DNA of 64,000 nt from Burkholderia sp. BCC0322 (GTDB lineage Bacteria; Pseudomonadota; Gammaproteobacteria; Burkholderiales; Burkholderiaceae): positions 124,001 to 188,000 of the forward strand of contig NZ_CADFDU010000003.1 of assembly GCF_902833045.1 (NCBI RefSeq), written 5' to 3'. A program made the position numbers and the translations under genes. Below, one piece after another: positions 1-64,000 of this stretch. The notes beneath the pieces were generated by a model. The model saw nothing but the letters and a program-made list of their open reading frames with translations, was not told the DNA's origin and searched no databases. The first letter of the stretch is position 1; every line of letters starts with the position of its first letter.

Positions 1-2
1 CG

Positions 3-476
3 TCAGCCCGCCGTGCCGGCATAGGCGGCTTTCAGCGCGGCGTCGTCGAGCTTGACCATCTGCATCATCGCGGCGGCCACGCGCGTGGCCTTGACGGTGT
101 CCCGGTCGGACATCATCGGGATCAGCGCTTCCGGAACGATCTGCCACGAGACGCCGTAGCGGTCTCTCAGCCAGCCGCAGGCGTCGGCCGTGCCGCCGTT
201 GTCGAGCAGGGCGTTCCAGTAGCGGTCGAGCTCCGCCTGGTCGGCGCAGCTGACCAGCAGCGAGATCGCATGGTTGAACGTGTCGGTGCGCGGGTGGCTC
301 ATCGCGAAGAACGGTTGCCCGAACAGCTCGAACTCGACCATCCGCGTGCCGTCGGTGCCGGGCACCGCGGTGACGCGCACGATGCGCGAATCCGGAAAGA
401 TGCCCGCATAGAAGGCTGCGGCTTCTTCGGCTTCCGCCGCGTACCAGAGGAAGGGCGTGATCTTCTGAATCGTCAT
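3..476 (-). CDS. VOC-superfamily (PhnB-like) protein
   Basis: A 157-residue protein with the look of the vicinal-oxygen-chelate family once annotated as 3-demethylubiquinone-9 3-methyltransferase (PhnB-like). The N-terminus carries the family pattern of an ITPFLWY strand followed by an A-EEAAAFYAGIFPDSRI helix, and the centre has VEFELFGQPFFAMS; the C-terminal half ends in a WQIVPE-like strand and a helical tail. I chose the ATG at 474-476 because an AGGAGA ribosome binding site lies just upstream; an upstream extension in the same frame has no family character. The stop lies at the very edge of the window, so the downstream context is unseen. These proteins are often of unknown substrate; no enzymatic function can be assigned. 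Confidence 0.85.
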   Translation of the reverse strand: MTIQKITPFLWYAAEAEEAAAFYAGIFPDSRIVRVTAVPGTDGTRMVEFELFGQPFFAMSHPRTDTFNHAISLLVSCADQAELDRYWNALLDNGGTADACGWLRDRYGVSWQIVPEALIPMMSDRDTVKATRVAAAMMQMVKLDDAALKAAYAGTAG

Positions 477-866
477 GGCGTATCTCCTGTCTGCATTGGC
501 CGGGGCGCAAATCGCGTGCCGACCTCGATACGACGGATGAAGACCGCCGAAATCGACACGCCGGGGCAAGCGGCCGTTGCACCGGATCCGTGGCGCCGAT
601 AGTGCGGATCGTCGTCGTCCGGCGTGCACACGGCGAGACGCTCTTGCGTCAGGAAATCGCGTTTCCGGCGTATTGCAGCCGCCAGGCGCCGCTGCCGGCC
701 GGCTGAAGTGCCTCGGGGTGCCCGGGTATCGGCCGTCGGCGGGAGCGGGCCGTGCCGGGCCGCCGGCGACGGACGAAAAAAAGCCAGCCATGGCCGAAAC
801 CGATGACTGGCTTTCCAGTTCGGCGGCAAGGCGTCGGAGACGCCATGCACGCCGGGTACGTCGTTT
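477..866. other. Intergenic stretch without a gene
   Basis: 390 bases between the VOC gene start and the porin stop. It holds the porin terminator (776-814) and upstream sequence for the VOC gene. Open frames here are short, overlap on both strands and show no family features, so I see no gene. Confidence 0.6.
776..814 (-). terminator. Rho-independent terminator of the porin gene
   Basis: On the minus strand an 8-bp stem AAAGCCAG/CTGGCTTT closes a loop of about 15 bases and runs into a run of seven T (the A-run at 776-782 on the plus strand). It lies about 50 bases beyond the porin stop codon in the right orientation. Confidence 0.75.
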
Positions 867-2027
867 TTAGAACTTGTGGCGCAGGCCGAGGGCGACCAGC
901 TCTTGCGAGCTCTTGCCGGCGATACCGTACGAGCCGATCGATGCTTGCGCATCGCTGCCGTCCGCGTTCTTGCCGCTTGCGTGCTGGTACGCGCCAACCA
1001 GGTAGACGTCCGTGCGCTTCGACAGCGAGTAATCCGCGCCGAGCGAAACCTGATGGTACTTGGCGTTGTTGTCGCCGCTACCCTTCGTGTAGATGTAGCC
1101 GAGGCCCAGCAGCAGCGGTGCCGATGCCTGGTACGTGACGAATCCGCGACCCGTGTTGTACTTCTGGTTCGTGCCGAACGTCGACGCGCCGTCAGCCTTG
1201 TACTGGGCGTTGCTGTAGCCGGCACCGACCGTCACCGGGCCGAATGCGTACTGGGCGGCCACTTGCGCGATGCCGATCGACGTCGACGACGTGAACGCGT
1301 TGTTGATGAAGGTCGTGCCGGTGTCGCCGTCGAAGATTGCGTCCGACGTACCGGTCCAGCCGCCGCGCTTGCCAGCCGTGAGCGCCGATGCGTTGTTCGC
1401 GTGGAAGTAACCTGCAGCCACGCCGAGCGGGCCGTTGTTGTAGGCTGCTGCGGCGGCCCACGTCTGACCCTTGCCGGTCGAGCCGGCGACGCCGCCGAGA
1501 GCGTACATGCCTTCGAACTGGAGGCCGGCGAACACCGGCGACGTGTACTTGATTGCGTTGCTGACGCGCAGGCTGTTGTCGTTGTTGTCGACGTCGCCCG
1601 GCGTGGCGAACACGCTGCCGAAGTAGTTGTCAGCCGTGACTGCCTGAACCAGGTCGACGAGCGGGTCATACTGACGACCCAGCGTCAGCGTGCCGTACTG
1701 GCTGCTTTCCAGGCCGACGAATGCCTGGCGGCCGAACATGCGACCACCCTGACCCAGTGCGCCCGATGCCGAGTTGAAGCCGTTTTCCAACTGGAAGATC
1801 GCCTTCAGGCCACCACCGAGGTCTTCGGAACCCTTCAGGCCGAAACGGCTGCCTTGCAGGTTGCCGCTACCCATCGACCACGAATTGTTGCCTTGACCTG
1901 CGTTACCGTGAACATAGGTGATCGACGTGTCGATCACGCCGTACAGCGTCACGCTCGACTGTGCCTGAGCAGCGCCGGCGGCGCCCAGCAGGGCGAGCGA
2001 GAGGGTCGAGAGAGCAAGTTTCTTCAT
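867..2027 (-). CDS. General porin (Gram-negative porin, OmpC-like)
   Basis: A 386-residue outer-membrane diffusion porin of the Burkholderia/Neisseria type. It has a classic signal peptide (MKKLALSTLSLALLG..., cleavage expected after AQA at residue 22), then the mature start QSSVTLYGVIDTSITYV, which forms the first beta-strand of porins in this family. Alternating beta-strand pattern, the GSRFGLKGSEDLGGGLKAIF segment and a C-terminal RHKF with terminal Phe (needed for BAM-mediated assembly) are all present. Mature size of about 364 residues matches a 16-strand trimeric porin. The gene is single, with its own GGAG ribosome binding site and its own terminator. Which solutes it admits cannot be read from sequence. 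Confidence 0.95.
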   Translation of the reverse strand: MKKLALSTLSLALLGAAGAAQAQSSVTLYGVIDTSITYVHGNAGQGNNSWSMGSGNLQGSRFGLKGSEDLGGGLKAIFQLENGFNSASGALGQGGRMFGRQAFVGLESSQYGTLTLGRQYDPLVDLVQAVTADNYFGSVFATPGDVDNNDNSLRVSNAIKYTSPVFAGLQFEGMYALGGVAGSTGKGQTWAAAAAYNNGPLGVAAGYFHANNASALTAGKRGGWTGTSDAIFDGDTGTTFINNAFTSSTSIGIAQVAAQYAFGPVTVGAGYSNAQYKADGASTFGTNQKYNTGRGFVTYQASAPLLLGLGYIYTKGSGDNNAKYHQVSLGADYSLSKRTDVYLVGAYQHASGKNADGSDAQASIGSYGIAGKSSQELVALGLRHKF

Positions 2028-2457
2028 CGTTGAGTTTCTCCACGCAAGTGATTCATCGTTATTTGTTGCGGATTGGAGAATAGCTCAGTGCCATCGACGC
2101 AAGAAAGCTTAAAAAATAAAGTGTCTCGAAAAGGTAACAGCACCAAAAAGTCCATATATATCAAGCACATCAACAACTGTTCCTGTTTTTGAAATAGTTG
2201 ACAATTGATACCGGGCGATTGTTTCAGTGTGTGATGCACACCGAGGTGGACGCCCCGTTTCGGCTGGTTGGAGCACCGAAATGAGCGCTTGCAAACGTTT
2301 GCCGTTGCAGCCGCGAACGTGCCGGCGTGCAACGGACGCGCCCGCGCCGCGCGAATGCGCGGCGGACAGCGGGGTTGCGGGAGTCGCGCGGGCGTGCAGG
2401 AGGCAATTTCGCTGCGCGCGAGGCGCTGCGCGCGCCGCATTTCGGAGACGTGGCGGA
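2028..2457. other. Upstream region of the porin gene, no gene seen
   Basis: 430 bases between the porin start and the YihY stop. The half nearest the porin (about 2080-2240) is strikingly AT-rich for this window and contains TATATATC-like and TTGACAATT-like stretches, as expected for a strongly expressed porin promoter with a long leader, but I could not place a convincing -35/-10 pair at correct spacing. No credible coding region. Confidence 0.5.
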
Positions 2458-3378
2458 TCAGTCGCCGCGCGCGCGTTCGGTTTGAGCGGATTCGGCCGAT
2501 GCGATGCCGGCAAGCCGATGCGCGTCGCCGCGGGCTGCCGCGAATTCCGCGCCGAGCAGCAGCACGATCGCGGAGAAGTACAACCACATCAACAGGACCG
2601 CGAACGATCCGGCTGCGCCGAATGCACTGGCTGTGCCCGCATGCGCGAGGTACAGCGCGAACAGCTTCTTGCCGCCGGAGAACAGGATCGCGGACACGAC
2701 GCCGCCGACCGCGGCGTCGCGCCACGCGACGCGCGCGTCGGGCAGGAACTTCATCAGCGCGGCGAATGCGGCCGCGAGCACCGCGATGCCGACGAAGAAT
2801 TGCACGACGTTCGTGACGACGACATACGGCGAATCGCCCAGCAGCCAGGTGCCGACGAACGTGATCGCGGTGTCGAGCACGAGCGACACGATCAGGAGGA
2901 ACGCGACGCCAAGCACGAGCCCGAACGAAATCAGCCGCACGCGCACCAGCCCAAGCATGCTCGACCAGCGGTTTTCGGTGGCCGGCCAGATCACGCTGAG
3001 CGCGGCGCTGAGCGACGCGAAGGTGGCCGACGCACCGATCGCGAGCGCGGCGAACGAGATCAGTGTCGCGAGGCCGCCGCGCTCGCCTGCGCGATGCGCG
3101 TTCTGCACGATCGTCTGGATGCTGGCCGCCGCGTCGTCCCCGATCAACTGGTGCGCCTGTTCGAATACCTGGCCGCGCGCGGCGTCGTCGCCGTAGAACC
3201 AGCCGGCGACCGCGATCACCATCACGAGCATCGGCGCAAGCGAGAATGCGGAGAAGAACGCGATGCCCGCGGCCATCGCGGAGCAGCGGTCGGACGAGAA
3301 GCGCTTGAACGCGGTGAGGGCCCAGTTGGCCTGCTGTTGGGCGAGACGGGTCGCCTCGGTGGTGAGCTGTCGTTTCAT
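2458..3378 (-). CDS. YihY/BrkB family inner-membrane protein
   Basis: A 306-residue polytopic membrane protein of the YihY (formerly virulence factor BrkB, once mis-annotated RNase BN) family. The family hallmark CSAMAAGIAFFSAFSLAPMLVM lies near the N-terminus and is followed by about five further hydrophobic segments (for example around FASLSAALSVIWP, LGVAFLLIVSLVLD and SFAVLLMWLYFSAIVLLLGAEF). I place the start at the ATG of MKRQLTTEAT; an in-frame ATG 26 codons upstream (3456) would add a non-conserved extension that reaches into the formate dehydrogenase promoter. Neither start has a strong ribosome binding site. Function of the family is unsettled. Confidence 0.85.
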   Translation of the reverse strand: MKRQLTTEATRLAQQQANWALTAFKRFSSDRCSAMAAGIAFFSAFSLAPMLVMVIAVAGWFYGDDAARGQVFEQAHQLIGDDAAASIQTIVQNAHRAGERGGLATLISFAALAIGASATFASLSAALSVIWPATENRWSSMLGLVRVRLISFGLVLGVAFLLIVSLVLDTAITFVGTWLLGDSPYVVVTNVVQFFVGIAVLAAAFAALMKFLPDARVAWRDAAVGGVVSAILFSGGKKLFALYLAHAGTASAFGAAGSFAVLLMWLYFSAIVLLLGAEFAAARGDAHRLAGIASAESAQTERARGD

Positions 3379-3449
3379 GAAATATCGGTCGAGATGCCGT
3401 GCGGCGGTCACCGTTGGTAATCGGACAATTCTGAATTGATCCGAAGAAT

Positions 3450-3478
3450 CGAACATAGTTGCGTGGACTGTCTATAAT
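3450..3478 (+). promoter_or_regulatory. Candidate promoter of the formate dehydrogenase operon
   Basis: A perfect TATAAT at 3473-3478, with a weak -35 (CGAACA, 3450-3455) at 17-base spacing, 43 bases before the fdnG start codon. The weak -35 would suit an activated promoter. Inference from spacing only. Confidence 0.45.
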
Positions 3479-3521
3479 TCCTTACAGTTTCCCCACCCCC
3501 ACAATAACGCCGAGACCTGCC

Positions 3522-6500
3522 ATGCTACAAATGTCCCGGCGCCAGTTCCTGAAGGTGACGGCTACGTCGCTTGCCGGATCGAGTCTAGCCCTGATGGGCT
3601 TCTCGCCGTCCGAAGCGCTCGCCGAAGTCCGACAGTACAAGCTGGCGCGCACAGTCGAAACACGCAATACCTGTCCTTACTGTTCAGTGGGTTGCGGCAT
3701 CCTGATGTACAGCCTTGGAGACGGCGCGAAGAACGCCCGGCCGAGCATCATCCATATCGAAGGCGATCCCGACCATCCCGTCAATCGCGGCACGCTGTGC
3801 CCGAAGGGCGCGAGCCTGATCGACTTCATCCACAGCCCGAGCCGCCTGACGCACCCCGATTATCGTGCGCCCGGTTCGGACAAGTGGGAACCGATCTCGT
3901 GGAATGACGCGCTCGACCGCATCGCGAAGCTGATGAAGGCCGACCGCGACGCGAACTTCGTCGAGACGGCGGAAGACGGTGCGAAGGTCAACCGCTGGCT
4001 GACCACCGGCATGCTGGCCGCATCGGCCGGCAGCAACGAAGTCGGCTACCTGACGCACAAGACCATCCGTAGTCTCGGGATGCTCGCATTCGACAATCAG
4101 GCGCGTGTCTGACATGGCCCGACGGTGGCAGGTCTTGCCCCGACGTTTGGCCGTGGAGCGATGACGAACCATTGGGTCGACATCAAGAACGCGGACGTGA
4201 TTCTCGTGATGGGCGGCAATGCAGCCGAGGCCCATCCGTGCGGTTTCAAGTGGGTAACGGAGGCGAAGGCGCACCGCAAGGCGCGGCTGATCGTCGTCGA
4301 CCCGCGCTTCACGCGTACGGCCTCGGTGGCCGACTACTACGCGCCGATCCGCACCGGCACCGACATCGTCTTCCTGGGCGGCGTCATCAACTATCTGCTG
4401 ACGAACGACAAGATCCAGCATGAGTACGTGAAGAACTACACGGACTTCTCGTTCATCGTGCGCGAGGATTTCGCGTTCAACGACGGCATCTATTCCGGCT
4501 ACGACGCCCAGAAGCACGCGTACCCGGACAAATCGAGCTGGGACTACGAGCGCGGCGACGACGGCTTCGTGAAGGTCGACCCGACGCTGCAGCATCCGCG
4601 TTGCGTGTACAACCTGCTGAAGCAGCACTACGCGCGCTATACGCCGGACATGGTCCAGCAGGTCTGCGGCACGCCGAAGGAGAAGTTCCTGAAGGTGTGC
4701 GAGATGCTCGCGACCACCGCCGTTCCCGGCCGCGCCGGCACGGTGCTGTACGCGCTCGGCTGGACGCACCACTCGATCGGCGCGCAGATCATCCGCACCG
4801 GCGCGATGGTGCAGTTGCTGCTCGGCAACATCGGCATCGCCGGCGGCGGGATGAACGCGCTGCGCGGCCACTCGAACATCCAGGGGTTGACCGACCTCGG
4901 GCTGATGTCGAACCTGCTGCCGGGCTACATGACGCTGCCGATGCAGGCCGAGCAGGATTTCGACGGCTACATCAAGAAGCGCGTGCAGGAGCCGCTGCGG
5001 CCGAACCAGTTGAGCTACTGGAAGAACTACAAGGCGTTCCACGTCAGCTTCATGAAGTCGTGGTGGGGCGATGCCGCCACGGCCGAGAACAACTGGGCCT
5101 ACGACTACCTGCCGAAGCTGGACAAGCAGTACGACCTGTTGCAGGCGATCGAGCTGATGAATGCCGGCAAGATGAACGGCTACATCTGCCAGGGCTTCAA
5201 CCCGCTCGCGGCGGCGCCGTCGAAGGTGAAGACGGCCGCGGGGCTCGCGAAGCTCAAGTGGCTCGTGATCATGGATCCGCTCGCGACCGAAACCTCCGAG
5301 TTCTGGAAGCATCACGGCGATTACAACGACGTCGATGCGTCGAAGATCCAGACCGAGGTGTTCCGTCTGCCGACCACGTGCTTCGCGGAGGAAAACGGCT
5401 CGCTCGTGAGTTCGAGCCGCGTGCTGCAATGGCACTGGAAGGGCGCGGAGCCGCCGGGCGACGCGAAGAGCGACCTCGAGATCATGTCGGGGCTGTTCCT
5501 GCGCATGCGCAAGATGTACCAGGCGGACGGCGGCAAGTATCCGGACCCGATCGTCAACCTGACCTGGCCGTACGCGAACCCGGAAAGCCCGACACCCGAA
5601 GAGCTCGCGATGGAGTTCAACGGCCGTGCGCTCGCCGATCTGCCCGATCCGAAGGATCCGACGAAGACGCTCGTGAAGAAGGGCGAGCAGCTCGCCGGCT
5701 TCGCGCAACTGAAGGACGACGGCACGACCGCGAGCGGCTGCTGGATCTTCTGCGGTGCATGGACCCAGGCCGGCAACCAGATGGGGCGGCGCGACAACTC
5801 GGATCCGACCGGTCTCGGCCAGACGCTGAACTGGGCGTGGGCGTGGCCGGCGAACCGGCGGATCCTGTACAACCGCGCGTCGTGCGACGTGAACGGCAAG
5901 CCGTTCGACCCGACCCGCAAGCTGATCGGCTGGAACGGCAAGGCGTGGGCGGGCCCCGATATCCCCGACTTCAAGGCGGACGAACCGCCCGAAAACGGGA
6001 TGGGGCCGTTCATCATGAACCCGGAGGGCGTCGCGCGCTTCTTCGCACGGGCGGGGATGAACGAAGGCCCGTTCCCCGAGCATTACGAGCCGTTCGAGAC
6101 GCCGCTCGACGCGAACCCGCTGCACCCGAACAACCCGCAGGCGCTGAACAACCCGGCTGCCCGCGTGTTCCCGGACGACCGCGCGTCGTTCGGCAAGGTG
6201 GCGGACTTCCCGCACGTGGCGACGACGTACCGGCTGACCGAGCACTTCCACTACTGGACCAAGCATGCGCGGCTGAACTCGATCATCCAGCCCGAGCAAT
6301 TCGTCGAGATCGGCGAAGACCTCGCGAAGGAAGTCGGCGTCGCGCATGGCGAGCGCGTGAAGGTGTCGTCCAAGCGCGGCTACATCATCGCGGTTGCCCT
6401 CGTCACGAAGCGGATCAAGCCGCTGACGGTCGACGGCAAGAAGGTCCAGACGGTCGGCGTCCCGTTGCACTGGGGCTTCAAGGGTCTGACGAAGCCTGGC

Positions 6501-6593
6501 TATCTCGCCAATACCCTGACTCCGTCCGTGGGTGACGGCAACTCCTATACACCGGAATTCAAGTCGTTCCTGGTGAAGGTCGAAAAGGCGTAA
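3522..6593 (+). CDS. fdnG: Formate dehydrogenase-N alpha subunit, selenocysteine-containing
   Basis: The 1023-residue catalytic subunit that oxidises formate to CO2 on the periplasmic side using a bis-MGD molybdenum (or tungsten) cofactor and one [4Fe-4S] cluster. Residues 5-12 (SRRQFLKV) are a twin-arginine signal motif. The cluster site is C51-x2-C54-x3-C58-x34-C93. The frame is interrupted once by TGA at 4110-4112 (codon 197), exactly where E. coli FdnG has Sec196; the flanks read [11 protein letters not shown] before and [19 protein letters not shown] after, both conserved in the family, and a SECIS follows. It must be read through as one Sec-containing protein, not as two genes or a frameshift. 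Overall length and the rest of the sequence match FdnG/FdoG. It is the first gene of fdnG-fdxH-fdoI. I chose the ATG at 3522, nine bases before a second in-frame ATG; its ribosome binding site is weak. Confidence 0.96.
4110..4141 (+). promoter_or_regulatory. Selenocysteine UGA codon and bacterial SECIS element
   Basis: UGA at 4110-4112 is followed by the mini-hairpin GG-U-GGCA-GGUCU-UGCC-CC at 4124-4141. Counting the U of UGA as 1, the single bulged U falls at position 17 (4126) and the loop G and U fall at positions 23 and 24 (4132-4133), the same numbers as the SelB-contact bases described for E. coli fdhF. Two GC pairs lie below the bulge and four pairs above it. This is the binding site for SelB bound to GTP and Sec-tRNA. 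Confidence 0.93.
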
Positions 6594-6603
6594 GGGGGAA
6601 GAG

Positions 6604-7518
6604 ATGGCATTGCAATCGCTGGATATCAAGCGCGTCTCGGCCACCACGACGCCACCGCCCACGGTGCGCGAACCGGTGACCGGGAGTGTCGCGAAGCTGA
6701 TCGACGTATCGAAGTGCATCGGCTGCAAGGCATGCCAGACCGCATGCATGGAGTGGAACGACCTGCGCGACGAAGTCGGCACCAACGTCGGCGTGTATGA
6801 CAACCCGGCCGACCTGACCGAGCATTCGTGGACGGTCATGCGGTTCTCCGAATACGAGAACCCGGCGGGCGACCTCGAGTGGCTGATCCGCAAGGACGGC
6901 TGCATGCACTGCGAGGATCCGGGCTGCCTGAAGGCGTGTCCGTCGCCGGGCGCGATCGTGCAGTACAACAACGGGATCGTCGATTTCCACGAGGAGAACT
7001 GCATCGGTTGCGGCTATTGCGTGACCGGCTGCCCGTTCAACGTTCCGCGGATCTCGAAGAAGGATCATCGCGCATACAAGTGCACGCTCTGTTCCGACCG
7101 CGTCGCGGTCGGCCAGGAACCGGCCTGCGTGAAGACCTGCCCGACCGGCGCGATCGTGTTCGGCACCAAGGAGGACATGAAGCAGCACGCGGCCGAGCGG
7201 ATCGAGGACCTGAAGGAGCGCGGCTTCGAGCATGCGGGGCTGTACGATCCGCAGGGCGTCGGCGGCACGCACGTGATGTACGTGCTGCACCATGCCGATA
7301 AACCGTCGCTGTACCACGGGCTGCCCGACAACCCGTCGATCAGCCCGATGGTGAAGCTGTGGAAGGGCATCGCGAAGCCGCTCGCGGTCGCGGGCATCGC
7401 GCTGACCGCGCTCGCCGGGTTCTTCCACTATGTCCGGGTCGGTCCGAACGAGGTGAGCGACGAAGAGGAATCGGCCGCGCGCGACGAGGCGCGACGCATC
7501 AAGGAGGACGCGAAATGA
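6604..7518 (+). CDS. fdxH: Formate dehydrogenase beta (iron-sulfur) subunit
   Basis: A 304-residue electron-transfer subunit that passes electrons from the alpha subunit to the cytochrome b subunit. Four cysteine clusters for [4Fe-4S] centres are visible: [35 protein letters not shown] and CTLCSDR...CVKTC. Near the C-terminus a single membrane-spanning segment ([19 protein letters not shown]) anchors it, as in FdnH/FdoH, and a charged tail follows. The gene starts 10 bases after the fdnG stop with an AAGGGGGAAGAG ribosome binding site, and its stop overlaps the next start as ATGA, so the three subunits are co-translated. Confidence 0.96.
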
Positions 7519-8141
7519 AGCACGACGACCCCAACCTGATCGTCCGCTACTCGGCGAACGAGCGCACGAACCACTGGATCACCGCGATCACGTTCGTGCT
7601 GCTCGCGTTGTCCGGGCTCGCGCTGTTCCATCCGTCGATGTTCTGGCTGACCGCGCTGTTCGGCGGCGGCCAGTGGACGCGGATCCTGCATCCGTTCGTC
7701 GGCCTCGTGATGTTCGTGTCGTTCGCGATCCTGGTGGTGCGCTTCTGGCACCATAACGCGCTCGACGCGGATGACCGGCAGTGGCTCAGGCAGATCGGCG
7801 ACGTGCTGACCAACCAGGAAGACAAGCTGCCGCCTGTCGGGCGCTATAACGCCGGACAGAAGCTGCTATTCTTTACGCTGGTGGCGTGCCTGTTGCTGCT
7901 CCTGCTGTCGGGAGTCGTGATCTGGCGGCGCTACTTCTCGTTCTACTTCCCGATCGGGGTGATCCGCGCGGCCGCTGTCGTGCATGCCGTGGCGGCCTTC
8001 GTGCTGATCGCGAGCATCATCGTGCACATTTACGCGGCGTTGTGGGTGAAGGGCTCGATCGGTGCGATGGTGCGCGGCACCGTCACGCTGGGCTGGGCCC
8101 GCAAGCATCACCCGAAGTGGTTCCGTGAAAGCGTGAAATAA
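7515..8141 (+). CDS. fdoI: Formate dehydrogenase gamma subunit (cytochrome b556)
   Basis: A 208-residue membrane subunit with four hydrophobic helices that carries two b haems and delivers electrons from the beta subunit to quinone. It begins with the family N-terminus [22 protein letters not shown], in which the His of TNHW is a haem ligand in this family; further conserved His residues lie in [10 protein letters not shown] and in the last helix ([19 protein letters not shown]). The ATG overlaps the fdxH stop by 4 bases. It is the last gene before a strong terminator at 8207-8236, so fdnG-fdxH-fdoI form the main transcription unit. Confidence 0.95.
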
Positions 8142-8206
8142 CGCATCGGAGCGGGGCGGTTCGCCGGTCGCGGCGGGCCGTTCCGCCTGCTGCCGGAACT
8201 GCACCA

Positions 8207-8236
8207 AAGCGCCGATGCGTCGGCGCTTGTTTTTTT
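8207..8236 (+). terminator. Rho-independent terminator after fdoI
   Basis: A perfect 9-bp stem AAGCGCCGA/TCGGCGCTT around a TGCG loop, then G and seven T (8230-8236). It separates the structural operon from fdhE-selA-selB; the T-run lies immediately before the fdhE ribosome binding site, so expression of the downstream genes would depend on leak-through or another promoter. Confidence 0.9.
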
Positions 8237-8249
8237 GGAAGAGACTTCT

Positions 8250-9185
8250 GTGACACAACGTATTCTCGAACCGACCGAGATTTCGGCACTCGATCATTCG
8301 GCCATTCCGCGTTTTCGCCTGCCGGAGCGCGCCACCGCGTTCTCGGCGCGTGCCGCGCGGCTGCGCAAGCTGGCCGACCTGAACCCGATCAGCGGCTACC
8401 TGCGGCTGATGGCCACCGTCGCCGACGCGCAGCACGCGACACTGCAAACGCTCGAGCTGCCGCTGCCGTCGAAGGAAGCGATCGCGCGTGCGCAGCAGCA
8501 TTCGATGCCGCTCGTGCCGGCGCTCGACGGCGAGCGCGATCCGCGCTGGCGTGCCGTGCTGTACGAACTGCTCGACCGCGTCGAAGGCGCCGGGCTCGTC
8601 AATCCGCAGCTCGCGAAGCTGCTCGACCGGCTGCGCCTGATGGCGCCCGCCGAACTCGACGCGCAGGCCGACGCGATCCTCGCACTGCGCTTCGCCGAGG
8701 TCGACCCGGCCACCGCGCCGTTCCTGATGGCCGCGCTGCAGGTCGTGTGGACCGATCTCGCCAGCCGCGTGAGCCCGGCCGACGTCCCGTATCTCGACCA
8801 GCCGGGCCTGTGCCCCGTGTGCGGCACGCATCCGGTCGCGAGCGTCGTGCGGGTCGGCGGCCAGTTCCAGGGCTACCGTTTCCTGCAATGCGGGCTGTGC
8901 ACGACCGAGTGGCACATGGTGCGCACGAAGTGCTCGCACTGCGATTCGACGAAGGGCATCGCGTATCACGGGATCGAGGGCGGCAGCGAAGCCGTCAAGG
9001 CCGAATCGTGCGACGAGTGCAAGACCTATCGCAAGATCGGCTATCAGGAGAAGGATTACGAGTTCGAGCCGCTGGCGGACGATCTCGCGAGTCTCACGCT
9101 CGACCTGCTGATGAACGAGGCCGGCTACCAGCGCAGTTCGCCGAACCCGCTGCTGTGGCCGGACGTCTCGCGGGACGCGAATTGA
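8250..9185 (+). CDS. fdhE: FdhE, formate dehydrogenase accessory protein
   Basis: A 311-residue cytoplasmic protein needed for assembly and activation of respiratory formate dehydrogenases in enterobacteria. The C-terminal half has the four CxxC motifs typical of the family, CPVC, CGLC, CSHC and CDEC, which bind iron (rubredoxin-like). The start is GTG at 8250-8252, preceded at the right distance by GGAAGAG (8237-8243). An in-frame TTG at 8235 lies inside the terminator T-run and lacks a binding site, so I reject it. It is followed 72 bases later by selA on the same strand. Confidence 0.93.
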   Translation: MTQRILEPTEISALDHSAIPRFRLPERATAFSARAARLRKLADLNPISGYLRLMATVADAQHATLQTLELPLPSKEAIARAQQHSMPLVPALDGERDPRWRAVLYELLDRVEGAGLVNPQLAKLLDRLRLMAPAELDAQADAILALRFAEVDPATAPFLMAALQVVWTDLASRVSPADVPYLDQPGLCPVCGTHPVASVVRVGGQFQGYRFLQCGLCTTEWHMVRTKCSHCDSTKGIAYHGIEGGSEAVKAESCDECKTYRKIGYQEKDYEFEPLADDLASLTLDLLMNEAGYQRSSPNPLLWPDVSRDAN

Positions 9186-9257
9186 CGGCCGGGCCGAGGC
9201 GGTGCGCGAACACCGGCGCCGGCCCACTGCGAAGCATGAGACTGGAGCCACAACGAC

Positions 9258-10697
9258 GTGACCGAACCGGGTGTGAATGAACTGAATGCGGTGCTGGCGC
9301 GCGTGCCGTCTGTCGAGCGTGTGCTGTCGTCGGCGCCGCTGCAACCGCTCATCACGGACTACGGCCGCACGCGCGTGCTGAACGCCGTGCGTGCCGAACT
9401 CGAACGCTGGCGTACCGCCGCGCAGCACGATCCGGCGGCGGCCGAGCCGCTCGACGAGCCGCGCATCGCCGCGGCGGTCGAGCGCACGCTGGCCGCGCAG
9501 AGCGCGGGCGCGGTGCGTGCCGTGTTCAACCTGACCGGCACCGTGCTGCACACGAACCTCGGGCGCGCGCTGTTGCCCGACGACGCGGTGCGCGCGGTGG
9601 TCGACGTGCTGACGCGGCCGGTCAACCTCGAATTCGACCTCGCCACGGGCCGCCGCGGCGATCGCGACGACCTGATCGACGATCTGCTGTGCGAACTGAC
9701 GGGCGCGGAAGCGGCGACCGTCGTCAACAACAACGCGGCGGCCGTGTTGCTTGCGCTGTCGGCGCTCGCGACGAAGCGCGAAGTCGTCGTGTCACGCGGC
9801 GAGCTGGTCGAGATCGGCGGCGCATTCCGCATTCCCGACATCATGAGCCGCGCGGGCGCCAAGCTGCGCGAAGTCGGCACGACCAACCGCACCCATCTGC
9901 ACGACTACGCGGACGCAATCGGCCCGCGCACCGCGCTGCTGATGAAGGTGCACTGCAGCAACTACGCGATCAGCGGTTTCACGAAGGAAGCGACACTCGC
10001 CGAACTCGCGCCGCTCGCGCGCGAGCACGGGCTGCCGGTTGCCGTCGATCTCGGTAGCGGCACGCTCGCCGACCTGTCGCAATGGGGCCTGCCGCACGAG
10101 ACGACCGTGCAGGAAACCGTCGCCGCCGGCGCAAACGTTGTCACGTTCAGCGGCGACAAGCTGCTCGGGGGGCCGCAGGCCGGCCTGATCGTCGGCGATC
10201 GCGCGTTGATCGCGAAGATCAAGAAACATCCGCTCAAGCGCGCGTTGCGCGTCGGCAAGCTGACGCTTGCGGCGCTCGAGCCCGTGCTGCGCCTCTACCA
10301 GTCACCCGAGTTCCTGCGTGACCGGCTCACGACGCTGCGGCTGCTGACGCGCCCGCAGCGCGAGATCGCCGAGGCTGCCGAACGTGTGCGTCCGGCGCTG
10401 CAGGCCGCGCTCGGCAGCGGTTTCGACGTGACGGTCGAACCGATGTTCAGCCAGATCGGCAGCGGCGCGCTGCCGGTCGACCAGCTACCGAGCGCTGGGC
10501 TCGTCGTACGCACGGCGGACGGCAAGCGCAGCGGCCGCGCGCTTGCTCAGCTCGAGAAACGGCTGCGCGAATGGCCGCGCCCGGTGATCGGCCGCGTCGC
10601 CGACCATGCACTGCGGCTCGACCTGCGCTGCCTCGAAGCCACCGACGAGGCGGCGTTCGTCGCGCAATGCGTGCGGCTCGCGGGGGCCGCTGCATGA
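9258..10697 (+). CDS. selA: L-seryl-tRNA(Sec) selenium transferase
   Basis: A 479-residue PLP enzyme that converts Ser-tRNA(Sec) to Sec-tRNA(Sec) with selenophosphate. The PLP-binding lysine is Lys301 in [13 protein letters not shown] (E. coli Lys295). Other family landmarks are [36 protein letters not shown] and the [11 protein letters not shown] segment. The start is GTG at 9258; the length is close to the E. coli enzyme. Its stop overlaps the selB start as ATGA, so the two are translationally coupled. The partner selD (selenophosphate synthetase) is not in this window. Confidence 0.97.
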
Positions 10698-12619
10698 TCG
10701 TCGGTACCGCCGGACACATCGATCACGGCAAGACGACGCTGGCGCGCGCGCTGACGGGTGTCGACACCGATCGCCTGAAAGAAGAGAAGGCGCGTGGCAT
10801 CTCGATCGAACTCGGTTATGCGTATACGCCGCTTGACAATGGCGACGTGCTCGGCCTGATCGATGTGCCGGGCCACGAGAAGCTGATTCATACGATGGCG
10901 GCCGGCGCCTGCGGGATCGACTTCGCGCTGCTCGTGATCGCCGCCGACGACGGCGTGATGCCGCAAACGCGTGAGCATCTCGCGATCCTGCAGCTGCTTG
11001 GCGTCACGCATGGTGCCGTCGCGCTGACGAAGTGCGATCGCGTCGACGCTGCGCGCGTGGCCGAAGTGCGCGACGAGATCGCCGCGTGGTTGAACGACTC
11101 GACGCTGGCCGGCGTGCCGATTTTCGAAACGCGTGCGACGGCTGTGGACGATCCGGGCGTCGCCGCGTTGAAGCGTTATCTGGCGGACGCGGCGATCGCG
11201 TGGCGCGCCCGACGCGACGACGGGCTGTTCCGGCTCGCGGTCGATCGCGTGTTTACGCTCGCGGGGCAGGGCACCGTCGTGACGGGCACGGCGTTCTCGG
11301 GCCGCGTCGTGACCGGCGACACGCTCGCGATCGTGCGAACGGGCGGCGCGGCGCGCGTGCGCAGCATCCACGCGCAGAACCGGCCGGTCGAGGCCGGCCG
11401 CGCGGGCGAGCGTTGCGCGCTGAATCTGGCCGGCGTCGACAAGGCCGATGTCGAGCGCGGCGATACCGTCGCCGATGCGCGGCTCGTCGCGACGTCGCCG
11501 CGCCTCGACGTCGACCTGACGCTGCTCGCGGATGCGGGGCTCACGCTGACGCATTGGGCGCCGCTGCACGTGCATCTCGGCACGCTGCATCGCGTCGCGC
11601 ATGTCGCGCTGCTCGACGGCGATACGCTCGCGGCCGGCCAGCGGATGCGCGTGCAACTGGTATTCGACGAGCCGGTGTTTGCGCTGCCGGGCGACCGGTT
11701 CATCGTCCGCAATCCGCAGGCGACGCGCACGATCGGCGGCGGCCGCGTGCTCGACCCGTTCGGGCCGGCGCGCAAGCGTCGGACGCCTCAGCGCCGCGCG
11801 TGGCTCGACGCGCTGGCGGAATGGCTCGACGCAGGCTGTCTCGTTGCGCTGCTCGCGCAGGCGCCGCTCGGCATCCCGCGCGCGATGCTCACGCATCTCA
11901 CGGGTTTCGCGCCGAATGCGCTGGCGCTGCCGGAAGACGCGCTGGCGATCGGGCAGCGCGATGCCGCGTCGAACGACGGCGCGGTGATTGCCCAGGCGCA
12001 CTGGCGTGCGCTGCAGACGCGGGCGATCGATACGCTGCGTGTGTATCACGAGCGCATGCCCGACGAGCAGGGGCTCGACGCCGCACGCTTGCGGCGGATG
12101 GCCGCGCCGCTCGCCGGCGATGCGCTGTGGCGTGCGCTCGTCGAGGCGCTGGTGGCCGGCGGCGAAGTCGTGCGAAGCGGACCGTGGTTGCATCTGCCGT
12201 CGCATTCGGTGAGCCTCGATTCGCGCGAGGAAGCGCTGGCGCGGCAACTGCTGCCGCTGATCCACGCGGGGCGCTTCGACCCGCCGTGGGTGCGCGATCT
12301 GGCCCGCGACACGGGCGCGGCCGAGGACGCGGTGCGGACCTTGCTGCGCAAGCTCGCGCGGCGTGGCGACGTGCACCAGGTCGTGCGCGACCTGTTCTAT
12401 CACGCGGACGTCGTGCGTGAGCTCGCGTATCTGGTCGCGCATCTCGCACCGTCGCGCGACGGCGGGCTCGATGCCGCGACGTTCCGCGACGCGACGGGGC
12501 TCGGCCGCAAGCGCGCGATCCAGATTCTCGAGTTCTTCGACCGGGTTGGGTATACTCGCTTCCACCGCGATCTTCACTTCCTGCGGCCTGACAGCGGTTG
12601 GGCGGGTATTCAGGCGTAG
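10694..12619 (+). CDS. selB: Selenocysteine-specific elongation factor
   Basis: A 641-residue GTPase that binds Sec-tRNA(Sec) and the SECIS hairpin and delivers Sec at UGA codons. The EF-Tu-like GTPase domain shows [20 protein letters not shown] (P-loop), the [11 protein letters not shown] switch, [12 protein letters not shown] (G3) and TKCD (G4). Beta-barrel domains follow, and the C-terminal third consists of winged-helix repeats that recognise the SECIS, ending in an [18 protein letters not shown] motif typical of SelB. It overlaps selA by 4 bases and ends 32 bases before selC, completing the Sec-insertion apparatus next to its only visible client, fdnG. Confidence 0.97.
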
Positions 12620-12651
12620 GCGCTCGCTGTTCTTTTGATTCTTTTCCCCAC

Positions 12652-12747
12652 GGAAGGCATTCGTATCCGGTGGTACGGCCAGGCTTCAAACCTGGTTGGG
12701 GGTGTCAGACACTCCCGGGTAGGTTCGACTCCTGCTGCCTTCCGCCA
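12652..12747 (+). tRNA. selC: tRNA-Sec (anticodon TCA)
   Basis: A 96-base tRNA with encoded CCA end and all the peculiar features of bacterial tRNA-Sec: an 8-bp acceptor stem (GGAAGGCA with TGCCTTCC), discriminator G, anticodon stem CCAGG/CCTGG around CTTCAAA (anticodon TCA at 12686-12688), a long variable arm (about 12696-12717) and the T-arm sequence AGGTTCGACTCCT. It lies 32 bases after selB. Its last 16 bases are repeated at 24801-24816, which marks it as the attachment site of the adjoining genomic island; the island restores the 3' end so the gene stays functional. Confidence 0.97.
12732..12747 (+). repeat. Left attachment repeat (attL) in selC
   Basis: CTGCTGCCTTCCGCCA, the last 16 bases of the tRNA-Sec gene including CCA. 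The identical sequence occurs at 24801-24816 in the same orientation; the bases on either side differ between the two copies. Confidence 0.85.
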
Positions 12748-12813
12748 AACGGGCCTTCCGGCCTGTTCCGATCTCTTCCGGTTGCGTCCTCTACATCGCT
12801 GATTTTAAAGCAT

Positions 12814-12900
12814 TTTGTGGGTGGCGACGTGCTTGCGGTTACCGTTGACGCCCCGCACAATTTCCTCACGAAGTATGGGTAGCGATGTGGGTTTGTGGGT
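12814..12900 (+). repeat. Short TTTGTGGGT repeats before the integrase remnant
   Basis: TTTGTGGGT occurs exactly at 12814-12822 and 12892-12900, with a related ATGGGTAGCGATG between them (about 12875-12887). They sit between the tRNA end and the integrase start, where arm-type integrase sites or the integrase promoter would be. Their role is inference. The rest of 12748-12912 holds nothing else I can name. Confidence 0.4.
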
Positions 12901-12912
12901 AGGGAGGGCGAC

Positions 12913-13205
12913 ATGGGTGGACGACAGTTGCATCGACTCAGCGCTCTGCGGGTCGCAAAAGAAGTGACGCCGGGTCATGACGCGGATGGGGCTGGTCTCG
13001 ACATGCAGATCGCTGACAGCGGTGCGCACTCATGGGTGTTCCGGTTCAAACTGAGCGGCGCATGCGGGAGATGGGACTTGGTCCGCTCTCGCGAGTTTCT
13101 CTGGGCGAGGCGCGGAAACTGGCCGCCGGATACCGCGATAGGGTTGGGCATCTGATCGATCCCATCCTCGCACGGCGTGCAGCAGCGAAGAAAACTGCTC
13201 GCGAA
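12913..13205 (+). pseudogene. Tyrosine integrase remnant (P4-type N-terminus), frameshifted and truncated
   Basis: Only the N-terminal DUF4102-type arm-binding domain survives. The first frame reads MGGRQLHRLSALRVAKEV, then DADGAGLDMQIADSG and WVFRFKLSG; near 13057-13061 one base is missing and the homology continues in another frame as RMREMGLGPLSRVSLGEARKLAAGYRD and IDPILARRAAAK. It then stops within about 100 codons where an intact integrase has about 400, so the core-binding and catalytic domains (R-H-R-Y) are absent. A good GGGAGGG ribosome binding site precedes the ATG. It lies next to selC as in tRNA-integrating islands, and must have been disabled after the insertion. Confidence 0.82.
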
Positions 13206-13217
13206 TTGCTGCACGCC
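13174..13217. repeat. Perfect 11-bp inverted repeat at the end of the phenazine operon
   Basis: GGCGTGCAGCA (13174-13184) and TGCTGCACGCC (13207-13217) form an 11-bp stem with a 22-base loop, just past the phzC stop codon. No T-run follows on either strand, so if it ends transcription it does so as a non-canonical hairpin. It also marks where integrase homology ends. Confidence 0.5.
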
Positions 13218-13223
13218 GCCCTG

Positions 13224-14633
13224 CTATGCATACGCCGCATGCCGCTTTGCGCCGATTTCGGCAACCGGCGTCGTACCCAACTTGCGCACAATCAGCATCG
13301 CGATCTCCAGCGACTGCTCATAGTTCAACCTCGGATCGACCGTCGACTTGTAAGCGCGGGCCAAATCGGCCTCAGTCAGATTGCGCGCGCCGCCCAGGCA
13401 TTCGGTTACGTCTTCTCCGGTCAGCTCCAGATGCACGCCGCCCAGATGCGTGCCGCAGGCGACATGAATATCGAAGGCAGACTCAAGCTCAGCGTGGATG
13501 TTCTCGAAGCGCCGTGTCTTCACGCCGCCCGGGGTCGTTTCGCCGTTGCCGTGCATCGGATCGCAGCACCACAAGACACGCCGGCCCTCGGCCTTGACGG
13601 CATGCAGATGTTTCGGCAACTCCGCTTCGATCTTCGCCGCGCCCATGCGCGTGATGAGCGTCAAGCGGCCGGCCTCGTTCGTGGCGTTCAGCGCGTCGAT
13701 CGTGCGCAGCAACTGGTCGGTGCTCACCCCTGGCCCGACTTTCAGGCCGATCGGGTTGCGGATTCCGGAGCAGTATTCGATATGCGCACCGTCCAACTGC
13801 GCGGTGCGCATACCGATCCACGGAAAATGCGTCGACAGGTTGAACCAGCCCCAATGCTGCGGCACTTGCCGCGCCATTGCCTCTTCGTAGTTCAACAGCA
13901 GGGCCTCGTGCGACGTGTAGAAATCGATTCTCGCGTCGCTGCCGGAGGGCTCGCCCGCTAGCGCCTCCATGAAGCGCAGCGATTCGCCGATCGAGCGCGT
14001 CATCTTGCGATACTCGTCATAAAGCGGTGAATGCGAGGCCCAGGCCAGATCCCAATGTTCGGGGTGGTGCAGATCGGCGAAACCGGCGTCGCTCAGCGCG
14101 CGCACGAAATTCATCGTCAGCGCAGATTTGGAATGCGCCTCGAGCAGGCGCTGCGGGTCGGGCTCGCGCGCCTCTTTCGTAAAAGCGCTGGCGTTGACAA
14201 TGTCGCCGCGGTAGCAAGGCAGCGTCACGCCGTCGCGCGTTTCGGTATCCGCCGAGCGCGGCTTGGCGTACTGGCCGGCAAAGCGGCCGACCCGAACTAC
14301 CGGCAGCATCAAGCCATGCATGAGCACCAGGCTCATCTGCATCAGCACTTTGAGCCGATTGGCGATGATCGGCGCCGTGCAATCGGCGAAGCTTTCCGCG
14401 CAGTCGCCACCCTGCAGCAAGAAGCATCGTCCCGCCGCAGCGTCTGCGAGCTTGCGTTTGAGCGTCAGCACTTCCCCTGCGGCGACGAGTGGCGGCAGTG
14501 CTTGCAGCTGTGTCAGGGCGCGATCGAGCGCCGCAGCATCGCGATAAGCCGGTTGTTGCAGCGCCGGCTTCGTCTTCCAGGACGCGGGCGTCCAATTCCC
14601 GGCAACACGTGCCGAAGAGAGATTGCCTTCCAC
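13224..14633 (-). CDS. phzC: PhzC, class II DAHP synthase of the phenazine operon
   Basis: A 469-residue class II (plant-type) 3-deoxy-D-arabino-heptulosonate-7-phosphate synthase. It condenses PEP and erythrose-4-phosphate and so boosts shikimate-pathway flow to chorismate. Family landmarks: CFLLQGGDCAESFAD, RVGRFAGQYAKPRS, GDIVNASAF, LNATNEAGRLTLITRMG and the DPMHGNGETT metal-site region, then CGTHLGGVHLELTGEDVTECLGG. The start is GTG at 14631-14633 behind a GGGAG site. It is the last gene of the operon, whereas in Pseudomonas phz operons phzC lies right after phzB. A general-metabolism DAHP synthase is the alternative, but the operon context argues for phenazine supply. Confidence 0.93.
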   Translation of the reverse strand: MEGNLSSARVAGNWTPASWKTKPALQQPAYRDAAALDRALTQLQALPPLVAAGEVLTLKRKLADAAAGRCFLLQGGDCAESFADCTAPIIANRLKVLMQMSLVLMHGLMLPVVRVGRFAGQYAKPRSADTETRDGVTLPCYRGDIVNASAFTKEAREPDPQRLLEAHSKSALTMNFVRALSDAGFADLHHPEHWDLAWASHSPLYDEYRKMTRSIGESLRFMEALAGEPSGSDARIDFYTSHEALLLNYEEAMARQVPQHWGWFNLSTHFPWIGMRTAQLDGAHIEYCSGIRNPIGLKVGPGVSTDQLLRTIDALNATNEAGRLTLITRMGAAKIEAELPKHLHAVKAEGRRVLWCCDPMHGNGETTPGGVKTRRFENIHAELESAFDIHVACGTHLGGVHLELTGEDVTECLGGARNLTEADLARAYKSTVDPRLNYEQSLEIAMLIVRKLGTTPVAEIGAKRHAAYA

Positions 14634-14711
14634 AGTTCCACTCCCGTACTGAAGTGCTTTCGATCGAACGGATGTCGCCTGGCACGCAGGCGACGCCCAC
14701 GCTCCGCACCG

Positions 14712-15755
14712 CTACAGCTTGACGAGCACCGTGCCCAGATAACGTCCGCTGGACGTGTCGCACAACGCGCTCGGCGCGTCATCGAGGCCGTCGATCACCG
14801 TATGCGGGAACACGATCTCGCCGGCGCGCAGCCACTGCGCGAAACGCTCGAACCATTCGCCCTTCGCCTCCGGATTGTCGTCGGCGCTGTAGCCCCGCAT
14901 CGTGATCCGCTTGAGGAGAAATTGAACGGTATCGATTTCGGCCGGCGCGGTCCGACCCGTTCCCACCGCGGCAAGCTGGCCCGACAGCGCGCCGAGGATC
15001 AGGAAGCGCGCCCCTTCGCGCGCGGCCGTGACGGCCGCCTGCAATTGCTCGCCGCCGACCGAATCGATCAGGACGTCGATGCCGCCCTGCGCCGCATCGA
15101 GCAATTGCTCCGCGAACGGCGTGCTGCTGCCACGCGTGACGGCAGCGTCATACCCAAGCTCGGAAACCAGGCGTCGTGCCTTGTCGCGCGAACTCGTGCT
15201 GCCGATCACGCGCCCAGCTCCCAGCCGCTGCGCGATCTGTCCGGCCATCGCGCCGATCGCGCCGGCCGCGCTCGTTACGAACACGGTGTCGCCCGAACGG
15301 ATCGGCACGCCGCGCGTCAGCGCCGCGTAGGCGGTCCAGCCGTGCCCCAGGTAGCCGAGATAGCCGGCGGGCTCCGGCAGCGCCTCGCCGACGCGCTGAC
15401 AGCCCCATGCGGGCACCACCGCGTAGTCGCGCCAGCCGTGGAAGTGCGTGACGATGTCGCCGGCCGACAAACCGCTGTCGGCCGGCGCTTTCACCACCTC
15501 GCCGAGCGCTTCGCCCATCAGCACGTCTCCCGCCGACAAACACGGAAACGGCACACCGGGCACGTCTTCCGCGCCTTCGCTGATCATCGCGCGCAAAGAA
15601 GCCGAGACCAGGAAATAGCGATTGCGTACCAGCACGTCTCGCGGGCCGGCCGCCGGCAAGACGGCGGTGACGATTTCGAAATCGTCCGGTGTCGGCAGGC
15701 CTTTGAGCCTCGCCTTCAAGCGCACCTCGCGCCGCATTGAAATCGACAGATTCAT
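14712..15755 (-). CDS. MDR-superfamily NADP-dependent reductase (CurA/PTGR-like)
   Basis: A 347-residue zinc-free medium-chain dehydrogenase/reductase, closest in pattern to the curcumin reductase/prostaglandin reductase group. It opens with MRREVRLKARLKGLPTPDDFEIV and has the Rossmann signature TSAAGAIGAMAGQIAQRLGAGRVIGSTSS; the tail YSADDNPEAKGEWFERFAQWLRAGEI also fits. No zinc-binding cysteines are seen. Its ATG overlaps the stop of the methyltransferase gene as ATGA, so it is translationally coupled to it. Substrate unknown; as part of the operon it may act on a phenazine intermediate or protect the producer by reducing a reactive product. That role is inference. Confidence 0.85.
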   Translation of the reverse strand: MNLSISMRREVRLKARLKGLPTPDDFEIVTAVLPAAGPRDVLVRNRYFLVSASLRAMISEGAEDVPGVPFPCLSAGDVLMGEALGEVVKAPADSGLSAGDIVTHFHGWRDYAVVPAWGCQRVGEALPEPAGYLGYLGHGWTAYAALTRGVPIRSGDTVFVTSAAGAIGAMAGQIAQRLGAGRVIGSTSSRDKARRLVSELGYDAAVTRGSSTPFAEQLLDAAQGGIDVLIDSVGGEQLQAAVTAAREGARFLILGALSGQLAAVGTGRTAPAEIDTVQFLLKRITMRGYSADDNPEAKGEWFERFAQWLRAGEIVFPHTVIDGLDDAPSALCDTSSGRYLGTVLVKL

Positions 15756-16591
15756 GATCCGCTCCCGCCGGGTGCAGTGCGCGTCGATGAGGCGAACCAG
15801 CCTGCCGGGATGCGCGCGACGCTGCGGCCGTAGGTAATCGCCGGATCGTCCGAGGCATGCACGGTCGCTGTCCAGCCATATCGGTCGAGCCAGTCGCGAA
15901 CGTCGTCGCGGGACGAGAGCCAACGAGCGCCCTGCGATTCGACGCGCGCACGGGCCTCCTTGCCCTCGTCGCTCATCATGCGCGTGGCGAGATGCTCGAG
16001 CATGAGCGCGCTACCCGGCGCCGACAGGTCGGCCACCTGACGGATCAGCGCATCGCAGTCCGCATCGCGCAGATACATCAGAAGCCCCTCGATGAGCCAG
16101 ATCGTGGGCTTGGCGGGATCGAAGCCGGCTACGCGCAACGGGCTCGCCCAATCCGACGTCAGATCGGCGACGAACGGCCGCCAATCGCACTGCAGCGGCA
16201 ACTCGGACTGCTTCATGAGCTCGCGCTTGAAGGCGATGATGTCGTCGAGATCGAGCTCGAACCAGCGCGTGCCGAACGGACAGGCCAGACGCGCCACGCG
16301 GCCGTCCATGCCGGCGGCCAGCGTGACGACCTGCCGTATCCCGCGGCTCAGGTTCGCGAGAATGGCATCGTCGAAGTAGCGTGTGCGGACAACGAAATAT
16401 TGCGGAAAGTTCGCGCGCCGCGCGACTTCGGTGACGTGCGCATGCGTCGGCGTGCCGGCCAGGTGCTCGATCAGCGCGGCGGCAAACGGATCGTGAAACA
16501 AGGCATCCGGACGCTGGCTTTCGGCGTGACGTTGCCAGGCAATGAACAGTGCGGTTTGGCCGACGCCAACCGGAATATCGAGAGTAGACAC
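15752..16591 (-). CDS. Class I SAM methyltransferase, leucine-carboxyl-methyltransferase (LCMT) family
   Basis: A 279-residue methyltransferase of the LCMT/Ppm1-TIGR00027 type. Motif I-like VVTLAAGMDGRVARL, the preceding RTRYFDDAIL and the WFELDLDDIIAFKRE segment are typical, as is IWLIEGLLMYL. The start is GTG at 16589-16591, preceded by AAGGA; no suitable ATG exists nearby. Members often methylate carboxyl groups, so within this operon the best guess is methyl-ester formation on phenazine carboxylates (made by PhzA-G). It overlaps the reductase gene by 4 bases. Family assignment is firm; the substrate is inference. Confidence 0.85.
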   Translation of the reverse strand: MSTLDIPVGVGQTALFIAWQRHAESQRPDALFHDPFAAALIEHLAGTPTHAHVTEVARRANFPQYFVVRTRYFDDAILANLSRGIRQVVTLAAGMDGRVARLACPFGTRWFELDLDDIIAFKRELMKQSELPLQCDWRPFVADLTSDWASPLRVAGFDPAKPTIWLIEGLLMYLRDADCDALIRQVADLSAPGSALMLEHLATRMMSDEGKEARARVESQGARWLSSRDDVRDWLDRYGWTATVHASDDPAITYGRSVARIPAGWFASSTRTAPGGSGS

Positions 16592-16617
16592 AGGCAGGTT
16601 CCTTATCCGCAAAAGAA

Positions 16618-17256
16618 TCAAGGTTGGAGTTGCGTGGTTTTCCAAACGTCGCCATCGCGTTCGTACCTGAGGCGCCGGTGAAGCCGGTCGGAGCTGGCGG
16701 CCCAGAATTCCATCTCGTGAGGCTCGAGCCGATAGCCAACGAAGCGCGGCGGCCGCGGCAACGCGACGCCGAGCGCAAGCAGCTCGGCGGCGTGCGCGAG
16801 CAGCGCTTCGCGGTCGACGAGCTCGTCGCTCTGGTGCGAGGCGCTCGACATCGCGTGCATCGGCACCGAGCGCCCGAACCAGAGCTTGTCGTTCTCGCTT
16901 TCTTCGAGCGGAACCGCCTGGCCGGAAATCATGATCTGCTGCCCGGTTTCGCGCCAATACAGCAGGCCCGAGGCCCAGCCTGTCTCCGAGAGTTCGCGTC
17001 CTTTGCGGCTCGTCGAATGCGTGCAGAAGATCACGCCGCGGTCGTCGATCGAGGAGAACGCGATGATGCGCGAAGACATGCGTCCGTCGGACTTGGCGGT
17101 TGCGAGCGCGAGCGCCTTGGGCTCGCGGACGCGGGCGACATCGGCCGCCGCGAGCCAGCGTTTGAGCAGCGTGATCGGCTCGGACGGCGGGTCGTCATAT
17201 TCGGGGAACAGGACGTCGACGCGTCCCGTGAGGCTTTCGAATCGACTGGTGTTCAT
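16618..17256 (-). CDS. phzG: PhzG, FMN-dependent oxidase of phenazine biosynthesis
   Basis: A 212-residue protein of the pyridoxamine-5'-phosphate-oxidase fold. In phenazine synthesis PhzG uses FMN to oxidise the tricyclic hexahydro-phenazine intermediates towards phenazine-1,6-dicarboxylate and phenazine-1-carboxylate. Conserved stretches: DPPSEPITLLKRWLAAA, ALATAKSDGRMSSRIIAF, FCTHSTSRKGRELSETGWASGLLYWRETGQQI, and the C-terminal EFWAASSDRLHRRLRYERDGDVWKTTQLQP. Length matches the family. It lies 37 bases after phzF and 26 before the methyltransferase gene in the operon. Confidence 0.95.
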   Translation of the reverse strand: MNTSRFESLTGRVDVLFPEYDDPPSEPITLLKRWLAAADVARVREPKALALATAKSDGRMSSRIIAFSSIDDRGVIFCTHSTSRKGRELSETGWASGLLYWRETGQQIMISGQAVPLEESENDKLWFGRSVPMHAMSSASHQSDELVDREALLAHAAELLALGVALPRPPRFVGYRLEPHEMEFWAASSDRLHRRLRYERDGDVWKTTQLQP

Positions 17257-17293
17257 GGCATTGTTTTCGTAAAGGCAAAAGACGGGTGCGGCG

Positions 17294-18502
17294 CTAGACG
17301 CCCAGGCGGCCGCGTGCGACGACGACACCGTGACCGCTGACCTTGACCGCCTCGATGCCGTGCTCCGAGCCGTCCACCAGCGCATGCATGTGCGAGGGAC
17401 GCTTGATCTCGACGCCTTGGAGAATGTGCAGCGGCTCGCCCCACGGAATCAGTCCGTAGCGGGCAAGGTGAATGGCGATGGGGCCGGCGGCGGAGCCCGT
17501 CGCCGCATCCTCCACGACACCGTAGGCCGGCGAGAACATCCGGCAGCGCCAGTGGTCGCCCGCGGGGGCCAGGCACATGGCCGACATATCCTCGAACTCA
17601 GCCAACGCGCGATGGTCCGGATGCACGTCGGAAAGCGCGGAGGCGTCGGGCAACGTGACGAACACGTGGCGCGGGCCGTTTCGATAGGCATCCACGGGCA
17701 GCGCGGACGCTTCTACGCCGAGCGCGTCGAGCAGACGCTCGGCCCGATCAAAGCGCGCCCACGTCGGGATCGGCTGCTGCATGGTGACGTAAGCCTCGCC
17801 GGGCGCATCGGAGCGCACATCGAACGGCACGAGCCCCATGCCCGTCTCGAACACGAAGCGATCCTGCGCCTTGACGTGCCTGAGCGCCACGGCCGTTCCC
17901 AGCAACGGATGGCCCGCAAACGGCAGCTCGTTGACCGGCGTGAAGATGCGCACGCGCACGTCGCCGCCCTGCATCGGCGGCATCACGAACACCACTTCCG
18001 ACAGATTCATTTCGCGGGCGATCCGCTGCATGCGCTCCGCCGGCAGCGGATCGTCGATCAGGAAGACGGCAACCGGATTACCTTCGAGCGGCGTGCGCGT
18101 GAAGGCGTCAACGACGATGTAGTCGATGGGATGCGAGGCATGGACCGGCGGCGCCGCGTGCGTATTCGCGTGCGATGCTGCCGGTTCGAGCGCGCGCATG
18201 CGCGCCGCGATTTCACCGCTCGCGGCGCTTGCCTTCACCGAGAAGCGCAGCCGCTCGGCAACCGGCAGGCCGATCAGCGTCTGCGCATCGTTCGGCGGCA
18301 GCAGATGTGCGGGCGGACGCTCGCCATCCCAGAGCATGATTGCGCCCCAGCGATTCTTGTCCTCGTCGGCAATCCAATGCTTCTCGCGCATGCCCGGCAC
18401 GTTCGACCAGCGCGCGAGGGTGCTGTCGTCCACACGCGCCCTCAGCGATTCGATGCTTTGCTCGGAACCGTCGAGGTTCCACCAAACGATGTCGACAATC
18501 AT
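17294..18502 (-). CDS. phzF: PhzF with an extra N-terminal YdhR/ABM-like domain
   Basis: A 402-residue protein; ordinary PhzF is about 280. Residues from about 125 on are a full PhzF, the isomerase that converts trans-2,3-dihydro-3-hydroxyanthranilate (DHHA) to the reactive aminoketone that self-condenses. The catalytic motifs are present: VDAFTRTPLEGNPVAVF (Glu45 equivalent), ELPFAGHPLLGTAVAL (His74 equivalent) and VVEDAATGSAAGPIAIHL (Asp208 equivalent). Residues 1 to about 92 form a separate domain (MIVDIVWWNLDGSEQ, then PGMREKHWIADEDKNRWGAIML) that looks like the YdhR/antibiotic-monooxygenase dimeric alpha/beta barrel, joined by an Ala/His-rich linker of about 30 residues. The N-terminal domain's role is unknown. 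Reading frame is continuous with one start at 18500-18502. Confidence 0.92.
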   Translation of the reverse strand: MIVDIVWWNLDGSEQSIESLRARVDDSTLARWSNVPGMREKHWIADEDKNRWGAIMLWDGERPPAHLLPPNDAQTLIGLPVAERLRFSVKASAASGEIAARMRALEPAASHANTHAAPPVHASHPIDYIVVDAFTRTPLEGNPVAVFLIDDPLPAERMQRIAREMNLSEVVFVMPPMQGGDVRVRIFTPVNELPFAGHPLLGTAVALRHVKAQDRFVFETGMGLVPFDVRSDAPGEAYVTMQQPIPTWARFDRAERLLDALGVEASALPVDAYRNGPRHVFVTLPDASALSDVHPDHRALAEFEDMSAMCLAPAGDHWRCRMFSPAYGVVEDAATGSAAGPIAIHLARYGLIPWGEPLHILQGVEIKRPSHMHALVDGSEHGIEAVKVSGHGVVVARGRLGV

Positions 18503-18546
18503 GAAACGCGTGTCCTATAGGGTTCTATAAAAAGCATGAAGAGCCG

Positions 18547-20478
18547 TCAGGCCGTCAACGCGGTCGCGCGTTTTTCGCGGCGTATCGCGTGTGTGATGGC
18601 TTCGCCGAGAATGCGCGGCCCGTCGACGGTCAAGACCGATTCGGCGTGGAATTGCATCGAGCTGAACGTTGGACCGCGCAAGGCATGCACCTCGCCCGTG
18701 CGCGGATCGCGGCTGATGGCCAGCGCGCCGACGCCGTCGATTTCCATTTCGTCCCTGACGGTCCGCGCGACATACGTGTTGTAAAAGCCCACGCGCTCAC
18801 GCCGGCCGAACAGATCGATCTCGACTTGGATGCCCTGATTGGGCACCTCGCGCCGCACGAGCGGAATGCCGAGGATGGCGTTCAGGACCTGATGGCTCAG
18901 GCAGACGGCCATGAACGGCTTGCCCTCGTCGATGAGATGCCGCAGCCACGCATAGAGGCGAGCGATGCGCGGATCGCCGGCGTCGCTCGGGTCTCCCGGG
19001 CCCGGCCCCATGACGACCACGTCGTAACGCGCAAGGTCCACCGCGTCGTGAACGCCGCGCACTTCCGTGGCGAGGCCGAGCGACGACAGTTGTTGGGCGA
19101 TCATCGCCGTGAAGTGATCTTCGGCGTCGATGATGAGCGCGCGGCGGCCGCTTAACTCAGCCGACTCATCGGCCATCTCGCCTTGTCGCGCGCCATATGG
19201 CCGAAACCAGAAGTCCGCGATGCCTTTGTTGCGCTCGCGCAGCGCCGCCTGCACCGATGGATGCTGTCCGAGCATCGGGCCGGCTTCCGGCGGATCGAAT
19301 GCGTTCGACAGCGCGGCCACCTTGGCATGTGTCTCCATGACTTCCGATGCCGCGTCCGAATGCCGGACGAGCGTCGAGCCGACACCGATGCGAACGTGTC
19401 CGGCGCGGTCGATCTCCGCGGTGCGGATCAGGATGGCGGAGTCGAGCGTGCGCTCGCCGCGCGCATCGCGGCCGATCAGCGCTGCAATGCCGCTGTAGTA
19501 GCCGCGGCCGGCCTGCTCGTGCCGCGCGATCACGCGGGTCGCGCTTTCGATCGGACTGCCGGTGACCGTCGGCGCAAACATCGTTTCGCGCAGCAAATCG
19601 CGGACATCGGCTTCGGTGTGCCCGACGATGAAATATTCGGTGTGGGCGAGCCGCGCCATCTCGCGCAAGTGCGGCCCCGTGACCTGCCCGCCGCCCGGGC
19701 AGATGCGCGCCATCATCTTGAGTTCTTCGTCGAGCACCATGTACAGCTCGTCGGATTCCTTGCGATCGCCGAGAAAAGCGTTGATCCCGTCGATCGTCGG
19801 CCCGCTCTGCGGATATCGATAAGTCCCGCTGATCGGGTTCATCGTCGCGCGGCCTTCATGCAGCGTCAGGTGGCGCTCTGGCGTGGCGCCGACGAACGTG
19901 CGCTCCCCGGCATGAATCACGAAGATCCAATACGCGCCGACTTCCCGGCGCATCAGACGCTTGAAGACCGCCAGCGCCTTGGCGGGCGAATAGTCGTCGA
20001 GATCGCCCTCGAGCGTGCGCTTGATGACGAAGTTCGAGCCCGCGCCGGTGCCGATCTCGTCGGTGATGACGCGCTCGACGATCTGGGCGTAGGTTTCGTC
20101 GTCGATATCGAAGTGACGCTCGCCGAGCGCGGTATCGGCATCGGGAATGGCAGCGAGCGCAAGCGGCACGGACACCGTTTCGTGCTCGTCACAGGTCATG
20201 GCGATGAGTGGGGCGCCGTCGTCGTGTGTTTTGAAGCCGCGCTCGTGCAGCTGCCGGTATGGCACGAGCACAAGCAGCTCCTGACGGTCCGCACCCGCCT
20301 TTGTCGGCGCGGCCAACGGAAGCTCGGCCAGGGAGGACGGATAGGAAACCGCGCCGGCGAAGACGTCGATAGTCGCGCGCTCCCCAGCGCTACCCGTCGA
20401 ACGCGCGATCAATGCGAAGCACGGCGCTTGTCCATTCAGGACGCGATCGAAAAGGTTGTGGTTCGGAGCGGCGTTCAT
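18547..20478 (-). CDS. phzE: PhzE, 2-amino-2-deoxyisochorismate synthase
   Basis: A 643-residue fusion of an anthranilate-synthase component I-like (chorismate-binding) domain with a C-terminal glutamine amidotransferase domain. It makes ADIC from chorismate and glutamine, the first committed step. The first part has [33 protein letters not shown] and [13 protein letters not shown]; the GATase part has the nucleophile Cys in [16 protein letters not shown] and the catalytic His-x-Glu in [16 protein letters not shown]. The ATG overlaps the phzD stop by 4 bases (ATGA), so PhzD and PhzE are co-translated. Size agrees with Pseudomonas PhzE. Confidence 0.96.
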
Positions 20479-21098
20479 GCCAGCGCCTCCTCGGTGCTCA
20501 CCACCTTGCCGCAGCGCTGGGCTACGTATTCCAGGGCCTGGTGATGATGGTCTTCGGAAAAGTCCGCCACGCCATCGGCGACGAAGAACGGCTGAATGTC
20601 GTTCGTGAACGCATCGACGGCCGACATCATTACGCCGATGTGCGCGTAGACGCCACACAGCATCAGCTGATCGCGACCGCTCTCCTGCATGCGCTCGCGC
20701 AGCCCGGTGCGGAAAAATGCGCTGTAGCGCCACTTCGTGAGCATCCAGTCCTCTGGGGACGGGCCGACTGCCTCGGCGACGTCCCGATCGGCCGGCTTCG
20801 TCTCCATGCCCGGCCCCCAGAAATCGCGCAACAAACCGCGTTCCTTCTCGGTCATGCGCCCGGGATGGGCCGTGTACGCGACGGGAATGCCGGCCTGCTT
20901 GCACCGTTTGCGCAGCGACGCGACGTTGGTCGTCAACGTCTCACGCAGCGTCGGCGGCAACGGAGAAAGGAAATAGTTCTGCATGTCATGAATGAGCAGC
21001 AACGCGCGCGATGGATCGACACGCCATGACACGACGTTCTCGGGCAGGCTGCTCGAATCGGGCAGCACGTACGGTTGAATCGAAGGAATACCAGCCAT
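20475..21098 (-). CDS. phzD: PhzD, isochorismatase (ADIC hydrolase)
   Basis: A 207-residue isochorismatase-fold enzyme that hydrolyses ADIC to DHHA plus pyruvate. The length is identical to Pseudomonas PhzD. The catalytic Asp38 lies in [11 protein letters not shown] and Lys122 in [13 protein letters not shown]; the loop [18 protein letters not shown] and [22 protein letters not shown] are family signatures. The start ATG at 21096-21098 has an excellent GGAGGAG ribosome binding site. It lies 23 bases after phzA/B and overlaps phzE by 4 bases. Confidence 0.97.
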
Positions 21099-21121
21099 TC
21101 GTCTCCTCCATTGGGTATGCG

Positions 21122-21619
21122 TTAGCTCGGTAGACCATCCCGGCGCACTTCGGGAACTTCGATACCCAAGGAACGGAATTGCTCGCAAGGGTTCATGAAT
21201 TCGCGCTGCTCCTTGATCAGTCCGTTTTCGAAGCGGAACGAGTGAAGGAAGTGATTGCGGTAATGGCCTTGGGGGTAGCCGGGGAAAATGATCGCGCCTT
21301 CGCCGCGGCACTCGACCCAGAACCAGTTCGGGTCTTGCGTCTCGAAGATATGGATGTCGGTCCAGACCCAGTCGGGGAAGCATTGCAGCGACCACACGGC
21401 GTGCTCGCTGAGCTTCTCGCGGCCGCGAATCACGATCGGCTGGCCGCTGTCGGTAGTCCACAGTCCGCCGACGCCATCTTCCGTGAACAGTAGATGGCGC
21501 TTGAGCCGCGCTTCGCCACGCGTGTGCATGTACTGCTCGACGATCTTGCGGTTGTGCTGCCGGACCGCGACGTGCGAGTGAGTTTCCGACTGGTTTTCGA
21601 GGGATTCGATGTCTGACAT
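21122..21619 (-). CDS. phzB: PhzA/B, phenazine ring-condensation enzyme (SnoaL-like)
   Basis: A 165-residue NTF2/SnoaL-fold protein that binds two aminoketone molecules made by PhzF and catalyses their condensation to the phenazine tricycle. The residues known to matter in the Burkholderia enzyme are present: Arg41, His73, Ser77 and Glu140. The sequence (for example [20 protein letters not shown] and [18 protein letters not shown]) is nearly that of the structurally studied Burkholderia PhzA/B as I remember it. There is one copy only, while Pseudomonas has the pair phzA and phzB. It has an AGGAG site and lies between the monooxygenase gene and phzD. Confidence 0.96.
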
Positions 21620-21676
21620 GCAAGCTCCTGAAGTAAAAGGGGGCCGCCCCGCGGGGAGCAGGGAAGCCGCGCGGGA

Positions 21677-22960
21677 TTACACGAGGTAGCTGATTTCGCG
21701 CGGATCGAGGCCGACGAGCGCGCGGCCGTAGACGAGTTGCGGAATGCCCATCCCGAAGCCCGCGTGGCGGCTCGCCACGTTCAGATCGCGCCAGATCAAC
21801 TGCAGCGGATTGGATTCCATGAAGGCGGCGCTGCCGTAGGCTGTCATGAGGCGATCGATGGCCTCGCGGCACAGGCGCGTGACGCGCGTCGATTCCATCC
21901 GAAAGCGCGAACGCGTCACTTCGTCGGGCAGGACGCCGGCCAGTGCATGGTGTTCGACCGTTTCGACGATGCGGCGGGCGTGCAGCCGCGCGCCGTCGAT
22001 CATCATCGACGCTTCGGCGAGATCGGTCTGGAACGCGGGCGAAACAGCCTGGCTCTTGAACGTGGACGAGGCGACGCGGCGCTCGTGAGCCTGCTCGCGC
22101 ACGAGTTGCAGCGCGGTTACGATCGCCCCGAGCTGCGGTCCGAGCAGACCGATCGACAGCAAGCCCGAGAACGCGCCGCTATATAGACGGTGCCGTTCCG
22201 ACGGCAGGCGGGACCGGCCCTGCACGATCGGCGCGTAAGGCGTCACGCGATGGCGCGGAATGAACAGCCGGTTCGCCACGACGGTGTTGCTGCCGGTGCC
22301 GCGCATGCCCGTGATATGCCAGGAGTCTCGGACTTCGAGCTCGCTCATCGGCATGAGGACCAGGTTGATCGTCTCGTCGTCGGCATCGATGCCTTTCGGG
22401 ATCAGCGCGCCGATCCATTCGGCGTGCAGGCTGCCGGATGCGTAAGCCCACTCTCCCGTCACCACGACACCGCCGTCGACGCGTTCGACCTGGGCGCGCG
22501 AAGGCGCAATGATGAGCGCGGTGCGCGTGTCGCGGTTGCCGCCCCACACGTCGTCCTGCGTGCTCTCGGGGAAGTGGGCGATCATGTAGTTGCCCATGTT
22601 GAGCACGCTCGTGACCCACGACGCCGAGCAGCAGCCGCGCCCCAGCTCGTAGCAGACGTCGAACAGCGTGGCGGGACCCGCTTCGTAGCCGCCGAGCCGG
22701 CGCGGCGTGAAGAGCCGCATCAGCCCAGCCTCGGTAATAGCGGCGACGGCGCGGTCGGTCAGGCGGCGCTCGGTGTCGGCAGCGCGCGATTCTTCCGCGA
22801 GCACGCCGGCGACTTCTGCCGCCTTCGCGACCAATTGCTCATGCTCGGCCACCGATTCGTCGAGCGCAATGGCGTCATGTCCGGCCGAATTTCCTTCCTG
22901 CAATGTGCGTTCATTTGTCATTTCACGAGTCATCCGCTGGGAGGTCAGTATCGTGCTCAC
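21677..22960 (-). CDS. Acyl-CoA-dehydrogenase-fold flavoprotein, probable phenazine hydroxylase
   Basis: A 427-residue protein of the acyl-CoA dehydrogenase fold, closest in pattern to flavin-dependent group D monooxygenases (HpaB/HsaA-type): an N-terminal helical domain ([34 protein letters not shown]), a central beta domain ([48 protein letters not shown]) and a C-terminal helical domain with [20 protein letters not shown]. It is the first gene of the operon. The start is GTG at 22958-22960 with a GGAG site; ATGs 9 and 13 codons later are possible but have no ribosome binding site. A partner flavin reductase is not in the window. Hydroxylation of the phenazine core is inference from fold and context. 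Confidence 0.83.
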
Positions 22961-23544
22961 GGCATCTCCGCAATAAATTTATAATCTTTATTGTTGAAAA
23001 ATATAAAACAATAAGGGGTGCGAAAATTTAAATGTCAATTAACCTGGAAATCGAAGCAAATAAGATCCGGCACTTTTAGTGGGTGCGCGTGTTATTGGAA
23101 AATGCCGTGCGCCAGTAGCCATGAGGCCCGTATCCAGATTTTTATGACTAGTCAAAAATACGCATTTCTTTCATAAAATATAAATATTCCTTACAGTTTC
23201 TCTAATGTGAACAGGGGTGTCGATTTTTTGCAAACCACGCCGCCTCGTCGATTTCCAGTTAAAAGCCTGGGTGATTGAGTGGCGCGGTACCTATGGGCGC
23301 AACGGGATATAACCCCCACCCATTATTTTTTTCATTCCTATGCGCACACTATATGGCGCGGTTAACTGTAGGATGAACTTGGTAAATTTCCACCTGTTAA
23401 ATTTGACGGGTGGTGTCCAGCTCAGCTGAATGAGGCAGTGAATGAAATAGATTTTGAGATTATTTAAAAATGACTTCGCGGTATGTCTGAAGCAGCTCCA
23501 GCTGTATTGTCAGGTTATTCGGTAGACAGACGAAAGAGGGCAGC
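22961..23544. other. AT-rich divergent intergenic region of the phenazine operon
   Basis: About 580 bases without a credible gene, between the phenazine operon and the divergent gene at 23597. It is far more AT-rich than anything else in the window. Towards the operon there is a TTGACA on the minus strand (TGTCAA at 23033-23038 on plus) but no good -10 at 16-18 bases. A 10-bp palindrome lies at 23145-23154. A GAGGGCAGC ribosome binding site precedes an ATG at 23545. I found no clear lux-box palindrome. The operon's promoter and regulator sites must be here. Confidence 0.6.
23145..23154. promoter_or_regulatory. Palindrome TGACTAGTCA, possible operator
   Basis: A perfect 10-bp palindrome with partly symmetric flanks (TTTTA on the left, AAAAA on the right), giving a roughly 18-bp dyad in the AT-rich region upstream of the phenazine operon. 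The size and flanks resemble MarR/TetR-type operators. No regulator gene lies beside it, so its function is inference. Confidence 0.35.
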
Positions 23545-23596
23545 ATGAGCACGCAGCCTTGCCGAAATTCCGCCCGGCCTCACCGTCGGACAAGCG

Positions 23597-24544
23597 TTGA
23601 TCGACGCGCTCTTCAAGCCGATCGTGGAAAAGCTCACGCAGTTCGTCCAGACATGCCTTGACAACTGGGCCGAGCTGGATCTCGGCGAAGATATCGACGC
23701 TGCCGGCGATGCCATTGCCGATGGCGCATCGGATGCAGCGGATGCCGTCGGGGAAGAAGCGGCGGAAATTGCCGTCGACGAGGTCGCGGCGGCAGCCTTC
23801 ATCGATCTGGCGGCCGTCGCGCCGCCGCTTGCAGTGCTCGGCGCGCTCGTAGCGATTCCGTTCATCGTCGGCGCGCTGGAGAAAAAGTTCATTCTTCATT
23901 TCGAGGCCGACAACTTCACCGACTACGACCTCGAATGGAAGATCGAATACATGGACGAAGGGACGATGACGTCCCAGCCCCAAAGCGACACGGTGCCGAA
24001 GCTCGGCTACGCCACCGACATCCGGGGCGATCAGACGACGGTTCAGGTTGCATACCAGGCGAATGACTCGTCCATGAACACGAGCGGCTTCAGCGGCATC
24101 GGCCTCCTGCTGCATCTGACGCTCAAGGGGGCTCCCGCCGGTTCCGATGTTGCCGCAGTGATCTCGATCCCGTGGATCGCAGACAACGTTGTCTGGCTGG
24201 GCGACGTGCCGGGCAATCCGAACTGGGGCGCGATCTACGATCGGGCCAGCGGCGCATCGAGCCAGTTGGCTGTCGAACACGGCAACCTCAAGTTCTTCAT
24301 CCGGCTTGCCAGCGGCCGGATCTACATCGAGGCGAAGAACAGCGGAAGTTGCTTCTTCGAGTCCTCGCGATTCAAGCTGAAAGTGACCGACAACTCGAAC
24401 GGCGCGATCATCGGCACGGTTTCGTTCGTCGATTCGAGCGCGAACTGGACGGTGGCGAGCAACACCAATCCGGATGTCCTCAACGTGAACATCGACAATT
24501 CGGGCAGTCAAGCCACTATCACCGTGACCGTGGCCGCATCCTGA
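23597..24544 (+). CDS. Unrecognised island protein with a damaged or unusual start
   Basis: I do not recognise this protein. From TTG at 23597 it is 315 residues. The N-terminal third is helical and Ala/Asp-rich (DIDAAGDAIADGASDAADAVG), followed by one strong hydrophobic stretch (AAVAPPLAVLGALVAIPFIVGAL) and then a beta-rich domain of about 200 residues (FILHFEADNFTDYDLEWKIEY ... VLNVNIDNSGSQATITVTV). No signal peptide. Homology-like sequence begins earlier: an ATG at 23545 with a GAGGGCAGC site reads MSTQP, and dropping one C near 23554 would join it to SLAEIPPGLTVGQA in the frame of the gene. So either a 1-base insertion disabled the natural start, or translation begins at TTG. It diverges from the phenazine operon inside the island. 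A pore-forming or effector role is conceivable but not shown. Confidence 0.6.
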   Translation: MIDALFKPIVEKLTQFVQTCLDNWAELDLGEDIDAAGDAIADGASDAADAVGEEAAEIAVDEVAAAAFIDLAAVAPPLAVLGALVAIPFIVGALEKKFILHFEADNFTDYDLEWKIEYMDEGTMTSQPQSDTVPKLGYATDIRGDQTTVQVAYQANDSSMNTSGFSGIGLLLHLTLKGAPAGSDVAAVISIPWIADNVVWLGDVPGNPNWGAIYDRASGASSQLAVEHGNLKFFIRLASGRIYIEAKNSGSCFFESSRFKLKVTDNSNGAIIGTVSFVDSSANWTVASNTNPDVLNVNIDNSGSQATITVTVAAS

Positions 24545-24549
24545 GCCGG

Positions 24550-24586
24550 ACGGCAACGGGTGCGCCGGCCAGGCGCCCGTTGCCGT
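24550..24586 (+). terminator. Strong hairpin after the unrecognised island gene
   Basis: A perfect 11-bp stem ACGGCAACGGG/CCCGTTGCCGT with a 15-base loop starting 6 bases past the stop codon. Only a short pyrimidine tract and no T-run follows, so it is terminator-like rather than canonical. Confidence 0.55.
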
Positions 24587-25013
24587 CGCCTTCGCCGTGC
24601 GTACGGCAAACAACGATCCTTGTCAGCGGAATCCTTATTGCCCGAATCGGTGCTGAAATATGCTCGGAGACCCTTTGCCGACAATGCCTCGGTCGGTATT
24701 TGATTGCCGATGGAGCATTGATGGGCAGGATCGTGGGCAGGAAGCCATCTGTGATCGAGGGAGTCTTACCTGGCGGACCAGTGCGAGCGGTGGTTGGCGT
24801 CTGCTGCCTTCCGCCACCCCGTCTTTTTTCGACCCGCCACGCTTCAATCGACGCGTAATTGCGGGACTGTGCCGACGATCGCGCTCGACAAAACTTGATC
24901 GGGAAAATTACCAAAGGTATGCGAATTATTTCCCGGCTATAGTGGAACGACTGAAGGTAGATGCGGCGTCTTCTGCCGATACCGTTCAGGTAACGACTGT
25001 AGACCGGTGCCGT
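24587..25013. other. Island right end and junction with the backbone
   Basis: 427 bases without a gene. It contains the right attachment repeat (24801-24816). After the repeat comes CCCCGTCTTTTTTCG: a U-run that would have followed selC before the insertion. Near 24940-24946 a TATAGT element may be a -10 for the small gene at 25014, but no good -35 is seen. Confidence 0.55.
24801..24816 (+). repeat. Right attachment repeat (attR) of the selC island
   Basis: Exact copy of the last 16 bases of selC (CTGCTGCCTTCCGCCA), same orientation, 12,069 bases from the first copy. Upstream sequence does not resemble the rest of the tRNA, so it is a partial duplication made by integration and not a second tRNA gene. 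Confidence 0.85.
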
Positions 25014-25226
25014 ATGAAAAAGAAAATCGAAAAGACCGCCCGACCGATCTGGGGCGTGGCTGCAGGATTGCTTCTTGCCGTCGCGGGATTGAGTCTCGGC
25101 ATTTTCCCGAAGTCCCTGCAAAGCTCGGGAAGCGCGAACGAGTTCATGGCGTCCGGTGTTGCGATGCTGGGCATCTTCCTGGTCGTCTATTCCACGCACG
25201 AGTTGCGAAGAAGGCGCTCGCACTGA
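25014..25226 (+). CDS. Small two-helix membrane protein of unknown function
   Basis: A 70-residue protein: a Lys-rich start (MKKKIEKTARP), a first hydrophobic helix (IWGVAAGLLLAVAGLSLGIF), a short loop (PKSLQSSGSANEF), a second helix (MASGVAMLGIFLVVYS) and a basic tail (HELRRRRSH). The positive-inside pattern predicts both ends in the cytoplasm. I recognise no family. It is the first gene of the chromosomal backbone to the right of the island. The ribosome binding site is weak, and a longer in-frame reading upstream lacks coding character. Confidence 0.6.
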   Translation: MKKKIEKTARPIWGVAAGLLLAVAGLSLGIFPKSLQSSGSANEFMASGVAMLGIFLVVYSTHELRRRRSH

Positions 25227-25302
25227 GCGCCCACGCGCCGCTGATTCACGCACGACGATCCGGGCCGAGCGCCGGCTCATCACTGCGTTCGTCAGTAATG
25301 CA

Positions 25303-25728
25303 CTACGCCTTGCTGATTTCGTGTTGATAAACGAGTTCGACGATTCGCTTCGTCGGAATGCTGGCGCGCAACCCGTCGACGCTGTCGATCGGAAACCACT
25401 TGCATTTCGCGATCTCGTTGTTCGCTTGCGGCGTATGGTCCGGGCCGACTTCCGCGAAGAACACGTGATGGATCTTGGCGAGCCCGGTGAACTGCATCGC
25501 GTAGACGAGATGCTGGCCGGTCATGCCGGTTTCTTCGCGCAACTCGCGATGTGCGGCTTCGAGCGGTGTTTCCCCGCGCTTGATCGTGCCGCCGGGAAGG
25601 GCCCAACGCGATGCCGCGCGGGCGACGAGCAGGACCTGTTCGCCGCGGTGGCAGACGATGGTCGCGCGTTCCTTGACCGGAGCGGCGCTCGCTTCGGGGG
25701 CGTTGTTGGGTGCGGGGATCTGGGGCAT
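25303..25728 (-). CDS. Nudix hydrolase
   Basis: A 141-residue Nudix pyrophosphohydrolase. The complete Nudix box is seen as GGTIKRGETPLEAAHRELRE followed by ETGM (Gx5Ex7REUxEExGU), with the two acidic metal-binding Glu in REETG. Preceding ALPGG and following FTGLAKIHHVFFAEV strands fit the fold. A short Ala/Pro-rich N-terminal tail precedes the domain. The substrate cannot be read; the family removes nucleoside diphosphates linked to other moieties. It is transcribed alone, downstream of the permease gene on the same strand. Confidence 0.9.
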   Translation of the reverse strand: MPQIPAPNNAPEASAAPVKERATIVCHRGEQVLLVARAASRWALPGGTIKRGETPLEAAHRELREETGMTGQHLVYAMQFTGLAKIHHVFFAEVGPDHTPQANNEIAKCKWFPIDSVDGLRASIPTKRIVELVYQHEISKA

Positions 25729-26007
25729 GGTGTGATTCTACCCAGCACAAATTGATCGGCCAAGGCGGCCTGACCGGGTTTGACGTTTGATCTCAATCGA
25801 CACGCGGCCGATGGTCCGGAGACACGTCGGAAGTGCAGGGTGGCGTGCGGGACACATGGCGTGTACCGGCCCGGCCGGGCGCCCTTGCGAAGGTAGGGGG
25901 GATGCAGCGCCGCGTTGCGGCGATGCGTTACGATCGCCGGACCGTCCGTACGCGCTTTCTCTGCGAGCAAGCGTCGCACGGAGCCCGACGTCGTGCGATT
26001 CGTCCGG

Positions 26008-27396
26008 TTACTTCTTCTCCGGCAGGAACCAGTTCATCACGAGCGCGCAGATGCCGCCCGTCGCGACTCCCGATTCCAGCACGTTCTTCAGCGCGTGCGG
26101 CAGGCTGTTGAGGATGTCCGGCACTTGCGATACGCCGAGGCCGAGCGCGAGCGACACCGCGATGATCAGCAGCGCGCGACGATCGAGATGGACGCCCGCA
26201 AGGATGTTGATGCCCGATGCGGCCACCGCGCCGAACATCACCATCGCCGCACCGCCGAGCACGGGCTCCGGCACGGCCTGCAGCACGCCGGCGACGACCG
26301 GGAACAGCCCGAGCACCACGAGCATCCCCGCGATCCAGATGCCCACGTAGCGGCTGGCGACGCCGGTGATCTGGATCACGCCGTTGTTCTGCGCGAACAC
26401 CGAGCTCGGGAACGTGTTGAACACGCCGGCCAGCAGCGAGTTCGCACCGTTCACGAGCACGCCGCCCTTGATCCGTTGCATCCACACCGGGCCTTCGACC
26501 GGTTCGTTCGAGATCTTGCTGGTGGCCGTGACGTCGCCGATCGCTTCGAGCGACGTGACGAGGTAGATGATCAGCATCGGCACGAACAGCGACCACGAGA
26601 AACCGATGCCGAAGTGCAGCGGCGTCGGGACCTGGAACAGCGCGGCCTGGTGCATGCCGGTGAAGTCGAGGCGGCCCAGGAATGCGGCCGCGAGATAGCC
26701 GATGACGAGCGCGATGACGAGCGCGGTACTGCGCACCCACACGATCGGCACACGGTTCAGCAGGATGATCGTGCCGAGCACGAGGCCGGACAGCGTCAGG
26801 TTCTCCGCGCTCGCGAACGTGCCCTTGGCCATCGCGCCGTAGCCGCCGCCCATGCTGATGAGGCCGACCTTGATCAGCGTGAGGCCGATCAGCAGCACGA
26901 CGATGCCGGTGACGAGCGGCGTGATCAGGCGCTTCACGAACGGCAGGATGCGCGATACGCCCATCTCGACGAACGACCCGGCAATCACGACGCCGAAGAT
27001 CGCGGCCATCACGGTCTCGACCGGCGTGCCTTGCTTGACCATCAGGCTGCCGCCGGCGATCAGCGGGCCGACGAAGTTGAAGCTCGTGCCCTGGACGATC
27101 AGCAGGCCGGCGCCGAGCGGGCCGAAGCGCTTGCACTGGACGAAGGTGGCAAGGCCGGAAATCACGAGCGACATCGACACGATCAGGGTCGTATCGCGGC
27201 TGGACACGCCGAGCGCCTGGCAAATCAGCAGGCCGGGCGTGACGATCGGCACGATGATCGCCAGCAGGTGCTGCAGCGCGGCGACGAAGGCGACCATCGG
27301 CGCCGGCCGGTCGTTCGGGCCGTAGACGAGGTCGCGGGAGGCGTGTGCGTCGTCTGCGCCGTGCGCGGCGGACTGGGCGGGGGAGGCGGGATGCAT
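26008..27396 (-). CDS. NCS2 (NAT) nucleobase:cation symporter, xanthine/uracil type
   Basis: A 462-residue inner-membrane permease with 12-14 hydrophobic segments. The NAT-family signature QNNGVIQITG (QNxGxxxxT[RKG]) and the SLEAIGDVTAT acidic motif are both present, as are LQHLLAIIVPIVTPGLL near the start and FVGPLIAGGSLM. It imports a purine or pyrimidine with protons. Pattern and length fit the xanthine/urate branch (PbuX/XanQ) better than uracil, but this is not certain. I chose ATG at 27394-27396; a TTG six codons upstream is possible. Confidence 0.88.
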   Translation of the reverse strand: MHPASPAQSAAHGADDAHASRDLVYGPNDRPAPMVAFVAALQHLLAIIVPIVTPGLLICQALGVSSRDTTLIVSMSLVISGLATFVQCKRFGPLGAGLLIVQGTSFNFVGPLIAGGSLMVKQGTPVETVMAAIFGVVIAGSFVEMGVSRILPFVKRLITPLVTGIVVLLIGLTLIKVGLISMGGGYGAMAKGTFASAENLTLSGLVLGTIILLNRVPIVWVRSTALVIALVIGYLAAAFLGRLDFTGMHQAALFQVPTPLHFGIGFSWSLFVPMLIIYLVTSLEAIGDVTATSKISNEPVEGPVWMQRIKGGVLVNGANSLLAGVFNTFPSSVFAQNNGVIQITGVASRYVGIWIAGMLVVLGLFPVVAGVLQAVPEPVLGGAAMVMFGAVAASGINILAGVHLDRRALLIIAVSLALGLGVSQVPDILNSLPHALKNVLESGVATGGICALVMNWFLPEKK

Positions 27397-27538
27397 GGCG
27401 AGCGGGCCGGACAAGGTGGAAAGTGCGGCATTTTAGCCGAACGGCCCGCCGGCGCCGCTGCAGTCGCGGGGATTCGGCGGATCGGGGAAACGGCGGCGGA
27501 TCGGCGCCCGGGCCGGCCGTGGCCGCGGCGCCCGTCGG

Positions 27539-28519
27539 TCAGCGGGCCGGCCGCGAGGCGGGCGCCGTCGGGATGCCAGTCGGGATGGCGGTCGGGATGG
27601 CGGCCGGGGCGGTGGTCGCATGGAACCCGGGCAGCGCCGGAATCCGCCGCTCCATGAACTGCAGGAACGTGCGGGTCCGAAGCGGCAGATACCGGCGCGA
27701 CGCGTACACGAGGTGCAGCGCGTGCGGCGGCACCATGTCCCACTTCGGCAGCAACCGGACGAGTTGGCCGCTGTCGATCAGGTCCTGAACGAGCCACGCG
27801 GGCCCGCTGCCCACCGCGTTGCCTGCCAGGAAGCATTCCCGCAGGGCCATCGAACTGTTCACGCGATACCGGCCACGCACCGGAACGACCGCTTGCTCGT
27901 CGCCGCGGGCGAAGGTCAGTGCGTTGCCGATGTCCGCGCGCGCGTAGCCGACATACTCGTGCTGCGCGAGGTCGTCCGGCCGGCGGAGCGTCGGTGCCTG
28001 CGACACGTACCCCGGCGTGGCGACCAGCAGGCGCGGCGATGACGCGATGTGGCGGGCCACGGCATCCGGCGGCAGCAGGTGGCCGAGGCGAATGGCGACA
28101 TCGACGCCTTCTTCGACCAGGTCGATCACGCGGTCGGTCAATTGCAGTTCGACCTCGATCTCCGGCCACGCGGCGAGGAATTCGAGCACGAGCGCGTTCA
28201 GTCTCAGCTCGCCCAGCCCCAGCGGCGCATTGACGACCAGCTTGCCGACCGGCCGCACCGTTTGCCCGCGCACCTCGGCCACCGCGCTCGCGTATTCGTC
28301 GATCACGCGCTTGCAGCGATCGTAGAACCGGCGGCCTTCGTCGGTGGGCGCGAGGCTCGTGGTCGAGCGTTCGAGGAGACGAACGCCCAGTTCCTGTTCG
28401 AACGCGGCGACGATCTTGCTGATCGTCGGCTGGCCGGTGCCTTCCTCGCGCGCAACCGCCGAGAAATTGCCGAGCTCGATGGCGCGGACGAACACGCGCA
28501 TGGATCGCAGGGAATCCAT
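27539..28519 (-). CDS. LysR-family transcriptional regulator, divergent from an SDR gene
   Basis: A 326-residue LTTR. The N-terminal helix-turn-helix is clear (MRVFVRAIELGNFSAVAREE then GQPTISKIVAAFEQELGVRLLERS), followed by a periplasmic-binding-like effector domain of the CrgA/DmlR type (LVVNAPLGLGELRLNALVLEFLAAWPEIEVEL; DVAIRLGHLLPPDA). The C-terminus is a Pro/Ala-rich tail. AGGAATGAG precedes the start. Arrangement with the divergent SDR gene, 103 bases apart, is the usual one for a LysR regulator and its target. Confidence 0.92.
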   Translation of the reverse strand: MDSLRSMRVFVRAIELGNFSAVAREEGTGQPTISKIVAAFEQELGVRLLERSTTSLAPTDEGRRFYDRCKRVIDEYASAVAEVRGQTVRPVGKLVVNAPLGLGELRLNALVLEFLAAWPEIEVELQLTDRVIDLVEEGVDVAIRLGHLLPPDAVARHIASSPRLLVATPGYVSQAPTLRRPDDLAQHEYVGYARADIGNALTFARGDEQAVVPVRGRYRVNSSMALRECFLAGNAVGSGPAWLVQDLIDSGQLVRLLPKWDMVPPHALHLVYASRRYLPLRTRTFLQFMERRIPALPGFHATTAPAAIPTAIPTGIPTAPASRPAR

Positions 28520-28622
28520 CTCATTCCTTTATGGCATGAACCTTATTCAAGTCTCCCATGTTCCCGCGCAATTGAGAATGACCTAACGTTCGCGAACCTT
28601 CAATCCCTGATGAGGAGTCGAC

Positions 28623-29360
28623 ATGAACGAGGCAACGCAATCTTCGGCACTGGACGGAGCGCACGTCGTGGTATTCGGCGGGAGCTCCGGAATCGGCCTC
28701 GAGGCCGCGGCCGCCGCGAAGGCGAAAGGCGCCAGCCTCACGCTGGTCGGCCGGACCCGCGCGAAGCTCGAGTCCGCCGCACAGGCGATCGGCGGCGCGC
28801 GCATCGCGGTGGCCGACATCGCCGACCGGCATGCGGTGCAGGCCGTCTTCGACGGGATCGCGCGCGTCGACCATCTGGTCGTCACGGCCGGCCGGTTCAT
28901 TGCCGGCAAGCTGAGCGAGACTGATCCCGATCACCTGCTCGCCGCGCTGCAGGAGCGTATCGCCGGGCCGGTCTACGCGATCCGCGCGGCGTTGCCGCGG
29001 ATGCCCGCGACCGGCTCGATCGTGCTGACCGGCGGGCAACTGTCGGATCGTCCGGCCGCGCAGGGCGTGTCCGTCATTGCCGCCGCCGTGCGTGGTGTCG
29101 AGGCGCTGGCGCAGTCGCTCGCGCTGGAATTGAAACCGATTCGCGTGAACGTCGTCGCCCCGGGCTTCGTCGAGACGCCGCTTTACGACGCGTTCGGCCC
29201 GGAAGCGCGCGACACGATCCTCGCGGGCGCCGCGGCGGCATTGCCCGGCGGCCGTGTCGGGCGCGCCGACGAAGTGGGGGAAGCGATCGCGTTCCTGCTG
29301 GGCAACGGCTTCATGAACGGCGAGATCCTGCACATCGACGGCGGCGGCCGGCTGGTCTGA
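28623..29360 (+). CDS. SDR-fold protein lacking the catalytic YxxxK
   Basis: A 245-residue short-chain dehydrogenase/reductase-fold protein. The cofactor motif GGSSGIGLEAAAA and an NAG-like region (VVTAGRF) are present, and the C-terminal part (RVNVVAPGFVETPLYD, then HIDGGGRLV) is normal. But at the active site, where YxxxK belongs, the sequence reads IAAAV (in SVIAAAVRGVEAL), so both Tyr and Lys are missing; the Ser-equivalent region reads LTGGQLS. It may be a non-catalytic or altered SDR. Good GGAG site before ATG. Target of the divergent LysR gene by position. Confidence 0.88.
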   Translation: MNEATQSSALDGAHVVVFGGSSGIGLEAAAAAKAKGASLTLVGRTRAKLESAAQAIGGARIAVADIADRHAVQAVFDGIARVDHLVVTAGRFIAGKLSETDPDHLLAALQERIAGPVYAIRAALPRMPATGSIVLTGGQLSDRPAAQGVSVIAAAVRGVEALAQSLALELKPIRVNVVAPGFVETPLYDAFGPEARDTILAGAAAALPGGRVGRADEVGEAIAFLLGNGFMNGEILHIDGGGRLV

Positions 29361-29368
29361 GCCGCGTG

Positions 29369-30346
29369 TCAGCCCACCGCACGCGTGCCGGTGCGGCGGG
29401 CCGGCGGGCGCGGTGCGCGGGCCTCCGGATACGCGCGCTGGCAGACGGCGATGACCACCTCGCGCAGGCGGCGGTGCACGGGATCGCCGTGCATGCGCGG
29501 ATGCCACAGCGCGGACACGAGGATCTCGGGCAGGCGCGCCGGGATCTCGAAGCTGCGCAGCCCGAGGGCCTCCGTGAGCCCCGGCGCGAACGCGTTGCCG
29601 AGGCTTGAGCGCGGCACGAGCGCGATCAGGTCGGTGCTGGCCGCGACCCGCATCGCATCGGGGTAGCCCGGTACGACGACGTGCACGGTGCGGTTCGGGC
29701 CGGCCTGGTCGGTCGAGTGGTCGGCCGGCCCGCCGAAATCGCCGAGCTGCGACGCGATTACGTGCTGGCAGGCCGCATAGCGCGCGGGCGTGATCCTGCC
29801 CGATGCGAACAGCGGGTGTCCGGCGCGTGCCACCGCGACGTGCCAGTCGTGAAACAGCATGCGGGTGTGCAACTCGGGCGCATCGTCGCCGCGCTTGCCG
29901 ATTTCCAGGTCAACGGCGCCGTCGCGCAGGGCTTGCGGATCGCGGTCGGGCTTCGGGACGAAGCGGATGCGCACCTGCGGCGCGATTTCGCCGAGTGCGG
30001 CGACCACGGGGCCGGACAGCATTTCCATGAACGATGCGGACGTGCGGATCGTGAACGTGGAGGCGTGCGTCGCGATGTCCACGTCGGCCGTCGCCGGCCG
30101 CAGCACCGTGCGCGCATCGCTGGCGATCGCGTGCACGCGGTCGCGCAACGCCGCTGCGTGCGGCGTCGGCACGAGCTTGCGCCCCGCGCGCACGAGCAAC
30201 GGATCGCCGATGGACAGCCGCAGACGCGTGAGCGTGCGGCTCATTGCGGACGTGCTCAGGCCAAGCCGGCGCGCGGCACCGGTCACGCTGCCTTCCGACA
30301 GCAGTACGTCGAGCGCGGTGACGAGGTTCAGGTCGATGTCTTCCAT
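29369..30346 (-). CDS. LysR-family transcriptional regulator (NodD/NahR-like)
   Basis: A 325-residue LTTR beginning MEDIDLNLVTALDVLLSEGSV, the DLNLL start typical of the NahR/NodD/PcaQ-like group, with the helix-turn-helix AARRLGLSTSAMSRTLTRLR. The effector domain follows (FTIRTSASFMEMLSGPVV; GAVDLEIGK; LVPRSSLGNAF). It diverges from the SDR gene at 30480 and is convergent with the SDR gene at 28623 (8 bases between stops). The start ATG at 30344-30346 lacks a strong ribosome binding site; an upstream ATG 11 codons earlier is possible. Confidence 0.9.
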   Translation of the reverse strand: MEDIDLNLVTALDVLLSEGSVTGAARRLGLSTSAMSRTLTRLRLSIGDPLLVRAGRKLVPTPHAAALRDRVHAIASDARTVLRPATADVDIATHASTFTIRTSASFMEMLSGPVVAALGEIAPQVRIRFVPKPDRDPQALRDGAVDLEIGKRGDDAPELHTRMLFHDWHVAVARAGHPLFASGRITPARYAACQHVIASQLGDFGGPADHSTDQAGPNRTVHVVVPGYPDAMRVAASTDLIALVPRSSLGNAFAPGLTEALGLRSFEIPARLPEILVSALWHPRMHGDPVHRRLREVVIAVCQRAYPEARAPRPPARRTGTRAVG

Positions 30347-30479
30347 GGCGACAGGATACGCCTCCACGCGGTTTGGCATGGCGTTCGCTGCAACTATGAG
30401 TTGAATCGGGTGCGTCTGGCGCCTGCCGTGATGCGTACCTATAGTGGCGGCATGACGAAACCCGGCAAAGGCGGAAACC

Positions 30480-31181
30480 ATGCAATCAACTGTATCTGAA
30501 GGGAAGGCGCCCGCGATCCTGCTCGTCGCGGCCTCGCGCGGCCTCGGGCTCGCGATGGCGGAGGCGTTCCTCGACAAAGGCTGGCGCGTGACGGGCACCG
30601 TGCGCGCCGGATCGGGGCGCACGAAGCTGCACGACCTCGCCGACCGGTTCGCCGGCCGGCTCGACATCTGCGAGCCGGTGCAACTGGCTGCGCTGCGCGA
30701 GCGGCTGTCGGGCCGGCGCTTCGACATGCTGTTCGTGAATGCGGGAACCACGAATGAACCAACCGAAACGATCGGCGAAGTGACGACCGACGAGTTCGTG
30801 CGCGTGATGATCACGAACGCGCTGGCGCCGATGCGCGTGATCGAGACGCTGCAGGATCTCGTGACCGCGGACGGCCTGATCGGTGCGATGTCATCGGGGC
30901 AGGGCAGCGTCGCGAACAACGTCAGCGGGATGCGCGAGGTCTATCGTGGCAGCAAGGCCGCGCTGAACCAGTTCATGCGCAGCTTCGCGGCGCGTCAGGC
31001 CGATACGCGGCGTGCGATGGTGCTGATGGCGCCCGGCTGGGTCCGCACGGAACTGGGTGGGCCGGATGCGCGCCTGACGATCGAGCAAAGCGTGCCGAGT
31101 CTCGTCGACGTGCTGATCGCAAAGCGTGCGCGCCCGGGGCTCGAATATCTCGACTACCTGGGGAGGACCGTGCCGTGGTAG
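30480..31181 (+). CDS. SDR family oxidoreductase
   Basis: A 233-residue short-chain dehydrogenase with a modified cofactor loop (VAASRGLGLAMAEAF in place of GxxxGxG) and a complete active site: NAG in VNAGTTNEP, Ser in GAMSSGQGSV and YRGSK as YxxxK. The length fits compact bacterial SDRs related to CsgA-type enzymes. It is probably controlled by the divergent LysR gene, 133 bases away. Substrate unknown. Confidence 0.9.
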   Translation: MQSTVSEGKAPAILLVAASRGLGLAMAEAFLDKGWRVTGTVRAGSGRTKLHDLADRFAGRLDICEPVQLAALRERLSGRRFDMLFVNAGTTNEPTETIGEVTTDEFVRVMITNALAPMRVIETLQDLVTADGLIGAMSSGQGSVANNVSGMREVYRGSKAALNQFMRSFAARQADTRRAMVLMAPGWVRTELGGPDARLTIEQSVPSLVDVLIAKRARPGLEYLDYLGRTVPW

Positions 31182-31388
31182 CCGGCGCGTTGCGCGAGTA
31201 GCGGCCAGTTGCGATCCGCCCTGTTTTTCGTTGCGCGGTAGTGCCACTGCGAAGGCCGCGCCGATTCAATACAATGCGATGGCCAGCCAGTGTCACGGCG
31301 TTGCGCCGTCGCGTTCGAATCCTTCCGGTTCGCCGCGCATCGCGTGCGTCCGCGTCGTGACGGCCCCCAGTCGAACCCGGAGCGCACC

Positions 31389-31724
31389 ATGAACGAACCT
31401 TACCTGCAGGTCATCGCGCATTTCTACGCAAAACCCGGCAACGGCGATCGCGTGATCGAATTGCTCGCGGAGCTCGCGCTGGCGACGCGCGCCGAGCCGA
31501 AGAACCTCGACTACGCGTATTTCCGGTCGCCTGAGAACCCCGACCACGTCGTGATCCTCGAACGCTATCGCGACGCGGATGGCCTCGAAGTGCATCGGGA
31601 AACGCCGCATTTCCAGCGGATCGGGTTCGGCGCGATCATTCCGTTGCTCGATCGCCGCGAAGTGACGCACTACATGGTGCAGCCGGACACCGGCACGGCG
31701 ACGCCGCCGGGAGGCACCCGATGA
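31389..31724 (+). CDS. ABM-domain monooxygenase-like protein
   Basis: A 111-residue antibiotic-biosynthesis-monooxygenase (dimeric alpha/beta barrel) protein: YLQVIAHFYAKPGNGDRVIELLAEL, then NLDYAYFRSPENPDHVVILERYRDADGLEVHRETPHFQ, the characteristic quinol-monooxygenase-like pattern. No cofactor site is needed in this family. GGAG before ATG. Its stop overlaps the next start as ATGA, so it is co-translated with the alcohol dehydrogenase; the two probably act on the same aromatic or quinone-like substrate, which is inference. Confidence 0.87.
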   Translation: MNEPYLQVIAHFYAKPGNGDRVIELLAELALATRAEPKNLDYAYFRSPENPDHVVILERYRDADGLEVHRETPHFQRIGFGAIIPLLDRREVTHYMVQPDTGTATPPGGTR

Positions 31725-32878
31725 ACCCGTTTCAATTCCGTACCGTTGCGACGCAGGTCGTCGAATTCGGCGCCGCGCGCCGGCTCGGCGCGTTGTTGCG
31801 CGAACGCTTTCCGGCGCTCGTGCGGCTGTGTGTCGTCACCGACGCGTTCCTGCATCGCAGCGGCGTGCTCGCGCCCGCGCTGGAGAGCCTCGCCGCGCAC
31901 GGCTGGCAGGTCACCGTGATCGACGACGTGATCGCCGATCCGCCCGAGCACGTCGTGCTGGAAGCGACCGAACGGGCCGTCGCGGCCGATGCCGAGATCG
32001 TGCTCGGCCTGGGCGGCGGATCGTCGATGGACGTCGCGAAGCTGATCGCGGTGCTCGCGCCGGGGCGGCAGGCGCTGGCCGACATGTACGGCGTCGACCA
32101 GGTCACGAGCGCGCGACTGCCGCTCGTGCAGATGCCGACGACGGCCGGCACCGGCTCCGAAGTGACGGCCGTGTCGATCGTCACGGTCGGCGAGGCGCGC
32201 AAGATGGGCGTCGTGTCGCCGCACCTGTTCGCGGATCTCGCGATCCTCGACGCCGAATTGACGCTCGGCCTGCCGCGTGCGGCGACGGCCGCGACGGGCA
32301 TCGATGCGATGGTGCATGCGATCGAGGCCTACACGTCCGCGCGGCTCAAGAACCCGGTATCCGACATGCTGGCCGTGCACGCGCTGACGCTGCTGTCGCG
32401 CAACCTGCTCGCGGCGTGCGACGACGGCCGCAACCGCCACGCGCGCGAGGCGATGCTGGTCGGCGCGATGTTCGCGGGGCAGGCGTTCGCGAATGCGCCG
32501 GTCGCGGCCGTGCATGCGCTGGCCTATCCGGTCGGCGGAATCTTCCATGTGCCGCACGGGCTGTCGAATGCGCTCGTGCTGCCGCACGTGCTGCGTTTCA
32601 ACGCGCCGGCCGCCGCGCCGCTGTATGCGGAACTCGCGGCGATCGTCGCGCCGTCGGCGACGGGCAGCGATGAAGCGCGCACGCACGCGCTGATCGCCGA
32701 GATCGACCGGCTGATCGTCGCGACGGGCATCCCGCGCACGCTGCGCGAGGTCGGCATCGGCGAAGGTGACCTGCCGAGGATGGCGTCGGATGCGATGCTG
32801 CAGACGCGCCTGCTCGTGAACAATCCGCGCGAGGTGACGGAGGCCGACGCGCTGGAGATCTACCGGCAGGCGTGGTGA
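31721..32878 (+). CDS. Iron-containing alcohol dehydrogenase
   Basis: A 385-residue group III (iron-dependent) alcohol dehydrogenase. NAD-binding GLGGGSSMDVAKLIAVL, the PTTAGTGSEVTAVSIV segment, and metal ligands in TGIDAMVHAIEAY (Asp, His), HALAYPVGGIFHVPHG (His residues) are all in place. It overlaps the ABM-domain gene by 4 bases and has a GGGAGG site. Substrate cannot be decided; maleylacetate reductase-type or butanol dehydrogenase-type activities are both found in the family. Confidence 0.92.
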   Translation: MNPFQFRTVATQVVEFGAARRLGALLRERFPALVRLCVVTDAFLHRSGVLAPALESLAAHGWQVTVIDDVIADPPEHVVLEATERAVAADAEIVLGLGGGSSMDVAKLIAVLAPGRQALADMYGVDQVTSARLPLVQMPTTAGTGSEVTAVSIVTVGEARKMGVVSPHLFADLAILDAELTLGLPRAATAATGIDAMVHAIEAYTSARLKNPVSDMLAVHALTLLSRNLLAACDDGRNRHAREAMLVGAMFAGQAFANAPVAAVHALAYPVGGIFHVPHGLSNALVLPHVLRFNAPAAAPLYAELAAIVAPSATGSDEARTHALIAEIDRLIVATGIPRTLREVGIGEGDLPRMASDAMLQTRLLVNNPREVTEADALEIYRQAW

Positions 32879-32996
32879 TGCGCCGGGCGGGCACGTCGCG
32901 CCGCGCCGCCCGTCACGCATTGACGATGCGCTCGCAGCCGGTCGCGCGGGCCACGTCGCGATGCCTGCGTACCCGAGCGCGCCAGGCCGAATTCGA

Positions 32997-35177
32997 TTAC
33001 GCGCGTGACGCGTCGGTGCCGGTTGCCACCACGTATGCCGAGGCCTGCTTCGTGCCGTCCGGCTGCGTTTGCAGATAGACGCCCTGGATTTCAGGCTCGA
33101 AACCCGGCAGCGCGTTGATTCCGGCTTCGAGCGCGCGGAAGTAGTCGAGCGCCGGGCCGCCCCATGCCTCGCCCGGCACCACGCAGAAGATGCCGGGCGG
33201 ATAGGGCAGCGCGCCTTCCGCCGCGATGCGGCCTTCGATGCGATCGAGCGTGACGAGCTCGACGTTGTTGCGGATCAGCTCGACGTTCGCGGCCTGCGGC
33301 AGCATCGCCTGCTTCGGGAACTGCGCACGCCGGAACATCCGTTTCTGCAGATGCTTCATGTCGTGGCTGCGGTAGAAGTCGTGCATCCGCTGGCACAGCT
33401 GCCGCAGGCGCATGTTGCCGTACAGCTCCGGATACGCTTCGCACAGCGACGGAATTGCTTCGCGCAGCGGCGTGTCCTGGTCGAGATGACGTTCGAACTG
33501 CGCGAGATGCGCAACCAGATGCTGCAGCTTGCCGAAGCTCTCCGAAGGCGTGAGCAGGAACAGGATCGTATACAGGTCGGCCTTCTCGGGCACGACGCCG
33601 TGCTCGCGCAGGTAGCGCGCGAGGATCGGTGCCGGCGCGCCGAACGGCGCGTACTCGTGCGTGTCGCGATCGATGCCGGGCGTCGTCAGCAGCAGCTTGC
33701 ACGGGTCGACGAAATACTGGTTGTCCGCATAGCCTTCGAAACCGTGCCACGTGTCGGCCGGGTGGAAGCGGAAGAAGCGCAGGTCGTCGACGATCTGCTC
33801 GGTCGGGTAGTCGGCCCACGGGCGGCCGTCGATGTTCTGGGGAACGAACGGACGGATCTGGCGGCAGGTCTTGAGCAGCAGCTTGCGCGCATCGACGCCG
33901 TGCGCCACGCAGTCGCGCCACAGGCGCTTGCCTGCCGGGCCGGCGTGCATCTGCGCGTTGACGTCGAGCGCCGCGAACATCGGGTAGAACGGGCTGGTCG
34001 ACGCATGGATCATGTACGCGTTGTTGAAGCGCCGGTGATCGCAGAAGCGCTTCTGGCCTTCGATGTGGCTGTCCTTCTTGTGGATTTGCGACGTCTGCGA
34101 GAAGCCGGCCTGCTGCTTGTGGACCGACTGCGTGACGAAGATGCCGGGATCGTCGGGGCCGAGCGTCAGCATCAGCGGCGAGCAGTCCTGCATCATCGGG
34201 ATGAACTGCTCGTAGCCGACCCACGCCGAGTCGAACAGGATGTAGTCGCACAGGTGCCCGATCCGGTCGACGATTTGCCGCGCGTTGTAGATCGTGCCGT
34301 CGTAGGTGCCGAGCTGGATCACCGCGAGCCGGAACGGGCGCGGCCGGTCGGCGCGTTCCGGCGCGACGTCGCGGATCGCGTCGCGAATGCGCGCTTCGTC
34401 GAGCGCGGCGCTGTCGACGCCGCCGATGAGGCCCCACGCGTTGCGCGCGGTTTCGAGGTAGACCGGCCGCGCACCCGAGAGCACGAGCGCGCCGAGGTGC
34501 ACCGACTTGTGGTTGTTGCGGTCGAACAGCACGAGATCGTCAGGGGCGAGCAGCGCGCTCGTGACGACCTTGTTCGACGTGGACGTGCCGTTCAGCACGA
34601 ACCAGGTCTTGTCCGCGTTGTAGATCCGCGCGGCATTGCGCTGCGCTTCCAGCGCGGGGCCTTCGTGGATCAGCAGGTCGCCGAGCCGGACGTCGGCATT
34701 GCAGAGGTCGGCGCGAAAGATCGTCTCGCCGAAGAAGTCGAAGAACATCCGGCCGAGCGGGTGGTTCGAGAAGAACTGGCCGCCCTGGTGGCCGGGGCAG
34801 TCGAACTCGACGTAGCCGCGCTGCACGTATTCACGCATCACCTTGAAGAACGGCGGCAGCAGGTTCTCGCTGTAGATGTCGGCGGCGGCGGAGACCTGCC
34901 GGCCGTAGTAGTGGCGCCCGCCGTGGCGGAGCTGGATCACGCCGCTCGCGCTCGGCAGGATCGACGGCGGCACTTCCTGGCCGGGTTCGACCGCGACGAA
35001 GAACGGAATCGCGAATCCGGTTCTTTCGACGGCTTCAAGCACCTGTTGCGCCAAATCGATTCCGACGACGATTGCCGCGATATTCGTGAAATCAGTCTGG
35101 AATACGTCAACCTGTTCGTGCGTGGTGAGAAAGGCATCAATCAGCGCCGGCTCGACTGCGATTTTTAACAGGCTCAC
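32997..35177 (-). CDS. speF: Ornithine decarboxylase (PLP, fold-type I, SpeC/SpeF-like)
   Basis: A 726-residue decarboxylase that makes putrescine from ornithine. Domain order fits the family: N-terminal wing domain (SLLKIAVEPALIDAFLTTHEQ), the PLP core and a C-terminal domain. The PLP lysine is Lys354 in TQSVHKQQAGFSQ (E. coli SpeC Lys355). Other signatures: VEFDCPGHQGGQFF, WFVLNGTSTSNKVVTSALLA, FDSAWVGYEQF. The start is GTG at 35175-35177 behind GGGAGAG; no ATG is near. It diverges from the arginine-decarboxylase-like gene and PotE. A biosynthetic (SpeC) role remains possible; the PotE neighbour favours the acid-inducible SpeF type. Confidence 0.9.
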   Translation of the reverse strand: MSLLKIAVEPALIDAFLTTHEQVDVFQTDFTNIAAIVVGIDLAQQVLEAVERTGFAIPFFVAVEPGQEVPPSILPSASGVIQLRHGGRHYYGRQVSAAADIYSENLLPPFFKVMREYVQRGYVEFDCPGHQGGQFFSNHPLGRMFFDFFGETIFRADLCNADVRLGDLLIHEGPALEAQRNAARIYNADKTWFVLNGTSTSNKVVTSALLAPDDLVLFDRNNHKSVHLGALVLSGARPVYLETARNAWGLIGGVDSAALDEARIRDAIRDVAPERADRPRPFRLAVIQLGTYDGTIYNARQIVDRIGHLCDYILFDSAWVGYEQFIPMMQDCSPLMLTLGPDDPGIFVTQSVHKQQAGFSQTSQIHKKDSHIEGQKRFCDHRRFNNAYMIHASTSPFYPMFAALDVNAQMHAGPAGKRLWRDCVAHGVDARKLLLKTCRQIRPFVPQNIDGRPWADYPTEQIVDDLRFFRFHPADTWHGFEGYADNQYFVDPCKLLLTTPGIDRDTHEYAPFGAPAPILARYLREHGVVPEKADLYTILFLLTPSESFGKLQHLVAHLAQFERHLDQDTPLREAIPSLCEAYPELYGNMRLRQLCQRMHDFYRSHDMKHLQKRMFRRAQFPKQAMLPQAANVELIRNNVELVTLDRIEGRIAAEGALPYPPGIFCVVPGEAWGGPALDYFRALEAGINALPGFEPEIQGVYLQTQPDGTKQASAYVVATGTDASRA

Positions 35178-35363
35178 GCGAACTCTCCCGTAAATGTGCG
35201 GAAACGGGAGCCGCATTCGCACGGGCGTGTAATTCGCATCATCCGACGCGCGCCGTAGCCGATTGAAACGCTCCCGCGAATGCTGAATGCCGAATGGTGC
35301 GCCGCACGAAGAAGCCCTGCGCGGCACGGCGCAGCCGCCATCGGTGAATGCATGGCGCAGCCG

Positions 35364-35392
35364 ATCGTAGCAACAAAACCCGGCGAATTCAA
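35364..35392 (-). promoter_or_regulatory. Candidate promoter of the ornithine decarboxylase gene
   Basis: On the minus strand TTGAAT, 17 bases, TACGAT. Four of six matches in each hexamer at ideal spacing, about 185 bases before the GTG start. Confidence 0.4.
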
Positions 35393-35529
35393 TCGAGCGG
35401 AATCGACAATCCCGGTGCGGAATGAGAACGACCAGATAATCGGGAATTGACACGCTGCAATGCACATCAAAATGAACCGATCGTGAAATTCCAATTGAAA
35501 ATGGCCGACAGTTTCGCCGAATCGTCTGC

Positions 35530-35558
35530 TTTTCACCAAAAGGCATCTATGGCATAGT
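35530..35558 (+). promoter_or_regulatory. Candidate promoter of the arginine-decarboxylase-like gene
   Basis: TTTTCA, 17 bases, CATAGT on the plus strand, each four of six to consensus, about 130 bases before the ATG at 35687. Confidence 0.35.
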
Positions 35559-35686
35559 CGGCACCGAATTGGATGGCGAATCAAACCGGATTTGCGAGCG
35601 TCTCACGCCGCCGCCCGTGGCCTGCCGTCCGCGTGCTCGTGAGACGCATCACCCCAACAAAGCATCGGAACAACGAGGGCAACAAC

Positions 35687-37987
35687 ATGAATATGTCCGT
35701 CGGTGGCATTCGTCGTCTCGGCATGCGTGCGCTCCTGGTCGACGACGAGATTGCGCAGGAAACCGCAACCGGGCGCGCGGTCCGCACGCTGAGCGCGGAA
35801 CTCGCGCAGCGCGACATCGACGTGATCACGGCTACCTCGGCCGACGATGCAATCATGCTGATCCGCTCCGATCCGTCGATCCAGTGCGTGCTGCTCGACT
35901 GGGATCTCGGCGTGGACGGTCACGGGCCGTCCGAGGCCGTGGTCGACGCGATCCGGCATCGCAACGGCAACGTGCCGATCTTCCTGCTGGCCGACCGCAG
36001 CGTCGCATCGACGGTGCCGTCCGCGGTGATGGGCCAGGTCGACGATTTCGTGTGGCTGCTCGAGGATACGGCCGACTTCATCGGCGGGCGCATCCACGCG
36101 GCAATCGAACGCTATCGCGCAACCGTGCTGCCGCCGATGTTCGGCGCGCTCGCGAAATTCTCGCGCGTCTACGAATACTCGTGGCACACGCCCGGTCACA
36201 CGGGCGGCACGGGCTTCCTGAAATCGCCGGTCGGCCGCGCGTTCTTCGAATACTTCGGCGAAGCGCTGTTCCGTTCCGACCTGTCGATCTCGGTCGGCGA
36301 GCTCGGCTCGCTGCTCGACCACTCGGGCCCGATCGGCGAAAGCGAGCGCTACGCGGCGCGCGTGTTCGGCGCGCATCGCACGTATCACGTGACGAACGGC
36401 TCGTCGACGTCGAACCGCATCATCCTGATGGCGAGCGTGAGCCGCGACCAGATCGCGCTGTGCGACCGCAACTGCCACAAGTCGGCTGAGCATGCGATGA
36501 CGATGTCGGGCGCGATTCCAACCTACCTCGTGCCGACGCGCAACCGCTACGGGATCATCGGGCCGATTGCGTCGGCGCGCCTCACGCAGGCGGCGGTCCG
36601 CGAGGCGATCACGTCGAACCCGCTCACGGCCGGGCTCGCCGATCGCCAGCCGAAGCATGCGATCGTCACCAACTCGACGTACGACGGCCTGTGCTACAAC
36701 GTCGCGCGTGTCGAGGAGCTGCTCGGCGCGAGCGTCGACCGCCTGCATTTCGACGAAGCCTGGTACGGCTATGCACGTTTCAATCCGATCTACCGCGATC
36801 GCCATGCGATGCACGGCGACCCGCGCGACCATCATGTGGATCGCCCGACGGTGTTCGCGACGCAATCGACGCACAAGCTGCTGACCGCGCTGTCGCAGGC
36901 GTCGTACATCCACGTGCGCGACGGCCGCAACCCGATTCCGCATGGCCAGTTCAACGAAACATTCATGATGCACGCGTCGACGTCGCCGAACTACGCGATC
37001 ATCGCGTCGAACGACGTCGCGGCCGCGATGATGGACGGCCCCGGCGGCGAAGCGCTCACGCACGAGTCGATCGAGGAGGCCGTCGCGTTCCGGCAGATGA
37101 TCGCGCGGATGAACGGCGAGTTTGGCGCGAAAGGCGACTGGTTCTTCGAGTGCTGGCAGCCCGACACCGTGCTCGAGACGCGCACCGGCCGCACGCTGCC
37201 GTTCCACGACGCGCCGCCGGGGCTGCTGGCGAGCGACCCGTCATGCTGGGTGCTGCGCCCCGGCGCGCAATGGCACGGCTTCGGCAATATCGAGGACGGC
37301 TACTGCATGCTCGATCCGATCAAGGTGTCGATCGTCACGCCGGGCGTCGCGCCGGCCGGCGGGCTGATGCCGGTCGGCATTCCGGCGAGCGTCGTGACCG
37401 CGTATCTCGATGCACGCGGGATCGTCGTCGAGAAAACCACCGACTTCACGATCCTGTTCCTGTTCTCGATCGGTATCACGAAGGGCAAGTGGGGCTCGCT
37501 CGTCAGCGCGCTGTGCGACTTCAAGCGCGACTACGACGCGAACCTGCCGCTCGACATGGCGATTCCGTCACTGGTAAAGGCGCATGGCTCGCGCTATGCG
37601 GGCATGGGGCTGAAGGACCTGGCCGACACGATGTTCGCGGCGATGGAGCAGCTCGGCACGACGCGGTTGATGTCGGAGGCATTCTCGATCCTGCCGAAGC
37701 CGGAGATGAGCCCGGTGCGGGCGTACGAGCATCTGGTGCAGGGCCGCGTCGAGCAGGTCACGCTCGACGCGCTGGCCGGGCGCACGGTCGCCACCGGCGT
37801 CGTGCCGTATCCGCCGGGTATTCCGCTGCTGATGCCGGGCGAGAACGCGGGGCCGGCCGGCGGCGCGGTGCTCGGCTACCTGAAGGCGCTCGAAGCGTAC
37901 GACCGACGCTTCCCGGGCTTCGCGCACGACACGCACGGCGTGGAAGTCGAGGACGGTACGTACCGCGTGACCTGTCTGACGGCCTGA
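35687..37987 (+). CDS. Arginine-decarboxylase-like PLP enzyme (AdiA type)
   Basis: A 766-residue Orn/Lys/Arg decarboxylase. The N-terminal wing domain (MRALLVDDEIAQETATGRAV) has a response-regulator-like fold, then the core: YSWHTPGHTGGTGFL, HVTNGSSTSNRIILMA, HFDEAWYGYARFNP and the PLP lysine (about 397) in FATQSTHKLLTALSQASYIHV. Sequence after the lysine (NETFMMHASTSPNYAIIASNDVA; LDPIKVSIVTPG; TTDFTILFLFSIGITKGKWGSLVS) follows E. coli AdiA more closely than CadA, so arginine is the likely substrate, giving agmatine. The ATG at 35687 has a GAGGGC site; an earlier in-frame ATG at 35573 has no support. It lies 46 bases before potE. Confidence 0.88.
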   Translation: MNMSVGGIRRLGMRALLVDDEIAQETATGRAVRTLSAELAQRDIDVITATSADDAIMLIRSDPSIQCVLLDWDLGVDGHGPSEAVVDAIRHRNGNVPIFLLADRSVASTVPSAVMGQVDDFVWLLEDTADFIGGRIHAAIERYRATVLPPMFGALAKFSRVYEYSWHTPGHTGGTGFLKSPVGRAFFEYFGEALFRSDLSISVGELGSLLDHSGPIGESERYAARVFGAHRTYHVTNGSSTSNRIILMASVSRDQIALCDRNCHKSAEHAMTMSGAIPTYLVPTRNRYGIIGPIASARLTQAAVREAITSNPLTAGLADRQPKHAIVTNSTYDGLCYNVARVEELLGASVDRLHFDEAWYGYARFNPIYRDRHAMHGDPRDHHVDRPTVFATQSTHKLLTALSQASYIHVRDGRNPIPHGQFNETFMMHASTSPNYAIIASNDVAAAMMDGPGGEALTHESIEEAVAFRQMIARMNGEFGAKGDWFFECWQPDTVLETRTGRTLPFHDAPPGLLASDPSCWVLRPGAQWHGFGNIEDGYCMLDPIKVSIVTPGVAPAGGLMPVGIPASVVTAYLDARGIVVEKTTDFTILFLFSIGITKGKWGSLVSALCDFKRDYDANLPLDMAIPSLVKAHGSRYAGMGLKDLADTMFAAMEQLGTTRLMSEAFSILPKPEMSPVRAYEHLVQGRVEQVTLDALAGRTVATGVVPYPPGIPLLMPGENAGPAGGAVLGYLKALEAYDRRFPGFAHDTHGVEVEDGTYRVTCLTA

Positions 37988-38033
37988 ACGAGCGACCGGC
38001 CGTCCAACGGCCTCACATCGAAGGATCGACATC

Positions 38034-39419
38034 ATGGAAAACGCAGCGCGCCTATCCGACGCGGCCCCGGCGGCCGCGCCGAAGAACCGGATGAACGTCT
38101 GGCAGCTGACCATCCTCACGGCGGTCAACATGATGGGCTCCGGCATCATCCTGCTGCCGTCGAAGCTCGCGCAGGTCGGCACGATCTCGCTGCTGTCGTG
38201 GATCGTCACCGCCGGCGGCTCGCTCGCGCTGGCCTATGCATTCGCGCGCTGCGGGATGCTGAGCCGCAAGCCGGGCGGGATGGGCGGCTACGCGGAATAC
38301 GCGTTCGGCAAGGCCGGCAACTACATGGCGAACTACACGTACGGGCTGTCGCTCGTGATCGCCAACGTAGCGATCGGCGTCACGGCCGTCGGCTACGGCA
38401 CCGTGCTGTTCGATGCGACGCTGTCGCCGGTGCAGACCGGCCTCTGGACGATCTTCCTGCTCGTGCTGACGACGGTCGCGAACTTCGGCGGTTCGCGCAT
38501 CACCGGGCGGATCGGCGCGGTGACGGTGTGGGGCGTGATCATTCCGGTCGTCGTCGTGTCGCTGATCGGCTGGTTCTGGTTCAGCGGCGCGACCTGGGGC
38601 GCCGCGTGGAATCCGAACAACATGCCGTTCGGGCCCGCCGTCGGCAGCTCGATCGCGGTGACGCTGTGGGCTTTCCTCGGGCTCGAATCGGCGTGCGCGA
38701 ACTCGGACGCCGTCGAGAATCCGGAGCGCAACGTGCCGATCGCCGTGCTCGGCGGCACGATCGCGTCGGCGATCTTCTACATCGTGTCGACCAACGTGAT
38801 CGCGGGGATCGTGCCCAACGCGATCCTCGCGAAGTCGAATGCGCCGTTCGGCATCGCGTTTGCGACGATGTTTACGCCGACCGTCGGCACGATCGTCACC
38901 GCGCTGATGGTGATCGCATGCATCGGCTCGCTGCTCGGCTGGCAGTTCACGGTCGCGCAGGTATTCAAGAGCTCGGCGGACGTCGGTTACTTCCTGCCGG
39001 TGTTCGCGCGTGCGACGCGCACCGGCACGCCGATCGTCGGAATGGTGATCCTGCTGGTCGCGCAGGTCGCGCTGGCGCTGATGACGATCAGCCCGGAGCT
39101 GAGCAGCCAGTTCCAGAAGATCGTCGATCTCGCGGTCGTCACGAACCTCGTGCCCTACGTGATGTCGATGGCCGCGCTGATCACGATCCAGAAGGTCGCG
39201 AAGGTGCCGCCGGCGAAGGCGCTGCTGACGAACGTGATTGCGATGGTGGCCACCGCATACAGCTTCTATGCGCTGTTCAGCTCGGGCGAGCAGGCGCTGA
39301 TGCTCGGCGGCCTGTGCGTGTTCCTGGGCTGGACGCTGTTCGGCTTCGTCAGCGCGCGCTTCTACCAGATGGAAGTCGACGCCCATGTGAAGGAGCCGGG
39401 GAAGTCGCTGCAGGCGTGA
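38034..39419 (+). CDS. potE: PotE-type amino acid/polyamine antiporter
   Basis: A 461-residue APC-superfamily antiporter with 12 membrane segments. It matches E. coli PotE over almost its whole length: QLTILTAVNMMGSGIILLPSKLAQ, GGMGGYAEYAFGKAG, ANVAIGVTAVGYGTVL, GSSIAVTLWAFLGLESACAN, ENPERNVPIAVLGGT, SLLGWQFTVAQVFKSSADVGYF. PotE exchanges ornithine for putrescine; with the upstream arginine-decarboxylase-like enzyme it could also exchange arginine and agmatine. The unusual pairing of a PotE-like carrier with an AdiA-like enzyme in one operon leaves the substrate open. AAGGA site before the ATG. Confidence 0.92.
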   Translation: MENAARLSDAAPAAAPKNRMNVWQLTILTAVNMMGSGIILLPSKLAQVGTISLLSWIVTAGGSLALAYAFARCGMLSRKPGGMGGYAEYAFGKAGNYMANYTYGLSLVIANVAIGVTAVGYGTVLFDATLSPVQTGLWTIFLLVLTTVANFGGSRITGRIGAVTVWGVIIPVVVVSLIGWFWFSGATWGAAWNPNNMPFGPAVGSSIAVTLWAFLGLESACANSDAVENPERNVPIAVLGGTIASAIFYIVSTNVIAGIVPNAILAKSNAPFGIAFATMFTPTVGTIVTALMVIACIGSLLGWQFTVAQVFKSSADVGYFLPVFARATRTGTPIVGMVILLVAQVALALMTISPELSSQFQKIVDLAVVTNLVPYVMSMAALITIQKVAKVPPAKALLTNVIAMVATAYSFYALFSSGEQALMLGGLCVFLGWTLFGFVSARFYQMEVDAHVKEPGKSLQA

Positions 39420-39439
39420 CGGGGCGGCGGTCGCCGCCG

Positions 39440-40348
39440 TTATCGGGCGGGGCGGGCCAGCAGCGGCGGGAGGTCCTGCTTCAGCAGGTCGACGACGGCC
39501 TGCACGCGCGGCGGCAGCGGCCGCTGCGCGTGCACGAGCACGTTGAGCGCGAAGTCGGGAATCACGTACCGCGGCAGCAGCTCGACGAGCGTGCCGGCCG
39601 CGAGCGCGTCGGCGCAGGCCGGCTGCTGGACCACGCCGATGCCGCCGCCGGCCATGATCGTGTCGAACATCGGGCGCCAGTGGCTCGTCGTCATGATCGT
39701 GCGGATGCGCGCGTAGTCGAGCGAGCCGCCGTCGCGCTGCAGCGGCAACCGTTCGCTGGCGAAGACGCCTTTCACGCGGATGAACGGATGGTTTGCGAGA
39801 TCGGCCGCCGTGTCGATCGGGCCGTGCCGCTCGAGATACGACGGCGCGGCGACGAGCCGGCGGCCGACCGCGCCGACCGGATGCGCGACGAACCCGCCGT
39901 CGCCGAGCTGTCCGACGCGGATCGAGATGTCGACGCCTTCGGTGACCGGATCGACGAGGTCGTCGTTCAGGACCAGATCGACGTGCAGATTCGGATACGC
40001 GGTGCGGACATGCATCAGCACGCCCGGCAGCACGACCTCGCCGACGCATTGCGGCGCCGCGAGCCGGATCGTGCCGTCGAGCGCGTTTTCCGTCTTCGAC
40101 ACCGACGCGACCGCGTCGTCGGCTGCTTCGAGCAGCGCCTTGCTGCGTTCGTAGAAGATCCGGCCTTCTTCCGTGCATGCAAGGGTGCGCGCACTGCGCA
40201 ACAGGAGCCGGGTGCCGAGATGCTTCTCGAGTCGCTCGATGCGCTCGCTGACGGCCGGCTGGCCGATGTCGAGATCCCGCGCCGCGCCGGACATCGTGCC
40301 GCGCTCGACCACCCTGACGTAGATGCGCATCGTCGCCAGCAAATCCAT
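39440..40348 (-). CDS. LysR-family transcriptional regulator
   Basis: A 302-residue LTTR with helix-turn-helix at residues about 4-45 (MRIYVRVVERGTMSGAARDL then GQPAVSERIERLEKHLGTRLL) and a CrgA/DmlR-type effector domain (AAPQCVGEVVLPGVLMHV; VDISIRVGQLGDGG; NHPFIRVKG). It is convergent with potE (20 bases between stops, with a GC-rich hairpin GGCGGCG/CGCCGCC between them) and divergent from the gene at 40523. Its target is not evident. Confidence 0.9.
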   Translation of the reverse strand: MDLLATMRIYVRVVERGTMSGAARDLDIGQPAVSERIERLEKHLGTRLLLRSARTLACTEEGRIFYERSKALLEAADDAVASVSKTENALDGTIRLAAPQCVGEVVLPGVLMHVRTAYPNLHVDLVLNDDLVDPVTEGVDISIRVGQLGDGGFVAHPVGAVGRRLVAAPSYLERHGPIDTAADLANHPFIRVKGVFASERLPLQRDGGSLDYARIRTIMTTSHWRPMFDTIMAGGGIGVVQQPACADALAAGTLVELLPRYVIPDFALNVLVHAQRPLPPRVQAVVDLLKQDLPPLLARPAR

Positions 40349-40522
40349 GAAGTCGCGCCCCTTGTCCGGTTCCGGTTGATGCCGATCGACGGATGGTACC
40401 AAAGCAGGGCGGCGCGAAGGTGCGCGGCGAACCGATACTGACCATCGGTTGCCGAAGCCGCGTGTGTTCGCCGGTGCGATGCGTGACAATGTGTTTCCGT
40501 GCGATCGACTGGAGAAGAAGAC

Positions 40523-41107
40523 ATGACGCAACAGGATGACGTGGTGCGCACGCGCTGCGTCGCATGGCAGACCGTGCGGACGTGGCAGGCGGCCGAATGG
40601 TGCCGGCTCGTCGAGTCGCGAACGGGAATCGACCTGTCGGGTTCGGTGTCGGGCGCGATCGACGGCACGCCGTTTCGCATCGAATATGCGATCGCATGTG
40701 GCGCCGACTGGCTCACGCGCTCGGCACGCATCACGCAGTGGGGCGGCATGCAGCCGCCGCGGCAGTGGGATATCGCGTGCGACGCGGGGCGATGGACGAT
40801 CGATGGCGTCGACGTACCGGCGCTCGCGGGCGCGACCGACGTCGATCTCGGTTTCAGCCCGTCGACGAACACGCTGCCGATCCGGCGGCTCGGGCTGGCC
40901 GTCGGCGAGTCGGCCGTGATTCGTACCGCGTGGCTGCGCTTTCCGGATTTCGAGTTCGTGCGCGGCGAGCAGCGCTATACGCGTACGGCGGAGCACGTGT
41001 ATCGCTACGAAAGCGGCACGTATGCGGCCGATGTCGCGGTCGACGAAGCAGGCCTCGTCACCGACTACGACGAATGGCGGCGCATCGGCGCGACGCCCGC
41101 ATGCTGA
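40523..41107 (+). CDS. Putative glycolipid-binding domain protein
   Basis: A 194-residue soluble protein that fits the putative glycolipid-binding family (Pfam Glycolipid_bind): VAWQTVRTWQAAEWCRLVES, FRIEYAIACGADWLTRSARI, AGRWTIDGVDVPALAGATDVDLGFSPSTNTLPIRRL and a final YRYESGTYAADVAVDEAGLVTDY. The family has about this length. No signal peptide or membrane segment. The GGAGAAGAAG site sets the ATG at 40523. It is divergent from a LysR gene, 174 bases apart. Confidence 0.82.
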   Translation: MTQQDDVVRTRCVAWQTVRTWQAAEWCRLVESRTGIDLSGSVSGAIDGTPFRIEYAIACGADWLTRSARITQWGGMQPPRQWDIACDAGRWTIDGVDVPALAGATDVDLGFSPSTNTLPIRRLGLAVGESAVIRTAWLRFPDFEFVRGEQRYTRTAEHVYRYESGTYAADVAVDEAGLVTDYDEWRRIGATPAC

Positions 41108-41146
41108 TGCACGCGTACCGCGCCGTGTGCCGGTAGCGGCGCCGCG

Positions 41147-42139
41147 TCAGCGTGCGCTCGCGACCGACAGCTTGCCCGGAATCAGTTTCAGTGCGCTGAA
41201 GGTATCGGCGATGGTCTGCTGATAGGCGAGCGTCGCGTCGCCGATCGGCTGCACGCCGTAGCCGGCGCGCTTGAGCGCGACTTCGAGCGTCGGCGCGTCG
41301 AGGCCGACGAGCGGCGACAGTAGCGTGGCGACTTCGGGCACATGGTCGCGCGCCCAGCGGTCGACCGCGTCGACTTCGTCGAGCAGCGCGCGCAGCACCT
41401 GCGGGTGCGTGGCCGCGTATTTGCGCGCGGCGAGGTAGTACTGCGTATTGCGCACGAGCCCTTCGCCGTTCGCGATCACGCGTGCGCCGATCTGCCGCTC
41501 GGCGGCGGCCAGGTACGGATCCCAGATCACCCATGCATCGACGCTGCGCTGCACGAACGCGGCGCGGGCGTCGGCGGGCGTCAGGTAGATCGGCTGGATG
41601 TCGGCATACGTCAGGCCTGCGCGTTCGAGCGCCTTCACGAGCAGGAAGTGGACGTTCGAACCCTTGTTGAACGCGACCTTCTTGCCGCGCAGCTGCGCGA
41701 CGGTGCGGATCGTCGAATCGGGCAGCACGACGATCGCCTCGCCCTGCGGCGCGGGGGGCTCGTTGCCGATATAGACGAAATCGACGCCGCCCGCCTGCGC
41801 GAAGATCGGCGGCGTCTCGCCGACCGTGCCGACGTCGATCGCGCCGGCGTTCAGGCCCTCGAGCAATTGCGGGCCGGCCGGGAATTCAAGCCACTGCACG
41901 GTGACGCCCTGGCTCGCGAGCCGCTTCTCCAGCGTGCCGCGCGCCTTGAGTACGACGAAGTTGCCGTATTTCTGGAAACCGATGCGCAGCCGCGTGCCGC
42001 TGTCTTGCGCGTGCGCGGGCAGGCCCGCGAGCGGGCCGAGCGCGAGCCCGGCCAGCCCGGCGGCCGCGCCTTGCAGCCACTGGCGGCGATGCGGGTTCGC
42101 CGGTGTCGGTTCAACGTCTGCGTGCGGTGTGTCGTTCAT
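41147..42139 (-). CDS. Aliphatic sulfonate ABC transporter substrate-binding protein (SsuA-like)
   Basis: A 330-residue periplasmic binding protein of the SsuA/TauA/NMT1 type. Residues 18-45 form a signal peptide with a twin-Arg start (HRRQWLQGAAAGLAGLALG ... AHAQ). The mature part has LRIGFQKYGNFVVLKARGTLEKRL, AGAIDVGTVGETPPIFAQA and LRGKKVAFNKGSNVHFLLVKALE, classic SsuA motifs. No permease or ATPase gene adjoins it; the transporter at 47-51 kb, which has its own binding protein, may serve it. Stop lies convergent to the glycolipid-binding gene. Confidence 0.9.
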   Translation of the reverse strand: MNDTPHADVEPTPANPHRRQWLQGAAAGLAGLALGPLAGLPAHAQDSGTRLRIGFQKYGNFVVLKARGTLEKRLASQGVTVQWLEFPAGPQLLEGLNAGAIDVGTVGETPPIFAQAGGVDFVYIGNEPPAPQGEAIVVLPDSTIRTVAQLRGKKVAFNKGSNVHFLLVKALERAGLTYADIQPIYLTPADARAAFVQRSVDAWVIWDPYLAAAERQIGARVIANGEGLVRNTQYYLAARKYAATHPQVLRALLDEVDAVDRWARDHVPEVATLLSPLVGLDAPTLEVALKRAGYGVQPIGDATLAYQQTIADTFSALKLIPGKLSVASAR

Positions 42140-42404
42140 CGAGGCGTCCTGCGTGCGAAGGAGCGGGCCGCGCGCGAAAGGCGCGCGGTTGGCGCAGGGC
42201 GGGGCCGGGTGCGGGCGCTGTACGCCACGGGCCGGCCCGCGCCGGACTCGTGACGATACGTCCATGCGCGCCGGCGGCCAACCAACGAATGCGCATATGC
42301 AAATCAGCGGCGGACTCGTTGAAGATGTGTCGAGCCGGTGATTCGCACAAGCGCCGTCGGCACGGCGGCCCGCGCCGACGCTCGATGAACGGCTGACGCG
42401 ACCC

Positions 42405-42812
42405 TCAATCGGAGCCGGCCGGGCTTTCCTCGATCGAATCGACGCGATCCGGATAGAACGCGAGATGCCCGCGGATCGCATCGACGGCCGGATAGGGCGC
42501 CTCGTAGGTCCAGACGGCATTGACCGCGCGCTCGCCGCCGGCCGGAATCGAGTAGTAGGCGGCGTCGCCCTTGTACGGGCAGTACGTCGCGTGGTCGGTG
42601 CGTTGCAGCAGCGTCAGGTCGGCGTCCTCGCGCGGGATGTAGAACACGGCCGGGTAAGCGGCTTCGCGCAGCGCCAGCGCGCGGCGCGTATCCGCGACCA
42701 CCTTGCCGGCCGCCTTGACCACGACGCGCCGCGGGTGCGGTTCGACCGTGATCGGGTGATCGGGGCCCGGCGTCTTCACCGGGCGAGCGGGCGTATCGGA
42801 GCTGACAGGCAT
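42405..42812 (-). CDS. DUF427 domain protein
   Basis: A 135-residue protein of the DUF427 family: PHPRRVVVKAAGKVVADTRRALALREAAYPAVFYIPREDADLTLLQRTDHATYCPYKGDAAYYSI is the full domain core, with the diagnostic CPYKGDAAYY. The start ATG at 42810-42812 is set by an AGGAGG ribosome binding site. The family's biochemical role is not established. It is single, between an SsuA-like gene and dppA. Confidence 0.9.
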   Translation of the reverse strand: MPVSSDTPARPVKTPGPDHPITVEPHPRRVVVKAAGKVVADTRRALALREAAYPAVFYIPREDADLTLLQRTDHATYCPYKGDAAYYSIPAGGERAVNAVWTYEAPYPAVDAIRGHLAFYPDRVDSIEESPAGSD

Positions 42813-43101
42813 CGTGGGTCCTCCTGGAATCGGCGGCGCGGCGCTACCGGGCGGATCCCGGCGCGTCCGTGCCGACGTTGGCCAGCCGATACGATGCGCC
42901 ATTTCGGGCGAGTCTGCAGGGGGCCGGAAGACGGCGGGGCGAGACGGCCGCCCGGCGCTCGCGTGGACGTTTTCGTGCACGGGCAGCGGGATGCATCCAC
43001 GACGATAAGCAACGCGAAATTAATTGGTAAGCGATCGGCGGGCGGCGCGCGAAGATCGGCCGTCGTCATTTGCATGACAGCCCTCTGCTGTCCCCGTCAC
43101 C

Positions 43102-44763
43102 ATGAAGAACGCTTTCGTTTCGTCAGCCGCGCGTCGTACGCGTGGCGCATTTCCTGCCGCGACGGCCCTGCGCTGCATCGCGGCGTCGCTGCTGCTTGCC
43201 GGCGCGGCCACGCAGGCGCTCGCCGCGCCGGCCGGCAAGACGCTCGTGTTTTGCACCGAAGGCAGCCCTGCCGGCTTCGATCCGGGCCAGCACACGACGA
43301 GCACCGATTTCGACGCGAGCACCTACCCGGTCTACAACGGGCTCGTGCAGTTCAAGCGCGGCACGCTCGATCTCGAACCCGCGCTCGCGACGAGCTGGGA
43401 CGTGTCGCCCGACCAGCGCACGATCACGTTCCACTTGCGGCGCGGCGTGAAATTCCAGACCACCGCGTGGTTCAAGCCGACGCGGCCATTCCAGGCCGAC
43501 GACGTCGTTTTCACGTTCCGCCGGATGCTCGATCCCGACGATCCGTTCCGCAAGGCCTACCCGGTCAGCTTCCCGTATTTCAGCGACCTCGGTTTCGACC
43601 GCAACGTCGAGCGCATCGAGAAGGTCGACGACGACACGGTGCGCTTCGTGCTCAAGACGCCCGACGTCGTTTTCGTGCGCAATCTCGCGATGGCGTTCGC
43701 GTCGATCCTGTCGGCCGAGTATGCGTCGCAGCTCGCGGCGCGCCACCGCGAGGCCGACATCAACCAGTTCCCGGTCGGTACCGGGCCGTTCCTGCTGCGC
43801 ACGTACCAGAAGGACGCGCTGATCCGCTACGACGCGAATCCCGACTACTGGAAGCCGGATGACGTGAAGCTCGCGCGCCTCGTGTTCGCGATCACGCCCG
43901 ATCCGGCCGCGCGCCTGCAGAAGCTGGTGGCCGGCGAGTGCCAGGTATCGGCATTCCCGCGGCCGGCCGATCTCGACACGGTGCGGCGCGACCCGAAACT
44001 GACGTTGTTCTCGGGGATGGGCTTCAACGTCGGCTTCGTCGCGTACAACACGCAGCATGCGCCGCTCGATCGCGTCGACGTGCGGCGTGCGCTCGACATC
44101 GCGATCGACAAGGCGGCGATCGTGAAGACCGTGTTCAACGGAGACGCGAAGATCGCGACGAACCCGATGCCGCCCGCGCAATGGTCGTACAACCCGCGCC
44201 TGAAGGATGCGCCGCGCGATCCGGCGGCCGCGAAGGCGCTGCTTGCGCAGGCCGGGTTCCCGAACGGCTTCGACCTGACGCTGTGGGCGATGCCCGTGCA
44301 GCGGCCGTACAACCCGAATGCGCAGTTGATGGCGCAGCTGATCCAGCAGGACTGGGCGAGGATCGGCGTGCGCGCGAGGATCGTCAGCTACGAATGGGGC
44401 GAATACAACCGCCGCGCGAAGCACGACGGGCAGCACGACGCGATCCTGTACGGCTGGTCGGGCGACAACGGAGACCCCGACAACTGGCTCGGGACGCTGC
44501 TCGGCTGCGACGCGGTGCATGGCAGCAATCTCGCGAAGTGGTGCAACCAGGATTTCGAGAAGCTGGTGGATGCGGCGCGCGCCAATGCGGACGTCGCGAA
44601 ACGCACGGCGCTGTACGAACAGGCGCAGGTCGTGTTCAAGGACCAGGTGCCGTTCACGCCGATCGCGACGTCGATCGTGTCGCTGCCCGTGTCCAAGCGC
44701 GTACACGGGCTGACGTTCTCGCCGCTGGGTGGGCACCGCTTCGACGGGGTCTGGCTGGATTGA
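43102..44763 (+). CDS. dppA: DppA-like dipeptide ABC transporter substrate-binding protein
   Basis: A 553-residue periplasmic peptide-binding protein (SBP family 5). A signal peptide (cleavage after ALA, about residue 41) is followed by KTLVFCTEGSPAGFDPGQHT, which matches E. coli DppA, as do TFHLRRGVKFQ, FPVGTGPFLLRTYQKDALIRYDAN, LWAMPVQRPYNPNAQLMAQLIQ and GWSGDNGDPDNWLGTLLGCD. No dppBCDF genes are beside it, so it is an orphan binding protein in this window. The long, twin-basic N-terminus is slightly unusual for DppA. Stop is followed by a hairpin. Confidence 0.92.
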   Translation: MKNAFVSSAARRTRGAFPAATALRCIAASLLLAGAATQALAAPAGKTLVFCTEGSPAGFDPGQHTTSTDFDASTYPVYNGLVQFKRGTLDLEPALATSWDVSPDQRTITFHLRRGVKFQTTAWFKPTRPFQADDVVFTFRRMLDPDDPFRKAYPVSFPYFSDLGFDRNVERIEKVDDDTVRFVLKTPDVVFVRNLAMAFASILSAEYASQLAARHREADINQFPVGTGPFLLRTYQKDALIRYDANPDYWKPDDVKLARLVFAITPDPAARLQKLVAGECQVSAFPRPADLDTVRRDPKLTLFSGMGFNVGFVAYNTQHAPLDRVDVRRALDIAIDKAAIVKTVFNGDAKIATNPMPPAQWSYNPRLKDAPRDPAAAKALLAQAGFPNGFDLTLWAMPVQRPYNPNAQLMAQLIQQDWARIGVRARIVSYEWGEYNRRAKHDGQHDAILYGWSGDNGDPDNWLGTLLGCDAVHGSNLAKWCNQDFEKLVDAARANADVAKRTALYEQAQVVFKDQVPFTPIATSIVSLPVSKRVHGLTFSPLGGHRFDGVWLD

Positions 44764-44775
44764 CGGGGAGAGCCG

Positions 44776-44798
44776 CGCGGACGGTGCTTTCGTCCGCG
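44776..44798. terminator. Hairpin between convergent dppA and dioxygenase genes
   Basis: 8-bp stem CGCGGACG/CGTCCGCG with a GTGCTTT loop 13 bases past the dppA stop. No T-run follows on either strand, so it is a possible weak bidirectional terminator. Confidence 0.35.
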
Positions 44799-44858
44799 GG
44801 CTGTGACGACGGGAACGGCCGGCGCGATGCAGTGCGCGCCGGCCACCGTCAAGCCGGT

Positions 44859-45806
44859 TCAGTCGAGCGCGACCGCCGCCGCGGCTTCGACCGGCGAGCC
44901 TTCGAGCGCGACCGACGGCCGGCCGTCGGGGCCGACCGGCACGTCGCCGGTGAGCGTCGTGCGATAGAGCTGGCGATCGAAGTCGAGATCGAAGATGTCG
45001 GCAGGCGCGAGGTGGGCGGTCGCGCGGTTGTCCCAGAACGCGATGCTGCGCGGTTCCCACTTTAAGCGGATCGTGAATTCCGGCCGCGTCACGTGTTCCC
45101 ACAGCAGTTCGAGCAGCGCCTGGCTTTCGCGCGGCGTCAGCCCGACGACCGATTTCAGGAAGCTCGGGCTCACGTACAGCGCGCGTTCGCCTGTCTCCGG
45201 ATGCACGCGCACGAGCGGATGCTCGGTCACGAGCGGGCGGCGCTCGACCGCCTCGTCGAACGCGCCGGTGGCGCGCGCGCCGGCCGGCGGCGTGAAGCGA
45301 TGAATGCCGCGCAACCCGTCGACGAAGCCGCGCAGCGGCGCGGACAGCGTTTCGTACGCCCGCACGAGGTTGGTCCAGTGCGTGTCGCCGCCGTACGGCG
45401 GGATCGTCACGCCGCGCAGGATCGACGCCCACGGCGGGTTCACGGCGGCCGTCACGTCGGTGTGCCAACCGGTCCACGGCCGGCGCACCGGTTCTCCTTC
45501 GAAGCGCGTCGCCTTGCGGTGCTTCGCGATCGAGTAGACGGCAGGGTGCCCGTCGACGTGCCCGAACACCGGGTGGCCGACCGTCGGCTCGCCGAACTGC
45601 GCGGAGAACGCGACGTGCTGCTCGTGCGTGAGGAATTGCTCGCGGAAGAAGATGACGCGCCATTTCAGCAGCGCGGCGCGGATCGCCGAGATCTGCGGCG
45701 TGGTCAGCGGTTGCGTGAGGTCGACGCCGCGTATTTCCGCACCGATATGGGCGGACAGCGGGATCACGTCGACCGGCTGGGCGGCGGGTTCGAGTAGGGC
45801 GCTCAT
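44859..45806 (-). CDS. TauD/TfdA-family alpha-ketoglutarate dioxygenase (first)
   Basis: A 315-residue Fe(II)/alpha-ketoglutarate dioxygenase. The iron ligands are in WTGWHTDVTAAVNPP (His-x-Asp) and in FWDNRATAHLAPADIFDLD (distal His), with the cosubstrate Arg in RQLYRTTLTGDVPV. N-terminal VIPLSAHIGAEIRGVDLTQPL is the family start, and REQFLTHEQHVAFSAQFGEP also fits. The enzymes release sulfite from taurine, alkyl sulfonates or sulfate esters, or attack aryloxyalkanoates. It ends the operon that begins with a sulfonate-type transporter, so sulfur scavenging is likely. AGGAGCG site before the ATG at 45804-45806. Confidence 0.9.
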   Translation of the reverse strand: MSALLEPAAQPVDVIPLSAHIGAEIRGVDLTQPLTTPQISAIRAALLKWRVIFFREQFLTHEQHVAFSAQFGEPTVGHPVFGHVDGHPAVYSIAKHRKATRFEGEPVRRPWTGWHTDVTAAVNPPWASILRGVTIPPYGGDTHWTNLVRAYETLSAPLRGFVDGLRGIHRFTPPAGARATGAFDEAVERRPLVTEHPLVRVHPETGERALYVSPSFLKSVVGLTPRESQALLELLWEHVTRPEFTIRLKWEPRSIAFWDNRATAHLAPADIFDLDFDRQLYRTTLTGDVPVGPDGRPSVALEGSPVEAAAAVALD

Positions 45807-45965
45807 GCGACGCTCCTGGCGGAAGTGAACGGGGCGGATGGACGACATCGTTGCGGGTGCAAGCGTCGGTCCGGTGGCGGGAGGTTCATCGTGGTGTATC
45901 CGGTGGCGAATGGCGGGGAACACGCGACGGCGCGCATGGAACGGCACCGCCGCGAGACGCGGGGG

Positions 45966-46919
45966 TTATTGCAGCGTCGCGCCCGGCCCCTTCAGCACGA
46001 CGCTCCGGCGGCCGTCGATGCCGACCGGCACGTCGCCGTGCACGGTCGCGCGGCGCACGACGCGGCGCGCATCGCCGTAGTCGTTGATCGCGTAGTGCTG
46101 CGTCGCGCGGTTGTCCCAGATCGCGACGTCGCCTTCCTGCCAGTTCCAGCGCACGGTGTTCTCGAGACGCGTCACGTGTTCGTGGAACACCTGCAGCAGG
46201 TGCGCGGAATCCTGCGCCGACAGGCCCTTGAGTCGCTGCACGAAATGCCCGAGCACGAGGGTGCGTTCGCCGGTTTCCGGATGGACGCGCACGACCGGGT
46301 GCTCGGTTTCGTAGACGGTCGACGTGAACACTTCGCGGTAGCGCTTCAGTTGCGTATCGTCGGCATGCACGTGCGTCGACGCGTAGTCGTACGCGTTGGT
46401 ATGCAGCGCCCACAGCGTGTCGGCGAGCGCGCGCAGCGGGTCGGGAAGGTGCGCGTAGGCGGCGGCCGTGTTGGCCCACACGGTATCGCCGCCGAACGGC
46501 GGAATCACGACGGCGCGCAGGATCGAGATTTTCGGGTATGCATCGACGAAGGTCACGTCGGTATGCCACGAATTGGCGCGGGCGCCGTGCGCGGAATCGA
46601 GTTCGAGCAGGTGCGCGCTGCCGTCGACGGACGGCACGGTCGGGTGCGCGACGGTATGGCCGAAGCGGCGTGCGAATGCTTCCTGCGCGGTGTCGTCGAG
46701 ATGGTGCTGGCCACGGAAGAACAGCACCTTGTGGCGCAGCAGTGCGGCCTGGATCGCGTCGAACGTCGCGTCGTCGAGCGTGCCCGACAGCCGCACGCCG
46801 GCGATCTCGGCGCCGATCCGGCCGGCGACCTGGCGAAGCTGGAGCGGGACAGCGGCCGTGCGCGGCGCGGCGTGCGAAGCATGCGAGGACGGGTGAGCGG
46901 CGTGCTGGACTTCGGACAT
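45966..46919 (-). CDS. TauD/TfdA-family alpha-ketoglutarate dioxygenase (second)
   Basis: A 317-residue relative of the preceding enzyme, clearly paralogous but diverged. The His-x-Asp pair is in NSWHTDVTFVDAYPKIS, the distal His in WDNRATQHYAINDYG, and the cosubstrate Arg in RRVVRRATVHGDVPV. It starts with a His/Ser/Ala-rich tail of about 25 residues absent from the first copy. AGGAG before the ATG at 46917-46919. Located between the ABC ATPase gene and the other dioxygenase; two such enzymes suggest different sulfonate or sulfate-ester substrates. This is inference. Confidence 0.9.
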   Translation of the reverse strand: MSEVQHAAHPSSHASHAAPRTAAVPLQLRQVAGRIGAEIAGVRLSGTLDDATFDAIQAALLRHKVLFFRGQHHLDDTAQEAFARRFGHTVAHPTVPSVDGSAHLLELDSAHGARANSWHTDVTFVDAYPKISILRAVVIPPFGGDTVWANTAAAYAHLPDPLRALADTLWALHTNAYDYASTHVHADDTQLKRYREVFTSTVYETEHPVVRVHPETGERTLVLGHFVQRLKGLSAQDSAHLLQVFHEHVTRLENTVRWNWQEGDVAIWDNRATQHYAINDYGDARRVVRRATVHGDVPVGIDGRRSVVLKGPGATLQ

Positions 46920-47067
46920 CGGGAGTCTCCTGGAGTCGGGTCGGTCGAGTCCCCATTCAAGCAGGGACCGTGCGTAATCGGAACCGATGAATCGTCACAA
47001 CCTTAGCGTGTGCGCGGCGATGATCGATATGCGTCGTCATGCTGAGCAATTCGGCGAGTCACGCGTG

Positions 47068-47913
47068 CTACCACGCCAGCCGCCATTCGCCGATCCGGTG
47101 CGGGCGCGGCGCGTCGATACGCTTGCCGCCCGGGCCGTCGTCGCCCGGTGGTTCGCGGTCGTCGAAATCGGCGAGCACGGTGTCGCGCAACCGCGCGAAT
47201 GCCGGCGAATCGCGCCGGCGCGGGCGTGGCAACGCGACGTCGACGATGCGTTCGATGCGGCCCGGGCGCGGTGCCATCGTCACGACGCGGTCGCCGAGAT
47301 ATACGGCTTCGTCGACGTCGTGCGTGACGAGGATCATCGTGATCCGCTCCTGTTCCCAGATGCGCAGCAGCTCGTTCTGCATCCGCGCGCGTGTCTGCGC
47401 GTCGAGCGCGCCGAACGGCTCGTCGAGCAGCAGCACGCGCGGGCGGTTCACGAGGCCGCGCGCGATCGCGACGCGCTGCGCCATCCCGCCCGACAGCTGG
47501 TTCGGATACGCGTGCTCGAAACCGTTCAGCCCGACCAGCGCGATGTGGTCGGCGACCGCGCGGCGCTTCGCGGCTGCGTCGAGCGGGGCGTTGCGCAGCG
47601 CGGCCGCGATGTTCTGCGCGACGGTCAGCCACGGGAACAGCCGGTGATCCTGGAACACGATCCCGCGCTGCAGCGACGTGTCGCGCACGCGTTCGGCGCC
47701 GGCCCGGATCTCGCCCGTGTAGTCGGCGTCGAGCCCGGCGATCAGCCGCAGCAGCGTCGACTTGCCGCAGCCGCTCGCGCCGACGATCGTGACGAATTCA
47801 CCGGCGCGCACGTGCAGCGACACGTCGTCGAGTACGGCGAGTGCGGCGCCGCGTTGCGCGTAGTGCTTGCTCACGTGGAGGATGTCGAGCGAATCGGAGG
47901 CGAGGGTCGTCAT
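47068..47913 (-). CDS. ABC transporter ATPase (SsuB/TauB type)
   Basis: A 281-residue ATPase. Walker A is GASGCGKST, the signature is LSGGMAQRVAIARGL, Walker B LLLDEPFGALDAQT and the switch His in LVTHDVDEAV; Q-loop in VFQDHRLFPWL. The pattern FQDHRLFPWLTVAQN is typical of the sulfonate/nitrate/taurine subgroup. A C-terminal extension of about 30 residues is low in complexity (Arg/Asp/Gly/Pro). It follows two permease genes in the same operon. Confidence 0.93.
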   Translation of the reverse strand: MTTLASDSLDILHVSKHYAQRGAALAVLDDVSLHVRAGEFVTIVGASGCGKSTLLRLIAGLDADYTGEIRAGAERVRDTSLQRGIVFQDHRLFPWLTVAQNIAAALRNAPLDAAAKRRAVADHIALVGLNGFEHAYPNQLSGGMAQRVAIARGLVNRPRVLLLDEPFGALDAQTRARMQNELLRIWEQERITMILVTHDVDEAVYLGDRVVTMAPRPGRIERIVDVALPRPRRRDSPAFARLRDTVLADFDDREPPGDDGPGGKRIDAPRPHRIGEWRLAW

Positions 47914-47950
47914 GGCGGTGCGAGGAAGGGGGCGGGGAAGGAAAGGGCGA

Positions 47951-48769
47951 TCAGCGTGTCAGGTCGCCGCGCCGGGCCAGCACCTTGCGTTCGATCGCAC
48001 GCGCGATCGCGTTTAGTGCCCAGCCGGTCACGCCGACGACGATGATCCCGAACAGCACGAGATCCATCCGGAATTGCTCGCTGCCGTCGATCAGCGTGTT
48101 GCCGATCCCGCTGCCGGCGACCAGCAGGTATTCGGCGCCGAGCGTCGCGAGCCACGAGTAGATCAGGCCGAGATACAGCCCGGTGAAGATCGACGGCAGC
48201 GCGGCCGGCAGGATCACGTAGCGCACGAGCTGGAGCCGCGAGTAGCGCAGCGCGCGGGCAACGTCGACATACGCGCGCGGCACCGCATGAATGCCGTCGC
48301 AGGTGTGCGCGGCAACGGGCAGCAGCGCGGCGAGCGACAGGAACACGACCTTGGCGACGTCGCCGAGTCCGAACCATACCGAAATCAGCGGAATCCATGC
48401 GAACAGCGAGACCTGCTTGAACGTGTCGAAGCTCGGGCCGACCATTCGCGCGGCGACGCGCGACAGCCCGAGCGCGGCACCGAGCAGCAGCCCGCCCGTC
48501 GCGCCGATCGCGAAGCCGCACGCTTCACGCGCGAGCGATGCGGACAGCGCGCGGCCGAGTGCGCCGCTCGCGGCTTGCGCCCATGCGGTGCGCAACACGT
48601 CGGCCGGGCCGACGAGCAGCCCGCTGTTCACGAGGTGCGCGGAAACGATCGCCCACCACAGCGCGAATGCGACGAGCGGCAGCACGAAGCCGCGCCAGTC
48701 GGGCGCGTGCAGGCGGCGGGCGGCCGTGGCGGGCGACGATGCAGCGTCGGGCGAGGCGGGGTGCGTCAC
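47951..48769 (-). CDS. ABC transporter permease (sulfonate/taurine type), first
   Basis: A 272-residue inner-membrane permease of the SsuC/TauC type with about six hydrophobic segments and the EAA-like loop (GIHAVPRAYVDVARALRYSRLQLVRYVILPAALPSIFTGLYLGL). The start is GTG at 48767-48769 behind AAGGAG. It lies 37 bases before the ATPase gene and 39 bases after the other permease gene. Two permeases in one operon suggest a heterodimeric channel, whereas SsuC normally works as a homodimer. Confidence 0.9.
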   Translation of the reverse strand: MTHPASPDAASSPATAARRLHAPDWRGFVLPLVAFALWWAIVSAHLVNSGLLVGPADVLRTAWAQAASGALGRALSASLAREACGFAIGATGGLLLGAALGLSRVAARMVGPSFDTFKQVSLFAWIPLISVWFGLGDVAKVVFLSLAALLPVAAHTCDGIHAVPRAYVDVARALRYSRLQLVRYVILPAALPSIFTGLYLGLIYSWLATLGAEYLLVAGSGIGNTLIDGSEQFRMDLVLFGIIVVGVTGWALNAIARAIERKVLARRGDLTR

Positions 48770-48808
48770 GGGTGAATCTCCTTCGGTTACGCGGGCAGGG
48801 CGGGCGGT

Positions 48809-49651
48809 TCAGCCGCGGAACGCGGACGGCACGCCGCGGCGCAGGCGCGCTTCGAGTGCGTCGAGCAGCCGGTTGATCAGCAGGCCGATCGCCCCGACGA
48901 CGATCACGGCCGCCATCACGAGATCGAGCTGGAACAGTTGCCGCCCGTACACGATCAGGTAGCCGAGCCCTTCGGACGATGCGACCAGCTCGACGACGAC
49001 GAGCGCGAGCCACGACTTCGTGAACGCGAGCCGTACGCCGGTCGCGAGCGTCGGGATCGCGGCGGGCAGCACGACGTGCACGATGCGTTGCCGGCGCGTG
49101 TAACCGAATACGCGCGCGACTTCGTCGAGCGCGGGCGGCGTCTGGCGAAACCCTTGCAACGTGCTCAGCGTGACCGGCACGAGCGCCGCATGCGCGATCA
49201 GCAGGTACTTGAGCGGTTCGCCGACGCCGACGAGCAGCAGCAGGAACGGCAGCCAGCCGAGCACCGGAATCTGCACCAGCGCGTTGAAGCTCGGCAGCAC
49301 GTACGCTTCCAGCGTGCGCGACAGGCCGAGCGCGACGCCGGTCGCGAAGCCGAGCAGCGTGCCGGCGGCGAACCCGACCAGCACGCGCTGCAGGCTGATC
49401 AGCGTGTGGCGCACGAGATCGCCGCTCGTGGCGAGATCCTCGAGCGCGTCGAACACGCGTTCGGGCGGCGGCAGGATCTGCGGCGCGATCCAGCCGCGCG
49501 CGCTGCCGACGCTCCACAGTGCGAACAGCAGCGCGGGCAGCAGCCACGGCGCGAGCCGCCACGACCACCGCTGCACGGCCGCCGCACGGTGCGTCGGCGC
49601 GGCCGGCGCGTGGCGCTCGGATGACGGGATGGAGAACGCGGTGTCGCTCAT
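48809..49651 (-). CDS. ABC transporter permease (sulfonate/taurine type), second
   Basis: A 280-residue permease of the same family as its downstream neighbour: GLSRTLEAYVLPSFNALVQIPVLGWLPFLLLLVGVGEP, LKYLLIAHAALVPVTLSTLQGFRQTPPALDEVARVFGYTRRQRIVHVVLPAAIPTLATGVRLAF. Six hydrophobic segments. The N-terminal 25 residues are hydrophilic. It is directly downstream of the binding-protein gene (15 bases). Confidence 0.9.
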   Translation of the reverse strand: MSDTAFSIPSSERHAPAAPTHRAAAVQRWSWRLAPWLLPALLFALWSVGSARGWIAPQILPPPERVFDALEDLATSGDLVRHTLISLQRVLVGFAAGTLLGFATGVALGLSRTLEAYVLPSFNALVQIPVLGWLPFLLLLVGVGEPLKYLLIAHAALVPVTLSTLQGFRQTPPALDEVARVFGYTRRQRIVHVVLPAAIPTLATGVRLAFTKSWLALVVVELVASSEGLGYLIVYGRQLFQLDLVMAAVIVVGAIGLLINRLLDALEARLRRGVPSAFRG

Positions 49652-49666
49652 CGGGACGGGTCCGGG

Positions 49667-50734
49667 TCAGGAAAGGGGCTTGCCGGCCGCGTCGTAGCGT
49701 TGCCAGTAGCTTTCGAGCTTCAGCGTGCGCAGCGCATTGTCGAGATACTTCGGCTCGAACCAGCCATCGACGTCAACCGGCTGGCGGATCAGCTTCAGCG
49801 CCAGCGCATCCTGCGCGACGGACTTGTAGCGCGCGACGACGAACGGGTCGATCAGCGGCGACAGGCGATCTTTCAGCCGCTGGTTCGCATAGTCGGCCTG
49901 CCACGACGAAACGGGCACGCCGCTTTTCGCCCACAGCTTGAACAGCGCATCGCGGTTCGCTTCGTCGGACGACCATTGCGCGCCCTTCACGAGCGCGTTG
50001 ACGACGCGCTGCACGATGTCCGGATGCGCGCGCTCGAAATCGTCGAGCACGAGCAGGTGGGTCTGGCGCGTGAACTGCGGGCCGTCGTTCTGCGATTCGT
50101 AGATGATCTTCGCGAGCCCCGCGTCGCGCAGCTTGTACAACTGGTAATCGCCCACCGACGCATCGATGCCTTTCGACGCGAGTGCGGCGAGCGAGCTCGC
50201 GGAATCGAGATTGATCACGCGCAGGTCGCGTTCGGCGAGGCCGTTTTTCGCGAGCGCATTGTCGGCGACGAGTTGCAGGTTCGTGCCGCGGAAGATCGAC
50301 ACGCGGCGGTCCTTCAAGTCCTTGATCGAGCGGATGGTGGAGTCGGGCGGCACCGCGATCTTCACGCCCGAACGCACGCTCGCGGCGAGCAGCAGGCGCG
50401 TCTTGATCCCGTTCGCACGCGCGAGCACGGCGGGCAGGTCGCCCTGGTACGCGAAGTCGAGCGCCTTGTTCGCGATCGCCTCGTTGACGGCCGGCCCGGC
50501 GCCCTTGAAGAACAGCCACTGCACCTTGATGCCGTCGGCCGCGAACTCCTTTTCGACCAGCTGCTGCAGCTGCGCGGTGGCGGCGCTCGATCCGCCGAAC
50601 GTCGGCGGATCGCCGGCGCCTTGCTGGGCGACACCGATGCGGATGGTGGCGGGCTTGTCGGCGTGCGCGGCGGTGGCCGGCAACGCGATGAGGGACGCGA
50701 TCAGCAGCGATCGAAGCAGGCGCAGTGGAAGCAT
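49667..50734 (-). CDS. Sulfonate-type ABC transporter substrate-binding protein
   Basis: A 355-residue periplasmic binding protein. Signal peptide MLPLRLLRSLLIASLIALPATAAHA, then TIRIGVAQQGAGDPPTFGGSSAATAQLQQLVEKEF, a SsuA/NMT1-like mature start. VNEAIANKALDFAYQGDLPAVLARANGI and LKDRRVSIFRGTNLQLVADNAL fit sulfonate/taurine-binding proteins. It opens the operon with two permeases, ATPase and two dioxygenases. Ligand specificity cannot be read; it differs strongly from the SsuA-like protein at 41147-42139. Confidence 0.9.
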   Translation of the reverse strand: MLPLRLLRSLLIASLIALPATAAHADKPATIRIGVAQQGAGDPPTFGGSSAATAQLQQLVEKEFAADGIKVQWLFFKGAGPAVNEAIANKALDFAYQGDLPAVLARANGIKTRLLLAASVRSGVKIAVPPDSTIRSIKDLKDRRVSIFRGTNLQLVADNALAKNGLAERDLRVINLDSASSLAALASKGIDASVGDYQLYKLRDAGLAKIIYESQNDGPQFTRQTHLLVLDDFERAHPDIVQRVVNALVKGAQWSSDEANRDALFKLWAKSGVPVSSWQADYANQRLKDRLSPLIDPFVVARYKSVAQDALALKLIRQPVDVDGWFEPKYLDNALRTLKLESYWQRYDAAGKPLS

Positions 50735-51598
50735 GAACGGATGGATCCGGAACGTTGGGGGAGCGAGTCCGGGCCTCAGCCCGTCGGCGCATTCTCGATG
50801 ACGGGCGGGGACCGGACAAGAAACGATTTGAACTATGCTTATCGCCGCCTGGCGGGTTGCCGCGCCGGGCGTTTCGTTTCATATGAACGTGAATTGCATT
50901 CACAAGCATCTGAAATTCATTCGGAATTCAAATCATGTCGATTGGGAAAGCAAGCCGAATCAGGAAATTGCCGATTTGAAAATCGCGATGACGACGAGCA
51001 TGGATTCGGGTGGGGATCGCCTGTCGAATCAGCGCGGGAAAACAGGGACGGTTAATCGCGGAAATATGATGCGAGCACGTCATGTTTGCCGGAACGGCCA
51101 ATCGGGCGGGGCGCGGCGGGTGGATGCGATGCGCCCCGGCAGGTCGGTATATCGAATGGAAACGGTTCTGTTTTCGGCCGGTAAATCATGCGCCGCAACA
51201 GTCGCCATGCCTGTTCCGATAAGCGAATCATTCGATTTGACTTGAAAAAATGACCGCAAACCAACGGAATCTCTTTCGTCATTGCAGGGTGAAATCCATA
51301 AATGCATTTCGACGCCAAATAATTTGAATTCGCCTGAAAAATTGTCTATACCCTAGACGAATCAGCGCGGTTGCCGTGTGCGGGAAAGACCGCACCATGG
51401 ATGCAGGCACGCACGATCGAAGTCGTCGTTGCACGCCGCGTGTTGCAGTGATCGAGAGGATTCCGGGGGATGCGAACGACCTCGTGCCAGAGGCGTGCGC
51501 ATGCGTCGCAATGGGCGAATGTCCTGCGCAACCGCCGGAACAACGGAGCGTCTTTGCGTTCAACGGTCGGTCACCGACCCCGTTACACGGAGGTTGCC
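50735..51598. other. Intergenic region upstream of the Tad locus
   Basis: 864 bases without a credible gene. The part around 50870-51360 is AT-rich for this genome. It contains a candidate flp promoter (51324-51352), a leader of about 240 bases, and a GGTCGG/CCGACC hairpin (51565-51579) that ends 9 bases before the flp ribosome binding site. Short open frames seen here (for example 50835-51245) lack ribosome binding sites and recognisable domains. Confidence 0.6.
51324..51352 (+). promoter_or_regulatory. Candidate promoter of the flp-tad locus
   Basis: TTGAAT (51324-51329), 17 bases, TATACC (51347-51352). Spacing is ideal and each hexamer matches four of six. It lies in the last AT-rich block before flp. 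Confidence 0.45.
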
Positions 51599-51781
51599 AT
51601 GCTGCAATACGTCAAGTCCCTGCTGCGCGACGAACGTGGCGTCAGCTCGCTCGAATACGCCGTGCTGGCCGGTATCGTCGTGGTCGCGCTGGCGGCGGTC
51701 GGCGTGATTCTCAGCAGCACCAGCGGCGGCTTGCCGAGCGTGTTCACGTCGCTGATCAACAAGGTGACGAGCCTGATCTGA
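51599..51781 (+). CDS. flp: Flp-type pilin
   Basis: A 60-residue type IVb (Flp) prepilin, the structural subunit of the Tad pilus. Its short leader ends in a Gly (residue 14), followed by VSSLEYAVLAGIVVVALAAVGVILS with Glu at +5 and Tyr at +6, the Flp hallmark. The GGAGG site (51589-51593) sets the ATG at 51599. It is the first gene of the locus and would be processed by the TadV-type peptidase just downstream. Confidence 0.95.
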   Translation: MLQYVKSLLRDERGVSSLEYAVLAGIVVVALAAVGVILSSTSGGLPSVFTSLINKVTSLI

Positions 51782-51869
51782 TCCCCTGAACCCGCGCGCC
51801 ACCGACGAACACCGGGATCCGCTGCGGTAGAACGTATCCGGCCGGGGCGTGTCGACGGACGGCTCTCTC

Positions 51870-52340
51870 ATGTTTACGTTCGTGCAGTCGGTGGCCACGG
51901 TCCTGCTGGCCTCGCTCGCCGCGCAGGATCTGCGTGACCGGCGCCTGTCCAATCGCGTCGTGCTCGCATTCGCGGCGCTGTATTTCGTCGCGGCGGCGCT
52001 CGCGCGCGACGGGTTCGCGCCGCTGGCCGGCCATGTCGCGACCGGTGCGGGGATGCTGCTGCTGTGCGGCGGCATGCGCCACGCGGGCTGGATCGGCGGA
52101 GGCGACGTCAAGCTGGCGGCGGTATTCCTGTGGGCCGGCCCGGCATGGGCGTTTCCGGTGCTGACGGGCGTCGGCGCGTGCGGTGCGGTTTGCGGCCTCG
52201 CGTTGCTGGCGTCACGGCGGCGGCACGCCGCGCAGGTTCGCGCGGTCGCCGCGCGCGGCGTGCCGTACGGCGTTGCACTCGCGCTCGGCGGCACGCTGGC
52301 CGTCTGGGCGTCGTTTCCACACACGGTTTCGCTTATCTAG
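51870..52340 (+). CDS. tadV: TadV/CpaA-type prepilin peptidase
   Basis: A 156-residue A24-family aspartic prepilin peptidase that cleaves the Flp leader. The two catalytic aspartates are in AAQDLRDRRLSN and the GxGD motif WIGGGDVKLAA. It has about five hydrophobic segments. The start is uncertain: ATG at 51870 or GTG at 51849; neither has a clear ribosome binding site. Confidence 0.9.
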   Translation: MFTFVQSVATVLLASLAAQDLRDRRLSNRVVLAFAALYFVAAALARDGFAPLAGHVATGAGMLLLCGGMRHAGWIGGGDVKLAAVFLWAGPAWAFPVLTGVGACGAVCGLALLASRRRHAAQVRAVAARGVPYGVALALGGTLAVWASFPHTVSLI

Positions 52341-52359
52341 CCGGGGGACGCACGCCGCC

Positions 52360-53388
52360 ATGCCCAAACCGCTGAGACTGGCCGTGCTCGTCGTTGCCGC
52401 CGGCATCGGTGCGTTCATCCTGCGCGAACTGTACGTCGCCGCGTCCACGCCATCGGTGCCGGTCGAAACGGATCAGGCGCGCGTGCGGGTCGCTGCCGCC
52501 GATCTGCCGGAAGGGCTGCTGCTGCGCGACAACGATCTTGCGTGGAAACGCATGCCGCGCGCACAGGTGCCGGCCGGCGCGTTCGTCGAGTCGCAGCCGG
52601 GCGCGGACCTGAAGGGCGCGCTGCTGCGCAACCGCGTCGGCGCCGGCGCACCGATTCGCGCCGAGAACGTGATTCCGGCCGGTGCGCCGGATTTTCTCGC
52701 GGCCGCGCTGCAGCCCGGCATGCGCGCGATCTCGGTGCCGGTCGACGACGTGTCGGGCAATGCGGGGCTGATCCAGCCGGGCGACTTCGTCGACGTGCTG
52801 CTGACGCAGCAGATCGGCGGCTCGGCGACGTCGCCCGGCACGTTCGAAGCGGAGACGGTGGTGCGGCGCGCGCGCGTGCTGGCGGTCGGTTCCGAATTCC
52901 AGCGCGCGAAGGCGCCGGCGAGCGCGCCGGACGCGACAGCCCGCGCGCGCACGGTCACGCTTGAGGTCGCGCCGCGCACTGCGCAGGTCGTGCTGGTGGC
53001 GACACGCCTCGGCTCGTTGTCGCTCGCGCTGCGCAGTTTCGCGACGAGCGACCGGCAGCAGCCGGCAGGCGGCGGCGAACAGGAACCCGACACGCAGCCC
53101 GTATGGGCCGGCGACGTGTCGCGCGCGGCCCGCGAGACCGCACGCGAGCCGTCCGCCGGACCGGATACGGGCGCGCGGCCGGCGTGGCGGAGCAACGCGG
53201 TCGTGATCTATCGCGGTTCGTCGGTCGACGACGGATCGCGTGGCGGCGGTACCGGCACGCCGGGCCTGCCGCCGCTGCCGTCCGGGCTGCCGGCCTGGCC
53301 CGCGATGCCCGCGATGGCCACGACGACGGCCGGCGCCCATGTCGCGGCGGAGGCGACTGCGCAGCCACCGGCAGTGGCGGCGCAGTGA
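52360..53388 (+). CDS. cpaB: CpaB/RcpC-type pilus assembly protein
   Basis: A 342-residue protein: an N-terminal membrane anchor (LRLAVLVVAAGIGAFILREL), an SAF domain (VRVAAADLPEGLLLRDNDLAW; GAPIRAENVI), the RcpC core (LQPGMRAISVPVDDVSGNAGLIQPGDFVDVLLTQQ; VVRRARVLAVGSEF; VTLEVAPRTAQVVLVATRLGSLSLALRS) and a Pro/Gly/Ala-rich tail of about 80 residues, longer than usual. Located between the peptidase and secretin genes as in many Tad loci. The protein is thought to help stabilise the secretin. Confidence 0.92.
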   Translation: MPKPLRLAVLVVAAGIGAFILRELYVAASTPSVPVETDQARVRVAAADLPEGLLLRDNDLAWKRMPRAQVPAGAFVESQPGADLKGALLRNRVGAGAPIRAENVIPAGAPDFLAAALQPGMRAISVPVDDVSGNAGLIQPGDFVDVLLTQQIGGSATSPGTFEAETVVRRARVLAVGSEFQRAKAPASAPDATARARTVTLEVAPRTAQVVLVATRLGSLSLALRSFATSDRQQPAGGGEQEPDTQPVWAGDVSRAARETAREPSAGPDTGARPAWRSNAVVIYRGSSVDDGSRGGGTGTPGLPPLPSGLPAWPAMPAMATTTAGAHVAAEATAQPPAVAAQ

Positions 53389-53442
53389 CGGATTGACGAT
53401 TCGGGCCGGCTGCCCGGCGGCCGGCATTTGACGGGAACACGC

Positions 53443-54825
53443 ATGGTGCGCATGGTTCGTTGGATCGCTTCCTGGTGCCTGGCCTGCATCGTTGCGTCCG
53501 GGAGTGCGTTCGCGCAGGTCGCACGCGCACCGGACGCGGGCGCGGCGCTGTCGATCGCGACCGGCAAGGGCGAGCTGCTGTCGCTGCCCGAGCCCGCGAC
53601 CGCGATGTTCGTCGCCGATCCGGCCATCGCGGACATCCAGGTGCCGTCGCCGCGCACCGTGTTCGTGTTCGGCAAGAAGGCGGGCACGACCACGCTGATC
53701 GCGCTCGGCGCGAACCATCGACCGATCCTGCGCAAGACGGTGATCGTGCAGGTCGACACGGCGTCGCTGCAGGGCGTGCTCGACAGCCGCTTTCCGCAGC
53801 TGAAGCTGGCGGTATCCGGTGCGCCGGGCTCGCTGATGGTGTCGGGCAAGGTGCCGAGCGCGGCCGACGCGGACGCGGTGATGCAGTCGCTCACGCCGTA
53901 CCTGCACGACAAGGAAAAGATCGTGAACCGGCTCACGCTGTCGCGCCCGATCCAGGTGAACCTGCGCGTGCGGGTGACCGAGGTGAGCCGCAACCTCACG
54001 CAGCAGCTGGGCATCAACTGGAGCGCGCTGGGCGGCGCCGGCAACTTCGTCGGCGGGCTGTTCAACGGGCGCACGCTGTTCGATCCGACGAACGGCCTGT
54101 TCAACCTGTCGCCGACGGGCGCCTTCTCGGTGCTCGGCGGATTTCGCGCGGGGCGCTGGTCGATCGACGTGGTGCTCGACGCACTCGACCAGGAGGGCTT
54201 GATCACGATGCTCGCGGAACCGAACCTCACCGCGATGTCCGGCGAGACCGCGAGCTTCCTTGCAGGCGGCGAGATTCCGATCCCGGTGGCGCAGGCCGGT
54301 TCGTCGACCGGCGCGATCACGGTCGAGTTCAAGCCGTTCGGCGTGTCGCTCGATTTCACGCCGACCGTGCTCGCCGACAACCGGATCAGCCTGAAGGTGC
54401 GGCCGGAAGTGAGCGAGGTCGATCCGAACAACAGCGTGACGACCGGCGGCGTCAAGGTGCCGGGGCTCACGGTGCGGCGCGTCGAGACGACGGTCGAGCT
54501 GTCGAGCGGGCAGAGCTTCGCGATCGGCGGGCTGCTGCAGAGCCAGACGGCCGACACCGTGTCGCAGATTCCGGGGCTCGGCCGGCTGCCGATCATCGGC
54601 CGGCTGTTTTCGTCGAAGAACTTCCAGGACAACAAGACCGAGGTGGTCGTGATCGTCACGCCGTACATCGTGCAACCGACCGGGCCCGGCCAGCTCGAGC
54701 AGGCGATCGACACCGTCGCGCGGCCGAGCAGCGACCTGGAGTTCGCGGTGCAGCGCGACCTCGGGCTCGACCTGCTGTCGGGCGACACGCCGCGCCTCGT
54801 CGGCGCCGCGGGCTTCGTGTACTGA
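53443..54825 (+). CDS. rcpA: Tad pilus secretin (RcpA/CpaC)
   Basis: A 460-residue outer-membrane secretin. Signal peptide ending about residue 25 (SGSAFAQ), an N-terminal pilus-assembly domain (GKGELLSLPEPATAMFVADPAIADIQVPSPRTVFVFGKKAGTTTLIAL), a BON-like domain (LQGVLDSRFPQLKLAVSGAPGSLMVSGKV) and the secretin domain with VPGLTVRRVETTVELSSGQSFAIGGLLQSQ and the closing motif IPGLGRLPIIGRLFSSKNFQDNKTEVVVIVTPYIV. ATG 53443 has a GGGA site; a TTG five codons upstream is not needed. Confidence 0.95.
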   Translation: MVRMVRWIASWCLACIVASGSAFAQVARAPDAGAALSIATGKGELLSLPEPATAMFVADPAIADIQVPSPRTVFVFGKKAGTTTLIALGANHRPILRKTVIVQVDTASLQGVLDSRFPQLKLAVSGAPGSLMVSGKVPSAADADAVMQSLTPYLHDKEKIVNRLTLSRPIQVNLRVRVTEVSRNLTQQLGINWSALGGAGNFVGGLFNGRTLFDPTNGLFNLSPTGAFSVLGGFRAGRWSIDVVLDALDQEGLITMLAEPNLTAMSGETASFLAGGEIPIPVAQAGSSTGAITVEFKPFGVSLDFTPTVLADNRISLKVRPEVSEVDPNNSVTTGGVKVPGLTVRRVETTVELSSGQSFAIGGLLQSQTADTVSQIPGLGRLPIIGRLFSSKNFQDNKTEVVVIVTPYIVQPTGPGQLEQAIDTVARPSSDLEFAVQRDLGLDLLSGDTPRLVGAAGFVY

Positions 54826-54840
54826 ACCGGAGGAGCGCGC

Positions 54841-55221
54841 ATGCGAACCCGATCGACCGTTGCCGCACTGCTGCCGCTGGTGTTGGCGGGCTGCCTGTCG
54901 GCGCCGCCGCCGGTCAACCTGCCCGATGCGCGGTCGATCGGCTTCGACGGCGCGCACGCGGTGGCGCCCGATTGCGCGAAGCTGATGCAGCCGTCGCATC
55001 TCGTCGACGCGGGGTTCGCGCGGCCGGGCGTGCCGTTTGGCTGCGCGACCTACTCGAACCTCGCGGCGATGCTCGCGCGGCCGGAGGATCTCGTCGCGCC
55101 CGTGCCGTACGGCGGCGCGGACGCGCAGACCGCGGCCGACGCGGTGCGCCGCTACGTCGAGGATCGCGTGAAGCAGCCGACGCCCGACAAGACGCTGACG
55201 ACCGGCTCGCCGAGCCATTGA
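54841..55221 (+). CDS. CpaD/RcpB-like pilus assembly lipoprotein
   Basis: A 126-residue lipoprotein: a lipobox LAGC at residues 15-18, then the CpaD-like FGCATYSNLAAMLARPEDLVAPVPYGGADAQTAADAVRRY motif. Shorter than Caulobacter CpaD, but the conserved C-terminal core is complete. GGAGGAG site. It is thought to be a secretin pilotin or accessory protein. Confidence 0.9.
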   Translation: MRTRSTVAALLPLVLAGCLSAPPPVNLPDARSIGFDGAHAVAPDCAKLMQPSHLVDAGFARPGVPFGCATYSNLAAMLARPEDLVAPVPYGGADAQTAADAVRRYVEDRVKQPTPDKTLTTGSPSH

Positions 55222-55242
55222 ACCGACCCGGATGCCATCACG

Positions 55243-56466
55243 ATGCCGCCCATGAACCTCCTCGACCGTCAGCACACCCGGCGCGCCGCGTCCGCGGGCG
55301 CGGCCGATCTCGTCGCGGTCGTCTCCGATGCGGGCAGCGAGGACGTGATACGGCGCGTCGCGCAGGAGCTGTCGATCGCGCGTAGCCATCTGCAACTGGG
55401 CGTCTGCGACGATGCGATCCGGCTGCTGCAGCAGTCCGAGCGTTCGCCGCGCCAGCTCGTCATCGACGTGTCGGATTCGGTGCTGCCGGTGTCGGACCTG
55501 ATGCGGCTCGCCGACGTGTGCGATCCGTCGGTGCGGGTCATCGCGATCGGTACGCAGAACGACGTCGGGCTGTTTCGCAACCTGCTCGGCATCGGCGTGC
55601 AGGACTACATCGTCAAGCCGCTGACCGTCGAGCTGATGCGGCGTGCGCTGACGGCGACGGAGTCGGTCGTCCAGGCGCGCACCGGCAAGGTCGTCAGCTT
55701 CGTCGGCGCGCGCGGCGGCGTCGGCACGACCACGATCACGGTGAGCCTCGCGCGCTTCCTGGCGGGCGAGAAGCGCCGCCGCGTGGCCTATGTCGACCTG
55801 AACCTGCATGGCGGCGGTGCGAACTCGATGCTCGGGCTGTCCAGCAACAACGGGCTGATCGAATTGCTGAACATGGGGCAGCGCCCCGACGACGCGTTGT
55901 TCGAGCGCATGTTCGTGACGAAGGGCGACCGGTTGCACGTGCTGTCCGCCGAGCTGGCGTACGGCGCCGACGCGCCGGTGGGCGACGAGGCCATCGCACG
56001 CCTGGTCGACATGCTGAAGGACCGCTTCCACTACGTGCTGTTCGACGTCGGGAGCGGCGCCGGCAAGCTGCTCGAGGACGCGCTCGCGGCGTCCGATCTC
56101 GTCCATGTCGTGGTCGACCGCTCGGTGCACGCCGCGTATGAGGCTGCGCGGCTCGTGCGCTTCGTGCGGGAGCTGCCCGGCGAGCGGCTGCTGTCGCTGG
56201 TGCTGAACAATCCGCTCGCGCCGGTCGCGGGCCGCGTCGAGCCGGTCGATTTCGAGGACGCGTTCGGCGGCGCGACGCTGCATGAACTGCCGCACGAGCC
56301 GCAGACGCTCGCGGTTGCCGAGAACCTCGGCGAGCCGATCGAAGGCGCGAAGCGGCACGGCTTCGTGGACCAGATCCGGCAGCTCGTGAACGGCATCACC
56401 GGCGAACCGGTGGTCGTCGCCGAGCCGTGGTATGCGCGGCTCGTCAAGTGGAGGAAGGGATCGTGA
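55243..56466 (+). CDS. tadZ: TadZ/CpaE, ParA/MinD-like pilus localisation protein
   Basis: A 407-residue protein with an N-terminal response-regulator-like receiver domain (LVAVVSDAGSEDVI ... DYIVKPLTVELMRRAL) lacking obvious phosphorylation residues, and a C-terminal ATPase domain with a deviant Walker A (GARGGVGTTTITVSLA). TadZ proteins place the Tad apparatus at the pole. Two starts are possible (55243 and 55252); the downstream gene overlaps its stop (GTGA). Confidence 0.94.
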   Translation: MPPMNLLDRQHTRRAASAGAADLVAVVSDAGSEDVIRRVAQELSIARSHLQLGVCDDAIRLLQQSERSPRQLVIDVSDSVLPVSDLMRLADVCDPSVRVIAIGTQNDVGLFRNLLGIGVQDYIVKPLTVELMRRALTATESVVQARTGKVVSFVGARGGVGTTTITVSLARFLAGEKRRRVAYVDLNLHGGGANSMLGLSSNNGLIELLNMGQRPDDALFERMFVTKGDRLHVLSAELAYGADAPVGDEAIARLVDMLKDRFHYVLFDVGSGAGKLLEDALAASDLVHVVVDRSVHAAYEAARLVRFVRELPGERLLSLVLNNPLAPVAGRVEPVDFEDAFGGATLHELPHEPQTLAVAENLGEPIEGAKRHGFVDQIRQLVNGITGEPVVVAEPWYARLVKWRKGS

Positions 56467-57911
56467 CGTTCGGTACCCGCAACCGGCCGCCGGCGGACCC
56501 CGTGCCGGCAGCGACACAGGCCGCTACACAGGCCGCGACGCCCGACGTGACGCGTGAGCCCGCACCGGCGCCGGTCCCGGCCGCGGCAGACGTGCCGGCT
56601 CCGGCACCGGCTCCGGCCCGCGCGCCCGTGGCCGCGGATACCCACGAAGCGCTGATCCGGTCGAGCAAGTTCGACGCGATCCGCACCGCGGTGTTCGCGT
56701 CGATGAACATGTCGGCGGCGCTGATGAAGACGCGCGACGAAGTGCGCGCAGGCATCGAGCAGGTGGCCGCGCACACGGTCGATCGCGAGCGCCTGAAGAT
56801 CTCGGCCGGCGAGCAGGTGCTGATCGTCGATGCGATCCTGAACGACATGTTCGGGGTCGGGCCGATCGAGCCGCTGCTCGCCGACGACACCGTCACCGAC
56901 ATCCTCGTCAACGGGCCCGACCAGGTCTACGTCGAGCGCGCGGGCCGGCTCGAGCTCACGTCGCTGAAGTTCCGCGACGACGCGCACGTGGCGAGCGTCG
57001 CGCAGCGGATCGCGGCGGCGGTGGGGCGTCGCGTCGACGAGAGCAGCCCGATGGTCGATGCGCGGCTCGCCGACGGCAGCCGCGTGAACGTCGTGCTGCC
57101 GCCGATCGCGCTGCGCGGCCCGTCGATCTCGATCCGCAAGTTCGCGAAGCGCGACATCACGCTCGCGCGGATGGCGCAGCAGGGCAACATCTCGTCGCCG
57201 ATGCTGCAGGTGCTGAAGGTCGCGTGCGCGTGCCGGCTGAACATCGTGATCTCGGGCGGCACCGGCTCGGGCAAGACGACGCTGCTCAATGCGCTGTCGC
57301 AGCACATCGAGCAGCACGAACGGATCGTGACGATCGAGGATGCGGCCGAGCTGCAATTGCTGCAGCCGCACGTCGTGAGCCTCGAGACGCGGCCGGAAAA
57401 TACCGAGGGGCTCGGCGGGATCTCGCAGCGCGATCTCGTGCGCAACGCGCTGCGGATGCGGCCCGATCGCATCATCCTCGGCGAGATTCGCGGCCCCGAG
57501 GCGTTCGACGTGCTGCAGGCGATGAACACGGGCCATGACGGCTCGATGACGACGATTCACGCGAATTCGCCGCGCGATGCGATCAGCCGGCTCGAGAGCA
57601 TGGTCATGATGGCGAATGCGAACCTGCAACTGCTGTCGATCCGCCGCCAGATCGCGAGCGCCGTGCACCTGTTCGTGCAGATCGAGCGGATGCGCGACGG
57701 CGTGCGGCGCGTCACGCGGATCACCGAGCTCGTCGGGATGGAAGGCGAGGTGGTCATCACGCAGGACCTGTTCGCGTTCCGCCAGGAAGGCGACACGACG
57801 CGCGATGCGGTGAAAGGCGTGTTCGAGGTGTCGCCGCTGCGGCCGGGATTCGCGGCGCGCGCCCAGTATTACGGCGTCGAGGATGCGCTTGCCGAGGTGT
57901 TCCGGACATGA
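56463..57911 (+). CDS. tadA: TadA/CpaF, Tad pilus ATPase
   Basis: A 482-residue secretion ATPase. A Pro/Ala-rich N-terminal extension of about 55 residues precedes the N-terminal domain (VGPIEPLLADDTVTDILVNGPDQVYVERAG), then Walker A GGTGSGKTTLLN, the Asp box TIEDAAELQL, Walker B RIILGEIRGPEAFD and the His box GSMTTIHANSPRDAISRLE. The start is GTG at 56463, overlapping the tadZ stop (GTGA), with a GGAGGAAGGG ribosome binding site inside tadZ. It powers pilus assembly. Confidence 0.96.
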   Translation: MTFGTRNRPPADPVPAATQAATQAATPDVTREPAPAPVPAAADVPAPAPAPARAPVAADTHEALIRSSKFDAIRTAVFASMNMSAALMKTRDEVRAGIEQVAAHTVDRERLKISAGEQVLIVDAILNDMFGVGPIEPLLADDTVTDILVNGPDQVYVERAGRLELTSLKFRDDAHVASVAQRIAAAVGRRVDESSPMVDARLADGSRVNVVLPPIALRGPSISIRKFAKRDITLARMAQQGNISSPMLQVLKVACACRLNIVISGGTGSGKTTLLNALSQHIEQHERIVTIEDAAELQLLQPHVVSLETRPENTEGLGGISQRDLVRNALRMRPDRIILGEIRGPEAFDVLQAMNTGHDGSMTTIHANSPRDAISRLESMVMMANANLQLLSIRRQIASAVHLFVQIERMRDGVRRVTRITELVGMEGEVVITQDLFAFRQEGDTTRDAVKGVFEVSPLRPGFAARAQYYGVEDALAEVFRT

Positions 57912-58885
57912 GGGCCGCCGACCTGTTCGCGATGGGCATGTTCGTAACGATCCTGGCGATCGGGCTCGTGCTGTCGTCGCGGTTCGATCGCGCGAGCCGC
58001 ACGCCGGCCCAGCGCATCCGCGCCCGGATGCGGCGGCTGTCGCCGTCGCTGGCCGGACACGACGGGCACGCGTCCGCCGCGCCCGGTGTCGCGCTGTTCA
58101 ACCTCGAGCGCCGCCAGGGCCGCCTGCGCGCGTGGCTGCAGCGCCGCGTGACGCGCGTGCGCGCGGTCGGCGGCAAGGGCGGCGTGAGGATCGTCGTCGC
58201 GAGCACGATCGCGGGCGCGATCGCGGCGATCGTCGCGGTGAAGCTGATCGGGCCGCCGGGCTTCCTGCGTCCGCTGATCTACGCCGGGTTGCCGCTGGTC
58301 GCGATGCGCGCCGGCTACCGTGCGCTGGTCGAGCGCTTCCGGATCCGCTTTCTCGAAGCGTTCCCCGACGCGATCGACGTGATCGTGCGGGCCGTGCGCG
58401 CGGGCATTCCGGTCACGCAAGCGATCAGCATGGTCGGCGACAGCGCGGCCGAGCCGGTGCGCGCGACGTTCCGCTCGATGGGCGACAGCCTGCGGGTCGG
58501 CGCGGATCTCAAGGACGTGCTGACGCACGCGGCGGACCGGCTGATGATCGCGGACTTCTCGTTCTTCACCGTCTACCTGCTGCTGCAGCGCGAGACCGGC
58601 GGCAGCCTCGGCGAGACGCTCGACGAGCTGTCGAGCATCATCCGCACGCGCCGCGACATCCGCCTGAAGACCCGCGCGCTGACCGCCGAAGGACGCATCA
58701 CGACGAACATCATTTCGGCGGTGCCGTTCGTGATGATCGGCGCGCTGTTCGTCGTGAACCGCGACTACGTGATGCTGCTGTTCACGACGCACCCGGGGCA
58801 CACGATGCTGACGATCGCGGCCGGGTTGCTGACGGTCGGCCTACTGGTGATCCGCAAGATCTCGAAACTGGATACCGCGCGATGA
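57908..58885 (+). CDS. tadB: TadB, inner-membrane pilus platform protein
   Basis: A 325-residue T2SSF-domain protein: an N-terminal helix (LFAMGMFVTILAIGLVLSS), a two-helix patch (STIAGAIAAIVAVKLIGPPGFLRPLIYAGLPLVAMRAGYRALV), the core FPDAIDVIVRAVRAGIPVTQAISMVGDSAAEPV, and C-terminal helices (VPFVMIGALFVVNRDY, PGHTMLTIAAGLLTVGLLVI). It overlaps tadA by ATGA and tadC by ATGA. Acts with TadC as the assembly platform. Confidence 0.95.
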   Translation: MRAADLFAMGMFVTILAIGLVLSSRFDRASRTPAQRIRARMRRLSPSLAGHDGHASAAPGVALFNLERRQGRLRAWLQRRVTRVRAVGGKGGVRIVVASTIAGAIAAIVAVKLIGPPGFLRPLIYAGLPLVAMRAGYRALVERFRIRFLEAFPDAIDVIVRAVRAGIPVTQAISMVGDSAAEPVRATFRSMGDSLRVGADLKDVLTHAADRLMIADFSFFTVYLLLQRETGGSLGETLDELSSIIRTRRDIRLKTRALTAEGRITTNIISAVPFVMIGALFVVNRDYVMLLFTTHPGHTMLTIAAGLLTVGLLVIRKISKLDTAR

Positions 58886-59826
58886 CGCTGTCGATACTGG
58901 CCGCCCGCGGCCTCGAGTTGCTGTTGTTGCTCGCCTGTGTCGCGGTGGCGCTCGGCACGCCCGGCGGCGGCACCCGCCAGCGGATCGCCATACGCGTGCG
59001 GCTGGCGGCCGGCCAGCACCCGCCGGCACCGGTAGCGGGGTGGCGGCAGCCGGGCGGCGTTCGCCTGGATCTCACGCGCCGGCTCGCGCAGCTCGGCGAA
59101 CGGCTGCCGGTACTCGACCCGATGCAGCGCGTGAAGCTCGGCCTGCAGTTGACGCGCGCGGGCTTTCGCGAGCGCCGCGCGGTGTCGGTGATGATCGGGA
59201 TCAAGCTGAGCTGCGGCGTGCTGTTCGCGTGCGGCGCGATCGTGTTCAGCCCGCTGATTCCGCGCTTCGGCGAATACTTCGTGATCCGTGCGCTGGCGAT
59301 GATCGCCGCGTTCGTGATCGGCGTGATCGTGCCGGAATACGTGCTCGGCGCGATGATCCGGCGGCGGCGGCGGATCGTCGCCGCGTGCTTTCCCGATGCG
59401 CTCGACCTGCTGGTGATCTGCACGATGGCCGGCAACAGCCTCGCGTCGGGCATCCGGCGCGTCGCGCATGAACTGTCGCGCATCTGCCCGCCGCTCGCCG
59501 ACGAGCTGACCGTGTGCGCGGACGAGCTGACGCTGAGCGGCGACGTAGCCGCGACGCTTGCGCATTTCGCGACGCGCGTCGACTTCACGTCGGCACGCTC
59601 GCTCGCGACGACGCTGACGCAGTCGCAGCGGTTCGGCACGCCGATCACGCAGGCGCTGCGCACGCTGTCGCGTACGGAGCGCACCGAACAGATCGTCGCG
59701 CTCGAGGAGCGGGCCGCGAAGCTCGCGCCGAAGATCACGCTGCCGATGATGCTGTTCATCCTGCCGACGGTCTGCCTGATCGCGGCGGGCCCGGCGGCGA
59801 TCCGCCTGCTCGAGGTGTTCAGATGA
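58882..59826 (+). CDS. tadC: TadC, inner-membrane pilus platform protein
   Basis: A 314-residue T2SSF-domain paralogue of TadB: an N-terminal helix (LELLLLLACVAVALG), two central helices (IGIKLSCGVLFACGAIVF; IRALAMIAAFVIGVIVPEYVLG), the core FPDALDLLVICTMAGNSLASGIRRVAHELSRICPPLADELTV, and a C-terminal helix (LPMMLFILPTVCLIAAGPAAIRLL). It overlaps tadB and tadD by 4 bases each. Confidence 0.95.
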   Translation: MTLSILAARGLELLLLLACVAVALGTPGGGTRQRIAIRVRLAAGQHPPAPVAGWRQPGGVRLDLTRRLAQLGERLPVLDPMQRVKLGLQLTRAGFRERRAVSVMIGIKLSCGVLFACGAIVFSPLIPRFGEYFVIRALAMIAAFVIGVIVPEYVLGAMIRRRRRIVAACFPDALDLLVICTMAGNSLASGIRRVAHELSRICPPLADELTVCADELTLSGDVAATLAHFATRVDFTSARSLATTLTQSQRFGTPITQALRTLSRTERTEQIVALEERAAKLAPKITLPMMLFILPTVCLIAAGPAAIRLLEVFR

Positions 59827-60689
59827 CACGATCCGTCGTACGCGCATTCGCGCTCGCGGCCGTGCTGCCGGTGCTGGCCGGCTGCGGCACGCCGGGCATC
59901 CAGACGCGGCCGGTGCTGTCGCACAAGCGCGACGACCCGCAGGCCGAATTGCGCATCGCGGACAGCGCGCTCTCCGGCGGCAACATCGATCTCGCGGCGA
60001 CGCTGTACGAGAAGGTGCTCGCGAAGCATCCCGACTCGCTCGCGGCGCGGCTGGGGCTCGGCGACGTCAACTACCGCGCGGGCGACCTGGAGCGCGCGCG
60101 GATCCTCTACGACGAAGCGCAGCGGCAGGCGCCCGCGGAGCTTGGTCCGCGGCTCGGGCTCGCGCGCGTCGCGTTGCGGCAGCGGCGTCTCGACGAAGCC
60201 GCGCAGCGCTATCGCGACCTGCTGGCCGCGCAGCCGAACCATCCGCTCGCGGCGCAAGGGCTCGGCACCGTGCTCGACCTGCAGGGGCGTCATGCGGATG
60301 CGCAGGTCGTGTATCGCGACGCGTTGCGCGCGCATCCGGACGCGCAGGGGCTGCGCGTCGACCTCGGGTTGTCGCTCGTGCTGAGCAACCGGCCGCGCGA
60401 GGGCGTGAACGTGCTGCTCGACGTCGCCGGACTGCCGTCCGCGCCGTGGCAGGCGCGCCAGAATCTCGCGTTCGCGTACGGCGTGCTCGGCAATACCGAT
60501 TCGGCGAAGAAGCTGCTGTCGGCTGAATTGCCCGCGTCGGCGGTGGCCGACAACCTGCGCTTCTACGAGGCGGTGCGCGCGCGGCTTGCGTCGCGCGGGG
60601 TGTCCGGAGGCGCCGGTAGCCCGCCGCCGCAGTCCGGCGCGGCGCTGGAGCCGGGCGTCGTGCCGCCGGGCGCGGGGGCCGCAAAATGA
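59823..60689 (+). CDS. tadD: TadD, TPR lipoprotein of the Tad locus
   Basis: A 288-residue lipoprotein with lipobox LAGC at residues 18-21 and a run of tetratricopeptide repeats (ADSALSGGNIDLAATLYEKVLAKHPDSLAARLGLGDV, NYRAGDLERARILYDEAQRQAPAELGPRLGLARV and others). TadD is needed for assembly, probably as a scaffold for the secretin. Its C-terminus is Gly/Pro-rich. Overlaps tadC and tadE by 4 bases. Confidence 0.94.
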   Translation: MTRSVVRAFALAAVLPVLAGCGTPGIQTRPVLSHKRDDPQAELRIADSALSGGNIDLAATLYEKVLAKHPDSLAARLGLGDVNYRAGDLERARILYDEAQRQAPAELGPRLGLARVALRQRRLDEAAQRYRDLLAAQPNHPLAAQGLGTVLDLQGRHADAQVVYRDALRAHPDAQGLRVDLGLSLVLSNRPREGVNVLLDVAGLPSAPWQARQNLAFAYGVLGNTDSAKKLLSAELPASAVADNLRFYEAVRARLASRGVSGGAGSPPPQSGAALEPGVVPPGAGAAK

Positions 60690-61114
60690 CACGCGGGGCG
60701 GCGGGCACCCGCCATGCGCGCGGCGTCGTGTCCCTCGAGTTCGTGCTGATGCTGCCGTTCCTGCTGATGGTGCTGATCGGCATCATCGACACGAGCCTGA
60801 TCCTGTGCGACAAGGCCGTCATCACGAACGCGAGCCGCGAGGCGGCGCGCGCCGGCGTCGTGCTGCGCGTGCCGATGCTGACCACGACGCAGATCGCCAA
60901 CATCGCGCAGAACGCCATGCAGAACAGCCTGATCACCGGCGGCACCGCGACGACACCGGCGGTGACCGTGACGCAGGCGAACGGCACGACGTCGGGCACC
61001 GCGCTGACGGTGACCGTGACCTACACGTATTCGGGGCTCGTGCTGGGGTCCGCGTTCAGTGCGCTTACCGGCCCGGTGACGGTCTCGGCGACGTCGGTGA
61101 TGCTCTATGAATGA
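60686..61114 (+). CDS. tadE: TadE-like minor pseudopilin
   Basis: A 142-residue protein with a TadE-type N-terminus: RGVVSLEFVLMLPFLLMVLIGIIDTSLILCDKAVITNASREAARAGVVLR, including Glu at the +5-like position. Thr-rich C-terminal half. It overlaps tadD by ATGA and tadG by 8 bases (start 61107). No separate TadF gene follows. Confidence 0.92.
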   Translation: MTRGAAGTRHARGVVSLEFVLMLPFLLMVLIGIIDTSLILCDKAVITNASREAARAGVVLRVPMLTTTQIANIAQNAMQNSLITGGTATTPAVTVTQANGTTSGTALTVTVTYTYSGLVLGSAFSALTGPVTVSATSVMLYE

Positions 61115-61646
61115 CGTGACTGCGACGCAGCCCGTCGGCCCCGTGCGGCAGCGCGGTTCGGTCGCGCTGTTCTTCCTGCTGTTCCTGATTCCGCTGCTGT
61201 CGTTCGGCGCGCTGGCGATCGACATCGCGTGGGTGGTCACGGTGAACAACCCGTTGCAGAACGCGGCCGACGCGGCCGCGCTCGCGGGGGCCGATGCGAT
61301 GATGTCGCCGAGCGGCGGCGCGGTTAACGGGTCGCAGGCCGCACCGGCGGCGAACGGCGTGATCGCGCAGAACTCGGCGGCCGGCGTCGGGCCGTACTAT
61401 GGCGCGTACGTGCCGCCGCGGCTCGCGCTTCGAGCCCCCGGGCCGGCGCGGCGCACCAGCACGAGGAGCGCGAACAGCGTCACGACCGGCCCGATCTGCG
61501 GCCATTGCAGCCACGGGTTCAGGTATTCGACGACTGGCAGCAGCCACATGAGCGCGATCGCGGTCTGCTCGCCGCGCAGCCAGCCGTCCTGCCATCCGGC
61601 CGCCAGCATGCACGCGATCGCGATGCCGAGCCAGGCGAGCTCGTAG
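61107..61646 (+). CDS. tadG: TadG, truncated: only the N-terminal Tad domain is native
   Basis: The open frame has 179 codons, but only about the first 95 are TadG-like: QRGSVALFFLLFLIPLLSFGALAIDIAWVVTVNNPLQNAADAAALAGADAMM and the following SQAAPAANGVIAQNSAAG. From about 61395 on the frame merely runs antisense to the convergent glycosyltransferase gene (stop at 61397) and makes low-quality protein with Cys/His/Ser-rich sequence. Full TadG proteins have several hundred residues. So the 3' part of tadG is missing, most simply through a deletion or rearrangement that brought the glycosyltransferase genes next to it. A functional short form is possible but less likely. Confidence 0.78.
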   Translation: MNDVTATQPVGPVRQRGSVALFFLLFLIPLLSFGALAIDIAWVVTVNNPLQNAADAAALAGADAMMSPSGGAVNGSQAAPAANGVIAQNSAAGVGPYYGAYVPPRLALRAPGPARRTSTRSANSVTTGPICGHCSHGFRYSTTGSSHMSAIAVCSPRSQPSCHPAASMHAIAMPSQASS

Positions 61647-62659
61647 TGCCACACGTACGGGTTCGCGACGAGCGTTGCGACCGCCAGCACCGCCGCGCGC
61701 AAGCGGATGTCGCGCGAGCGCGTCCACACGATGCAGGCGGCGGCGATCGCCAGCGCCGCGATGCACGCTTGCGCGACATACGCGATACCCGGCGGCAGGC
61801 CCGCGAGGCGGAACGCGGCGAACGGCGCCGGCGACACGAGCCAGAACATGATGCTGTGCTCGAGGAGGAGCGAGCGTGCGACCGCCGTGCCGGCGACGAA
61901 CAGCCGTAGCGACTCGACGCCGCAGATCAGGACGCTCATCACGGCGAACGCGGTGGCGGCCAGTGCGGCCCACGCGATCGTGCGCCATGCGCGCGTGGCG
62001 ACCAGCACGAACGGGAACAGCAATGCCATCTGCGGCTTGGCCGACAGCAGGCCGATGCAGAGGCCTGCCCACATCGGCCGACGGTCCGCCCAGCAGACGG
62101 CCAGCGCCGCGCACGACGCGGTCAGGAACGTGTTCTGCCCGAATATCCCGGTGACGAACACGCACGGGGCGGCGACCAGCGCGAACCCGCCGACGCGCGA
62201 TGCGCCCGGGATCGCGCCGAGCCGCGATACGCGCGAGGCGGCGAATCCGAACACGCCGACGCCGAACGCGACGAACAGCGGATAGCCGATCGCAAAGGGC
62301 AGCAGCGCCAGCGGCGTCACGAGCAGCAGGTTGGTGGGCGGGTACAGCCACGCGACGAGGTTTCCCCGGCGGAACTGCGGGAACAGGTCGGCCGCCAGCC
62401 GCGAGAAGGTCGGCAGATCGTACGCTTGCCATGGCGAGCCATGCAGCATCACGTACGATGCCGACCAGAACACCGCGTAGTCGGGGCCCGGGCGCGTCAG
62501 CGCGGTGGCGGGCGCGTCACGGACGACGGCTGCCCAGGTGGCGAGCAGCAGTGCGTAGCACGCAAGCGCGACCGCGCTGTACGCAACGACGCGCCGGGGT
62601 GTCAGCCACGCGCGGACGGGATGATCCGCCGATCGTATCGATTGCCGGAGGAGATCCAT
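61397..62659 (-). CDS. GT87-family (DUF2029) membrane glycosyltransferase-like protein
   Basis: A 420-residue protein with about ten hydrophobic segments and the GT-C-like pattern of the DUF2029/GT87 family: GPDYAVFWSASYVMLHGSPWQAYD near the start (Asp in the first loop), LYPPTNLLLVTPLALLPFAI, CIGLLSAKPQMALLFPFVLV and VANPYVWHYELAWLGIAIA. Such enzymes transfer sugars from polyprenyl-phosphate donors. The last ~15 codons overlap tadG's merged frame. It follows the GtrB-like gene by 15 bases, so the two form an operon: GtrB would make the lipid-linked sugar, this protein would use it. Confidence 0.85.
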   Translation of the reverse strand: MDLLRQSIRSADHPVRAWLTPRRVVAYSAVALACYALLLATWAAVVRDAPATALTRPGPDYAVFWSASYVMLHGSPWQAYDLPTFSRLAADLFPQFRRGNLVAWLYPPTNLLLVTPLALLPFAIGYPLFVAFGVGVFGFAASRVSRLGAIPGASRVGGFALVAAPCVFVTGIFGQNTFLTASCAALAVCWADRRPMWAGLCIGLLSAKPQMALLFPFVLVATRAWRTIAWAALAATAFAVMSVLICGVESLRLFVAGTAVARSLLLEHSIMFWLVSPAPFAAFRLAGLPPGIAYVAQACIAALAIAAACIVWTRSRDIRLRAAVLAVATLVANPYVWHYELAWLGIAIACMLAAGWQDGWLRGEQTAIALMWLLPVVEYLNPWLQWPQIGPVVTLFALLVLVRRAGPGARSASRGGTYAP

Positions 62660-62674
62660 GCGTCGTGTGCGCGG

Positions 62675-63754
62675 TTACTTGACGGACGCTTTCCGCGCCG
62701 CACCGTGGCCGGCGGCCGCAGGCTGCGTCGTGCGGCGGCGGGCCGCGTGCGTGCGCTTGAGCGGGAACTGCAGCAGCTTCGACACTGGATGCGCGACGGC
62801 GTCCCGCTGCACGTGATAGCGCCGCCGCACGAGATAGACCGGACGCTGCTTCGACTCGTGATAGATGCGGCCGAGGTATTCGCCGATCACGCCGATACCG
62901 ATCAGCTGAATGCCGCCGACGAACAGCATCACGGAGATCAGCGACGAATAGCCGTGCACGGGATTGCCGAACAGGAGCGTGCGCACGACGATGAACGCAC
63001 CGTAGACGAACGACAGCGCGGCGAACGCGAGACCGATGTAGGTCCATACGCGCAGCGGCACGGTACTGAAGCTCGTGATGCCTTCGAGCGCGAAGTTCCA
63101 GCGCCGCCATCCGGAGAATTTGGAGCGGCCGCCGCTGCGCGGCGCACGCGTGTATTCGATGATCTCGATGCGATAGCCGACCCACGCGAACAGGCCTTTC
63201 ATGAAGCGCCGGCGCTCGGGTAGCGCGCGCAGCGCGTCGACGACCTGGCGGTCCATCAGGCGGAAATCGCCGACGTTCTCGGGCATCTCGACTTCGGAGA
63301 GGCGGTTGTGCACGCGGTAGTAGAGCGCGGCGGCCACGCGCTGCAGCAGCGGGTCGCACATGCGGTCGGTACGCTTCGCGGCGACGACCTCGGCGCCGGC
63401 GAGCCAGCGTTCGACCATCGCGGGGATCAGCGCGGGCGGGTCCTGCAGGTCGGCGTCGATCAGGATCACGGCGGCACCGGCGGCTTCGTCGATGCCGGCG
63501 GTAAGCGCGGCCTCCTTGCCGAAGCGCCGGGTGAGATCGACGATGCGCACGCGCGGGTCGCCGGCGGCGACGTCGATCAGCCTGCCGAGCGTATCGTCGC
63601 GGCTGCCGTCGTTGATGCAGACGATCTCGAAACGGGCCGACTCGACCGATTCGAGGATGGGCAGCGTGGTTGCAAAGAACGCGTCGATTGCTTCGTCCTC
63701 GTCGTGGAACGGCACGACGAGCGAGACCAGTGGCCTTCTGGCATGCGCGGACAT
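62675..63754 (-). CDS. GtrB-like glycosyltransferase family 2 (polyprenyl-phosphate sugar transferase)
   Basis: A 359-residue GT2 enzyme of the DPM1/GtrB/ArnC type: LVSLVVPFHDEDEAIDAFF, CINDGSRDDTLGRL, the metal motif ILIDADLQDPP, and SGGRSKFSGWRRWNFALEGITSFSTVPLRVWTYIG before two C-terminal membrane helices. These enzymes load a sugar on undecaprenyl phosphate. A basic C-terminal tail follows. ATG at 63752-63754 behind GGGGGA. Forms an operon with the GT87-like gene. The glycan modified is unknown. Confidence 0.92.
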   Translation of the reverse strand: MSAHARRPLVSLVVPFHDEDEAIDAFFATTLPILESVESARFEIVCINDGSRDDTLGRLIDVAAGDPRVRIVDLTRRFGKEAALTAGIDEAAGAAVILIDADLQDPPALIPAMVERWLAGAEVVAAKRTDRMCDPLLQRVAAALYYRVHNRLSEVEMPENVGDFRLMDRQVVDALRALPERRRFMKGLFAWVGYRIEIIEYTRAPRSGGRSKFSGWRRWNFALEGITSFSTVPLRVWTYIGLAFAALSFVYGAFIVVRTLLFGNPVHGYSSLISVMLFVGGIQLIGIGVIGEYLGRIYHESKQRPVYLVRRRYHVQRDAVAHPVSKLLQFPLKRTHAARRRTTQPAAAGHGAARKASVK

Positions 63755-64000
63755 ACGTCCCCCGAGAGATCCGGCCTGCGCTGCACCGTATGGATCCGGT
63801 TGTCGTCCGCGGCAGGCCGGGCGACAGGTGTTCCGATCCATTGTAGGCAGGAATCGGGGATTCGTGACACGAATTGATGCGGGTGCGGCGGCCCGATCGC
63901 CGAGCGGCTGCCGTTCGCCGCATTCGAGCGCGACGGCGGACGCGGCGCGTGGCGGGCCGCGACGCATCGGGCCGCGTCCGCCGCGGGCGAGCGCTGCACG

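What the first reader, a model, noticed from the sequence alone, without database searches (positions are those of the whole stretch)
12732..24816. A phenazine genomic island sits in the tRNA-Sec gene
The last 16 bases of selC are repeated exactly 12 kb downstream (12732-12747, 24801-24816), with a broken P4-type integrase beside the tRNA and the whole phenazine operon inside. selC is a known landing site for islands, but here the cargo is an antibiotic-type operon, and the host gene is part of the window's own selenoprotein system. It explains how phenazine production could move between related strains.
Basis: partly seen in the sequence, partly recalled or inferred. Interest (0 to 1): 0.8.

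Follow-up and report, generated by a model that had tools for sequence, protein, structure and literature searches.

The report
Phenazine genes in selC genomic island
A Burkholderia chromosome carries its antibiotic-type phenazine genes inside an old, now disabled genomic island at the selenocysteine tRNA gene, and the same phenazine block sits at different places in related species, so the block seems to travel separately from the island.

Summary
The last 16 bases of selC (12732-12747) recur exactly at 24801-24816. Relatives show the empty site: B. arboris (L031), G028 and G030 join selC to the right flank with one copy of the 16-mer; G037 and G079 are equally empty. Only the N-terminal quarter of a P4-type integrase remains, in two frames. 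The right end (24657-24816) resembles ends found in 17 of 65 genus genomes, so this is one member of an island family with varied cargo.

The phenazine block (13202 to about 23502) is a separate module. Blocks 93-97% identical lie in G079, G067 and G017, none beside selC; G079 keeps selC empty. Of 5 phz-positive species among 65, four certainly lack phz in the selC island and the fifth (G067, 82 kb downstream) very probably does. In the window the block interrupts the integrase, and 55 bases of an IS6-type end border it, as in G079. Fourfold sites and trees show that phz moved between species (G067: phz 89%, fdhE-selA-selB 67%). The repeats explain the island, not the spread of phenazine. How the module entered is unresolved. 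New member of a known kind.

The parts
12652..12747 (+). selC (tRNA-Sec), intact, CCA encoded
   Evidence: ARAGORN
12732..12747 (+). attL copy of the 16-base repeat (3' end of selC)
   Evidence: single copy at empty sites
12876..12902 (+). TGGGTAG at 12876 and 12896; TGGGCAG stands twice at the right end (24722, 24734); possible integrase arm sites (inferred, motif not rare in the window)
12895..13201 (+). remnant of a P4-type integrase: about the first 100 of 423 residues, in two frames, cut at 13201
13224..14633 (-). phzC (class II DAHP synthase); the phz module begins at 13202 just past its stop
   Evidence: Pfam; edge in G079, G067, G017
14712..15755 (-). ADH-type oxidoreductase (curcumin-reductase-like, below the NCBIfam cut-off)
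15752..16957 (-). SAM-dependent methyltransferase (LCM / TIGR00027); true start probably inside the ORF
16618..17385 (-). phzG
17294..18502 (-). phzF
18547..20904 (-). phzE
20475..21872 (-). phzD (domain in the 3' part of the ORF)
21122..21619 (-). phzA/B homologue
   Evidence: Pfam PF03284
21677..22960 (-). flavin monooxygenase-like (HsaA-like, below the NCBIfam cut-off; acyl-CoA-dehydrogenase fold)
23392..23411 (.). 20-base near-palindrome ACCTGTTAAATTTGACGGGT, kept in G079, G067, G017, not found in G007 or Trinickia; looks like a lux-type box (recalled)
23503..23557 (.). remnant of the end of an IS6-type insertion sequence (IS240-type transposase in G067; family name recalled)
23597..24544 (+). 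orphan ORF (315 aa), first possible start a TTG, no relative found
24657..24816 (+). conserved right end of the island family, ending in the attR repeat
24801..24816 (+). attR copy of the 16-base repeat
25014..25226 (+). first gene of the right flank
   Evidence: flank joined directly to selC at empty sites

Best explanation
[quoted passage not shown] inferred: the recombination itself). A separate phenazine module of about 10.3 kb, which occurs at other chromosomal places in other species, came to lie inside it; its left edge now cuts the integrase after roughly a quarter of its length, so the island should no longer excise on its own (shown: truncation; inferred: loss of excision). The module carries phzC, an oxidoreductase, a methyltransferase, phzG, F, E, D, B and a monooxygenase, and probably makes a methylated, hydroxylated phenazine dicarboxylate such as that reported from B. 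cepacia 5.5B (inferred from domains). An IS6-type insertion sequence, whole or as a remnant, borders the module in G067, G079 and the window and may have helped it move (inferred). Spread between strains today would need homologous recombination through the flanks or an integrase supplied by another element (inferred).
For: Exact repeats. Empty sites in L031 B. arboris and G028, G030, G037, G079. Right end found in 17 of 65 genomes, 12 of these 17 aligned with the window, running straight across attR into the same flank in G019 and G036. Integrase remnant against an intact 423-aa relative beside selC in G025. phz module at 97/93/94% in G079, G067, G017 away from selC with the same left edge at 13202/13206, and G079 selC empty. 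Fourfold sites: G079 sel 768/893 against phz 1730/1806; G067 481/720 against 1543/1733. Trees conflict: phz joins G017+G067 (100), sel joins G067+G007 (100). IS6-type end at the right edge in the window and G079 and a longer copy at the left edge in G067.
Against: G017, the closest by selA-selB, has equal divergence at phz and sel genes (821/914 and 1582/1762, both 89.8%), which fits simple inheritance for that pair if the module was relocated later. No IS lies at the window's left edge, and the module breaks slightly inside its limits in G079 and G067 on both sides, so IS transposition left no clean scar. G067 has phz about 82 kb downstream of selC; a very long selC island there is not formally excluded. 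For most of the 17 right-end matches the link to selC on one contig was not shown; G016 and G083 depart from the repeat within its 16 bases. The window's own genome and strains of its species are not held, so polymorphism within the species is untested. G028 and B. arboris are almost identical at selA-selB, so their two empty sites count as about one.
Confidence: 0.84

Rival explanations
1. The phz operon travelled into this lineage as original cargo of the selC island through its own integrase, and the integrase was truncated afterwards by deletion.
For: phz lies between the two att repeats with both island ends in place; other selC sites hold inserts of varied size.
Against: In the 5 other phz-positive species phz is not beside selC (G067, at 82 kb, not formally excluded); the module has the same left edge at unrelated loci; its 97% relative G079 has an empty selC.
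Confidence: 0.22
2. The phz cluster is ancestral in the Burkholderia cepacia group, was lost from most species and relocated within genomes; no recent transfer is needed.
For: G017 and the window show the same divergence at phz and sel genes.
Against: G067 is 66.8% at sel fourfold sites but 89.0% at phz, and G079 86.0% against 95.8%; the trees conflict with full support; 59 of 65 species have no PhzA/B match at E<=0.001 and 60 have none over the cut-off.
Confidence: 0.06
3. The second 16-mer is a chance copy and the boundaries are unrelated to selC.
For: None beyond its shortness.
Against: Expected 0.00014 copies; empty sites break at both copies; the sequence leading into the right copy is conserved in the 12 other genomes aligned.
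Confidence: 0.01

Closest known systems
P4-type integrase genomic islands at selC (E. coli selC islands; retronphage phiR73)
   Same: Integration at the selenocysteine tRNA gene, P4-type integrase, hot spot with varied cargo.
   Different: Here on a Burkholderia replicon, with a truncated integrase and biosynthetic cargo. The E. coli cases are recalled, plus passages and reference titles in PMC7266877.
Burkholderia thailandensis phage PhiE067
   Same: Integrates in the 3' end of selC on chromosome 2, with a 19 bp att site (passages read, PMC7266877).
   Different: A complete myovirus; the relation of its integrase to the one here was not tested.
ICEPm2 of Proteus mirabilis BL95
   Same: A mobile element at a tRNA 3' end that carries a phenazine operon (passages read, PMC11278526).
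   Different: tRNA-Phe, 52 bp repeats, 87.9 kb, with conjugation genes; none were seen here among the ORFs scanned.
phz cluster of Burkholderia lata / B. [quoted passage not shown]
   Same: Probably the same kind of operon: core phz plus methyltransferase and oxygenase genes (inferred; the compound is named in passages of PMC9958762).
   Different: The functional paper (Hendry 2021, 10.1128/AEM.02348-20) is not held, so whether it already describes this location is unknown to me.

Membership tests
tRNA-anchored P4-type integrase genomic island | direct repeat of the tRNA 3' end at both limits | tested here: met
   exact 16-mer at 12732 and 24801
tRNA-anchored P4-type integrase genomic island | empty site in relatives | tested here: met
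   L031, G028, G030 with one exact copy; G037, G079 contiguous but without an exact copy (changed tRNA end)
tRNA-anchored P4-type integrase genomic island | P4-type integrase gene beside the tRNA | tested here: met
   as a remnant only: Arm domain pieces (under the cut-off) and 85% and 92% match to residues 1-92 of an intact relative
tRNA-anchored P4-type integrase genomic island | complete integrase | tested here: not met
   homology ends at 13201, no catalytic part; no other match to it in the window
tRNA-anchored P4-type integrase genomic island | distinct base composition | tested here: inconclusive
   GC 65.2% against 66.3 and 68.5%
Integrative and conjugative element | relaxase and conjugation genes inside | tested here: not met
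   10 ORFs of the island scanned against Pfam and phzB gave phz and modifying genes only; two of the 10 (integrase piece, orphan ORF) had no match; shorter ORFs were not scanned
Phenazine biosynthesis operon | phzA/B, C, D, E, F, G | tested here: met
Composite IS6-type transposon | two IS copies flanking the block | tested here: not met
   only a ~55-base IS end on the right edge in the window
Methylated dihydroxyphenazine dicarboxylate producer | product made by the strain | not testable with these tools
   needs chemistry

The most novel reading that the evidence does not exclude
selC in Burkholderia (chromosome 2, inferred) hosts a family of non-autonomous islands that keep both att ends but lose their integrase to incoming cargo or decay, and are moved, if at all, by integrases of intact relatives; biosynthetic modules bordered by insertion sequences drop into these shells, giving a two-layer route for antibiotic genes.
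Probability: 0.25. Interest if true: 0.55.

Novelty: new member of a known kind. Interest (0 to 1): 0.38.

Why it matters
It shows selC as a busy island site in Burkholderia (4 of 32 measurable genomes empty, the rest holding 0.9 to 184 kb) and separates two things easily confused: the vehicle that made the repeats, and the antibiotic-gene module now inside it, which moves between species by other means.

Tried and rejected
The pattern was a generic tRNA end and irrelevant; it was replaced. GC as evidence of foreignness: too small a difference. The orphan ORF 23597-24544: no Pfam, NCBIfam or PDB match, none in 65 genus genomes as protein, in plasmids or viral contigs; no control for these empty answers was run. 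A single-sequence fold was poor (mean pLDDT 47.1) and was not used. A chance-repeat explanation was rejected. Vertical inheritance of phz was rejected for G067 and G079 but not for G017. TGGG[CT]AG as arm site stays a guess: it occurs 10 times in the window on both strands, 4 of them at the island's two ends. I first took the IS end at 23538, then moved it to about 23503 after comparing other copies. In some searches the gene at 8235 is labelled selD; it is fdhE, and the pooled 'sel' numbers are fdhE+selA+selB. One search left out alignments under 65% protein identity before pooling (by: three G084 phz rows and the Trinickia methyltransferase). Its phz tree used 7 of the 9 genes (not the methyltransferase and monooxygenase) and 6 sequences; its sel tree used selA and selB and 10 sequences. 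The occupancy count uses 32 of 65 genomes: selC and the right flank on one contig, the flank match starting within 80 bases of the island's end and lying downstream of selC; G022 met this only by a wrap round the record start and was left out; the largest gaps may include rearrangements.

Full report
The observation. ARAGORN finds one tRNA in the window, tRNA-Sec at 12652-12747. Its last 16 bases recur exactly at 24801-24816; 0.00014 copies are expected by chance in the 64 kb on both strands. fdhE, selA and selB lie upstream, so the tRNA belongs to a selenocysteine locus.

The empty site. Window sequence up to 12747 and from 24801 on joins in B. arboris NZ_CP101525 (L031), where 12747 corresponds to 8148 and 24801 to 8133, an overlap of exactly 16 bases. 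G028, G030, G037 and G079 are joined likewise. The exact 16-mer occurs once in L031 and in the stretches of G028 and G030; those of G037 and G079 have no exact copy. G028 and B. arboris are nearly identical at selA-selB, so they are not independent. In 32 of 65 genus genomes the distance from selC to the right flank could be measured: 4 are empty (7 to 9 bases), the others hold 0.9 to 184 kb.

The island's own parts. At the left, 12895-13059 and 13059-13169 match residues 1-55 and 56-92 of a 423-residue integrase that stands intact beside selC in G025, 85% and 92% identical; DNA homology ends at 13201. That relative has the Arm, central and catalytic domains. Homologues with open frames lie by selC in G025, G033, G029, G026 and G085, and partial or broken ones in G001, G013, G062 and G077. 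At the right, the stretch before 24801 has matches in 17 of 65 genomes. I aligned 12 of these 17 with the window: 10 of the 12 end in a recognisable tRNA end, G025 and G033 with the exact 16-mer, while G016 and G083 depart within it. In G019 and G036 the alignment runs on into the same flank; for most others the link to selC on one contig was not shown. TGGGTAG stands twice at the left end and TGGGCAG twice at the right end; that these are integrase arm sites is inference. So the window holds one member of a selC island family.

The cargo. Between 13202 and about 23502 lies a phenazine operon on the minus strand: monooxygenase, phzB, D, E, F, G, methyltransferase, oxidoreductase and phzC. The same block occurs in G079 (97%), G067 (93%) and G017 (94%), starting at 13202 or 13206, just past the phzC stop, at places other than beside selC. 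In the genus 5 of 65 genomes match PhzA/B over the cut-off. G079 is empty at selC; in G017 and G084 the inserts between selC and the flank are 4.5 and 5.7 kb and phz lies elsewhere; in G007 phz is on the other side of selC; in G067 it is about 82 kb downstream among other genes, so a very long island there is unlikely but not formally excluded. In G079 phz lies beside a collagenase gene that 14 other genomes hold at 88% identity or more; genes to its right match no other genome of the 65 (one stretch tested).

Transfer. At fourfold sites the window and G067 agree at 481 of 720 (66.8%) in fdhE, selA and selB but at 1543 of 1733 (89.0%) in phz genes; for G079 768 of 893 and 1730 of 1806; for G017 821 of 914 and 1582 of 1762, no difference; for G007 543 of 739 and 868 of 1453, phz being the more diverged. 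The phz tree joins G017 with G067 (support 100) and the window with G079 (99); the selA-selB tree joins G067 with G007 (100) and the window with G017 (77). phz has moved between species, the pair window-G017 being the exception that fits inheritance.

Edges of the module. Upstream of the operon lies an AT-rich leader with a 20-base near-palindrome at 23392-23411, kept in G079, G067 and G017 but not found by the same pattern in G007 or Trinickia; its likeness to a lux-type box is recalled. The leader ends at the terminus of an IS6-type insertion sequence (family name recalled): about 55 bases in the window, 183 recognisable bases at the same edge in G079, and a longer copy at the opposite edge in G067, whose transposase matches DDE_Tnp_IS240; five other copies end within 5 bases of the same point. 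G067 also has an IS4/5-type transposase there (DUF4096); IS-like remnants that I thought I saw beside phz in G079 (left) and G017 were not confirmed as transposases by Pfam. The window's left edge has no insertion sequence that I could see. Insertion sequences may have helped, but the actual join to the integrase gene is not explained.

Between this edge and the island's right end is one orphan ORF, 23597-24544, whose first possible start is a TTG and for which no relative was found.

Literature. PMC7266877 (passages) reports a B. thailandensis phage in the 3' end of selC with a 19 bp site. PMC11278526 (passages) reports a phenazine operon on an ICE at tRNA-Phe. PMC9958762 (passages) says phenazine clusters were found in 20 Burkholderia strains, citing Hendry 2021, which is not held. 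Searches (25 of 95 papers listed, all hits listed, none) showed no paper on phenazine genes at selC by title or opening of the abstract; only the passages named were read, so this is weak evidence of absence.

Verdict. A real selC island with a truncated integrase; a phenazine module as later or independent cargo. New member of a known kind.

Noticed in passing
L066 17475-17570 and 18493-18588 (G017): Two complete tRNA-Sec genes about 1 kb apart, the second followed by DNA like the start of the same integrase gene.
   Followed up: partly
L064 (G036, selC downstream) and L097: Left and right ends as in the window but about 19 kb of other cargo, with LysR-like, aldehyde-dehydrogenase-like and transporter-like frames by eye (not scanned).
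   Followed up: partly
L069 17781-18696 (G014): A 0.9 kb insert between two exact 16-mers in a phz-negative genome, perhaps a nearly emptied island.
   Followed up: no
L104 / L103 (G025): A right-end copy with the 16-mer about 108 kb from selC and about 21 kb before the flank, suggesting two islands in tandem.
   Followed up: no
window 23597-24544: Orphan ORF with no relative in any library or collection tried; helical start and strand-rich remainder in a poor model.
   Followed up: partly
window 23392-23411: Conserved near-palindrome upstream of the phz operon, possibly a quorum-sensing box.
   Followed up: partly
L038 (Trinickia fusca): Closest PhzB (83%) among the 12 named loci returned, from which Burkholderia records near the window may have been left out.
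   Followed up: partly
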